Part shown: one piece after another, positions 1 to 44,712 of the stretch | Layout of the letters: the number at the start of each line of letters is the position of its first letter | How positions within the stretch are numbered: position 1 is the first letter of the stretch | From: an uncultured Pseudomonadota bacterium | Lineage (GTDB): Bacteria > Pseudomonadota > Gammaproteobacteria > Methylococcales > Methylomonadaceae | Assembly: GCA_903876445.1 (NCBI GenBank) | Contig: CAIQZX010000118.1 | Location: 1 to 44,712 of the forward strand | Reading direction: 5' to 3' | DNA length: 44,712 nucleotides | Notes under the pieces: generated by a model | Database searches by the model: none | Told to the model about the DNA's origin: nothing | The model's input: the letters and a program-made list of their open reading frames with translations, nothing else | Position numbers and translations under genes: made by a program

Positions 1-889
1 CTGATGAGGGATTACCTGCACCACCTAATGAGGGATTACCTGCACCACCTGATGGCGGATTACCTGCACCGCCTGATGGCGGATTACCTACACCGCCCGA
101 TGAGGGATTACCTACACCGCCCGATGAGGGATTACCTGCACCACCTGATGAGGGATTACCTGCACCACCTGATGAGGGATTACCCGCACCGCCTGATGGC
201 GGATTACCTGCACCACCTGATGAGGGATTACCTGCACCGCCCGATGAGGGATTACCTGCACCGCCCGATGAGGGATTACCTGCACCACCTGATGAGGGAT
301 TACCTGCACCGCCTGATGGTGGATTACCCGCACCGCCCGATGGTGGATTACCTGCACCGCCTGATGAGGGATTACCTGCACCACCTAATGAGGGATTACC
401 TGCACCACCTGATGAGGGATTACCTGCACCACCTGATGAGGGATTACCTGCACCGCCTGATGAGGAATTACCTGCACCGCCTGATGGCGGATTATCCGTA
501 CCGCCTGATGGCGGATTACCTGCACCGCCTGATGGCGGATTACCTGTGCCGCCCGATGAGGGATTACCTGCACCACCTGATGAGGGATTACCTGCACCGC
601 CTGATGGCGGATTACCTGCACCGCCTGATGGCGGATTACCTGCACCGCCTGATGAGGGATTACTTGCACCGCCTGATGGTGGGTTACCTGCACCGCCTGA
701 TGAGGGATTACCTGCACCACCTGATGGCGGATTACCTGCACCGCCCGATGGCGGATTACCTGCACCGCCTGATGGTGGGTTACCTGCACCGCCTGATGAG
801 GGATTACCTGCACCGCCTGATGGCGGATTACCTGCACCGCCCGATGAGGGATTACCCGCACCGCCTGTTAGATTAGCTGTTTCAGTCAT
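1..889 (-). CDS. Gly-rich octapeptide-repeat protein, 3' end outside window
   Basis: The frame opens on the minus strand with an ATG at 889-887, seven bases after a perfect AAGGAG ribosome binding site (plus-strand 897-902). It reads MTETANLT and then 36 uninterrupted octapeptides of consensus GGAGNP[S/P]S down to the window edge, with no stop, so the protein continues beyond position 1. Position 7 alternates between Ser and Pro; rare variants are T for A, D for G before N, and L or V. There is no signal peptide and no hydrophobic segment in the visible part, so it is probably disordered or an extended Gly/Pro/Ser-rich segment. I do not recognise a family. Three other frames across the repeat are also open, because a 24-bp unit keeps frames open, but only this one has a ribosome binding site and start. 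Function is unknown; a linker or surface role is only a guess. Confidence 0.75.
   Translation of the reverse strand, partial: MTETANLTGGAGNPSSGGAGNPPSGGAGNPSSGGAGNPPSGGAGNPPSGGAGNPPSGGAGNPSSGGAGNPPSGGASNPSSGGAGNPPSGGAGNPPSGGAGNPSSGGAGNPSSGGTGNPPSGGAGNPPSGGTDNPPSGGAGNSSSGGAGNPSSGGAGNPSSGGAGNPSLGGAGNPSSGGAGNPPSGGAGNPPSGGAGNPSSGGAGNPSSGGAGNPSSGGAGNPSSGGAGNPPSGGAGNPSSGGAGNPSSGGAGNPSSGGVGNPSSGGVGNPPSGGAGNPPSGGAGNPSLGGAGNPSS
2..865 (-). repeat. 36 tandem copies of a 24-bp unit
   Basis: A direct array of 24-bp units occupies exactly 864 bases with no length change. The plus-strand unit is close to GATGAGGGATTACC followed by TGCACCACCT. Variation is mostly at the GAG/GCG/GTG triplet and at the CAC/CGC triplet. 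The array lies inside the minus-strand Gly-rich gene and encodes one octapeptide per unit. It may extend beyond the left edge, so the total copy number is unknown. Confidence 0.95.
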
Positions 890-1026
890 TTAAATTCTCC
901 TTAACTTTTTTAAAACATATGAAATCATGAATTTTTACCACGTTAAACGCTTTAAGATTCTAGCGCAATTCTTAATTGTAATAAAAAATCAATACTTAAA
1001 GCGTGATGCACGTCTCAAAATCAATT

Positions 1027-1446
1027 CTAAATCTGGTAACGCTCAATACTTTCCAATCGCGCCAAAGCCTCTTTAATTTTGACTTCAACGTCGGTATTTA
1101 TTTCTTTATTCTGATAAACTTTTTCAAGAAGACCTTCCGATACCAAGGCTTCTTTAATCCAGCGTTTCATAAATCGGTAATTCCCATAATTTGTAACAAT
1201 TTCACCCGTTTCAGGATTTTTTAAACCTAGTTTTGTCGCGGCGGGTTTTACTGTTTTTGAAACGGACTTAGCTAACGGTTGAGTCGTTATATTTTCAGGA
1301 ATAAGCGGCTTTACATCTACATGTACTACCGACATCATAGCCGGTGCGCTGTCGTCGATAACTTTTACTTTTTTTTTGTCACTGACCACAACATAAATTA
1401 CATACACAGCATAAATTACGGTTAACACAAAAAAAACTTCAGTCAT
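1027..1446 (-). CDS. Small membrane-anchored protein of unknown function
   Basis: This 139-residue protein has one strongly hydrophobic N-terminal segment at about residues 4-21, followed by a basic DKKKVK stretch, so it is probably an inner-membrane protein with its C-terminus in the cytoplasm. The middle (about 30-75) is low in structure and rich in Pro, Val and Lys. The C-terminal 65 residues look folded and helical, with LKNPETGE and NYGNYRFMKRWIKEAL. Its ATG overlaps the stop of the upstream gene by four bases (ATGA), so the two are translationally coupled and probably work together. I do not recognise the family. Confidence 0.7.
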   Translation of the reverse strand: MTEVFFVLTVIYAVYVIYVVVSDKKKVKVIDDSAPAMMSVVHVDVKPLIPENITTQPLAKSVSKTVKPAATKLGLKNPETGEIVTNYGNYRFMKRWIKEALVSEGLLEKVYQNKEINTDVEVKIKEALARLESIERYQI

Positions 1447-1736
1447 GATTTATCCTCGTTAGTCCACGCTTGTAAAATTTCAATCATGCTTTTCGCTTGA
1501 TCTACACTTGAAATGTTGAACTTCGATTTTTGCTGATAATTACCTTCGCGTTTTTGATAACGACGAATGGTAAATTTATCCGCGCTATATTCGCCTTTTG
1601 CCGCGCTCCATTCTTGATAACGATACATAATCGTTGCCCACGCGCCTTTTGTTAAGACTTTTTTGTCGAGTTCTTTAACGGTTTCGATACCGTCTTCTTC
1701 GTACTTGATGGTTAATTCATCTACTGTTTCTGCCAT
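1443..1736 (-). CDS. Small conserved-looking cytosolic protein of unknown function
   Basis: I place the start at ATG 1736-1734, giving 97 residues that begin MAETVDELTIKYEED. A longer TTG start at 1748 is possible, but that TTGGAG looks like the ribosome binding site itself (GGAG six bases before the ATG). The protein is charged, with no signal or membrane segment, and carries an aromatic-rich stretch (WATIMYRYQEW) and a basic stretch (FTIRRYQKREGNYQQKSKF). It begins 12 bases after purA on the same strand and is coupled to the next gene by an ATGA overlap. It resembles small proteins I have seen only as hypotheticals, and I cannot give a function. Confidence 0.7.
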   Translation of the reverse strand: MAETVDELTIKYEEDGIETVKELDKKVLTKGAWATIMYRYQEWSAAKGEYSADKFTIRRYQKREGNYQQKSKFNISSVDQAKSMIEILQAWTNEDKS

Positions 1737-1748
1737 TTGTTTCTCCAA

Positions 1749-3062
<1,314 letters not shown>

Positions 3063-3090
3063 TTAAATTTTGATTTTGTTTTGAGTGTCT

Positions 3091-4107
3091 TTAATGACAA
3101 ATAGATTTAAGTAAATTTGATAAACTATCACCTACGGTGTGAGCCAAGTTGACAGGAACAGCATTACCAATTTGTTTATACTGCGCTGCCATTGTTCCCA
3201 TGAATTGCCAATTATCAGGAAACGTTTGAATTCGTGCATATTCGCGCACTGTCAACGGTCTAGTTTCATCGGGATGACAACGCTCTGTTTGATTCTGCGC
3301 TGGCGAACAAGTAAGCGTTAAACTCGGTTCATTCCATGCCAGTCGTCGTGCCATTCCTGTTTTGCCGCCACCCATAAAATAACTTTTTTTCATGTATTCG
3401 CGCTGAATATCTTCAGGCAAATGTCGCCAACAACCACCCGCAGGAACTAAATTCAAAACCGCTTTTTTTTTCGGTGGATAAACCTGTCCTTCAGATTTTG
3501 GCACATCGCAATTGAATAATTCACCTGCTTTTAACGCATCATGTAAAGTCATTATTTTTTCGTACGATTTAGGCAATTCAAACTTCGCTTTGTCTAGCAA
3601 ATCAATTCGCACACCGATTAAAAATAAGCGTTCACGTTTTTGTGGTACGCGGTAATGAATTGCCTTTAAAACTGTTGACGAAACTAACGTATAACCTAAA
3701 TTTGCAATTACCTCTTTAATTGTCGCTAAGGTTCGACCGTCATCATGACTCAATAAACCGCGTACATTTTCGCCCAAAAAAACTTTTGGCTGAACTTCTT
3801 TAATTGCTCTGGCAAATTCAAAAAATAATGTCCCACGAACATCATCAAAACCCTGTTTATTTCCTGCATACGAAAAGGCTTGGCAAGGAAAACCACCTGA
3901 AATGAAATCAACGTTGCCGCGATATGAAGTGAAATCAATTTGTGAAATATCGCCTTCAACTACATTCCAATTCGGACGATTATGACGCAATGTCGCACAA
4001 GCGTGTTTATCTATTTCATTAAGTAAAATAGCATTAAATCCTGCTCTTTCTAACCCTAATGCTAAACCACCCGCGCCTGCGAAGAGTTCAATTGAACGAA
4101 AACTCAT
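3091..4107 (-). CDS. Type II DNA (cytosine-5) methyltransferase
   Basis: The 338-residue protein transfers a methyl group from S-adenosylmethionine to cytosine C5. Motif I (FAGAGG, residues 9-14) binds the cofactor, motif IV (GGFPCQ, catalytic Cys75) is intact, motif VI has ENV at about 113-115, motif VIII is QKRERLFLIG, and the C-terminal GNAVP of motif X is present. The start overlaps the stop of the upstream endonuclease gene by four bases (ATGA), so this is the protective half of a restriction-modification pair. If the partner is a true Eco47II-type enzyme, the shared target would be GGNCC. That specificity is inferred from the partner, not read from the target-recognition region. Confidence 0.95.
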   Translation of the reverse strand: MSFRSIELFAGAGGLALGLERAGFNAILLNEIDKHACATLRHNRPNWNVVEGDISQIDFTSYRGNVDFISGGFPCQAFSYAGNKQGFDDVRGTLFFEFARAIKEVQPKVFLGENVRGLLSHDDGRTLATIKEVIANLGYTLVSSTVLKAIHYRVPQKRERLFLIGVRIDLLDKAKFELPKSYEKIMTLHDALKAGELFNCDVPKSEGQVYPPKKKAVLNLVPAGGCWRHLPEDIQREYMKKSYFMGGGKTGMARRLAWNEPSLTLTCSPAQNQTERCHPDETRPLTVREYARIQTFPDNWQFMGTMAAQYKQIGNAVPVNLAHTVGDSLSNLLKSICH

Positions 4108-4847
4108 ACCTCAAAGTTCTCGAAACCTTGATATTTTTTGAACGCGAGTAAATACAGGCTTTTTATTAAATTTGGTGATATTTTTTCGAGTTCTGCGAAA
4201 ACCGTATTGACGCTATTTTTCTGAACGATTGTAGAAATCACATCTTCAATAACTGTTGGTAATTTTTCGCACAATTGCTTGAATGCCGTTTTTTCGCCTG
4301 TTACTAACGCATAAAACTGGTCGATTGAAACACGGCGGATTTTCTCATTTTCAACACGTTCGCCGTCTAAACTCACAATCCATTTTGCGTTTTGACTTTT
4401 TGTTGCAATAACTTCAACAAGCATACAGGTTGCAGTTGGTTCTTTAATCAGTGCAGATTGCATTCGCATGTACGTTTTTTGCGAAGATGATGAATTCATG
4501 GTGTTGTGCTTATTTTTCATTTCGACGAAGATTTTTTGCTTATCGTTCACGACATCAAAACCTGTTTCTGGTACACGCCAACCTTTACCAAAATATTTGA
4601 AAATGTTTTGATGAAAATAACCAATGTGATTTGTATTCGATTTATCTAATTGCCGCAAAATTTCAAACTCGATTACGTCACGGATATTTTTGTCATAAAC
4701 CTTTGCGTCAAAATTAAGTTTAATCGGGTCAATGATGTTTTTGTTGAACTCGTCTAACTCAATGGTAAAACGGTATTTTTCAACAGTTTCTTTAACGTGA
4801 CGGAATAAATCGGCATCGCTTATAAATGCTAAATTGTAAGTAGCCAT
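4104..4847 (-). CDS. Eco47II-like type II restriction endonuclease
   Basis: The 247-residue protein resembles the Eco47II/Sau96I family, which cuts GGNCC. Recognised features include an N-terminus beginning MATYNLAFISDADLF, the segment DKSNTNHIGYFHQNIFKY, and the conserved VEMKNKHNTMNSSSSQKTY. A plausible PD-(D/E)xK active site is Asp98 in GFDVV with Glu109 and Lys111 in VEMK. It is full length, so the system looks intact. The gene is first in a two-gene unit with the methyltransferase, and no controller gene is visible. The family call rests on remembered similarity, so the exact recognition sequence is inferred. Confidence 0.85.
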   Translation of the reverse strand: MATYNLAFISDADLFRHVKETVEKYRFTIELDEFNKNIIDPIKLNFDAKVYDKNIRDVIEFEILRQLDKSNTNHIGYFHQNIFKYFGKGWRVPETGFDVVNDKQKIFVEMKNKHNTMNSSSSQKTYMRMQSALIKEPTATCMLVEVIATKSQNAKWIVSLDGERVENEKIRRVSIDQFYALVTGEKTAFKQLCEKLPTVIEDVISTIVQKNSVNTVFAELEKISPNLIKSLYLLAFKKYQGFENFEV

Positions 4848-4865
4848 TCTGTTTTCCTTTTGTTT

Positions 4866-5138
4866 TTAAATTGATTTGTAAATCTTTGAACGATGCCAAA
4901 TTTCAACCACTAAAATCGTGATTTCGTTGTCGATGATTTTGCAAATCAAGCGATAATCACCGACTTTGTAACGCCAATAAGTGTTTAACTCGCCTTGTAA
5001 AGCGTCACCTTTTTTGCGTGGATTTTCTAACTTCGGTAACGTTTCATTTATAAACTTTAAAATTCTGTTGCGAACTGTTTTAGCAAGTTTCGCTAAAGTT
5101 TTGATTGCGTCTTTGGTGTAATCAACCGCCCAATTCAT
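4866..5138 (-). CDS. RelE/ParE-superfamily toxin
   Basis: This 90-residue basic protein matches the RelE-type mRNA interferase pattern: an N-terminal helix region (KDAIKTLAKLAKTVRNRILKF), a central NTYWRYKVGDYRLICKI strand pair, and the C-terminal VVEIWHRSKIY. Toxins of this kind cut mRNA at the ribosome when the antitoxin is lost. I choose ATG 5138 over the in-frame TTG at 5141 because GAGGA sits about six bases upstream of TTGATG. It overlaps the end of the antitoxin gene by 17 bases, the usual antitoxin-first order. The neighbouring restriction-modification genes suggest a small addiction and defence cluster. Confidence 0.9.
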   Translation of the reverse strand: MNWAVDYTKDAIKTLAKLAKTVRNRILKFINETLPKLENPRKKGDALQGELNTYWRYKVGDYRLICKIIDNEITILVVEIWHRSKIYKSI

Positions 5139-5352
5139 CAAGCATCCTCATTGCTTCAGCTTGTGACAATGTTTTTTCTTCGCCGCTCAACAATTTTGCC
5201 ATTACCGCATCTGCCACTTTAATGTCTTCACGGTCTTCCAATTCTTTGATAAAACTTTGCATTGCTTGTTCTAAAACACTTTCTGGTGCGATGTGTTCAA
5301 GTTGAGCAATGTGCATCACTTGTTGTTCAACGTGTAACGGTAAAGTCATCAT
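5122..5352 (-). CDS. RelB-like antitoxin
   Basis: The 76-residue acidic protein lies directly upstream of and overlaps the RelE-like toxin. Its N-terminus (MMTLPLHVEQQVMHIAQLE) fits a ribbon-helix-helix type DNA-binding domain, and the C-terminal part (SGEEKTLSQAEAMRMLDELGG) is the helix that typically wraps and neutralises the toxin. The start has GAGG about eight bases before the first of two tandem ATG codons. By analogy with the family, the antitoxin and the toxin-antitoxin complex should repress their own promoter in the 89-base gap upstream; I did not find a clear operator there. Confidence 0.85.
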   Translation of the reverse strand: MMTLPLHVEQQVMHIAQLEHIAPESVLEQAMQSFIKELEDREDIKVADAVMAKLLSGEEKTLSQAEAMRMLDELGG

Positions 5353-5441
5353 TTTATTTTCCTCGTAAAATTTAAATTGATTTCAACGCTTCAAAATATA
5401 GTGCCGATTTGGACTTTGTTTAATTTCTTTGTGTATTTCAT

Positions 5442-5720
5442 TCATGCACATAATTTCAAATCGTGAAAATGCTCTAATTCATTATGATACAAGTCTACAA
5501 TCGGAAAACATAAATCATAATCGCCCCAAACTAATTCACCGTATTCAAGCCGAAAAGTTGAGAATTTGTCTAAATCTAACCAAACTCGAATATCAGGATG
5601 GCGTGAACGTGACAAAAACGGTTTAAAGTTAATCAGTTGTTCACTGTCATCGTCAAATTGGAGAGAAATTTGGTAATCGCCAATTTGTTTTGCGGCTTTG
5701 ATGTTAATAACGTCAGGCAT
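5442..5720 (-). CDS. DUF2442 family protein
   Basis: This 92-residue protein matches the DUF2442 pattern: MPDVINIKAAKQIGDYQISLQFDDD, an FKPFL segment, then RLEYGELVWGDYDLCFPIVDLY. The function of the family is not established. Its ATG overlaps the stop of the upstream DUF4160 frame (TAATG), so the two form a coupled pair, an arrangement I recall as common for these two families and suggestive of a toxin-antitoxin-like module. Here the DUF4160 partner is frameshifted, so this copy may be orphaned. Confidence 0.85.
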   Translation of the reverse strand: MPDVINIKAAKQIGDYQISLQFDDDSEQLINFKPFLSRSRHPDIRVWLDLDKFSTFRLEYGELVWGDYDLCFPIVDLYHNELEHFHDLKLCA

Positions 5721-6033
5721 TATTTCAATCTCCGAGTGATATTTTCAGCGGTAACGTGTTTGTGTAACACAAAAAAATCAATCCATTTTTGAACAATTTC
5801 ATTTGTTTTCGCCGTCACAATTTCTTTGAAATAGCGCATTTCATTCTGTTGCAACGGTTGTCGTCCTGTTACTTCTGCAAAGTTAATTTCAATAACTTCA
5901 CCTTCAATAATAATAAATTCAGCGCGGGCTTCACGACCTTGGCTTTTTGGCTTTTGCCATGAACATGAACAGGCTCATGTTCGTTGGCGTAAAACATGAT
6001 GATTAAACCGAAATACTCATAAAGTTTTGGCAT
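5720..6033 (-). pseudogene. DUF4160 gene broken by an 8-bp tandem duplication
   Basis: From ATG 6033 the frame reads MPKLYEYFGLIIMFYANEH then EPVHVHGKSQ, the normal DUF4160 start, but then runs into a foreign frame and stops early (54 residues in all). In the next frame the family sequence resumes as QGREARAEFIIIEGEV and runs to ITRRLK with a stop that overlaps the DUF2442 ATG. The break coincides with a perfect tandem duplication of TTGGCTTT (plus strand 5939-5954). Deleting one copy restores HGKSQGREARAEF in a single open frame. The duplication is recent-looking because the rest of the gene is undamaged. Confidence 0.85.
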
Positions 6034-6038
6034 GATAT

Positions 6039-7232
6039 TTATTTCAAAAGTGATTCAACAACCCAAACACCATCCGAATTTTTCACCAAAAATGCTGTGC
6101 AATTTAACTCTTTCGCGCCACCAATTTGATTCGGTAATTGTTGAACAACAGCGCGATTTTGGGCGCGACAATCTCGAATTGTTTCGCATAAAGCCACATC
6201 TTCAACATAAGGTGCAAAAATCAATTCCCGTTCAGGTTGTTCAATGCCATTTTGTTTATTCAGAGCCGTTAAAACTTTTAAATCCGCACTAAAACCTGTT
6301 GCGGGACGTTCACGTCCAAAGATTGCCCCGATATTGTCATAACGTCCACCGCGAGCTATTTCTTTACCAATTGAAGGAACAAATGCCGCAAACACAACGC
6401 CCGTGTGATAGTGATAACCGCGCAATTCGGCTAAATCAAAACTGACTGAAAGCGACGGAAAATAACGCGCCAACGCGGTTGAAATTGCCTCTAAATCATC
6501 TAAGGCTTTTTGAGCATTTGCAGATTTAAACAACTCGCGTGCTTTTTCCAAAACGGTTTTATCGCCGTTCAATTCCGGTAATTTCAGCAATGCTGTTTTT
6601 AATTCATCAGCTAAATTGTAACTTTCGAGCAAGTCTTTTAATTCTGGTCGCGCTTTGCGTTGCAAGACATCAAACAATTCACTTTCTTGTGCGTGCGTCA
6701 AATTCGCTTCTTCTGCCAATGCGCGATAAATCCCAACGTGACCCAAATCTAAATGCACATTCAAAACACCGGACATGGCAAGCATTTCAAGCATCAAACG
6801 AATGACTTCTAAATCACTTTCTTTGCCCGCGTGACCATAAAGTTCTGCGCCGATTTGCATCGGAGAGCGTGATTTTTCCAGCGCGTCGCCGCGTGTGTGC
6901 AAAATCGTTCCGACATAACACAAGCGCGTTGGATGTTCATTTTTTAAATTATGAGCATCAATTCGCGCCACTTGCGGAGTCATATCGGCTCGAACGCCAA
7001 GCATTTTTCCGCTGATTTGGTCGGTCAATTTAAACGTTTGCAAATCGAATTCATGCCCCGAACCCGTCAACAACGAATCCAAAAAATCAATAAACGGCGG
7101 CACAACTAATTGATAACCCCAATTCGCAAACGTATCGAGTAATTTTGCGCGAAGGCTTTCTAAACGTTGCGCTTCATCAGGAAGTAATTCATCTATGCCA
7201 TCAGGCAATAACCAAGCATCATTTTGTTGCAT
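6039..7232 (-). CDS. hisZ: ATP phosphoribosyltransferase regulatory subunit
   Basis: HisZ is a catalytically inactive relative of histidyl-tRNA synthetase that joins the short HisG enzyme and makes it sensitive to histidine, at the first step of histidine synthesis. The class II synthetase-like core is clear: WLLPDGIDELLPDEAQRLE, FIDFLDSLLTG, VRADMTPQVARIDA, GYHYHTGVVFAAF and GGRYDNI. I start at ATG 7232 (397 residues, MQQNDAWLLPDG) because family members begin there. The longer frame from 7283 includes a terminator-like hairpin in its first codons. hisG is not in the window. The gene follows hflKC on the same strand, a common gammaproteobacterial order. Confidence 0.93.
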   Translation of the reverse strand: MQQNDAWLLPDGIDELLPDEAQRLESLRAKLLDTFANWGYQLVVPPFIDFLDSLLTGSGHEFDLQTFKLTDQISGKMLGVRADMTPQVARIDAHNLKNEHPTRLCYVGTILHTRGDALEKSRSPMQIGAELYGHAGKESDLEVIRLMLEMLAMSGVLNVHLDLGHVGIYRALAEEANLTHAQESELFDVLQRKARPELKDLLESYNLADELKTALLKLPELNGDKTVLEKARELFKSANAQKALDDLEAISTALARYFPSLSVSFDLAELRGYHYHTGVVFAAFVPSIGKEIARGGRYDNIGAIFGRERPATGFSADLKVLTALNKQNGIEQPERELIFAPYVEDVALCETIRDCRAQNRAVVQQLPNQIGGAKELNCTAFLVKNSDGVWVVESLLK

Positions 7233-7243
7233 TTTTTTTCCAT

Positions 7244-7274
7244 TCAAAGAAAACGCCCCAAGTTCGGAGCGTTT
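7244..7274 (-). terminator. Terminator-like hairpin between hflC and hisZ
   Basis: On the minus-strand RNA, AAACGCTCC and GGGGCGTTT pair over nine positions (one G-U wobble) around a GAACTT loop (plus 7251-7274), followed by TTTCTTT-like sequence. On the plus strand the same pair is a C-A mismatch, so the structure is better on the minus strand. It probably ends or attenuates the hflKC transcript upstream of hisZ, and it supports the shorter hisZ start at 7232. Confidence 0.6.
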
Positions 7275-7318
7275 ATTTTTCATTTATTTGTTCGGTGAAA
7301 GCGGCACGCCACTGAAAT

Positions 7319-8173
7319 TTATTTTCGATTTTTAAAATACTGAAAGAAATCCGAATTCGGCTCTAAAACTAACGTACTTGAACCGGTAAATGTTTTTTTG
7401 TAAGCGTTCAAACTGCGGTAAAACGTGAAAAATTCACTGTCTTGATTATAGGCTTTCGCGTAAATATCTGCCGCCGTTGCATCGCCTTCACCACGCAATT
7501 TTTCAGCATCACGATACGCATTTGCCAACGTGACAACACGCTGTCTGTCTGCGTCCGCACGAATTCGTTCAGCGGCTTCAGCACCTTCAGAACGGAATTC
7601 ACGTGCCACCCGTTCACGTTCAGCTTCCATTCGACGGAACACCGACGTACTGACTTCTTCCGGTAAATCGATTCGCATTACTTGCACGTCAACGATTTCC
7701 ATTCCCAACGCTGCCGCCGGAGCTTTAGCATTTCTAATCAATAATTCTCGAATCTCGCCGCGATCTGTCGAAACCAATTGTTTGATATTACGTTTACCGA
7801 ATTCGCTACGAAATAAATCTTTCACAATTTGATCTAAACGCAAATTCGCTTGGTCGGTATCGCCAGCCACCACGGTGTAAAACGTTTTTACGTCACCGAT
7901 TTTCCATTTTACAAATGAATCGACAATTACGTTTTTCTTTTCAGCCGTCAAAAAACGTTCCGGTTTCGAATCCATTGTTTGAATTCGTGCATCGAAATGT
8001 TTGATATTGTTAATTAACGGTAATTTGACGTGCAAACCGGCGGCATAATCATCTTTTACGATTTCACCGAGTTGAAATTTAATCGCTTTTTCGCCTTCAC
8101 TCACGGTAAAAACGCTCATCATACCAACTAAGAAAACACTCGCCACGCCTAATACGATTTGATTTGAATTCAT
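7319..8173 (-). CDS. hflC: HflC, FtsH protease modulator subunit
   Basis: HflC is an SPFH/band 7 membrane protein that forms a periplasm-facing cage with HflK around FtsH and limits its proteolysis of membrane substrates. The 284-residue length is near normal. It has one N-terminal membrane anchor (VLGVASVFLVGMMSVFTV, residues 7-24), the band 7 start VSEGEKAIKFQLGEIV, and the helical stretch EREFRSEGAEAAERIRADADR. It begins one base after the hflK stop, so the two genes are one operon. Confidence 0.97.
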   Translation of the reverse strand: MNSNQIVLGVASVFLVGMMSVFTVSEGEKAIKFQLGEIVKDDYAAGLHVKLPLINNIKHFDARIQTMDSKPERFLTAEKKNVIVDSFVKWKIGDVKTFYTVVAGDTDQANLRLDQIVKDLFRSEFGKRNIKQLVSTDRGEIRELLIRNAKAPAAALGMEIVDVQVMRIDLPEEVSTSVFRRMEAERERVAREFRSEGAEAAERIRADADRQRVVTLANAYRDAEKLRGEGDATAADIYAKAYNQDSEFFTFYRSLNAYKKTFTGSSTLVLEPNSDFFQYFKNRK

Positions 8174-8174
8174 T

Positions 8175-9428
8175 TTAACGTCCTCTCATATCGTTTTGAC
8201 GACCACGAATTGCCGAATGATCAATGCTTGGCACCGTCATCGGTAAATTATTATTTTGCTGAATGACTGGTTGTTCAACGGTTGCTGACGAAACGTGCGG
8301 TGCATTGATAACAGGCGACGCATTTGCGGGATTTTGCGTGGCTTGTGCGAATTTATCGAGCGGTAAATACATGACATTACTGCCATTTTTAACATCGACA
8401 ATCACATTATTTGTATTACTTAAAACCGATTCCATTGCGTCAATATATAAACGTTTTCGTGTAATTTCAGGTGCTTTCGTATATTCGGTTAAAAGCTGTG
8501 AAAAACGACTTGTTTCACCTTGTGCTTGCGCTAAAACTTGTTCTTTATAGCCTTCAGCTTCTTGTATTTTTCGCGCCGCTGCACCGCGAGCTTTAGGAAT
8601 AACGTCATTCGCATAGGCTTGCGCTTCATTGATTAAGCGTTGTTCATCTTCACGCGCTTTAATCGCATCTGCAAACGCATTTTGGACTTGTTCAGGCGGC
8701 TGTGCATCTTGCAAGTTCACGCTGGTAACTTGTACGCCCGAATTATAACTATCCATCACTTCTTGAATTTCTTTTTTGATTTGCGCGACGATTTCACCGC
8801 GCCCTTCCGTCAATACGAAATCCATTGTACTACCGCCAATAACACCGCGTTGTGCGCTTTCGGTAACGTGTTTCAAAGTAGCCGCAGGATTTGTAACATT
8901 AAAAATAAAGGCTTTTGCATCTTTAACTTGATATTGAACCGCTAAACGAACATCAACATAATTTTCATCTTTTGTTAACATCAACGCTTCTTTCGGAACA
9001 GAGCCGCCATTGGCTAAATCGCCGCTCCCGTTACTACGATAACCAACTTCAATAAATCGTTGCTGCTTCACATTGACCAGAGCGACTTGTTCAATCGGAG
9101 CCGGTAAATGCCAATTTAAACCCGCTTGCGTTGTGCCGATATACTTTCCAAAGCGTGTTTCAACACCATGATTTCCTTCGTCTACAATATAAAAACCGCT
9201 TAATCCCCAAATAATCCCAGCACCTACTGCGAGTAGCCCCAAGCCTTTAAGCGAATTCCCTGAAAAACCATCGCCATTTTCGCCGCCGCCATTGTTGCCG
9301 CCACCAAAAATTTTCTCTAACTTGATCTGCAAAGCGCGAATTGCTTCGTCTAGTTCAGGCGCGTCATCATTACTCGCGCGACCACTCCACGGATCTTTTT
9401 TACCGCCACCTGGTTCATTCCACGACAT
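8175..9428 (-). CDS. hflK: HflK, FtsH protease modulator subunit
   Basis: HflK is the larger SPFH partner of HflC. I place the start at ATG 9428 (417 residues, MSWNEPGGGKKDPWSG), which matches the usual HflK N-terminus and has GGGA seven bases upstream; the longer frame to 9500 adds a stretch unlike the family. The Gly-rich cytosolic N-terminus is followed by a membrane segment (GLGLLAVGAGIIWGLSGFYIV), then the band 7 domain (EGNHGVETRFGKYIGTTQAGLNWHLP) and the helical DAQPPEQVQNAFADAIKARED region. The C-terminal tail is Asn- and Pro-rich and ends near RGRQNDMRGR. Confidence 0.97.
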   Translation of the reverse strand: MSWNEPGGGKKDPWSGRASNDDAPELDEAIRALQIKLEKIFGGGNNGGGENGDGFSGNSLKGLGLLAVGAGIIWGLSGFYIVDEGNHGVETRFGKYIGTTQAGLNWHLPAPIEQVALVNVKQQRFIEVGYRSNGSGDLANGGSVPKEALMLTKDENYVDVRLAVQYQVKDAKAFIFNVTNPAATLKHVTESAQRGVIGGSTMDFVLTEGRGEIVAQIKKEIQEVMDSYNSGVQVTSVNLQDAQPPEQVQNAFADAIKAREDEQRLINEAQAYANDVIPKARGAAARKIQEAEGYKEQVLAQAQGETSRFSQLLTEYTKAPEITRKRLYIDAMESVLSNTNNVIVDVKNGSNVMYLPLDKFAQATQNPANASPVINAPHVSSATVEQPVIQQNNNLPMTVPSIDHSAIRGRQNDMRGR

Positions 9429-9513
9429 AATTATCCCGTATCTTGTTTGTTTTATAGTTAAGTTGCCAACTATTCTAAAGAGGCAAGCCGCAAGGTTCAA
9501 GGCAAAACTTATT

Positions 9514-9696
9514 TTAATTTTTTTGGTAAATTTTTTGTACTAAGTTATAAAACCATTGTGGTCGAAATAATACCACCCACATGAGAGCTAAACCTGAAAT
9601 TGGCACAGGTCCAACTTCCAATATAGTTACAAATAACAACGTAAATAAACAACAAAGCCGGAAAAAGATATTTTGAAGTGACGTGGCGTATTTCAT
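9514..9696 (-). CDS. Small two-helix membrane protein, unknown
   Basis: A 60-residue frame with two hydrophobic segments (about 9-26 and 33-45) around a short VGPVPISG turn, ending with PQWFYNLVQKIYQKN. It lies about 85 bases upstream of hflK on the same strand. Its ATG overlaps the TGA of a preceding 41-codon frame, and its own ribosome binding site is poor, so translation would depend on coupling. The clean two-helix pattern makes it more likely real than a chance frame, but I recognise no family. Confidence 0.45.
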   Translation of the reverse strand: MKYATSLQNIFFRLCCLFTLLFVTILEVGPVPISGLALMWVVLFRPQWFYNLVQKIYQKN

Positions 9697-9818
9697 AAAA
9701 TTTTAGTAAAAACATCATCCGTTAATTTTTCAAAAAAACCCGTTTCTTTAGTTATTTCAGATGGTAAGACGGGAATGATTTCAAACATCCTGCCATTAGC
9801 TTCGTAATCTGTGTGCAT
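9693..9818 (-). CDS. Tiny acidic ORF, possible gene remnant
   Basis: A 41-residue frame starting MHTDYEANGRMFEIIPVLP and ending TDDVFTKIL, with a four-base ATGA overlap into the following small membrane ORF. The open frame extends nine codons upstream of the ATG without another good start, and there is no clear ribosome binding site. The residue composition looks like real protein sequence, so it may be the 3' remnant of a lost gene or a short leader coupled to the next ORF. I cannot identify it. Confidence 0.3.
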   Translation of the reverse strand: MHTDYEANGRMFEIIPVLPSEITKETGFFEKLTDDVFTKIL

Positions 9819-9889
9819 GACTTCGCAATGGTCAGTTATAATTGGTTAATTTCTTTTACAATTTTCACACTAAAATTTAGGATTCAATT

Positions 9890-10738
9890 ATGAAAATGTC
9901 TGCTCAAGAATTTATCGATTGGAAGTCAAAACGCATTACCTTGTTAGCAATGTCCGGTGCTGGAAAAACAACGCTTGCCGATAAATTACCTAAAACAAAA
10001 TGGTACCACTATTCCGGCGATTACCGGATTGGTACGAAGTATTTGAAAGAACCTATTTTAGACAATATAAAACGCCACGCAATGAGCGTACCATTTTTAC
10101 GCGAGCTATTACGCGCCGATTCGTTATACATAAAAAGCAAAATCTCTTTTGATAATTTAACCGCAGTTTCGAGCTTTCTTGGTAAATTGGGTGAGGCAAA
10201 TAAAGGCGGTTTGTCGCTGAAAGAATTTAAATATCGTCAAAATTTACATCGTCAAGCGGAAATTGAAGCGATGCGAGATGTGCCGGCATTTATTCATAAT
10301 GCGGAAGATATTTACGGCTATCAAAATTTTATTAACGATGCCGGTGGAAGTGTTTGTGAATTAGATTGCCCTGAAACGTTAGAAGTTTTAGCGGAAAATA
10401 CATTGATTATTTACATTAAGATTCCACCTGACCTTGAACAAACTATTATCAATCGCGCCAAAAGCGACCCTAAACCATTGTATTACCGCGAAGCCTTTTT
10501 AGACGAAAAATTAACTGAATTTTTAGCTCTGAAAAATTATGCTTCAACTGATGAAATGCCGCCTGATGAATTTGTATCGTGGGTTTTTCCTGAATTATTT
10601 AAATCACGAGTGCCACGTTACGAAGCGATTGCCAACAAATATGGTTACACGATTGACGGAAATGACATGGCGAAAGTTGAAAATGAAGACGAATTTATTG
10701 CGTTAATTGCCACTGCGCTAGCAAAACAAACTGGCTGA
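9890..10738 (+). CDS. P-loop ATPase of unknown role next to metA
   Basis: The 282-residue protein carries a Walker A motif, AMSGAGKTTLA, near residues 19-29, then WYHYSGDYRIGTKYL, which looks like a nucleotide-monophosphate-kinase or adenylylsulfate-kinase-like base. No membrane segment is visible. The start has AGGA about eight bases before the first ATG; a second ATG two codons later is also possible. It ends nine bases before metA with a strong GAGGAGG between them, so both are in one operon. Substrate and partner are unknown; the linkage hints at methionine or sulfur metabolism but does not prove it. Confidence 0.85.
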   Translation: MKMSAQEFIDWKSKRITLLAMSGAGKTTLADKLPKTKWYHYSGDYRIGTKYLKEPILDNIKRHAMSVPFLRELLRADSLYIKSKISFDNLTAVSSFLGKLGEANKGGLSLKEFKYRQNLHRQAEIEAMRDVPAFIHNAEDIYGYQNFINDAGGSVCELDCPETLEVLAENTLIIYIKIPPDLEQTIINRAKSDPKPLYYREAFLDEKLTEFLALKNYASTDEMPPDEFVSWVFPELFKSRVPRYEAIANKYGYTIDGNDMAKVENEDEFIALIATALAKQTG

Positions 10739-10747
10739 GGAGGTAGA

Positions 10748-11812
10748 ATGCCTTTAGTTGCACACACTGATTTACCGACATTTGACCGTCTGCGTGAAGA
10801 GGGCGAAGAAATTATTGATCCACAACGCGCCAGCCAACAAGAAATGCGTGAAATTCATATCGGCTTGTTAAATATGATGCCCGATGCCGCATTAGAAGCA
10901 ACCGAACGGCAATTTTTTCGGCTGGTTGGCGCGTGTAATCAAATTGCCCAATTTCACGTTCATCCATTTACCATTGACGGTCTAAAACGCAGTTCTGAAA
11001 CGCAAGCTCATATTGATAAATACTACGAATCCTTTTCTAAAATCAAAACGGATGGATTAGACGCGCTGATTATTAGTGGCGCGAATGTTACCGGTGAATT
11101 TTTACCAGATGAAGATTTTTGGCAACCGCTAACAGAAGTTTTTTCGTGGGCAAAAGAAAATGTCACGTCCATTCTGTGTTCGTGTTTGGCGACGCACGCC
11201 ATTATTCATTATTGCTACGGCGTGGCACGAACCCGCTTGCCAGAAAAAAAGTGGGGGGTTTTCTCGCATACCTTAGTGGATAAAACACACCCATTGGTCG
11301 TTGAAATTAACACCCGCTTTGATGTTCCACATTCGCGTTTCAATGAAATTTTTCAAAACGATATGGCGCAACACGGCTTGCGGGTTTTAGCTGTCAGTGC
11401 GGATGCTGGCGTGCATTTAGCTACCAGTGTGGATGGATTTCGAATTGTGTTTTTCCAAGGACATCCTGAATACGATGACATTAGTTTACTTAAAGAATAC
11501 AAACGTGAAGTGTTACGTTTTTATCGTAATGAAATAATCGATTATCCGCCCTACCCTGAACATTATTTTAATGATGAGGTAATTGCTATTTTTATCGATT
11601 ACGGTCAACAAGTAACCACAGCAAAATTAACGCAACATCCATGCCCTGAATTTCCCGAAAAAGCGGTGCTTGACTATATTGACAACACTTGGCGCGATAC
11701 CGCGAAGGCGGTTTTTAATAATTGGCTCGGTAAAATTTATCAAATTACTCATCACGATCGACGAATTCCGTTTATGGATGGTGTGAATCCTGAAAATCCA
11801 CTTGGTTTGTAA
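10748..11812 (+). CDS. metA: Homoserine O-acyltransferase of the MetA family
   Basis: MetA acylates homoserine, the first committed step of methionine synthesis. The 354-residue protein has the glutamine-amidotransferase-like fold signatures LLNMMPDAALEATERQF and IISGANVTG. The nucleophile is probably Cys146 in SILCSCLATHA, where most MetA proteins read CWGAQA; Cys144 is close by. The His-Glu pair is in FFQGHPEYD (His239, Glu241). A C-terminal extension (YPEHYFNDEVIAIFIDYG) is longer than in E. coli. Succinyl versus acetyl specificity cannot be decided by eye. The gene follows the P-loop ATPase by nine bases. Confidence 0.9.
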   Translation: MPLVAHTDLPTFDRLREEGEEIIDPQRASQQEMREIHIGLLNMMPDAALEATERQFFRLVGACNQIAQFHVHPFTIDGLKRSSETQAHIDKYYESFSKIKTDGLDALIISGANVTGEFLPDEDFWQPLTEVFSWAKENVTSILCSCLATHAIIHYCYGVARTRLPEKKWGVFSHTLVDKTHPLVVEINTRFDVPHSRFNEIFQNDMAQHGLRVLAVSADAGVHLATSVDGFRIVFFQGHPEYDDISLLKEYKREVLRFYRNEIIDYPPYPEHYFNDEVIAIFIDYGQQVTTAKLTQHPCPEFPEKAVLDYIDNTWRDTAKAVFNNWLGKIYQITHHDRRIPFMDGVNPENPLGL

Positions 11813-11861
11813 TTTAAAATCGCAAAATTTGTATTGAAAGAATTGTAAAAAAGGATAAAAA

Positions 11862-12986
11862 ATGAAAAATCGCGCAAATTTCTGTCGCGCAAAACGCATT
11901 GTGATCAAAATTGGTAGTTCATTACTCACTAAAGGTGGCAAAGGTTTAGATAAAATTGCCATTGCCGAATGGGTCAAACAAATGGCAACTTTACGCAAAC
12001 AAGGTGTCGATGTGATTTTGGTTTCATCGGGTTCGGTAGCGGAAGGTGTTTGGCGTTTAGGTTTGAAAACTCGCCCGACAACGTTACACGAATTACAAGC
12101 TGCGGCGGCGGTTGGACAAATGGGTTTAGTGCGCGTTTTTGATGACACATTTCAACAACACGATTTGCACGCTTCACAAGTTTTATTAACACACGACGAT
12201 TTATCGAATCGCCAACGTTATTTAAACGCCAGAAGTACACTTTTAACGTTGTTAGAGTTCGGCGTAGTTCCGGTTATTAACGAAAATGACACGGTTGCTA
12301 CTGAAGAAATTCGGTTTGGTGATAATGATACCCTTGCTGCACTTGTCGCTAATTTGGTTGAGGCGGATTTGTTGATTATTCTCACGGATCAACAAGGCTT
12401 ATTTACTGCCGATCCGAGCGTGAATCCTGATGCAACGTTAATTTCTCAAATCAACGTCAACGATGACCGCTTAGAAAGTATGGCTGGCGATAGTCGTAGT
12501 GGTTTAGGGCGCGGCGGAATGTCTACAAAAGTTAGAGCCGCCCGATTAGCGGCTCGGTCTGGCGCGTCAACTATTGTAGCAGCGGGGGCAAAATCAAACA
12601 TTATTAACGCCATTTTAAATGGTGAAGAATTCGGCACCCATTTCTTGCCTGACATAGAACCGTTATTAGCACGCAAACGCTGGTTAGCGGGACAATTACA
12701 AGTTAAAGGGCAATTAGTTTTAGACAACGGTGCAGTCGAAATGTTGAAAAACAACGGTAAAAGTCTACTTGCTGTCGGTGTAAAATGGGCAACAGGACAA
12801 TTTGAACGTGGTGAATTAGTGTCTTGTTTAGATTTAAACGGCATCGAAATTGCGCGTGGATTAGTCAATTATGGCAGCGCAGAAACACAGTTGATTGCGG
12901 GTAAAAGCAGTGCAGAATTTGAAATGTTACTCGGTTATGCTGATGATTTAGAATTGATACACCGCGATAATTTAGTGCTTATTTAG
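11862..12986 (+). CDS. proB: Glutamate 5-kinase
   Basis: ProB phosphorylates glutamate at the gamma carboxylate, the first step of proline synthesis. The 374-residue protein has the amino-acid kinase domain (about residues 10-250): VIKIGSSLLT, VILVSSGSVAEG, QVLLTHDDLSNRQRY, VPVINENDTVATEEIRFGDND and GRGGMSTKVRAA. The C-terminal PUA domain covers about 280-365 and ends with the usual EFEMLLGYADDLELIHRDNLVLI-like tail. An AAGGA ribosome binding site precedes the ATG by seven bases. proA is not in the window. The stop codon lies in the first arm of a long hairpin. Confidence 0.97.
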   Translation: MKNRANFCRAKRIVIKIGSSLLTKGGKGLDKIAIAEWVKQMATLRKQGVDVILVSSGSVAEGVWRLGLKTRPTTLHELQAAAAVGQMGLVRVFDDTFQQHDLHASQVLLTHDDLSNRQRYLNARSTLLTLLEFGVVPVINENDTVATEEIRFGDNDTLAALVANLVEADLLIILTDQQGLFTADPSVNPDATLISQINVNDDRLESMAGDSRSGLGRGGMSTKVRAARLAARSGASTIVAAGAKSNIINAILNGEEFGTHFLPDIEPLLARKRWLAGQLQVKGQLVLDNGAVEMLKNNGKSLLAVGVKWATGQFERGELVSCLDLNGIEIARGLVNYGSAETQLIAGKSSAEFEMLLGYADDLELIHRDNLVLI

Positions 12987-13061
12987 CTTTATAATTGCTA
13001 ACTCTCAATGCTCCTTTCGCCATTAAATCGAAAGTGCCGTAGAGTGCAATTGAAAGCTAAA
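12982..13061 (+). other. Long nested imperfect hairpin between proB and argC
   Basis: Four nested paired segments form one extended stem: TTTAGCTTT with AAAGCTAAA, AATTGC with GCAATT, ACTCT with AGAGT, and CTTTCG with CGAAAG, closed by a nine-base loop at 13020-13028. That is 26 base pairs in 80 bases. The proB stop codon is inside the first arm. A short A/T stretch (AAATTTTT) follows, so it could be a terminator, but the structure is much longer than usual and could also be a small mobile palindrome or structured RNA. Confidence 0.6.
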
Positions 13062-13173
13062 AATTTTTAAGGGTTTTGAATTACGACGCATAGAAACCGA
13101 CTTTTTAAGCCTCATAAACAACTATGTTTTGATATAAATTGCTATGAATAATGTAAATTTTGGAAAAAAACGA

Positions 13174-14211
13174 ATGATAAAAGTAGGAATTGTTGGCGGT
13201 ACGGGTTACACGGGTGTGGAATTATTACGCATTTTAGCGTTGCATTCCGGTGTAAAAATTACCGCTGTAACTTCGCGTTCTGATGTAGGAATACGTGTTG
13301 ATGTGTTGTATCCCAATTTGCGCGGTTATTTAGGCGACTTGACATTTTGTGCGCCGTCATTGGAAGAGCTATTTTTGTGTGACGTGGTTTTTTTCGCCAC
13401 GCCAAATGGCACGGCGATGTCAATGGCGAAGGAATTATTAAAAAGCAACATTAAAGTGATTGATTTGTCGGCGGATTTCCGTTTGAAAAATGTTTCTGAA
13501 TGGGAAAAATGGTACGGAATGACGCACGAAAGTTCCGATTTGGTCGCGCAAGCAATTTATGGCTTACCAGAAATTCATCGTGCCGCGTTGAAGAATGCGA
13601 ATTTAATCGCTTGTGCGGGATGTTATCCCACGGCGGTGCAATTAGGATTTTTGCCGTTACTTGAAAAAGAATGTGTCGAATTAAATTTAATTGCCGATGT
13701 AAAATCAGGCGTAAGTGGTGCCGGCAGAAAAGCGGAAATTGCCACGTTAATGAGTGAAACCGGTGAAAGTTTTAAAGCCTACGCTGTCGGCGGACATCGA
13801 CATTTACCTGAAATCACGCAAGGTTTAACTTGGATGGCAAAACAACCGGTTAATTTAACGTTTGTGCCGCATTTAACACCGATGATTCGCGGTATTTACG
13901 CGACATTATATGCAACATTAACGACTCGAATTAGTCCGGAAGAATTGCAATCGCTTTACGAAACGCGGTATGCGAATGAAGAATTTGTAGATGTTTTACC
14001 ATTTGGCTCGCATCCCGATACACGCAATGTGCGCGGCAGTAATCGCTGCCAAATTGCGGTACATTTACCACAAGATGGAAAAACAGTGGTGATTTTGTCA
14101 GTGATTGACAATTTAGTGAAAGGCGCGGCGGGACAAGCTGTACAAGCGATGAATTTATGTTTTGATTTACCAGAAAACCACGGTTTAGCGACTGTCGCGT
14201 TATATCCGTAA
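13174..14211 (+). CDS. argC: N-acetyl-gamma-glutamyl-phosphate reductase
   Basis: ArgC reduces N-acetylglutamyl phosphate to the semialdehyde with NADPH, the third step of arginine synthesis. From ATG 13174 (345 residues, [20 protein letters not shown]) the Rossmann GGTGYTG motif starts at once, as in the family; the ten extra codons from 13144 lack a ribosome binding site and family similarity. The catalytic Cys150 is in [29 protein letters not shown] and [12 protein letters not shown] are family signatures. It stands alone after a structured intergenic gap. Confidence 0.96.
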
Positions 14212-14214
14212 TTC

Positions 14215-14243
14215 TTGACCTAAATGCTAGGAATAGACATAAT
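14215..14243 (+). promoter_or_regulatory. Sigma70-type promoter for erpA
   Basis: TTGACC at 14215-14220 and CATAAT at 14238-14243 are separated by 17 bases, close to the sigma70 consensus (TTGACA, 17, TATAAT). It starts just after the argC stop and leaves a leader of about 35 bases before the erpA ATG at 14283. I see no obvious IscR site. Confidence 0.6.
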
Positions 14244-14282
14244 CCAACTCACTTTTAACTCTTACATTCAGGTTTATTATTT

Positions 14283-14615
14283 ATGGCAACCCCCATCATT
14301 TTTAGCGATAGTGCCGCAACAAAAGTTCACGAATTGATTGTTGAAGAAGGCAATGATAATTTAAAACTGCGCGTTTATGTTTCAGGCGGCGGCTGTTCTG
14401 GATTTCAATATGGATTCACTTTTGATGAAGAAGTAAATGACGATGACACCCAAGTTGAAAAAAATGGTGTCACTGTATTGATTGATTCCACCAGTATTGG
14501 CTATTTGAGCGGCGCGGAAATCGATTATAAAGATGACTTAAATGGCGCACAATTTGTTATTCGCAATCCAAATGCGACAACAACCTGCGGTTGTGGATCG
14601 TCTTTTTCAGCGTAA
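14283..14615 (+). CDS. erpA: ErpA, A-type iron-sulfur carrier
   Basis: ErpA receives Fe-S clusters from scaffold proteins and delivers them to apo-enzymes, including those of respiration and isoprenoid synthesis. The 110-residue protein has the three conserved cysteines of the A-type family: Cys38 in [12 protein letters not shown] and Cys102 and Cys104 in [27 protein letters not shown] and [11 protein letters not shown] match ErpA. The window holds several Fe-S clients (NadA, Nth, the Rieske protein). Confidence 0.96.
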
Positions 14616-14621
14616 TTATTC

Positions 14622-14690
14622 TCGACTCATCGGAAAAGCTCCGCGATACTCCGCCGTTTAGGGCGGGGGGGGTAGTGGTTGGTAGTTCAC
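14622..14690 (+). mobile_element. Solo IS200/IS605-like right-end hairpin remnant
   Basis: Sequence here reads GGAAAAGCTCCGC, then ACTCCGCCGTTTAGGGCGGGG, then a G-rich run and GGTAGTTCAC. The CCGCC...GGGCGG hairpin around GTTTAG, followed by GGTAG and ending TTCAC, is what I recall from the 3' ends of IS200/IS605 tnpB elements (right end and guide-RNA scaffold). No tnpA or tnpB is nearby, so this would be a solo end or a decayed element. A run of eight G lies at 14665-14672. The identification is from memory of the motif and needs an alignment. Confidence 0.4.
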
Positions 14691-14740
14691 ACGATTTCCT
14701 TCATAGAACTGTCCGAAACATTGACATTGATGCCTTCAAA

Positions 14741-15421
14741 ATGCCAAAAAATAAATTATCAGGCGACGGCTTTACCCTCATTGAAGTGTTAATTGCTATG
14801 ACGCTATTAAGTTTAATGATTATTTTACTTTTTAGCAGCTTAACAATCGGTGCAAAAAGTTGGGAGCAAGGTGAAAAAAAAATTTCTGATGTTAATGAAA
14901 TAGCCGTTGTTCAACAATTTTTTAATCACCATCTCGCACACGCAACACCACAATGGAATGATTTCAATCCAGAAAAAGATCGTGTTTTTTCATTTCAAGG
15001 TAAAAAACAATCGCTTCAATTTGTAGCGGCTTTTCCTGCAAGTGCTGAACGAGCAGGATTGCAATTGTTTGAGCTAAAATTCAAGAAGAAAAACAAACAG
15101 TATTTCATTGACGTAACACTAACGCCTTTTTTTCCACTTTTAGAAGGTGAAGAATGGTTTGAAGATACGGTTGAATTGGTACATGGTGTTGAACACTTTG
15201 AGCTTGCGTATTTTGGTTTAAATGATGAAACAGGTGAATATACATGGCAAAACGAATGGTTAAATAAAGAACAACAACCTCGATTAGTGAAAATTTTATT
15301 ACAGCTTGACGATGGGCGTTATATTCCCGAAATGGTTATCTCTTTGAATGTAGATAGCAATTATAGTAATTCGGATTTAGATAGCGTGCCGGTTGAAGAT
15401 GTAACGGAAGCACCGCAATGA
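14741..15421 (+). CDS. gspJ: GspJ, type II secretion minor pseudopilin
   Basis: GspJ is part of the pseudopilus tip complex (with GspI, GspK and GspX-like partners) of the type II secretion system. I start at ATG 14741 (226 residues), which gives a ten-residue leader MPKNKLSGDG before the prepilin peptidase site G/FTLIEVLIAM, with Glu5 present and a hydrophobic helix following. The longer frame from 14591 would give a 60-residue leader unlike the family and runs through erpA's end. The C-terminus is acidic. The stop overlaps the gspK start by four bases. gspI and gspH are not upstream here, so the operon is split. Confidence 0.85.
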   Translation: MPKNKLSGDGFTLIEVLIAMTLLSLMIILLFSSLTIGAKSWEQGEKKISDVNEIAVVQQFFNHHLAHATPQWNDFNPEKDRVFSFQGKKQSLQFVAAFPASAERAGLQLFELKFKKKNKQYFIDVTLTPFFPLLEGEEWFEDTVELVHGVEHFELAYFGLNDETGEYTWQNEWLNKEQQPRLVKILLQLDDGRYIPEMVISLNVDSNYSNSDLDSVPVEDVTEAPQ

Positions 15422-16386
15422 AGCAAAAAGGCGTGGCGTTAATTTTAGTCTTGTGGGTGTTGAGCATTTTAATGTTGATGGCGGGAAGTTTCACAAAAAC
15501 AATGCGGCGTGAATCGGCGGGTGTAAATCACATCAAAGTCAATGCAGAAGCGACAGCGCAAGCACAAGCAGGAATTAGTTTAGCGCAAGCGATGATGTTG
15601 CATGAAGACGAAACAAAACGGTGGCGTATAGACGGAACGCTTTACGAAATTGAAACAGAAACCGCTACAATGCGAATTCGGTTATTATCCGAAACGGGAA
15701 AAATTGATATTAACAGCGTGACGCAACAATTATTGCATCATGTTTTATTGCACGCCCCACTTGAAGCTCAAGCGCAAATAGAATTAGAAAATGCGATTTT
15801 AGATTGGCGTGATGAAGATGAAAATACGCGCCCTTTCGGCGCAGAAAAACCGGAATATAAAGCGGTAAAATTGAATTACGCGCCACGCAATAAACCGTTT
15901 CGTTCGTTGGAAGAATTGCAAATGGTTAAAGGTATGACCGCGAGCGTTTTTGAATGGATGCAATCAATTTTCACTGTTTATGCGGCGGGACAAACGGAAG
16001 TTGATTTGAATTTAGCCACGCGGAATGTATTAAATGTATTACCAGAAATTGATGTGAATTTACTCGATGCGTATTTTTTAGCGCGACATCAATCCATTTT
16101 GAATCACGCGCCAATGCCCATCATTCCTCGCATTGAAAATGCTGCCCAAGCTATGGCGCAAGATGTCAGTACAACAACTGAGGCTGAAGTTGTTCCTGAA
16201 GTTACAGTCGTTAACGTTACAGTGGAAACAATTTTAGATAATGAAGCTAAAGCACGAGTAGATGCCGTAATGGAAAAAATTGATGGTGCAAATAATTTAC
16301 CATTTCAAATTTTAACATGGCTACACAACGCGGATTCCCCTTCACTGTTTAATGAAACACCGGACTTTGTTATGTCAGGACGTTGA
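15418..16386 (+). CDS. gspK: GspK, type II secretion minor pseudopilin
   Basis: GspK caps the type II secretion pseudopilus. The 322-residue protein has a short leader and cleavage site MKQKG/VALILVLWVLSILML that lacks Glu5, as is characteristic of GspK. TGKIDINSV, ILDWRDEDENTRPFGAE and PFRSLEELQMVKGM are the family's helical and calcium-binding region signatures. A C-terminal Val/Thr/Glu-rich stretch at about 235-275 looks like an insertion or linker. It is translationally coupled to gspJ by an ATGA overlap. No gspL or gspM follows; nadA comes next after about 110 bases. Confidence 0.9.
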   Translation: MKQKGVALILVLWVLSILMLMAGSFTKTMRRESAGVNHIKVNAEATAQAQAGISLAQAMMLHEDETKRWRIDGTLYEIETETATMRIRLLSETGKIDINSVTQQLLHHVLLHAPLEAQAQIELENAILDWRDEDENTRPFGAEKPEYKAVKLNYAPRNKPFRSLEELQMVKGMTASVFEWMQSIFTVYAAGQTEVDLNLATRNVLNVLPEIDVNLLDAYFLARHQSILNHAPMPIIPRIENAAQAMAQDVSTTTEAEVVPEVTVVNVTVETILDNEAKARVDAVMEKIDGANNLPFQILTWLHNADSPSLFNETPDFVMSGR

Positions 16387-16498
16387 AATCGCGTCCTATA
16401 TTTCAAAAATTACCACAAAATTTTAGAAAAATAATGCAAAAAACCATTAGGCTATCTATCATGAAACTTTCACTTTCTTTTTTATGAGATAACAAAAA

Positions 16499-17581
16499 AT
16501 GACATTATCAATTTATGATTACGCAACATTAACCGACGAAGAATGTGACGCTCGCATCATTGCCGCCAAAGCAACGTTAGGTGAGCGTTGTGTAATTTTA
16601 GGTCATCACTATCAACGCAACGAAGTATTTAAACACGCCGATTTTTCAGGCGACTCGTTAAAATTGTCTAAAAATGCTGCCGAATCGACGGCGGAATTTA
16701 TCGTATTTTGTGGTGTGCATTTTATGGCGGAAGTGGCAGATATTTTATCGCGCCCAAATCAGATTGCGATTCTGCCCGATTTAGCAGCAGGTTGTTCAAT
16801 GGCTGACATGGCGAATTTAATGAAAGTTAAGCAATGTTGGTCTGAACTCGCGCAAGTTTTAGATGTTGAAAATGAAGTTACTCCTGTGACTTACATCAAC
16901 TCAGCAGCTGATTTAAAAGCATTTTGTGGCGAACACGGTGGGATTGTTTGTACGTCATCGAATGCGGAAAAAATCTTAAACTGGAGTTTTTCGCGTCGTG
17001 AAAAAATTCTGTTTTTCCCTGATCAACATTTAGGACGTAACACCGCGCACCGCATGGGAATGGATTTAGATGAAATGGTTGTTTGGAATTTTACTAAACC
17101 AATGGGCGGTTTGACCGTTGAACAAATCAAAAATGCGAAAATGATTTTATGGGATGGATTTTGTTCCGTACATCAAATGTTCAAACCGGAACACATCGAT
17201 AATTTTTTAGCGCAACATCCCGAAACAAAAGTGATTTCACACCCAGAATGCAGTTTAGAAGTTTGCCAAAAATCGGATTTCGTGGGTTCGACAGAATTTA
17301 TTTTAAACACTGTTCGCGCTTCCGAAAGCGGCAGTCGTTGGCTTGTCGGAACAGAATTAAATTTAGTGAATCGTTTGAACGAAGAATGTCCAGATAAAGA
17401 GGTGCATTTTATGTCGCCGATGATTTGTATGTGTTCGACAATGTTTAGAACCGATCCCCAACATTTGGTGTGGGTGTTAGAAAATTTGGTTGCCGGTCAC
17501 GTTGTGAATCAGATTTCTGTTCCAGAAAAAGAAGCCATTTTGGCAAAAGAAGCCTTAAATTCAATGCTATCGGTGGCTTAA
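16499..17581 (+). CDS. nadA: Quinolinate synthase A
   Basis: NadA condenses iminoaspartate with dihydroxyacetone phosphate to quinolinate in NAD synthesis and carries an oxygen-sensitive [4Fe-4S] cluster. The 360-residue protein has [20 protein letters not shown] at the N-terminus, and likely cluster cysteines Cys99 (AGCSMADM), Cys222 ([10 protein letters not shown]) and one of Cys310/Cys312 (MICMCSTMF). HPECSLEVC and [10 protein letters not shown] are family segments. The gene stands alone and ends at a strong terminator. Confidence 0.97.
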
Positions 17582-17594
17582 AATTACGTTTTAG

Positions 17595-17628
17595 AAGCCC
17601 GTTTTTTTCAAAACGGGCTTTTTATTTT
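17595..17628 (+). terminator. Rho-independent terminator after nadA
   Basis: AAGCCCGTTTT (17595-17605) and AAAACGGGCTT (17610-17620) form a perfect 11-bp stem with a four-base loop, followed by a T-rich tract. It separates nadA from dut. Confidence 0.9.
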
Positions 17629-17649
17629 TCTTTATTAAAAAATTCAAAA

Positions 17650-18105
17650 ATGCACAAAATTCAATTAAAAATTTTAGACTCACGTTTAGGCGACACAATT
17701 CCATTACCCGAATACGCAACGATAGGTTCGGCAGGTTTAGATTTACGCGCCTGTTTAGACGATGCGATTATTTTGCAACCCAGCGAAACGGTTTTAATTC
17801 CAACGGGTTTGGCGATTCACATTGGCGATAATTCACTTGCCGCCGTTCTATTGCCCCGTTCCGGCTTAGGACACAAACATGGCATTGTTTTGGGCAATTT
17901 AGTCGGGCTTATCGATTCGGATTATCAAGGACAAGTTTTCGTTTCCTGTTGGAATCGTGGGAACGAACCTTTTACGATAAACGTCGGCGAACGCATCGCA
18001 CAAATGGTTTTTGTTCCAGTGGTTCAAGTGGCGTTTGAACAGGTTACAGATTTCGATGAAAGTCATCGTGGCGAAGGCGGTTTTGGTCACACAGGTCGTG
18101 ATTAA
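17650..18105 (+). CDS. dut: dUTP diphosphatase
   Basis: Dut hydrolyses dUTP to dUMP, supplying the dTMP precursor and keeping uracil out of DNA. The 151-residue trimeric-type enzyme begins [15 protein letters not shown] at ATG 17650; the longer upstream frame is read through the nadA terminator and is not credible. The five conserved motifs are visible: [12 protein letters not shown]-like ([11 protein letters not shown]), [37 protein letters not shown] and the C-terminal [10 protein letters not shown] arm. Confidence 0.97.
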
Positions 18106-18106
18106 C

Positions 18107-18140
18107 AAAAAAAGCCCGTTTTAAAAACGGGCTTTTTTTT
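18107..18140. terminator. Terminator shared by dut and the convergent LamG gene
   Basis: An A-run, GCCCGTTTT, AAAACGGGC and a T8 run make a hairpin flanked by A and T tracts, so it can work in both directions between two converging genes. The stem sequence is nearly the same as that of the terminator on the other side of dut. Confidence 0.85.
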
Positions 18141-18164
18141 GAAGCGTTACGCCTGATTACGCAA

Positions 18165-19142
18165 TTACTGCAAAACGCCAGTAATGCTAATATTTACGCT
18201 TTCGCCTTTTTTCGCTTTCAAACCCGCCGCCGTACAATTCCATTCCGTCGCGCCATCTGCTAACGCAATCTTTTTGCTCACGCCTGTTTTCAAGTTTTTA
18301 CAAACCGCGCTGTATTTTTGCACGCCATTTACAGTGCCGCTAAGTTGTCCCATGTTGTACAAAGATTTAACTTCGGTTTCTGAAAGGGCGCGGTTGTAGA
18401 TGCGGGTTTCATCAATTTGCCCTGCAAAACGAGATGACTCACCATCTCCGTTGTACCATTGGTGGTAGGAAAGATATTGTGGCGAATCTTTAAAATTAAC
18501 AAAGGTACTGGACACGCTTTCAATGAGTACATTATCAAAATAAAAATTAGTTTTTGAAGGTGATGCAGTAATAGCGACTGTGTGCCAATTACCATCTGAA
18601 AGACTTACAATCGATTTACTTTGACCTTGAACCCAAAGATCGCCATTACTTGAATTTATCCATAATGCAAAAAAATGATTAAGATCTGAATTGTCACCTA
18701 TTGACCAAATAGCACCAGTTGGATCGTAATTATTCGCAGCTTCCCATTTTACACGAGCATGAAAACTCACCTCTGAACCAGTGTAATTAGGCAGAACAAC
18801 CGAATCTTTTTTATCAAAATAACCACTATTACTGGTATTTAAAAAACGTAATGCTTTGCTTTTAACACCATCAACACATTGAGGATTGCCGTTAATCGTG
18901 CCATCGTTACCATTGCCGCTATTATCTTTTGCGGTGCAATCATCAAACGAATAATTTGCCACTAAACCTGTGTTTAAATCCGCATGAGCAGGTGAAAAAA
19001 CGAACAAAGAACCCAAGAAAAGGCTTGACAGTGCAAGTTTAGAATTTACGATTTTTTGACTGACTGACTGACTGACTGAGCCACTTGTTTTGTAATAAAC
19101 ATTTTTGAATCTCCTAAAAAGGAATGAAAAGTTTAGCGGCAT
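18165..19142 (-). CDS. Secreted LamG-domain protein, likely phase-variable
   Basis: The open frame gives 325 residues. After a SVSQSVSQ stretch encoded by a tetranucleotide repeat comes a signal peptide (SKLALSSLFLGSLFVF, cleavage after AHA54). Then comes a LamG/concanavalin-like jellyroll at about 58-270 (GLVANYSFDDCTAKDNSGNGNDG, DGNWHTVAITASPSKTNFYFDN, GQIDETRIYNRALSETEV). A short C-terminal domain with two cysteines (VCKNLKTG, WNCTAAG) follows. The in-frame ATG at 19142 has no ribosome binding site. The ATG with AGGAG (19102) is in another frame and stops after 18 codons. Such domains often bind glycans or act in adhesion; the ligand is unknown. Confidence 0.8.
   Translation of the reverse strand: MPLNFSFLFRRFKNVYYKTSGSVSQSVSQKIVNSKLALSSLFLGSLFVFSPAHADLNTGLVANYSFDDCTAKDNSGNGNDGTINGNPQCVDGVKSKALRFLNTSNSGYFDKKDSVVLPNYTGSEVSFHARVKWEAANNYDPTGAIWSIGDNSDLNHFFALWINSSNGDLWVQGQSKSIVSLSDGNWHTVAITASPSKTNFYFDNVLIESVSSTFVNFKDSPQYLSYHQWYNGDGESSRFAGQIDETRIYNRALSETEVKSLYNMGQLSGTVNGVQKYSAVCKNLKTGVSKKIALADGATEWNCTAAGLKAKKGESVNISITGVLQ
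19057..19079 (-). repeat. (TGAC)n tetranucleotide tract in the LamG gene 5' end
   Basis: Five perfect TGAC units plus TGA form a 23-base tract (plus strand), reading as GTCA units in the gene. With the present number, translation from the ATG at 19102 (AGGAG eight bases upstream) ends at TAA 19046-19048. One more unit, or two fewer, would put that start in frame with the signal peptide and LamG domain. Confidence 0.85.
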
Positions 19143-19275
19143 TCAACCGAAGCCACTAGCATGGATTGTACAACAAAGCGTAGATTGATAAACCATCTAA
19201 ATCCAATATTGGTAATAAATCGCGGTTCAAATTAGAATAGTCACCATTCACGCCTTTAAATTCAACGGATTTTTA

Positions 19276-20184
19276 ATGACAGACTATAAATTAACCCATT
19301 TAAAACAACTCGAAGCCGAAAGTATTCACATTATTCGTGAAGTCGCGGCGGAGTTTGAAAAACCTGTAATGTTGTATTCAATTGGTAAAGATTCGGCGGT
19401 TATGCTGCATTTGACCATGAAAGCATTTTATCCTGCTCCGCCGCCATTTCCAATGATGCACGTTGACACAACGTGGAAATTCAAAGAAATGATTACCTTC
19501 CGTGATGAAATGGTGAAAAAACTCGGTTTAGATTTAATCGTTCACACCAATCAAGACGGCGTGGACATGAACATCAGCCCGTTTGTTCACGGCAGTAAAA
19601 AACACACCGACGTAATGAAAACGGACGGTTTGAAACAAGCGTTGAACAAATATCAATTTGATGCGGCATTTGGTGGCGCGAGACGTGATGAAGAAAAATC
19701 GCGTGCAAAAGAACGGGTTTATTCGTTCCGTGATAAAAATCACCGTTGGGATCCGAAAAATCAACGTCCTGAATTGTGGAATATCTACAACGGTAAAATC
19801 GACAAAGGCGAAAGTATTCGCGTGTTTCCGTTATCGAATTGGACGGAGTTGGATATTTGGCAATATATTCATTTAGAACAAATTCCGATTGTGCCGTTGT
19901 ATTTCGCCAAAGAGCGTCCTGTTGTCGAACGCGACGGAATGCTGATTATGGTGGACGATGACCGTATGCCAATTGGCGAACATGAAAAAGTCGAAATGAA
20001 AAAAGTGCGTTTTCGCACGTTGGGCTGTTATCCATTAACGGGTGCGGTCGAATCGGAAGCGACGACGTTACCTGAAATTATTCAAGAAATGCTTTTGACC
20101 ACGACTTCTGAACGCCAAGGTCGCTTAATTGACCATGACCAAGCGGGTTCGATGGAACAGAAAAAACGCGAAGGCTACTTCTAA
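19276..20184 (+). CDS. cysD: Sulfate adenylyltransferase subunit 2
   Basis: CysD is the catalytic subunit of ATP sulfurylase, which makes adenylylsulfate from sulfate and ATP. The 302-residue protein has the PP-loop ATP pyrophosphatase motif [13 protein letters not shown] (from residue 34), then [32 protein letters not shown] and [11 protein letters not shown]. The C-terminal [13 protein letters not shown] and [10 protein letters not shown]...[10 protein letters not shown] match the family. It is followed after 35 bases by cysN, the GTPase subunit that drives the reaction. Confidence 0.98.
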
Positions 20185-20219
20185 ACCTTAATAAACAGTC
20201 ATTTCAGAGAATAATACAA

Positions 20220-21845
20220 ATGTCCCACCAATCCGATTTAATCAGCACCGATATTAACGCTTATTTAGCGCAACACGAACGCAAAGAATTAGTGCGTTTT
20301 TTAACTTGTGGCAACGTCGATGATGGCAAAAGTACGCTCATCGGGCGATTGTTGCACGATTCAAAAATGATTTATGAAGACCAACTCGCCGCCGTGCAAG
20401 CCGATAGCGTGAAATCTGGCACAACGGGCGCGGGCAAAATCGATTTAGCGTTGCTGGTCGATGGGCTGCAAGCTGAACGCGAACAAGGTATTACCATTGA
20501 CGTAGCGTATCGTTATTTTTCCACTTCGACGCGCAAATTTATCATCGCCGACACACCTGGACATGAACAATACACGCGCAACATGGCAACGGGCGCATCA
20601 ACCTGCGACCTTGCAATTATTTTGATTGACGCGCGTTACGGCGTTCAAACGCAAACCAAACGTCACAGTTTTATCGCGTCATTGCTGGGTATTCAGCACA
20701 TTGTTGTAGCGATTAACAAAATGGATTTGGTCGAATATAGCGAAAGCAAATTTGAACAAATCAAAGCTGATTATTTGGATTTTGTGAAAACATTGGATTT
20801 GCACGATATTTTGTTTATTCCGATGTCGGCGTTGGACGGCGATAACGTGGTGAACCCAAGCGAAAATATGCCGTGGTTCACTGGCAAACCGTTAATGGAA
20901 GCCTTGAACACAATTGAAATTGCGAATGACCGTAATTTCACCGACGCGCGTTTTCCTGTTCAATATGTGAATCGTCCAAATTTAGATTTTCGCGGATTTT
21001 GCGGTACGGTTGCCGCAGGGATTTTCAAAAAAGGCGACAAAATTACCGCGTTACCGTCTGGCAAAAGCAGCACCATTAAATCTATCGTGACGTATGACGG
21101 CGAAATCGAACAAGCCTTTTCACCGATGGCGGTGACGCTGACGTTGGACGACGAAATTGATATTAGTCGTGGCGATATGATTATTGGTACGCAAGAAGTT
21201 GAACCTGTTGTAGCCGATAAATTCAAAGCACATATCGTTTGGATGACTGAACAATCGTTAAACATTGGCAAGCAGTATTCAATTAAATTAGCGACTCGTA
21301 CCGTTTCGGGTTCAGTGTCATTGATTCATCATCGCATTGATGTGAATACACTTGAATATCACGAAGCAAATAACTTGCAACTTAATGAAATTGGTTTGTG
21401 TACGATTTCAGTGAATGCGCCTGTTGTATTCGACAATTACAAAACCCACAAAGGCACAGGCTCGTTTATCGTTATTGACCGTTTAACGAATAGCACGGTT
21501 GGCGCGGGCATGATTATCGGTACGGTTGATAATGAAAATCTGAAACCCGTTAGTGTTGAAGAACGAGCGGCGCGTTTTAGTCAAATTGCGACATCCATCA
21601 ATCTAACTGGCGAGAACAGTGTTAAGGTAGCTTATGAACTTGAGCGCAAGTTATTTGACAATGGTCACGCTTGTACAATTTTGGAAACCGCAAACAATGT
21701 TTTAATTCAATCGATTAACGTCGCGGGGTTAATTGCAATTTGCGTAAATACAAATGAAGGTTTTACACCTATTCATTTTGATGCCGATAATCAGACGCTG
21801 GATGATATTTACAGCACATTGAAAACGCAAAGAATTATTTACTAA
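20220..21845 (+). CDS. cysN: Sulfate adenylyltransferase subunit 1 (GTPase)
   Basis: CysN is the regulatory GTPase of ATP sulfurylase; GTP hydrolysis pulls adenylylsulfate formation forward. The 541-residue protein has G1 GNVDDGKST (residues 31-39), the [15 protein letters not shown] switch I region, G3 DTPGHEQY and G4 NKMD. EF-Tu-like beta-barrel domains follow. It lacks the fused CysC kinase domain of CysNC, although its C-terminal part, about 65 residues beyond the E. coli length, resembles a degenerate extension. cysC is not in the window. Confidence 0.96.
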
Positions 21846-21863
21846 ATTCGTGAGAAACTAATC

Positions 21864-24800
21864 ATGGCAACAACGCTCGATATATCGAATATCGCTAGAT
21901 TTACAGCGACAGATTTCGCAAGTTTAACAACTGCTCAAGCAGCCCAAATAAAATCAGCAAATTTACTTGAATTAAGTGCAAGTAAAATTTCATTGCTTTC
22001 CGGTATTGATATTTTAATAAAAGTAATTCCAGCAACGGAGTTTACCGGTATTAAAACTAATGCAATATCCGGTCTTAACATTTCCAACATTACAACGGAT
22101 CAACTCAATGCGCTAAACACAGAACAAATTGCCCATTTGACTGCTGCACAAATCGGGGCATTATCAAAAGTGCAATTGACTAACTTAACCGCACCAAGTA
22201 TTGGTGCAATAAATAACGTCGCGTTATCGGCTTTGCAAATACCTTTTTTAAGCACACAAATTTCTTGGCTGACATCGACGCAAATTATCAAATTGAAGGC
22301 TGATCAAATTGGCTCAATTAGCTCTGAACAAGCTGCCGTACTCACCACTGATCAAGTTAGTGCGTTAACAAAAGTTCATGCGGAAAATTTTCCTTACAAG
22401 TCAATTCCTTTTCTGCCATCGGCACAGGTTGGATTGTTAGGGGATAATTTTATTAAAGCATTGCCCCCGCAAACATTTTCTATGCTGTCTACTGCCCAAG
22501 TGAAAGCCTTAACAAGTGATCAAGCGCGGCTTTTAAGCTCTCAACAAATAGGGGCTTTAAGCTCCGCTGACGTAGCGGCATTAGATCCAGAAGATGTAGC
22601 TGCGTTAAGCAAAGCAGCAATTGCGGGTTTCAATAGAATAAACATTGCTGGTTTAACGCTTGCAAATTTAAGCAGTGATGGACAATTTGCGGCATTGAAA
22701 TCTCCACAATTTGGTTTTTTAACAACTGGGGCAACAGGACAAATTTCTCAAATTACACCAGAGCAGGCACAATTATTATCTTCTGCCGATATTAAAGCCA
22801 TGTCATCAAAACAAATTGCGGCTTTCACAACGGACACTTTTGCAGCAATCCCTGAAAAATCGATTGCTGGTTTGACAACAGATAACATCCGAGGTTTAAC
22901 AGCAGGAGCTTCAGGTGAGGTTGCAGCATTTACGCCGGAACAAGCCGCTAAATTAACAGCTGTGCAAATCAATGCCTTGAGTTCTTTGCAAGTTGCCGCT
23001 TTAGAATCGGATGATGCGGCAGCATTAACGCGATCAGCAATCCAAGACGGGTTCAATCAGAAAAATATCCCTGGCTTATCGTTAGCTAATTTAACCGGTA
23101 ACAATCAGTTGATTGCATTAACATCCGATCAATTGAGTCATTTAGATGCAACAAATCAGATTCCAGCAATTACGCCTGATATGGTGGCACTTCTAAAGCC
23201 AAGTGCCTTTCATGGATTTTCTTCAACGCAGGTCGCAGCATTAACAACTGAAACGATTGCAGCACTTCCCTCTGCCGCAATTAAGTATTTCACGCCGCAA
23301 AATATCGTTGGAATGACGACTGATCAAATCATTGCATTAACGACTGAACAAACATCGCAGCTAAATTCAGCTCAAATCAACGCGCTAGACTCGAATCAAG
23401 TTGCCGCATTTGAATCAATGGATATTGGAACTTTAGATGATGGCGCATTTGCGGGTTTCAACAAAAAAAACATCGTTAGTCTTAATATCAATTATTTAGC
23501 TAATGAAAATAATGAGCATGAAGTAAATTCAGTTGGTGAGCATTTAATGCTATTAAGCCACTCGCAATTTAGTTTTTTAACTACAGACCAAATTGCTGCC
23601 ATTGATGCAAATACCGCTGGTTTATTTAGACCAATTTTAATGAGTGCGTTTTCTTCTCAACAAATTGGTGTATTAACGACTGATGCACTTTCTGCCATGT
23701 TACCAATAACCATAGGTGCTTTAACACCTAAAAACATCATTGGGTTAACATCCGATCAAGTTGCGGTACTGACAACAACACAATTATCGACATTACTTAA
23801 ACCTGATTTGTTTGCTTTAACAACGGCTCAAACATCAGGGCTTTCTGCCGCTCAAATGTCAGCGTTTTCCTCATCACAAATCTTACAATTATCGCCAAAT
23901 GGCGTGTCTGGATTGCCAAGTGACACGATTACGGCATTAACCACAAAAGTAATTTCTTACTTGCCTCCAACTACGATTAAAGAACTTACAACAGGACAAT
24001 TAAACGCTTTAACCGTAGCGCAGGTGTCTGCATTGGACTCATCGCAAATTAACGCTTTAAGTGCAGAAAAAGTCGCGGCAATTACACAATTAGCCGCATT
24101 AAAAACGGAAGCTCTTGCTGGTCTTAATCCAGCAAACATTGTAAGTTTAGATATAGCTAACTTGACCGGTGAAGGACAATTAGCAGCCTTGACTCCTACG
24201 CAATTTGGTTTTTTAAGTACCGATCAAATTAGTAAAATAACAAGTGCTGGATTATTTACGGACACTATTCTTAGCGCATTTAATGCAGATAAAATTGCAG
24301 CGATAACGCCATTTTCAGATGTACTTGCGAAAAATGTGGCTGGCTTAACTGGCTCTAACATTAGTAAATTAGATATAACAACATTAACGCCAGATCAAAT
24401 GGCATTTTTAGGTTCTTCAGCGGCGGCGGCATTAAATTCAACACAAATTGCGGCTCTTGATGATGCTCACTTTGCCGCTTTAAAACCCGAATCTCTTGCG
24501 GCGATTTCACCCAAAAATTTGATTCCAAACTTGCCCACAGCAGCATTTGCAGCGATTACACCTGAAGAATTCGCTGGCATGAAACCCGAACAAGTCCACG
24601 CACTCACCTCCGATTACATCAAGGCAATTTCACCTACGATAGCGGCGGAGTTTACGCCTGCCTTAGCAGGTACCTTAACATCAACGCAAATTGTGGATTT
24701 GTCATCGGATAGTTTTGCGGCATTAAAGCCTGAGGCTTTCGCAGCAATTAGCGTAAAAGCATTGCCATCTGCGAATGCCGACGCATTTTCGTTATTAACA

Positions 24801-25853
24801 TCTGATCAGCTTATGGCATTAAAACCCACGCAAGTGAAGGTTTTAGTAACTGCCCAAATTTCAAAACTGACGGCTGACAATGCAGTGGGTTTAACTTCTT
24901 CAAACATTTCTAAATTAACAGCCGATCAAGCCACCAGTTTAACAACTGATGCGATTTCGGCTTTAACGCCAAATGCGATTAAAGGGTTAAATTTACTAAA
25001 GTTCGACACCGCCGATATTGCCGCGCTTACAACGGAGCAAGTTTCATTTTTAACTGCCAGCACGATTCAAATCGGTGGCTTAGATTCGACTCAAGTTCCT
25101 GCTTTAACCAGTGACCAAGTTCATGCTATGCAACCGTCAAGTTTTAAAGGTTTAACCGTAGCGGCGATTCCTGCATTGACAACAGCCGTTGTGTCATCAT
25201 TGACAACGCCCTATCTTGTAACATTAACGACAACACAATTAGAGGCGTTGACACAAACACAAGTAGCCGTTTTAGATCCTGTTATTACTGACTGGTTTAA
25301 TATAAAAGGCTATATGACCTTGACAGGTGGAAGTCCAACGGCATCGGGTGTTGAAACTTCTAATACGCTTACCGCGCCAACAGTCGCCACCTTAATTAAA
25401 GCCGGTAAAATGCCCGTCAACATTACTGGAAGCGTTGGTGCCGACACAATTGTATCAGGTGCCGGCATAGATACATTAACAGGTGGTACAGGCGCAGATA
25501 AATTTGTTTTCAACACACCAGACAGTTTAAAAACGGGTGGCGCGATTACCGATTTCATTACTGATTTCTTATCGACAGACAAGGATACAATTAGCTTAGG
25601 TGTTGTAGGTGTTGATAGTGCTAGCAGTCCTACAGGCAATTACAAGGAAGATGCGACTGCATTTACAGCGTTGACTGATTTGTTAAAAGCAGCGGATACC
25701 GCTCTTGATGGCACGATTAAATTTTTTGCTGCGGCAACAGGTGGTAAAGTGTATTTAGTTACCGACAATGATGGAACAGGTTATACCAATGTTATTGAGC
25801 TTACAGGTTTGAAAGATTTAACCGGTATTGCCGCAACAGGCATCGTGCTTTAA
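21864..25853 (+). CDS. Giant LTxxQ octad-repeat protein with RTX-like C-terminus
   Basis: The 1329-residue protein starts 18 bases after cysN. From about residue 70 to 1130 it is built of near-continuous eight-residue units of the pattern LTxxQ[IV]xA, for example LTTDQVSA. A longer module (AGFNxxNIxxLxxANL...) recurs near residues 252, 395, 529 and 751. There is no N-terminal signal peptide. At about 1185-1215 stands a short RTX-like stretch, GSVGADTIVSGAGIDTLTGG followed by TGADKFVF, then a serralysin-type C-terminal domain ending in TGIVL. That end is typical of Type I-secreted calcium-binding proteins. The octad part belongs to no family I can name; an S-layer, adhesin or extracellular matrix role is plausible only. 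Confidence 0.9.
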   Translation: MATTLDISNIARFTATDFASLTTAQAAQIKSANLLELSASKISLLSGIDILIKVIPATEFTGIKTNAISGLNISNITTDQLNALNTEQIAHLTAAQIGALSKVQLTNLTAPSIGAINNVALSALQIPFLSTQISWLTSTQIIKLKADQIGSISSEQAAVLTTDQVSALTKVHAENFPYKSIPFLPSAQVGLLGDNFIKALPPQTFSMLSTAQVKALTSDQARLLSSQQIGALSSADVAALDPEDVAALSKAAIAGFNRINIAGLTLANLSSDGQFAALKSPQFGFLTTGATGQISQITPEQAQLLSSADIKAMSSKQIAAFTTDTFAAIPEKSIAGLTTDNIRGLTAGASGEVAAFTPEQAAKLTAVQINALSSLQVAALESDDAAALTRSAIQDGFNQKNIPGLSLANLTGNNQLIALTSDQLSHLDATNQIPAITPDMVALLKPSAFHGFSSTQVAALTTETIAALPSAAIKYFTPQNIVGMTTDQIIALTTEQTSQLNSAQINALDSNQVAAFESMDIGTLDDGAFAGFNKKNIVSLNINYLANENNEHEVNSVGEHLMLLSHSQFSFLTTDQIAAIDANTAGLFRPILMSAFSSQQIGVLTTDALSAMLPITIGALTPKNIIGLTSDQVAVLTTTQLSTLLKPDLFALTTAQTSGLSAAQMSAFSSSQILQLSPNGVSGLPSDTITALTTKVISYLPPTTIKELTTGQLNALTVAQVSALDSSQINALSAEKVAAITQLAALKTEALAGLNPANIVSLDIANLTGEGQLAALTPTQFGFLSTDQISKITSAGLFTDTILSAFNADKIAAITPFSDVLAKNVAGLTGSNISKLDITTLTPDQMAFLGSSAAAALNSTQIAALDDAHFAALKPESLAAISPKNLIPNLPTAAFAAITPEEFAGMKPEQVHALTSDYIKAISPTIAAEFTPALAGTLTSTQIVDLSSDSFAALKPEAFAAISVKALPSANADAFSLLTSDQLMALKPTQVKVLVTAQISKLTADNAVGLTSSNISKLTADQATSLTTDAISALTPNAIKGLNLLKFDTADIAALTTEQVSFLTASTIQIGGLDSTQVPALTSDQVHAMQPSSFKGLTVAAIPALTTAVVSSLTTPYLVTLTTTQLEALTQTQVAVLDPVITDWFNIKGYMTLTGGSPTASGVETSNTLTAPTVATLIKAGKMPVNITGSVGADTIVSGAGIDTLTGGTGADKFVFNTPDSLKTGGAITDFITDFLSTDKDTISLGVVGVDSASSPTGNYKEDATAFTALTDLLKAADTALDGTIKFFAAATGGKVYLVTDNDGTGYTNVIELTGLKDLTGIAATGIVL

Positions 25854-25860
25854 ACAACTC

Positions 25861-25914
25861 ACCACTCGGATTATCTCTGTAATTCGAGTGGTCGCTTCGA
25901 TTGAGCCGTACAGA
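25861..25914 (+). other. Structured intergenic motif, copy 1
   Basis: A perfect 8-bp hairpin, ACCACTCG with CGAGTGGT (loop 25869-25884), begins seven bases after the stop of the repeat gene. It is followed by the tail TCGCTTCGATTGAGCCGTAC. The last 28 bases match the copy at 44671-44698 at 23 of 28 positions. There is no T run, so it is not a simple terminator. Function is unknown. Confidence 0.6.
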
Positions 25915-25984
25915 AAATTATCACATTTACGTTTTTTGTGCGGTCAATCAAAAATCATTTTTTTATTTTCTACACATTCAAAAC

Positions 25985-27487
25985 ATGACAGAAACAACAG
26001 AACAAATCCAAGACGAACAAGACCAAATCAGACAACGCCGCGAAAAATTAACGGCGTTGCGCGAAGAAACCATTGCTTTTCCAACCGATTTTCGCCGCGA
26101 TGTTGTTGTGGCGGAATTACTGGCAAAATACGACGAAAAAACTAAAGAAGAACTTGAAGAAGCTCATATTCGCGTCAAAATCGCAGGTCGAATGATGACG
26201 CGCCGCATTATGGGCAAAGCGAGTTTCTCACATTTGCAAGATATGTCGGGACAAATGCAAGTTTATGTCGCGCGAGATAATTTGCTTGAAGGCGTTTATA
26301 ACGATCAATTCAAAAAATGGGATATTGGCGATATTTTGGGTGCGGAAGGTTATTTGTTCAAAACGCAAACAGGTGAATTAAGCGTAAAAGTGGATAACAT
26401 TCGTTTGTTAACGAAAGCGTTGCGTCCGTTGCCTGAAAAATTCCACGGCATTGCAGATCAAGAAATTAAATATCGTCAACGGTATTTAGATTTGATTATG
26501 AGCCAACAATCCCGCGACACATTTTTGATTCGTTCAAAAGTCGTAGCATATATTCGTAATTTTTTGATTGAACGCGCATTTTTAGAAGTCGAAACACCGA
26601 TGATGCAAGTCATTCCGGGTGGCGCGACGGCTCGCCCGTTTACCACGCATCACAACGCGCTCGACATGGATATGTTTTTGCGGATTGCACCTGAATTGTA
26701 TTTAAAACGTTTGGTTGTGGGCGGTTTTGAACGTGTATTTGAAATCAACCGTAATTTCAGAAACGAAGGACTTTCAACACGCCACAATCCCGAATTCACG
26801 ATGTTAGAATTCTATCAAGCCTATGCGGAATATCATGAATTGATGGATTTGACCGAAGAAATGTTACGCGGGATTGCTCAAGAAGTTTTAGGTAAAACCA
26901 CAATTACTTATCAGGGTGAAGAATACGATTTTGGCAAACCCTTTGTCCGAATGACCGTTTTTGATTCAATTTTGCATTTCAATCCCGACTTAAAAGCTGA
27001 AAACATTTCAACTCGTGAAGAAGCGGTAAAAGTCGCTGAAAATTTGAAAATTTCTGTGAAAGACGGTTATGGTTTGGGAAAAATTCAAATCGAAATTTTT
27101 GAAAAAACGGTTGAAAGTCGTTTGATGAATCCGACGTTTATTACCGCGTATCCCGTGGAAGTTTCACCGCTTGCACGTCGCAATGACAATGATCCACACG
27201 TTACCGATAGATTTGAATTTTTTGTCGGTGGACGTGAAATTGCCAACGGTTTCACCGAATTAAATGATGCAGAAGACCAAGCGGCGCGTTTTCAACAACA
27301 AGTAAATGAAAAAGAAGCTGGCGATGATGAAGCGATGCACTTTGATGCCGATTATATTGTTGCACTCGAACACGGAATGCCGCCGACGGCGGGTGAAGGT
27401 ATCGGTATTGATCGTTTAGTCATGTTATTTACAGATTCACCATCGATTCGAGATGTGTTGTTATTCCCACACATGCGTCCAAAATAA
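25985..27487 (+). CDS. lysS: Lysyl-tRNA synthetase, class II
   Basis: LysS charges tRNA-Lys. From ATG 25985 the protein is 500 residues, the normal length, beginning [20 protein letters not shown]; the longer frame to 25901 crosses the structured intergenic motif and is unlikely. The N-terminal OB-fold anticodon-binding domain holds [21 protein letters not shown]. The class II motifs are visible: [30 protein letters not shown] and [20 protein letters not shown]. It is followed by mazG after nine bases. Confidence 0.98.
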
Positions 27488-27496
27488 ACACACCTA

Positions 27497-28279
27497 ATGC
27501 TTAAAAATACTCAAAAATTACTTGACGTTATGGCGCAACTGCGCCATCCAGAAACCGGCTGCGCTTGGGATGTTAAACAAGATTTCACCAGTTTGATTCC
27601 TTATGTAATTGAAGAAGCCTACGAAGTTGTTGATGCGATTGAGCGCGAAGATTTAGACGATTTACGTTCTGAATTAGGCGATTTATTGCTGCAAGTCGTT
27701 TTTCATTCGCAAATTGCGAATGAACGTGGCTTATTTTCATTTGAACAGGTTGCTGAATCGATTACGAAAAAATTGATTCGTCGTCATCCACACGTTTTTG
27801 CGGATGCCGTTTTTGAAACAGATGCAGAACGTCATGCCGCATGGGAGCAATCCAAAGCAGATGAACGAAAAGAAAAAAATCCCGAATTAAAAAGTGTTTT
27901 ATCGGGCGTAGCACGTTCACTACCCGCTCTTTTGGAATGTGAAAAAATTCAAAATCGTGCTGCACAACATGGTTTTGATTGGAAAACCGTGCCGCCTGTT
28001 TTCGATAAAGTTTTGGAAGAATTAGATGAAGTCAAAGAGGCTTGGGAATCGGGAAATCAAAGCCACATTCAAGAAGAAATTGGTGATTTGTTACTTGTTG
28101 TGGTGAATTTAGCGCGACATTTAAACGTCAATCCTGAAATCGCGTTGAAACAAAGTACGCAAAAATTTTCTAAACGTTTTCACTATATTGAAAAGCAAGT
28201 TGCAACGGCAGGTCTTGTTTTGAAAGAGTGTGAATTAGAAGAATTGGATGCGCTTTGGAACGAAGCAAAACGAAGATAA
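27497..28279 (+). CDS. mazG: Nucleoside triphosphate pyrophosphohydrolase MazG
   Basis: MazG hydrolyses nucleoside triphosphates to monophosphates, for housecleaning and control of stringent-response nucleotides. The 260-residue protein has both MazG domains. The first has LRHPETGCAWDVKQDFTSL, EEAYEVVDAI and LRSELGDLLLQVVFH. The second, around residues 170-235, has VLEELDEVKEAWE and IQEEIGDLLLVVVNLAR with the metal-binding Glu residues. The gene likely cotranscribes with lysS and ends in a bidirectional terminator. Confidence 0.97.
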   Translation: MLKNTQKLLDVMAQLRHPETGCAWDVKQDFTSLIPYVIEEAYEVVDAIEREDLDDLRSELGDLLLQVVFHSQIANERGLFSFEQVAESITKKLIRRHPHVFADAVFETDAERHAAWEQSKADERKEKNPELKSVLSGVARSLPALLECEKIQNRAAQHGFDWKTVPPVFDKVLEELDEVKEAWESGNQSHIQEEIGDLLLVVVNLARHLNVNPEIALKQSTQKFSKRFHYIEKQVATAGLVLKECELEELDALWNEAKRR

Positions 28280-28304
28280 AAAAAGGCGCGAAACGCGCCT
28301 TTTT
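28280..28304. terminator. Bidirectional terminator between mazG and the RTX gene
   Basis: AAAAAGGCGCG, a three-base AAA loop, and CGCGCCTTTTT form a perfect 11-bp stem with A and T tracts on either side, placed between convergent genes. Confidence 0.92.
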
Positions 28305-28325
28305 CCTGAATCCAGACAAAAGAGA

Positions 28326-31300
28326 TTAAACAATAACGCCGTTCAAAACTAATTCTTCAATGGTATAAGAATCACCATTGAATTCTAAAATTTCTACGTT
28401 AGTTAAACTGTCTTCGCCTTCGTTGATGTCTGGATTATCGCCCGTATAAAGAACGGTAAAACTACCGCTAACATCTTGATTAGCTACAATTTGATAATCC
28501 TCTAACGCCCCGTTGAAAATCACCATATCATTACCGTCACCGCCATCGATGACATCGTTACCTTCGCCACCTTCAATCGAATCGTCGCCACCTTCGCCGT
28601 TAATTGTGTCATCACCCGCTTTACCGTTTAGGTTATTAGCAACTAATCCACCATCAATTTCTTGAATTAAGTTATTAAATTCATCGCCTGTGCCGTTAAT
28701 AGCTTTTACGCCGGATAACGTTAAAATTTCAACATTGCTGCTGCTTAATTCAAAACTCACACTCGCAATAATCTCATCTTTTTCGCCACCAGTTGCCGTT
28801 TCGGTAATTGTGTCTTCGGTGTTGTTCATGTAGTAAATATCATCGTCATTGCCACCAATTAACGCATCTTTTCCTAAGCCACCATTTAGTTCATCCGCGC
28901 CAGCACCACCAACTAACGTGTCATTCCCAGCACCACCGTTGAGTTTATTGTCACCAACATTACCCGTGATTTTGTTGTTCAATTCGTTACCGGTGCCACT
29001 GTTATCCAAAATACCCGCTAAATTTAAATTCTCAACATTGGCACCGAGTGTATAACTTGACGTACTTTCAACGGTATCGGTACCTGCCGCCTTAGCTTCT
29101 GTAACAACATCTTTTTTGTTATCCACAAAATAATAATCGTCGCCCACGCCGCCCGCCATATTGTCGGCTCCAACGCCGCCTTGAAGCGTGTCGTTGCCTT
29201 TATCGCCCGTTAATTTATCGTCGCCTTTTCCACCATCTAACGAATCATTACCGCTGCCAGCCAACAAAATGTCATTTCCTTCACCACCTAACAACATATC
29301 ATTACCGTTACCCGCATCAATTGAATCGTTACCGTTTCCACCGTCCAATAAATCATCTCCAGCATAACCCAGTAACGTATCCGCGCCGGCTAAACCCGAT
29401 AAATTATCATTTTTTTCCGCGCCAACAATCTTGTTATTACTCGACGTGCCTGTTTTCGTTAAGCCGTTAATCGTAATTGCCGCTTTAATATCTGTGGTTT
29501 CTGTACTCGTTGCGGATTCTACAAATGCTAAATCATCGGTATAACTGATATTCACGCTGATTTTTTTACCAATATCGCTTTTGATTGGCGTGTACGTCTC
29601 AGTGGTAGCACCCGAAATTGCTTTGCCCGCTAATAACCATTGATAACTAAAATCACCCAGTCCGTCCGCATCTTTCAGCGTGTTAGTGATTGATAAAGCA
29701 GAGCCAACTTTTGCCGTTCCTTGAATTTTTACTTCGCCTGTTGGCTTGTGATTAACGATTTTTGTAATACTGGTGTCATTGACAGAAACCGAAACGTTTT
29801 GTTCTGCATCATCATTCAATGTCAACGTTAAATCTTCCAAACCTTCTGTTAATTTGTCCTCAATAAAACCTAGAACTAAACTTGCTGTACCATTTTCATC
29901 AATCGAAAACTGTGAATCTGGAAAGCCACCGCTGACATCATCCTTAGATATTTTGCCATTAAAAGTGAAGTCAACAATGCTTCCTTTTGGTAAGTTGGTA
30001 GTTTCAAGATTAAATGTTACTGTTCCACCTTCATCAACTTCCGTACCATCTGCCGTCAATGTGTAAGTTGGAACAATAACTTTAACTAAATCCGTTGCAC
30101 TACTGGTAACACTTTCGACATTTTTCAATAAATCGGTATAACCCGCTTTTACGCTGATTGATTTGCCTAAATCGGATGTGACTAACGTGTAATTGTCATC
30201 CGTTGCACCTGAAATAGTTTTGCCATTTCTTAGCCATTGATATGAAATTTCACCCAAACCGTCAACATCATTTAAGGTATTTTCTGCGGTTAAAATCTGT
30301 CCAACTTGAGCATCTCCAAGAATGGTTACAGAACCTGTTGGTGAATTATTTTTTGCTGCTGTTTTAACGCTTGTGTCTTTTACACTGACTGCAATGCTTT
30401 GACTTGAATCGTCTTGTAACGTCACGGTTAAATTTTCTGAACCTTCAGTTAAACGATCTTTTGCAAAAGTAATCGTTGATTTTGCCGTACCATTTGAACC
30501 TACGAAAAATGATGAAGAACTCAAACCGGCAGTTGTATCTGCACTAGTAATACTGCCACCAAAATCAAATTTAACTTCTGTGTCAGCAGAAACATTTTCT
30601 GTTTGCAAACTCAACGTAATCGTGTCACCTTCATTTGCATTCGTTTTATCTACAGACAAAGTGTATGTTGGCAACTCTTCTGAAGTTGCACCAACTGTAA
30701 CAAAATCACTTGCAACGGTTTCAAAATTGCCAAGTAGGTCACTATATGTAGCAACGACTGAAATCGATTTTCCTTCATCTTCGGGGGTAATAGTGTAACT
30801 ATCACCTTCTGTAACCGGGGTAACATTAGTGTCATCACTAACAAACCAAAAATAAGAAATTGGATTGTCAGTAATCCCGTCAATGCCATCCGAATCTGAG
30901 AATGCCGGATTAGCGGTCAATGTTTCACCTACTTGGGCTACACCATCAATGATTATATTTCCTGTCGGTAAATTGTTTTCCTGTACTGCTGGAGGATTAA
31001 CTTCTGTAACCGGAGAAGTTGGTTGAACAGGCTGTTCTATAACAGGAGTAACTGGAGTGAGCGGTTGCGATGCTTTAGAAATAACCAATTCATCGGTTGT
31101 TGTATCGACTGTTTTGGTGACGGGATCTCTAAAATTACGTTCCGCTTCTACGTTATATTTTCTAGTGTCTAAGGCGTTGGGAATCTGTAATGTCCAGCTA
31201 GTTCCATTGATAGCTAATTCAGAGGCGGATCTATTATATTGTTTGCCATCAAGCATTATTTGAAATGATTCATCTGTTTGTAATGGTTCAATACCAACTG

Positions 31301-31430
31301 TGCCTGTAATAGTCGGTGTTGTATCTTCTGTGCTAAAAAAATCGACAGTTGGAATGCGGTTTACAGCCGGAACAAGATCAACTTTGTTTGCTGGCGCGGA
31401 TTCAACTTTGTTTATAGGTGCTAAAGCCAT
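28326..31430 (-). CDS. Large Ig-like/Calx-beta/RTX protein, Type I secreted
   Basis: The 1034-residue protein has no N-terminal signal peptide. Residues 30-120 look like an Ig-like domain, followed by a Pro/Val-rich linker to 155. Three copies of an Ig-type module follow (about 155-245, 363-450 and 562-648), with GxAQVGxxLTA, SYQWL, SGAT and SDxGKxISV as shared marks. They alternate with two Calx-beta-like domains (about 255-353 and 455-553, EGGTVTFNLET, LTEGLEDLTLTL). RTX nonapeptides (GGxGNDxLx) run about 668-768, 815-865 and 933-970 and bind calcium. The C-terminus, LEFNGDSYTIEELVLNGVIV, is a typical secretion signal. Probably a surface or matrix adhesin; the ligand is unknown. No Type I exporter genes are nearby. 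Confidence 0.92.
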   Translation of the reverse strand: MALAPINKVESAPANKVDLVPAVNRIPTVDFFSTEDTTPTITGTVGIEPLQTDESFQIMLDGKQYNRSASELAINGTSWTLQIPNALDTRKYNVEAERNFRDPVTKTVDTTTDELVISKASQPLTPVTPVIEQPVQPTSPVTEVNPPAVQENNLPTGNIIIDGVAQVGETLTANPAFSDSDGIDGITDNPISYFWFVSDDTNVTPVTEGDSYTITPEDEGKSISVVATYSDLLGNFETVASDFVTVGATSEELPTYTLSVDKTNANEGDTITLSLQTENVSADTEVKFDFGGSITSADTTAGLSSSSFFVGSNGTAKSTITFAKDRLTEGSENLTVTLQDDSSQSIAVSVKDTSVKTAAKNNSPTGSVTILGDAQVGQILTAENTLNDVDGLGEISYQWLRNGKTISGATDDNYTLVTSDLGKSISVKAGYTDLLKNVESVTSSATDLVKVIVPTYTLTADGTEVDEGGTVTFNLETTNLPKGSIVDFTFNGKISKDDVSGGFPDSQFSIDENGTASLVLGFIEDKLTEGLEDLTLTLNDDAEQNVSVSVNDTSITKIVNHKPTGEVKIQGTAKVGSALSITNTLKDADGLGDFSYQWLLAGKAISGATTETYTPIKSDIGKKISVNISYTDDLAFVESATSTETTDIKAAITINGLTKTGTSSNNKIVGAEKNDNLSGLAGADTLLGYAGDDLLDGGNGNDSIDAGNGNDMLLGGEGNDILLAGSGNDSLDGGKGDDKLTGDKGNDTLQGGVGADNMAGGVGDDYYFVDNKKDVVTEAKAAGTDTVESTSSYTLGANVENLNLAGILDNSGTGNELNNKITGNVGDNKLNGGAGNDTLVGGAGADELNGGLGKDALIGGNDDDIYYMNNTEDTITETATGGEKDEIIASVSFELSSSNVEILTLSGVKAINGTGDEFNNLIQEIDGGLVANNLNGKAGDDTINGEGGDDSIEGGEGNDVIDGGDGNDMVIFNGALEDYQIVANQDVSGSFTVLYTGDNPDINEGEDSLTNVEILEFNGDSYTIEELVLNGVIV

Positions 31431-31556
31431 GATAAATCTCCAAAGATATTAAAATAAAAAATACGCCCGTCTAGTGTAATCGCTATTAAGAAATTCGGCG
31501 ATAGTTATGACCCAAAAATTGGAATTAAAAGTTGAGTACGCATAACAATTTCCCTA

Positions 31557-31582
31557 GATTGAATAATAAACTAAATTCAATC
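31557..31582. promoter_or_regulatory. Inverted repeat in the divergent RTX/petA promoter region
   Basis: GATTGAAT (31557-31564) and ATTCAATC (31575-31582) form a perfect 8-bp inverted repeat with a ten-base spacer in the 272-base gap between the divergent RTX gene and petA. This could be an operator for a dimeric regulator. A TATATT at 31650-31655 could be the petA -10 box, but no clear -35 box is visible. Confidence 0.3.
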
Positions 31583-31702
31583 GTTAAGTAAAACCATGAA
31601 TAAGTCAATAAATCCGCACAAGCTATTCAAATGCACTGCGTTCTAATGGTATATTGCGCCCGATAAAAACAAGAAAAATGCAGTAACTAACAGGAGAGTT
31701 TT

Positions 31703-32302
31703 ATGATTGATGAAACCGTTGACAAGTCGAAAAGGCAGTTTCTTACAACGGCATTAACCGTTGTAGGAGCAGTTGGCACCGGCTATTTAGCCGTTCCTTT
31801 TTTATCGCAAATGCAGCCGAGCGTAAAAGCTATGGCAGCAGGCGCACCGGTTGAAGTGGATATTAGTAAAATAGAAGAAGGACAATTGATTCGTGTAGCA
31901 TGGCGCGGAAAACCTGTTTGGGTTTTGCAGCGTTCGCCAGAAACATTAGAAACTTTAAAAACATTAGATGGTCAATTGCGTGATCCGCAATCGAACGAGT
32001 CGGAACAACCGCCATCAAGCAAAAATTCAGTGCGTTCAATGAAACCTGAAATTTTTGTCGCGGTTGGTTTGTGTACACATTTAGGTTGTTCGCCAACTTT
32101 TAGACCTGAAGTCGCGCCACATGATTTGGGTTCAGATTGGAAAGGTGGATTTTTCTGCCCTTGTCACGGTTCATGGTTTGATTTAGCGGGTCGCGTTTAT
32201 AAAGGTGTTCCTGCGCCAACCAACTTAGAAATCCCCCCTTATCGTTATGTGACCGATACGTTAATTATTATTGGTGAAGCAGCCGAGGAGAAAGCCGCAT
32301 GA
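31703..32302 (+). CDS. petA: Ubiquinol-cytochrome c reductase Rieske iron-sulfur subunit
   Basis: This 199-residue subunit of the cytochrome bc1 complex takes electrons from ubiquinol and passes them to cytochrome c1. A twin-arginine-like N-terminus (SKRQFLT) precedes one membrane anchor (about 15-35). The [2Fe-2S] ligands are in Cys124-Thr-His126-Leu-Gly-Cys129 and Cys152-Pro-Cys154-His155-Gly-Ser. The insert at about 95-112 is Ser/Pro-rich. A GGAG ribosome binding site precedes the ATG, and the stop overlaps petB by four bases. Confidence 0.98.
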   Translation: MIDETVDKSKRQFLTTALTVVGAVGTGYLAVPFLSQMQPSVKAMAAGAPVEVDISKIEEGQLIRVAWRGKPVWVLQRSPETLETLKTLDGQLRDPQSNESEQPPSSKNSVRSMKPEIFVAVGLCTHLGCSPTFRPEVAPHDLGSDWKGGFFCPCHGSWFDLAGRVYKGVPAPTNLEIPPYRYVTDTLIIIGEAAEEKAA

Positions 32303-33687
32303 ATTTAAAACCGACTCGTTTAAGAATGTGCGGCAATTGGGTTTTAGATCGTTTCCCTCTCGCACAAGTTTGGAATGAACACATGGCGCACTATTACGCG
32401 CCAAAAAATTTCAATTTTTGGTATTTCTTCGGTTCATTAGCGTTATTGGTTTTAGTAAATCAATTCGTTACCGGTATTTTACTTACCATGAATTACAAAC
32501 CGGATGCGAAATTTGCGTTTGATTCCGTTGAATATATTATGCGCGACGTTAATTGGGGTTGGTTAGTGCGTTATATGCACTCCACTGGCGCATCAGCATT
32601 TTTTATTGTCGTTTATTTGCACATGTTCCGAGGTTTGCTTTACGGCTCGTTTAAACAGCCGCGCGAATTGATTTGGATTTTCGGGATGTTGCTTTTTGTC
32701 GCGTTAATGGCAGAAGCGTTTATGGGATATTTGTTACCTTGGGGACAAATGTCTTATTGGGGCGCACAAGTTATTATTTCCTTATTTAGCGCAATTCCAG
32801 TTGTCGGCGACGATTTAGCGTTATGGATTCGTGGTGATTATGTTATTTCTGATGCAACGTTAAACCGCTTTTTTGCCTTTCATGTTATCGCGGTGCCACT
32901 TGTTTTAGTGTTGCTTGTGTTTATGCACATTGTCGCGTTGCACGAAGTCGGTTCAAATAATCCAGACGGTGTTGACATTAAAAAATCAAAAGATCCTTGG
33001 GGACATCCAACAGACGGAATTCCATTTCATCCCTATTACACCGTGAAAGATGTAGTCGGTGTTGCCGTATTTTTATTGTTTTTTGCTACAGTTATTTTTT
33101 ATATGCCAGAAATGGGCGGTTACTTTTTAGAACACGCTAATTTTATTCCCGCTGATCCAATGAAAACCCCTGAACATATTGCACCTGTTTGGTATTTCAC
33201 ACCGTTTTACTCGATTTTGCGGGCAATTCCTGACAAATTCGCGGGTGTCATTGGTATGGGGGGGTCAATTGTGGTGTTATTTTTATTACCGTGGCTTGAT
33301 CGTGGCAAAGTAAAATCGATTCGTTATCGCGGTGGTATTTATAAAAAAGCGTTAATGTTATTCGTTGTCAGTTTTATTGCATTGGGTTATTTAGGTACGC
33401 AACCTGTCACACCTTTAGCAACAATCATGGCGCGAATTTTCACTGCATACTATTTTGGCTTTTTCTTATTGATGCCAATTTATACTCGTTGGGAAAAATT
33501 AAAACCCGTTCCAAACCATATTACGATGCAACCTACTTTGGAAGAACGCATACCAGAAATGAAAGCCGTTTTTGACGAAGTGACGCTCGTGACGGAAGGC
33601 GAAAATGCAAAACGCGGCTTTAATCCAACCGGCGCGAAAAATGTTTTGGTTCGCACAGCAAAAAATTTGAAAGAGAGCTTAGATTGA
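32299..33687 (+). CDS. petB: Ubiquinol-cytochrome c reductase cytochrome b subunit
   Basis: Cytochrome b carries two b-type hemes and the quinol oxidation and reduction sites of complex III. The 462-residue protein has about eight membrane helices. Heme-ligand histidines are in RYMHSTGASAFF and VYLHMFRGLLYGS of helix B, and in FFAFHVIAVPL and VFMHIVALHE of helix D. A PVWYFTPFYSILRAIP stretch matches the Qo-site region (the PEW motif reads APVWY here). The C-terminal 60 residues are polar and extended. A run of seven G lies at 33258-33264. Confidence 0.98.
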   Translation: MNLKPTRLRMCGNWVLDRFPLAQVWNEHMAHYYAPKNFNFWYFFGSLALLVLVNQFVTGILLTMNYKPDAKFAFDSVEYIMRDVNWGWLVRYMHSTGASAFFIVVYLHMFRGLLYGSFKQPRELIWIFGMLLFVALMAEAFMGYLLPWGQMSYWGAQVIISLFSAIPVVGDDLALWIRGDYVISDATLNRFFAFHVIAVPLVLVLLVFMHIVALHEVGSNNPDGVDIKKSKDPWGHPTDGIPFHPYYTVKDVVGVAVFLLFFATVIFYMPEMGGYFLEHANFIPADPMKTPEHIAPVWYFTPFYSILRAIPDKFAGVIGMGGSIVVLFLLPWLDRGKVKSIRYRGGIYKKALMLFVVSFIALGYLGTQPVTPLATIMARIFTAYYFGFFLLMPIYTRWEKLKPVPNHITMQPTLEERIPEMKAVFDEVTLVTEGENAKRGFNPTGAKNVLVRTAKNLKESLD

Positions 33688-33688
33688 T

Positions 33689-34408
33689 ATGAAAAAATTA
33701 CTTTCACTATTTTTATTGTTAGCTTCATTCAATGTCTTTGCGTCGGGGGGGGTCGATTTGCAGGATGCAGATATTGATTTGAATGATAAAGTTTCGTTAC
33801 AACGTGGAGCAAAACATTTCGTCACATATTGTTTAGGTTGTCATTCAGCAAAACAAATTCGTTATTTGCGCGTCGCCGTTGACTTGGGTTTAGATGAAAA
33901 ACACGTTTTAAAAGACATCGCGCCAGAAGGTGCTGGCATTTACGAACAATTACATTCGGCAATGAATAAACATGATGCTGAAAAGTGGTTCGGAACACAG
34001 CCGCCCGATTTGTCATTGATTGCTCGTTCTCGCGGTGCGGATTGGCTTTATAGCTATTTAAAAGGATTTTATGTTGATAAAAGTCGCCCGTTCGGTGTGA
34101 ATAATGCGATTTTTGAAGATGTTGGTATGCCTAATCCATTGTGGCAATTACAAGGTGAACAAAAAGCTATTTTTGAAACCGTCGGCGAAAGACGAGTTCT
34201 GGAAAAATTAGTGAGTTCAAGCGAAGGAACACAATCACCCGAAGAATTTGACAGAACCGTTAATGATTTGGTGAACTTTTTAGTGTACGTTGGTGAACCC
34301 GTACAACTTGAACGTCAAAAATTAGGTAAATATGTTTTATTTTTCTTGTTAATTTTCTTAGTGATTTCGTATTTATTGAAAAAAGAATACTGGAAAGACG
34401 TACATTAA
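33689..34408 (+). CDS. petC: Ubiquinol-cytochrome c reductase cytochrome c1 subunit
   Basis: Cytochrome c1 accepts electrons from the Rieske protein and passes them to soluble cytochrome c. The 239-residue precursor has a signal peptide ending near FNVFAS (residue 19), a CLGCH heme-binding motif (Cys48, Cys51, His52) and a C-terminal membrane anchor (YVLFFLLIFLVISYLL). The probable axial Met is in EDVGMPNPLW. A run of eight G (33745-33752) encodes Gly-Gly right after the signal peptide. The gene starts two bases after the petB stop codon, completing the petABC operon. Confidence 0.97.
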   Translation: MKKLLSLFLLLASFNVFASGGVDLQDADIDLNDKVSLQRGAKHFVTYCLGCHSAKQIRYLRVAVDLGLDEKHVLKDIAPEGAGIYEQLHSAMNKHDAEKWFGTQPPDLSLIARSRGADWLYSYLKGFYVDKSRPFGVNNAIFEDVGMPNPLWQLQGEQKAIFETVGERRVLEKLVSSSEGTQSPEEFDRTVNDLVNFLVYVGEPVQLERQKLGKYVLFFLLIFLVISYLLKKEYWKDVH

Positions 34409-34421
34409 GATTGATTTAACC

Positions 34422-34448
34422 GACTGAAAAACAAGGAAGTTTTCAGTC
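34422..34448 (+). terminator. Hairpin after petC, possible terminator
   Basis: GACTGAAAA (34422-34430) and TTTTCAGTC (34440-34448) form a perfect 9-bp stem with a nine-base loop. Only a short ATTTC follows, so termination would be weak. Confidence 0.4.
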
Positions 34449-34475
34449 ATTTCACCGAAATGGAATTCAATCGTG

Positions 34476-34481
34476 TATAAT
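34476..34481 (+). promoter_or_regulatory. Probable -10 box for sspAB
   Basis: A perfect TATAAT preceded by GTG lies about 36 bases before the sspA start. The -35 region is poor (TTCACC, 19 bases upstream), so this is a tentative promoter. Confidence 0.4.
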
Positions 34482-34517
34482 TAAGCCTCATCTTTTCCTC
34501 TCATGAGGTTGTTTTTT

Positions 34518-35183
34518 GTGACCAATTTAGCCACTCGTAAATCCGTTATGATTCTATATTCTTCTCCTATTTGTGTTATGAGCCATTGCGCTCGTTTTGT
34601 TTTACAAGAAAAAGGCATCGCTGCTGATGTTGAGTTTTATGAACCCGAAAATCCACCAAAAGATTTACTGGCAGATAATCCGCGTTGCGTCATTTCGGAT
34701 GAAAATCCGCGCGGAACATCACCAACGTTAGTTGAACGTGATTTGGTACTTTATGATTCGCGCATCATTATGGAATATCTTGATGAACGATTTCCACATC
34801 CGCCGTTACACCAAATGGATCCCGTTTCGCGTGCCACTGCAAGAATGTTGATTAAACGTATTGATCAAGATTGGTATCAATTGCTAAATGATGTTTTATA
34901 TACCGGTGAAAAAAAATCCGCGAAAGCTAAGAAAACGTTGCGTGAAAGTTTATTAAATGCCGCACCTATTTTTGCTTCGCGTCCATATTTTATGAGCGAT
35001 GAATTTTCGTTAATCGATTGTGTCGTTACACCCTTATTGTGGCGGATGCCGAGCATTGGCATCGATTTAAGTGCCGCGAATGACGATGTGATTAACAAAT
35101 ACGCACAACGAATGTTTAATCGCCCTGGTTTTAGACGTAGTTTAAGTGAAGTTGAAAAAGATATGGCGGAATTGCCAAAATGA
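34518..35183 (+). CDS. sspA: Stringent starvation protein A
   Basis: SspA is a glutathione-transferase-fold protein that binds RNA polymerase and helps gene expression during starvation and stress. The match is clear: RKSVMILYSSPICVMSH, a proline-rich NPRGTSPTLVERDLVLYDSR, the hallmark IIMEYLDERFPHPPLHQ, and PYFMSDEFSLIDCVVTPLLWRMP. I choose GTG 34518 (221 residues, (V)TNLATRKSVM) because GAGG lies nine bases upstream; the ATG at 34503 lacks a ribosome binding site. The stop overlaps the sspB start by four bases. Confidence 0.93.
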   Translation: MTNLATRKSVMILYSSPICVMSHCARFVLQEKGIAADVEFYEPENPPKDLLADNPRCVISDENPRGTSPTLVERDLVLYDSRIIMEYLDERFPHPPLHQMDPVSRATARMLIKRIDQDWYQLLNDVLYTGEKKSAKAKKTLRESLLNAAPIFASRPYFMSDEFSLIDCVVTPLLWRMPSIGIDLSAANDDVINKYAQRMFNRPGFRRSLSEVEKDMAELPK

Positions 35184-35566
35184 CAGAGTTAAAACCTTAT
35201 CTTATCAGAGCCATTTATCAGTGGATTTTAGATAACGATTTTACGCCGCATTTGTTAGTGAATGCCGAAAATAAGAGAGCGGTTTTACCGCAACAATTTG
35301 CTCAAGATGGACGGATTATTCTGAATATCCGTCCTCAAGCGGTTGAAGCGTTATCGTTAGGTAATGATGCGATTGAATTTAATACTCGTTTTAATGGCAA
35401 ATCGACTTACGTTAACGCACCAATTTCGGCAGTTATGGCAATTTACGCCAAAGAAAATGGCAAAGGAATGGTGTTTGATATTGATGAATCACAAGATGAT
35501 GAGCCTACTCCGCCGCCGTCAGAACCTTCTAAAAAAGAAAAGCCAAAGTTGCGTGTATTGAAATAA
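35180..35566 (+). CDS. sspB: ClpXP protease specificity-enhancing factor SspB
   Basis: SspB delivers ssrA-tagged proteins from stalled ribosomes to ClpXP. The 128-residue protein has the folded domain MTELKPYLIRAIYQWILDND, VNAENKRAVLPQQF, IILNIRPQAV and FNTRFNGKSTYVNAP. It has an acidic disordered linker (DIDESQDDEPTPPP) and a basic C-terminal ClpX-binding tail ending PKLRVLK, as in E. coli. It is coupled to sspA by an ATGA overlap. Confidence 0.96.
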   Translation: MTELKPYLIRAIYQWILDNDFTPHLLVNAENKRAVLPQQFAQDGRIILNIRPQAVEALSLGNDAIEFNTRFNGKSTYVNAPISAVMAIYAKENGKGMVFDIDESQDDEPTPPPSEPSKKEKPKLRVLK

Positions 35567-35595
35567 AAACGCGCTACAAAATTTCTCTTTCTAAA

Positions 35596-35650
35596 CCACC
35601 ATTAAAAACGTGTACGATTTTAGTGGTGGCAAAATTCACCACTAATTTTT
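35596..35650 (+). terminator. sspB terminator with a competing alternative hairpin
   Basis: TTAGTGGTG (35620-35628) and CACCACTAA (35637-35645) pair perfectly over nine bases and are followed by TTTTT, a plausible terminator. The same middle strand (TTTTAGTGGTGG, 35618-35629) can instead pair with CCACCATTAAAA (35596-35607) at 11 of 12 positions. The two structures are mutually exclusive. Confidence 0.6.
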
Positions 35651-35710
35651 CCATATAGAAAATCCACGGTTTAAAAATCCCAAACGAGTGTGCTATAGTC
35701 ACATCTAATT

Positions 35711-35737
35711 GAGAATGGTTATTGATAATAATCAATC
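35711..35737 (+). promoter_or_regulatory. Fur-like box upstream of feoA
   Basis: GAGAATGGTTATTGATAATA followed by ATCAAT resembles repeated Fur hexamers (GATAAT) with a TTGAT-AATA-ATCAA palindrome inside. It sits just downstream of an extended -10 box TGCTATAGT (35691-35699), where a bound iron-Fur repressor would block transcription. This fits the ferrous iron uptake genes that follow. Confidence 0.55.
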
Positions 35738-35770
35738 TATGTTTAGCTTATTTGCAAAGGGGTACGTTTC

Positions 35771-36007
35771 ATGTCGATTAGTTTAAAAGATCTTTCAGTT
35801 GGTGATTCAGGAAAAATTACAGGATTCGATATTACCGGAAAAGCCTATCGTAAACGTTTGCTGGCAATGGGTCTGACTCGTGGGACAGAATTTAAAATCA
35901 CTCGTTTTGCACCACTTGGCGATCCGATTGAAATTAAATTGCGTGGTTTTTCTCTGACTTTACGAAAAGAAGAAGCCTCGGCTGTTTTGACGGAACGATT
36001 GCAATGA
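35771..36007 (+). CDS. feoA: Ferrous iron transport protein A
   Basis: FeoA is a small SH3-like cytosolic protein that assists FeoB in ferrous iron uptake. The 78-residue protein reads LKDLSVGDSGKITGFD, RKRLLAMGLTRGTEFKITR and GDPIEIKLRGFSLTLRKEEA, matching the family throughout. An AAAGGGG ribosome binding site lies about nine bases upstream. Its stop overlaps the feoB start by four bases. Confidence 0.97.
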   Translation: MSISLKDLSVGDSGKITGFDITGKAYRKRLLAMGLTRGTEFKITRFAPLGDPIEIKLRGFSLTLRKEEASAVLTERLQ

Positions 36008-38313
36008 AAAAAGATTTTATCGTCGGAATTGTCGGTAATCCTAATTGTGGAAAAACGACTCTTTTCAATGTGTTGACTGGTTCGAAACAATACGTTGGTA
36101 ATTGGGCTGGCGTAACCGTAGAAAAAAAAACGGGTGAATACGATTTCGATAATCAACACATTCAATGCGTTGATTTACCGGGTACTTATTCACTTGAATC
36201 ATCGGATGATAATGTGTCGCTTGACGAAAAAATTGCGCGTGATTACGTTGCTTCGCGTGAGGCGGATTTAATTATCAATGTTGTAGATGCCTCAAACATT
36301 GAACGCAATTTATATTTGACGGCTCAACTTATCGAAATGCGCGTGCCAATGTTAGTTGTTTTGAATATGATGGATTCGGTCAAACGGCGGGGCATCAAAA
36401 TTGATCTTGAACTTTTTGCTAAACAACTTGGTTGCCCAGTAATTGCTATTTCAGCGGCCACAAAACAAGGCATTCCCGCGTTAAAAACCGCCATAAATCT
36501 CGCTGTAGCGTCGCAACCTATTCCCCACGCTGAAATTCATTATATTGATGAGTTGGAAAAAGTTATTTCAGAATTATCACCACAAATTATTGAAATTTCT
36601 AAAACTTATCCCTGTGATTGCCGTTGGTTAGCGATACGCTTATTGGAAAATGATACGTTAGCACATGAAATTGTCGGCGATGTTTTTTTGCCTTTAATTA
36701 CAAAATTACAGCAACAAGTTGAAATTGAAACTAATGATGAAATTGACATTTTAGCCGCAGATGCGCGATACGAATTTGTTAATCAATTGACGAAAAAAAC
36801 CGTTTGCAAACTCAATGAAGTTAGTCGCCATTTCAGCGAAAAAATTGATCGCATTGTATTAAATCGCTTTTTAGGTATTCCGATTTTTTTGCTCGTGATG
36901 TACACCATGTTTTTATTTACAATTAACATTGGCAGCGCGTTTGTAGACTTTTTCGAACAACTTGTCGGGGCATTTTTAATCGATGGATTAAGCGAAATTT
37001 TAAACTTTTACAATTTTCCTGACTGGCTAAATGTTTTGCTCACGCAAGGCGTGGGCGGTGGAATACAGGTTATCGCAACATTTATTCCGATTGTCGGATT
37101 TCTATTTTTATTTTTGTCGATGCTTGAAGATTCCGGTTACATGGCGCGTGCCGCTTTTGTGATGGATAGATTTATGCGCTTTTTGGGTTTACCTGGTAAA
37201 GCGTTTGTACCAATGATTGTGGGATTTGGCTGTAATGTACCCGCCATTATGGCAACGCGAACACTGGAAAATCCGCGCGATAGAATTTTAACGAACTTAA
37301 TGAATCCTTTTATGTCATGTGGCGCACGGCTACCGGTTTACGCGCTTTTCGCCGCCGCTTTTTTTCCGATAAATGGACAAAATATCGTTTTTAGTTTGTA
37401 TTTGATTGGGATTGTTGTCGCGGTTTTAACTGGCTTGATTATGCGACACACCTTATTCAAAGGGGAAGCCGCTCCGTTTATTATGGAATTGCCAATGTAT
37501 CATTTGCCCACATTACAAGGCGTTTTTATTCGCACCGGCGATCGTTTGAAATCCTTTATGTTAAATGCTGGAAAAATTATTGTGCCGATGGTTTTGGTCT
37601 TAAATTTTTTAAATGCGCTTGGAACCGATGGTAGTTTTGGGCGTGAAAATACAAATCAATCGGTATTAAGTGAAATTGGTCGGAAACTGACTTTTGCATT
37701 TGAACCGATGGGAATTCATGAAAATAATTGGGTGGCGACAGTCGGAATCTTTACAGGTGTTTTAGCAAAAGAAGCCGTCGTCGGTACACTTGATGCACTT
37801 TACGGACAGCTAGAAACGTCTGATTCTAGCATTGAAAAACCTGCCTTCGATTTGCAACAAGCACTGAAAGAAGCCGCGTTGACCGTACCTAAAAATTTAT
37901 CTGATGTGGCGAATCGTTTACTCGATCCGCTTGGTTTAAACGTTGGCGAATTGAACAATACAGAAGCGGTTGCAAGCGCACAAAATGTTAAAATAGCGAC
38001 ATTTACAGCAATGCAGCATAATTTTGATGGGCAAGCAGGCGCGTTTGCATATTTATTATTTATTCTGCTTTACACGCCATGTGTGGCGGCCACTGCCGCT
38101 ATTTATCGTGAAACATCCGCAGGATGGGCAGCTTTCACTGTTGCGTGGACAACGGGTATTGCGTATTTTTCAGCCACACTTTTTTATCAAACTGCCACTT
38201 TTTCAGAGCATCCAGAAAGTTCATCAATGTGGATTTTAGGTTTAAACGGCTTGTTATTTGCGATTATTTTGAAATTTTGGCTACAAGGTCAACGTAAGGT
38301 TGAAATAGTATGA
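36004..38313 (+). CDS. feoB: Ferrous iron transport protein B
   Basis: FeoB is the inner-membrane permease for Fe2+. The 769-residue protein has an N-terminal G domain (G1 GNPNCGKT at 11-18, G3 DLPG at 57-60, G4 NMMD) and a helical spacer domain to about 275. The membrane part begins with FLLVMYTMFLFTI and contains the two Gate motifs, around LSMLEDSGYMARAAFVMDRF with GFGCNVPAIMATRT, and near LFILLYTPCVAATAAI. It is coupled by ATGA overlaps to both feoA and feoC. Confidence 0.98.
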   Translation: MKKDFIVGIVGNPNCGKTTLFNVLTGSKQYVGNWAGVTVEKKTGEYDFDNQHIQCVDLPGTYSLESSDDNVSLDEKIARDYVASREADLIINVVDASNIERNLYLTAQLIEMRVPMLVVLNMMDSVKRRGIKIDLELFAKQLGCPVIAISAATKQGIPALKTAINLAVASQPIPHAEIHYIDELEKVISELSPQIIEISKTYPCDCRWLAIRLLENDTLAHEIVGDVFLPLITKLQQQVEIETNDEIDILAADARYEFVNQLTKKTVCKLNEVSRHFSEKIDRIVLNRFLGIPIFLLVMYTMFLFTINIGSAFVDFFEQLVGAFLIDGLSEILNFYNFPDWLNVLLTQGVGGGIQVIATFIPIVGFLFLFLSMLEDSGYMARAAFVMDRFMRFLGLPGKAFVPMIVGFGCNVPAIMATRTLENPRDRILTNLMNPFMSCGARLPVYALFAAAFFPINGQNIVFSLYLIGIVVAVLTGLIMRHTLFKGEAAPFIMELPMYHLPTLQGVFIRTGDRLKSFMLNAGKIIVPMVLVLNFLNALGTDGSFGRENTNQSVLSEIGRKLTFAFEPMGIHENNWVATVGIFTGVLAKEAVVGTLDALYGQLETSDSSIEKPAFDLQQALKEAALTVPKNLSDVANRLLDPLGLNVGELNNTEAVASAQNVKIATFTAMQHNFDGQAGAFAYLLFILLYTPCVAATAAIYRETSAGWAAFTVAWTTGIAYFSATLFYQTATFSEHPESSSMWILGLNGLLFAIILKFWLQGQRKVEIV

Positions 38314-38549
38314 TTTTATCCAATTTACGAAAGTATTTAAAAGAACAGAAAAGTGTCGCGTTGCGTGATTTAATGCTACATTTCGATACAGACGCAGAAG
38401 CATTGCGCGGTATGTTACAAATTTTAATCTCGAAAGGTTATGTGCAAAAAATTACCGCGAATGAATCTTGCGGCACTAGTTGCTGTAAATGTGATAGCAC
38501 ACTTACTGAAATTTATGAATTTTCCAAATATGAAAAAAACAATTATTAA
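38310..38549 (+). CDS. feoC: FeoC-like winged-helix protein
   Basis: FeoC is a small winged-helix protein thought to bind an Fe-S cluster and to regulate FeoB stability or transport. The 79-residue protein has the helix-turn-helix-like segment MILSNLRKYLKEQKSVALRD and LQILISKGYVQKI, and a cysteine cluster at positions 54, 58, 59 and 61 (CGTSCCKC). It overlaps feoB by four bases and ends directly against the trpD ATG. Confidence 0.9.
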   Translation: MILSNLRKYLKEQKSVALRDLMLHFDTDAEALRGMLQILISKGYVQKITANESCGTSCCKCDSTLTEIYEFSKYEKNNY

Positions 38550-39566
38550 ATGAATAAACTCCTTGAAAAACTGCTACAAAAACAAGATTTAACCATGATG
38601 GAAATGCGTCAGGCTATGCAATTTTTTATGAGCGGTGACGCAAACGAAGCTCAAATTGCCGGTTTTTTATGTGCGTTGCGTTCAAAAGGCGAAACGATAG
38701 ATGAAATTGCCGCTGCGGCTGATGTAATGCGTGAATTAGCGACACCGATTGAAATTTTTGGTGAACACGTTATAGACACTTGCGGTACGGGGGGGGATGG
38801 TGCAAATACCTTTAACATTTCAACAACCAGCGCGTTCGTCGTTGCCGCAGCAGGTGGACAAGTTGCGAAACACGGAAATCGTTCCGTTTCGAGTTTTTGC
38901 GGCAGTGCAGATGTTTTGGAATTAGCCGGTATAGATTTAAATTTAAGTCCCGAACAAGTTGCGGAATGCGTGAAAGCGATTGGTATTGGCTTTTTATTTG
39001 CTCAAAATTATCACGGTGCAATTCAACATACCCGTGAAGCGCGTAAAAAATTGGGCGTACGAACACTGTTTAATTTACTTGGACCTTTAGCGAATCCAGC
39101 AAAAGCGAATCATCAGTTAATCGGTGTCTTTGATAAAAAATGGGTTGAACCACTCGCTCACGTTTTCAAAAAATTGGGCAGCCAACACGTTTTAGTTGTC
39201 AGCGCGGAAGATGGTTTAGATGAAATTAGCATTGCATCTGAAACACACGTTGCGGAATTAAAAAATGGTGAAATTTCTTGCTATACCATTACGCCAGAAC
39301 AATTTGGTTTAACACGGGCAAATTTAGAAACTCTCGCCATTGAAAATGCAGAAGAAAGTTTGCAAATTCTTAAAGCAGTTTTGAATAATGAAACTGGCAC
39401 AGCAAAAGATATTGTTTTATTAAACGCTGGCGCGGCAATTTACGCCGCAGATTTAGTGGATTCTCTTGCAGCAGGAATTGCGAAAGCCAACGAAGTCATT
39501 GTGAGCGGCGAAGCAAATCAGAAATTCCGTAATTTTGTTGCGTATTCAAAAACCTTTTCGTCATGA
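38550..39566 (+). CDS. trpD: Anthranilate phosphoribosyltransferase
   Basis: TrpD joins anthranilate to phosphoribosyl pyrophosphate in tryptophan synthesis. The 338-residue protein has the PRPP-binding signature CGTGGDGANTFNIST, KHGNRSVSSFCGSADVLE, FLFAQNYHGA and RTLFNLLGPLANPA. The GTGGDG motif is encoded through a run of eight G (38789-38796). No other trp gene is nearby. It starts with no gap after feoC, so it probably joins the feo transcript, and its stop overlaps nth. Confidence 0.97.
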   Translation: MNKLLEKLLQKQDLTMMEMRQAMQFFMSGDANEAQIAGFLCALRSKGETIDEIAAAADVMRELATPIEIFGEHVIDTCGTGGDGANTFNISTTSAFVVAAAGGQVAKHGNRSVSSFCGSADVLELAGIDLNLSPEQVAECVKAIGIGFLFAQNYHGAIQHTREARKKLGVRTLFNLLGPLANPAKANHQLIGVFDKKWVEPLAHVFKKLGSQHVLVVSAEDGLDEISIASETHVAELKNGEISCYTITPEQFGLTRANLETLAIENAEESLQILKAVLNNETGTAKDIVLLNAGAAIYAADLVDSLAAGIAKANEVIVSGEANQKFRNFVAYSKTFSS

Positions 39567-40198
39567 ATTCGTCGATGATTTCACGCTTATTTGAACAACT
39601 CGCCATCGCTATTCCAGAGCCAAAAACAGAATTGATTTATCAAAGTCATTTTGAATTACTGATTTCGGTTGTTCTGTCCGCCCAAGCCACAGATAAAAGT
39701 GTTAATAAAGCGACTGAAAAATTATTCGCTGTTGCAAATACGCCAGAAAAGATTTTAGAACTCGGCGAAGATGGCTTAAAAAATTACATTAAAACGATTG
39801 GTTTATTTAACACAAAAGCGAAAAACATTATTTTACTTTGTAAAAAATTGCTCGAATTCTATAACGGCGAAGTACCGCATACACGCTCGGAATTAGAAAG
39901 TTTAGCGGGCGTGGGTCGTAAAACAGCGAACGTTATTTTAAATACCGCTTTTGGAGAACCCACAATTGCTGTAGATACTCACATCTTTCGAGTAGCAAAT
40001 CGTATCGGTTTAGCCCATGCCGAAACCGTTTTAGCGGTTGAAAAGGAATTAGAGCGTGTCATTCCTGAAAAATTCAAAAACGATGCTCATCATTTGCTCA
40101 TTTTACATGGTAGATACACTTGTATGGCACGAAAACCACTTTGTGAAAATTGTGTAATTAGTCGTTATTGCGAATTTTTTCAACTCACCACGCATTGA
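39563..40198 (+). CDS. nth: Endonuclease III
   Basis: Nth removes oxidised pyrimidines from DNA by glycosylase and lyase action. The 211-residue protein has the helix-hairpin-helix LESLAGVGRKTANVILNTAF, with the catalytic Lys in GRKTA and the Asp in AVDTHIFRV. The [4Fe-4S] cysteines are Cys187, Cys194, Cys197 and Cys203 (C-x6-C-x2-C-x5-C). An alternative ATG four codons later (MISRLFEQL) is possible. It is coupled to trpD by an ATGA overlap. Confidence 0.97.
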   Translation: MNSSMISRLFEQLAIAIPEPKTELIYQSHFELLISVVLSAQATDKSVNKATEKLFAVANTPEKILELGEDGLKNYIKTIGLFNTKAKNIILLCKKLLEFYNGEVPHTRSELESLAGVGRKTANVILNTAFGEPTIAVDTHIFRVANRIGLAHAETVLAVEKELERVIPEKFKNDAHHLLILHGRYTCMARKPLCENCVISRYCEFFQLTTH

Positions 40199-40285
40199 TA
40201 AGCACAAGCTGTTTTAAGACTTAGTTCCGTTTTATTGCTAAAATAGCTCAAATTTTTATCTTATTATTTATAGAGTTGTCATTGA

Positions 40286-41503
40286 ATGAAGATTCGCGTT
40301 TCAATTGTTTTTTCTGTTTTAACTTTGCTGTCACAACCGAGTTTTGCGACTGTTTATAATTTACCTGCAAAAGCGCGTGATAGTGTTGTGGCAGAGTATC
40401 CAAATGAAATTGCTGTAACACGCGCCGATCAAAATGAAACGCTGCTTGATGTAGCGCGACGTTTTTCACTAGGACAAGTTGAAATTATTCGATTAAATCA
40501 AGAATTAGACCGCTGGCTAATTAAAAAAGATTCTATTATCACCTTACCAAACAAACGGATTTTGCCGGATTCACCACATGATGGTATTACGTTAAATATC
40601 GCAGAATATCGAATGTATTATTACGCGGGGAATGGCAAAGTTTATTCGTTTGCACACGGTGTCGGGCGACAGGATTGGAAAACGCCGCTTGGTAAAACAA
40701 GTGTTCAAAAAAAAGTGAAAGACCCCGTTTGGCGACCACCTGAATCAATCCGTCGTGAACACGCCGCAAATGGCGATCCATTGCCTGAAGTTGTACCCGC
40801 TGGCATTCACAATCCGCTAGGTGCTTACGCGCTATATTTGAACTTGCCCGGTGATTATCGAATTCACGGAACTGATATTGATAAAATTTACGGTATTGGA
40901 ATGCAAATCACACATGGCTGTGTGCGAATGTATCCCGAAGATATTGATATGCTTTACCATTTAGTAGATGAAGGAACGGCAGTTTATATTGTTAAACAAC
41001 CCATTAAAGTCGGTTGGCTGGATAATGTGCTTTATGTCGAATCGCATCCCGATTTAGAAGGTGAAGAAACAACATTAGAGCAGCGTTTAGCAAGTGCATT
41101 AGCGTTGATTCAAAAAGCGAATAATTATGAATTACCCGAATTTGACCAAACGGCATTGAAAGATGCTTTAGAAAAACAAACCGGAAATCCCACCGCTATT
41201 TATGAACGCATTATTTCACCAGAAGAAGCCGCAGCCGAAGAAGCGGCTGCATTAGCGGCAGCAGAAATTCCGCCAGTTGCACCACCTGTTAAAGCGATTG
41301 CCCCGCCTATAAAACCGCTAGCTTCCGTTGTAAAAAAACCGAATGCACCAATTCCAAAACTGACATCCAAAAACAAATTGGCGACAACAAAAAAACCAGC
41401 CATTTCGACAAAAGTTAAAGCGATTAAAGCCGCAAAACCGATTGTAAAACCAATCGAAAAACCAGTTCCAAAACCACTATCAGCGGGTTATCACCGCCCT
41501 TAA
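40286..41503 (+). CDS. L,D-transpeptidase with LysM-like domain
   Basis: This periplasmic enzyme of the YkuD family would form 3-3 peptidoglycan cross-links or attach lipoproteins. The 405-residue precursor has a signal peptide ending near PSFA21, a LysM-like segment at about 43-90 (NETLLDVARRFSLGQVEIIR), and a YkuD domain at about 102-235. The active-site motif is complete: YRIHGTD (His194) and ITHGCVRM (His210, Cys212, Arg214). The last 90 residues are low-complexity Ala/Pro/Lys-rich, perhaps a wall-spanning tail. It is closest to the E. coli ErfK/YbiS/YcfS/YnhG group; which member cannot be decided. Confidence 0.93.
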   Translation: MKIRVSIVFSVLTLLSQPSFATVYNLPAKARDSVVAEYPNEIAVTRADQNETLLDVARRFSLGQVEIIRLNQELDRWLIKKDSIITLPNKRILPDSPHDGITLNIAEYRMYYYAGNGKVYSFAHGVGRQDWKTPLGKTSVQKKVKDPVWRPPESIRREHAANGDPLPEVVPAGIHNPLGAYALYLNLPGDYRIHGTDIDKIYGIGMQITHGCVRMYPEDIDMLYHLVDEGTAVYIVKQPIKVGWLDNVLYVESHPDLEGEETTLEQRLASALALIQKANNYELPEFDQTALKDALEKQTGNPTAIYERIISPEEAAAEEAAALAAAEIPPVAPPVKAIAPPIKPLASVVKKPNAPIPKLTSKNKLATTKKPAISTKVKAIKAAKPIVKPIEKPVPKPLSAGYHRP

Positions 41504-41536
41504 ATTCTTTCCTTCACGTTAAATTTATAAAACATC

Positions 41537-43120
41537 ATGAAAAAAATTTTTATTTCAGACAAACTCGCTAACGATGGCGTAGCGTATTTAAAAGCACAAG
41601 CGGACATTGAAGTTCATTTTGAAGTCGGTTTAAGCGAAGACGAATTATGTGCAAAAATTGGCGATTTTGACGCGCTGTTAATTCGTAGCGATACCGTTGT
41701 CACGCCAAAAGTTTTGCAAGCCGCGAAAAACTTGAAACTTATCGGTCGCGCTGGCATTGGCGTAGATAATGTTGATATTCCAGCCGCAACCGAAATGGGC
41801 GTAATCGTGATGAATACTCCAGACGCGAATGCAACGACCACCGCAGAATTAGCGATTGCTCACATGATGTCATTAAGCCGCCATTTACCAACCGCTGACA
41901 AATCCGTGCGAGCTGGAAAATGGGAGCGTTCAAAATTAACAGGTTCTGAAGTGGCGCGTAAAACGCTAGGGATTGTCGGTTTTGGTACAATTGGACGTTT
42001 AGTTTCGCAACGTGCTGCTGGCTTAAAAATGAATGTGATTGCGTTTGATCCGTTTGTTGCTCCCGAAATTTACGCCGATTTAGGCGTTGAATCCGTAACG
42101 TTAGATGAGTTAATTTCACGTTCTGATTACATTACGTTGCATTGCCCATTGATTGAAAAAACGAAAAACATCATTAACGCCGCGCAACTTGAAAAAATGA
42201 AATCTACCGCCATGCTAATTAACTGCGCTCGCGGTGGATTGATTGACGAAGCGGCTCTTTATGACGCATTGAAAAATAAAAAAATCGCTGGTGCCGCATT
42301 AGACGTTTATGAAAATGAACCACCAAAAGATTCACCGTTATTTGAATTAGAAAATATCGTTTTCACGCCGCATTTAGGCGCATCGACCAATGAAGCGCAA
42401 CTCGCTGTTAGCGTAGAAATCGCAGAACAAGCTGTCACTTTTTTACGCACGGGCGAAGCGGTAAATGCGTTAAATCTACCGCGCGTTTCAGCAGATGAAT
42501 TGAAAAAATCGAACGATTACATGAATCTTGCTACACAGTTGGGCAAAGTATTGGCAGGTTTAAGTTTAAAGCCATTAACAAAACTGGAAGTTTCTTTGTT
42601 TGGTCGCGCGGCAGAAGTTTCAGCACGTCCAATTTCGGTGGCGGCATTAGTTGGCGTTTTAAGTAGTCAATTTTCCACACCTGTAAATCGCGTGAATGCT
42701 GAAAACATCGCAAAACGTCAAGGTTTGGTTTTGGTCGAATCCGTTTCACAAGAAACGCAAGATTATGTTTCCTTAATTAAATTAACCGGTCACAGCGCAG
42801 ACAGTTCAATCACATTATCGGGCGTTTTATTAGGTGGACGCTTGCCACGTTTAGTGTCGATTAACGAAATGGATATTGAAATTGTGCCAGAAGGTACGAT
42901 GCTCATAACACATCACAACGACAAACCTGGTGTGATTTCGGCGATTAGTTCCGTATTAGGCAATGCCGCGATTAACATTTCCAGAATGCAAGTTGGCGTA
43001 GCAGATAATCAACAACACGCAATGGCAGTAATTGGTATTTCTAAGCCATTGAGTGCGGATTTATTGGCGCAAGTCAGTGCAATTACTGAAGTTAATCAAG
43101 CAACTCAAATCACGTTATGA
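41537..43120 (+). CDS. serA: D-3-phosphoglycerate dehydrogenase
   Basis: SerA oxidises 3-phosphoglycerate with NAD in the first step of serine synthesis. The 527-residue protein is the long form. It has a catalytic and Rossmann core ([65 protein letters not shown]), an intervening domain at about 315-450, and a C-terminal ACT domain ([23 protein letters not shown]) that may sense serine. It is coupled to serB by an ATGA overlap. Confidence 0.97.
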
Positions 43121-43752
43121 GTTTCCAGGTCGTTTGCTTTGATTGCGACAGCACATTAAGCAAAATCGAAGGCATTGACGAATTGGCGCGACGGGTGGGT
43201 TTAGGCGAAGAACTGGCTAAACTCACCGACGCGGCAATGAATGGTGAAGTCGCTTTAGAAGAAATTTACGGCAAACGTTTAGAATTGATAAAACCAAATC
43301 GCGCCGCGCTTGATTGGCTTGGGGAATTTTATATTTCTGAATTGGTTGATGGCGTTGCGGATGTTTTTGCCGAACTTCACAAACACAATAAAACTATTCA
43401 CATTATTAGTGGCGGTTTATTACCCGCAATTTTACCGTTAGCTAAATTATTGAATGTTCCCGCTGAAAATGTTCATGCTGTCGATGTGTATTTTGCGGAA
43501 AATGGCGATTATTTAGATTATGAAACCAAATCACCATTAGCGAAAAATGGCGGCAAAGCGGCAATTATTAAATCATTAAATTCAACAAGTTTAGTGATGA
43601 TTGGCGACGGAAAAACCGATTTAGAAGCACAACAAGCAGGCGCAAAAGTCATTGGTTTTGGCGGCGTAGTAGACAGAAAATTAGTGCATGAAAAAGCCGA
43701 TTTTTTTGTAGTAAATTCAAATTTAACAGCGGTATTACCGCATATTATTTAA
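43117..43752 (+). CDS. serB: Phosphoserine phosphatase, HAD family
   Basis: SerB removes phosphate from phosphoserine, the last step of serine synthesis. The 211-residue HAD protein has the nucleophile motif FDCDSTLS (Asp9, Asp11), ISGG (motif II), the Lys of SPLAKNGGKAA (motif III) and IGDGKTDLEA (motif IV). The short ELARRVGL cap region suits the phosphoserine subfamily rather than generic HAD enzymes. Its four-base overlap with serA puts two of the three serine genes together; serC is not in the window. Confidence 0.92.
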   Translation: MSFQVVCFDCDSTLSKIEGIDELARRVGLGEELAKLTDAAMNGEVALEEIYGKRLELIKPNRAALDWLGEFYISELVDGVADVFAELHKHNKTIHIISGGLLPAILPLAKLLNVPAENVHAVDVYFAENGDYLDYETKSPLAKNGGKAAIIKSLNSTSLVMIGDGKTDLEAQQAGAKVIGFGGVVDRKLVHEKADFFVVNSNLTAVLPHII

Positions 43753-43781
43753 ACTTTTTGGAAAAATTTAGAGAGTAAAAC

Positions 43782-44528
43782 ATGGCTGGTCACAGTAAAT
43801 GGGCAAACATTAAACACCGTAAAGCGGGACAAGACGCACAGCGGGCAAAAATTTTCACCAAAGTTTTGCGTGAAATTAACGTAGCTGTAAAAGCCGCTGG
43901 TGGTGATCCTGCAAGTAATCCCGCTTTACGCACCGCGATTGATAAAGCATTGGGGGCGAATATGCGCCGTGATACCATTGATACCGCCATCAAAAAAGCA
44001 TCTGGTACATTGGAAGGCGTAAATTATGAATCAATTCGTTATGAAGGTTACGGTGCGGGTGGTGTGGCAGTAATTGTTGATTGTCTTACTGATAATAAAC
44101 AGCGCACAGTCGGTGAAGTTCGTCATGCGTTTAGCAAATCGGGTGGAAATTTAGGCACAGATGGTTCTGTTGCATATATGTTTAGTACCGTCGGAATTAT
44201 CAGTTACAGCCCAGAAACTGACGAAGATGCGCTAATGGAAGCGGCGATTGAAGCCGGAGCTGATGATGTTGTGACCAATGAAGATGGCTCAAAGGATGTG
44301 ATGACAACATTAGAAAATTATTTCAATGTTAAAGAAGCGTTAATTACGGCAAATTTTGTGCCTGAAAATTCTGAAATTACAATGCAAGCCAGCACAAAAG
44401 CAGAATTAGATGCCGAAAATGCCGAAAAAATGATGTTGTTAATTGAGCGTTTAGAAGATTTAGACGATGTACAAAATGTCTATTCTAATGGCGATATTAG
44501 CGACGAAATTATGGCGACAATGAGCTAA
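43782..44528 (+). CDS. yebC: YebC/PmpR-family protein
   Basis: YebC-type proteins have been described as transcriptional regulators and, more recently, as ribosome-associated factors that help with difficult peptide sequences. The 248-residue protein begins [20 protein letters not shown] and has [40 protein letters not shown] and the acidic C-terminal [16 protein letters not shown], matching the family over its length. An AGAG site is seven bases upstream. In many genomes ruvC follows; here the window ends first. Confidence 0.98.
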
Positions 44529-44564
44529 TTACATTCGACATAATGTCAAAAATAATTTTCTAAT

Positions 44565-44597
44565 TTTCAATTTTTCTTTCGTTCAAATAAATTGAAA
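44565..44597. other. Inverted repeat after yebC
   Basis: TTTCAATTT (44565-44573) and AAATTGAAA (44589-44597) form a perfect 9-bp A/T-rich inverted repeat with a 15-base loop in the gap after yebC. It is weak as a terminator because no T run follows; its role is unknown. Confidence 0.35.
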
Positions 44598-44645
44598 TAA
44601 CGATATTATTTTTGACCTGTCACGTCTTATTGCGGATGTGAACTA

Positions 44646-44712
44646 CCGCCACTAAACGCTATCGCGTTCTAGTGGTCGTTTCGACCGACCCGTACTGATA
44701 TTTTCATCAGTA
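44646..44712 (+). other. Structured intergenic motif, copy 2, cut by the window edge
   Basis: CCACTAAACGC and GCGTTCTAGTGG (44649-44675) form an 11-bp stem with one bulge and a four-base loop. The tail TCGTTTCGACCGACCCGTAC follows, with an internal GGTCG/CGACC stem, and then a perfect 7-bp hairpin, TACTGAT with ATCAGTA, which ends the window. The 28 bases at 44671-44698 match 25887-25914 at 23 positions. The element may continue to the right. Confidence 0.6.

What the first reader, a model, noticed from the sequence alone, without database searches (positions are those of the whole stretch)
19038..19142. Tetranucleotide switch in a secreted LamG protein
A (TGAC)5 tract lies between the best start site and the signal peptide. 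The ATG at 19102 has AGGAG eight bases upstream but stops after 18 codons in this copy-number state. One extra unit, or two fewer, puts it in frame with the signal peptide and LamG domain. The only in-frame ATG now (19142) has no ribosome binding site. Slippage at tetranucleotide repeats is a known cause of on/off switching of surface proteins, for example in Haemophilus. The sequenced state would be OFF or weak.
Basis: partly seen in the sequence, partly recalled or inferred. Interest (0 to 1): 0.72.

Follow-up and report, generated by a model that had tools for sequence, protein, structure and literature searches.

The report
Repeat-tract on/off switches in a methanotroph
A lake methane-eating bacterium carries a four-letter DNA stutter at the start of a secreted protein gene that probably flips the gene on and off, and its relatives carry similar stutters in front of many other surface and signalling genes.

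Summary
Observation confirmed. (TGAC)5.75 lies at 19057-19079, between an AGGAG-preceded ATG (19102) and the signal-peptide/LamG frame of a minus-strand gene; that ATG stops after 18 codons. It is far beyond chance.
Relatives support a switch. The closest one (G010:C96, 88%) has 24.5 units at the same place, also out of frame; a second copy (G010:C37) has 20.5 and is in frame. LamG codons are conserved between two copies that both read OFF (dN/dS 0.12), so OFF looks like a state, not decay.
Beyond the finding: in this pmoA-bearing Methylococcales genus, GTCA or CAAG tracts occur at 26 places in 8 of 18 genomes. Four are TonB-receptor 5' ends; seventeen are intergenic cassettes with tract, spacer and terminator, 15 of the 16 readable with a leader start codon. 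One or two leader frames stop 26-64 nt before the hairpin; the rest reach or cross it. That is the published design of the Streptococcus gallolyticus pil1 phase-variable attenuator (PMC3894217). The window gene is the classic coding type.
No reads or expression data were available: switching is inferred.

The parts
18165..19142 (-). LamG gene, frame open from ATG 19142 (325 aa as sequenced)
   Evidence: dN/dS 0.119 against G010:C96 over 291 codons
19057..19079 (-). tetranucleotide tract, (GTCA) class on the coding strand, 5.75 units
19100..19102 (-). probable true start codon ATG, 18 codons then stop in this copy-number state
   Evidence: conserved with AGGAG in three tract-bearing copies
19111..19115 (-). 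AGGAG ribosome binding site, 8 nt before the ATG
   Evidence: sequence; AGGAG also in L055, L056 and the decayed copy L071
19140..19142 (-). in-frame ATG without ribosome binding site; absent from the in-frame copy L056
18981..19055 (-). signal peptide directly after the tract (KIVNSKLALSSLFLGSLFVFSPAHA); cleavage after AHA judged by eye
   Evidence: no signal-peptide program was run
18366..18788 (-). Laminin_G_3 (concanavalin-like) domain
19165..19170 (-). TACAAT, possible -10 box, 85 nt before the tract; no good -35
   Evidence: also in L055, 93 nt before its tract; the consensus scan does not list it
18107..18140 (-). hairpin with T-run after the gene, probable terminator
   Evidence: sequence, read by eye; the scan listed no terminator in 18000-19400, so it missed or rejected this one

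Best explanation
The tract is a translational contingency switch. Slipped-strand mispairing during replication changes the number of GTCA units. Ribosomes start at the AGGAG-ATG (19102) and read the tract as an SVSQ-type repeat. In one of three copy-number classes they enter the signal-peptide/LamG frame and a secreted LamG protein is made with a long n-region; in the other two they stop just after the tract. The sequenced state is OFF. The locus is one of a genus-wide set: coding tracts in LamG and TonB-receptor genes, and leader-ORF/terminator cassettes that act as phase-variable attenuators. Shown: tract, start signals, frame states, unit-number differences between genomes and copies, conservation of the protein. 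Inferred: slippage in a living population, expression, surface location, benefit.
For: Tract beyond chance. Same tract at the same place in two relatives with 24.5 and 20.5 units, one in frame. AGGAG-ATG conserved in three of three tract-bearing copies; two of two differences between L055 and L056 after the ATG (tract junction aside) are synonymous in its frame. dN/dS 0.119 between two OFF copies. TGAC tracts of 19 nt or more in 6 of 18 g1 genomes and 0 of 43 others; CAAG x5 in 6 of 18 g1 and 0 of 19 others, with 0 hits in all 37 for the reversed unit. Coding-type tracts: 2 of 7 genes in frame with the upstream ATG, near the third expected of a free-running switch. H. influenzae phase-variable loci use the same units AGTC and CAAG (PMC2651432, passages).
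Against: No two assemblies of one species were available, so variation is between species and copies only. G010:C96 is not in the same neighbourhood: homology ends at the gene's own block and cysD is not beside it within the 3 kb held, so it is the closest relative, not a proven positional orthologue. G010:C37 is a mosaic with a diverged middle, and its dN/dS against the other two is 0.67 and 0.78, so the low ratio rests on one pair. Two of three copies, OFF for the AGGAG-ATG, are open from an upstream ATG, so weak expression in that state is possible. 5.75 units is short for fast slippage (general knowledge). In three of four TonB-receptor genes an ATG follows the tract directly. The tract's own reversed-pattern control is uninformative, because reversed TGAC is its complement.
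Confidence: 0.78

Rival explanations
1. The 19142 ATG is also used, so the gene has two productive classes (two N-termini, weak and strong) and one silent class: a rheostat rather than an on/off switch.
For: The frame from the upstream ATG is open through the tract in the window and in G010:C96; the ATG lies in a block kept in the window, L055 and the decayed copy L071.
Against: No ribosome binding site seen; the ATG is absent from the in-frame copy L056; two differences between L055 and L056 are synonymous only in the AGGAG-ATG frame.
Confidence: 0.2
2. The tract is a neutral repeat or the gene is decaying, with no switching function.
For: Own genome holds a decayed copy of the gene without tract (G000:C161, L071); the sequenced state is OFF.
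Against: dN/dS 0.119 for window against G010:C96. The tracts were found only in genus g1 among the genomes searched and sit at gene starts or in leader cassettes. Two different units, GTCA and CAAG, occupy the same place in homologous cassettes.
Confidence: 0.08
3. For the intergenic cassettes: they are small-RNA genes with promoter and terminator, not attenuators.
For: TACAAT or TATAAT 38-44 nt before the tract in 10 of 15 cassettes with upstream sequence, and an intrinsic terminator. Four cassette loci submitted to Rfam gave 0 matches, so no known RNA family helps decide.
Against: A start codon lies within 11 nt of the tract in 15 of 16 with upstream sequence, with AGGA or AAGG in the 16 nt before it in 12 of the 14 where those are visible; the three-frame stop pattern recurs.
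Confidence: 0.2

Closest known systems
Haemophilus influenzae tetranucleotide contingency loci (AGTC- and CAAG-tract genes; PMC2651432, passages seen)
   Same: Same repeat units; tract just after the start codon; unit number sets the reading frame
   Different: Here the tract lies before the signal peptide of a LamG protein; organism is probably a free-living methane oxidiser; within-species variation not shown
Streptococcus gallolyticus pil1/pil3 phase-variable attenuator (PMC3894217; abstract, model section and discussion read)
   Same: The intergenic cassettes of the genus (not the window gene): repeat tract in a leader ORF, premature terminator downstream, one frame stopping well before the hairpin and others in or beyond it
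   Different: Tetranucleotide GTCA or CAAG instead of GCAGA; many homologous cassettes dispersed before unrelated genes; Methylococcales; no experiment
Phase-variable TonB-dependent receptors (H. influenzae hgp with CCAA tracts, recalled; HI1369 with AACAACC, passage)
   Same: Repeat tract at the 5' end of TonB-receptor genes
   Different: (CAAG)n; tract before the signal peptide; found in relatives, not in the window

Membership tests
SSR contingency locus, translational type (window gene) | Pure tandem repeat with unit not a multiple of three, in the 5' coding region | tested here: met
   5.75 x TGAC after the AGGAG-ATG
SSR contingency locus, translational type (window gene) | Unit number differs between relatives and puts the gene in or out of frame | tested here: met
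   5.75 OFF, 24.5 OFF, 20.5 ON; between species and copies only
SSR contingency locus, translational type (window gene) | Gene intact and under selection apart from the tract | tested here: met
   dN/dS 0.119 over 291 codons against G010:C96; 0.67 against the mosaic copy G010:C37
SSR contingency locus, translational type (window gene) | Reversible change of unit number within a clone | not testable with these tools
   no reads and no second strain held
SSR contingency locus, translational type (window gene) | Surface or secreted product | tested here: inconclusive
   signal peptide judged by eye; LamG domain by Pfam
pil1-type phase-variable attenuator (window gene) | Intrinsic terminator between tract and gene | tested here: not met
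   no hairpin with T-run found within 170 nt after the tract; scan lists none, but that scan also missed the hairpin after the gene
pil1-type phase-variable attenuator (17 cassettes: 16 in relatives, 1 in own C182) | Leader ORF containing the tract | tested here: met
   ATG (13) or TTG (2) within 11 nt of the tract in 15 of 16 with upstream sequence; G011:C17 lacks one there; G011:C27 begins inside its tract
pil1-type phase-variable attenuator (17 cassettes: 16 in relatives, 1 in own C182) | Terminator hairpin downstream, before the regulated gene | tested here: met
   hairpin of -11.0 to -21.2 kcal/mol before a T-run in 16 of 17; own C182 only -5.7, below my cut-off. C182 was one of the seven sequences that built model R1, so its match to R1 is by construction
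pil1-type phase-variable attenuator (17 cassettes: 16 in relatives, 1 in own C182) | Frame decides whether the leader stops before or at/after the hairpin | tested here: met
   16 of 16 distinct spacers have at least one early and one late frame; null mean 12.1, p about 0.01; spacers are homologous, so not independent
pil1-type phase-variable attenuator (17 cassettes: 16 in relatives, 1 in own C182) | Transcription of the gene depends on leader translation | not testable with these tools
   needs reporter or RNA data

The most novel reading that the evidence does not exclude
A genus of lake methane oxidisers uses a portable phase-variable attenuator cassette (-10 box, ribosome site, leader ORF, GTCA or CAAG tract, spacer of about 49 or 75 nt, terminator) copied before many surface, RTX, kinase, GGDEF and response-regulator genes. 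Together with coding tracts in LamG and TonB-receptor genes this gives a combinatorial bet-hedging repertoire, perhaps against phages and grazers. That the repeat unit is exchangeable while the cassette stays the same would show that frame switching, not the sequence of the tract, is what selection keeps.
Probability: 0.6. Interest if true: 0.78.

Novelty: new variant of a known kind. Interest (0 to 1): 0.64.

Why it matters
Repeat-driven phase variation is known to me mainly from host-adapted pathogens; here it appears, in two mechanistic forms, across a genus of probable environmental methane oxidisers. For the attenuator form my searches (most listed papers not opened) showed only the S. 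gallolyticus precedent. It predicts cell-to-cell differences in surface make-up within one lake population, which long reads or deep metagenomes can test directly, and offers a natural series of cassettes for studying how ribosome position controls termination.

Tried and rejected
Considered and rejected: that the window gene itself is an attenuator (no terminator between tract and gene); chance origin of the tract; pseudogene. I first took G010:C96 for a positional orthologue; one search showed no shared neighbourhood, so I call it the closest relative. Post-tract similarity between LamG genes and cassettes (AAAATT ... GTCAA at equal spacing) suggests common origin but was not tested further. 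Four cassette loci submitted to Rfam gave 0 matches.

Rows dropped. Of the 26 matches of model R1, nine are not among the 17 cassettes: tRNA-gene neighbours or plain terminators (L093, L094, L095, L096, L097, L103), a tract-less degenerate copy (L104), a reverse-strand match on an already counted hairpin (L111), and a copy with 2.5 units (L109). Hence 5 of the 12 genomes with an R1 match (G002, G003, G008, G014, G015) have no cassette, and the model rings on unrelated terminators. Seven of the 17 cassettes built the model (L009, L057/L124, L059/L123, L060/L121, L061/L122, L063, L069/L126). In one search, 8 of 151 family genomes matched at E 1e-4; of these G015 is a tRNA neighbour and G158 (another genus) shows only about two CAAG units.

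Unit controls: GACA x5 in 0 of 18 g1 genomes; CAAT x5 in 3 of 18, and its reversed unit in G010, so other tetranucleotide tracts exist; two of the CAAT tracts also precede a hairpin (by eye), not followed up. Papers: searches (methanotroph with phase variation/variable) found 0; (Methylococcales) found one unrelated paper (listing and start of abstract only); two searches were listings, of which I opened only PMC2651432.

Full report
What is there. On the minus strand the window holds a 325-residue open frame with a Laminin_G_3 domain (residues 119-259, E 2e-13). Between a well-formed start (AGGAG at 19115..19111, ATG at 19102..19100) and the signal peptide lies a pure tract of 23 bases, TGAC x 5.75 on the plus strand. 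From this ATG the frame stops after 18 codons; the signal-peptide frame is displaced by 2 mod 3. The ATG at 19142, in the signal-peptide frame, lacks a visible ribosome site. The tract is not chance: 300 approximate dinucleotide shuffles of the window never gave a 4-periodic run above 16 nt.

Organism. The window is contig 118 of a 2.8 Mb, 223-contig genome with one PmoA/AmoA match (PF02461, E 1.3e-129). A genome of the same family, G024, has a contig of the same length and match (30143 bases) as JAPLRW010000283.1, titled Methylococcales bacterium. I therefore take the organism as a methane oxidiser of that order (inference). G010 corresponds by the lengths of two contigs to CAISXF01, MAG LJ-5-9m_bin-0986. 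The 13 named loci are 2 from that MAG, 3 from Methylococcales and 8 from other phyla with weaker or partial matches. That the source is a lake is inferred from such titles (one relative is from LacPavin; 'LJ' with a depth is read as a lake sample).

Relatives of the gene. Of 61 genomes searched with the protein, 14 had a match. The closest, G010:C96, is 88% identical and has 24.5 units at the same place; another copy, G010:C37 (55%), has 20.5. From the AGGAG-ATG the window copy and C96 are out of frame and C37 is in frame. The AGGAG-ATG is kept in all three; the 19142-type ATG is not in C37. Apart from the tract junction, the two differences between C96 and C37 after the ATG are synonymous in the AGGAG-ATG frame and replace residues in the other (read). 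Window against C96 has dN/dS 0.119 over 291 codons: the protein is conserved though both assembled copies are OFF. Against C37 the ratios are 0.667 and 0.776; C37 is a mosaic whose ends are about 88% identical in DNA and whose middle is not matched. The neighbourhoods of window and C96 differ, so C96 is not a proven positional orthologue. The own genome also holds a decayed, tract-less copy (C161).

The tract is one of many. TGAC tracts of 19 bases or more occur in 6 of 18 genomes of genus g1 and in 0 of 43 others. CAAG x5 occurs in 6 of 18 g1 genomes and 0 of 19 others; the reversed unit in 0 of 37. Together 8 of 18 g1 genomes have one or both. I fetched stretches around every place in these lists, and one around a short decayed copy (27 stretches), and found 26 tracts of at least 14 nt: 3 LamG genes with the tract before the signal peptide, 4 TonB-receptor genes (Pfam Plug domain in each) with (CAAG)n at the 5' end, 17 intergenic cassettes in seven genomes, and 2 cut off by contig ends. 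From the upstream ATG, 2 of the 7 coding-type genes are in frame.

The cassettes. A covariance model of the post-tract region from seven copies (R1) gave 26 matches in 12 of 37 genomes, all in g1; 17 of the 26 are tract-bearing cassettes, in 7 genomes, and 7 of these 17 had built the model. The other nine are listed under Tried and rejected. The anatomy is: TACAAT or TATAAT 38-44 nt before the tract in 10 of 15 cassettes with upstream sequence, without good -35 boxes; a start codon within 11 nt of the tract in 15 of 16 (13 ATG, 2 TTG); the tract (GTCA or CAAG, 6.25 to 27.75 units); a spacer of 48-51 or 73-76 nt; and a hairpin before a T-run, folded at -11.0 to -21.2 kcal/mol in 16 of 17. In own C182 the hairpin is weak (-5.7) and I set its position by hand at 75 nt. 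Pfam was run on the first long ORF after 15 of the 17: six RTX proteins (two of them also with RCC1 repeats), a further RCC1 protein, a LamG protein, an Lcl_C protein, a histidine kinase, a GGDEF protein and a response regulator; three had no match.

How the cassettes would work. In 16 of 16 distinct spacers at least one frame stops 26-64 nt before the hairpin and at least one other stops within 10 nt of the hairpin base or beyond; 14 of 16 have a frame crossing the U-run. With shuffled spacers, 30 or more late frames came in 0.15% of trials, the early-plus-late pattern in all 16 in 1.05%, and 14 or more crossing in 3.1%; the spacers are homologous, so these are not independent tests. In the assembled states 8 leaders stop early and 7 late, of 15 with a called start. 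Two pairs differ in state: G012:C193 (13 units, late) and G004:C87 (18 units, early) with identical spacers; G010:C40 (6.25, late) and G011:C18 (12.25, early) with near-identical flanks and the same first residues of the next gene. Danne et al. 2014 (PMC3894217; abstract, model and discussion read) showed this for pil1: a leader ending 39 bp upstream gives low, leaders ending in or beyond the hairpin give high transcription.

Judgement. The wider set is the more interesting part: two mechanisms and two exchangeable units in an environmental genus. Searches for methanotroph or Methylococcales with phase variation and for other repeat-driven attenuators listed no earlier report beyond S. gallolyticus; most listed papers were not opened, and only open-licence papers are held. 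What is missing is any proof of unit-number change within one population and any expression data.

Noticed in passing
window 1-876: About 36 copies of a 24-base repeat giving an ORF of octapeptides of the type MRDYLHRL, at the contig start.
   Followed up: no
G000:C182 (L009:10066-10113): Second GTCA tract of the own genome, 12 units, in a cassette with a weak hairpin before a 313-aa protein and a 1054-aa protein with RTX-like repeats (repeats by eye).
   Followed up: partly
L116, L118, L119, L120: TonB-dependent receptor genes with (CAAG)12.5-25.75 at the 5' end; in three of four an ATG follows the tract directly, so leader and gene may be translationally coupled.
   Followed up: partly
L138, L139: A third tract class, CAAT of 10.25 and 13.5 units, also followed by a hairpin with T-run, in G001 and G003.
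   Followed up: no
L122, L062, L117, L127: 4 of 26 tracts lie within 40 nt of a contig end, as if assemblies break at them; could reflect mixed unit numbers or simply repeats.
   Followed up: no
L130 (G010:C58) leader: The start region and the spacer element with GTCAA can pair (TGACGCA with TGCGTCA) in the folded leader; possible extra control of the start.
   Followed up: no
L121 and L124: Two cassettes with near-identical flanks and the same next gene start, but a diverged spacer between tract and terminator, as if cassette interiors are exchanged.
   Followed up: no
L056 (G010:C37): The in-frame LamG copy is a mosaic: both ends about 88% identical to the window gene in DNA, the middle of the LamG part diverged, as if the domain was swapped.
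   Followed up: no
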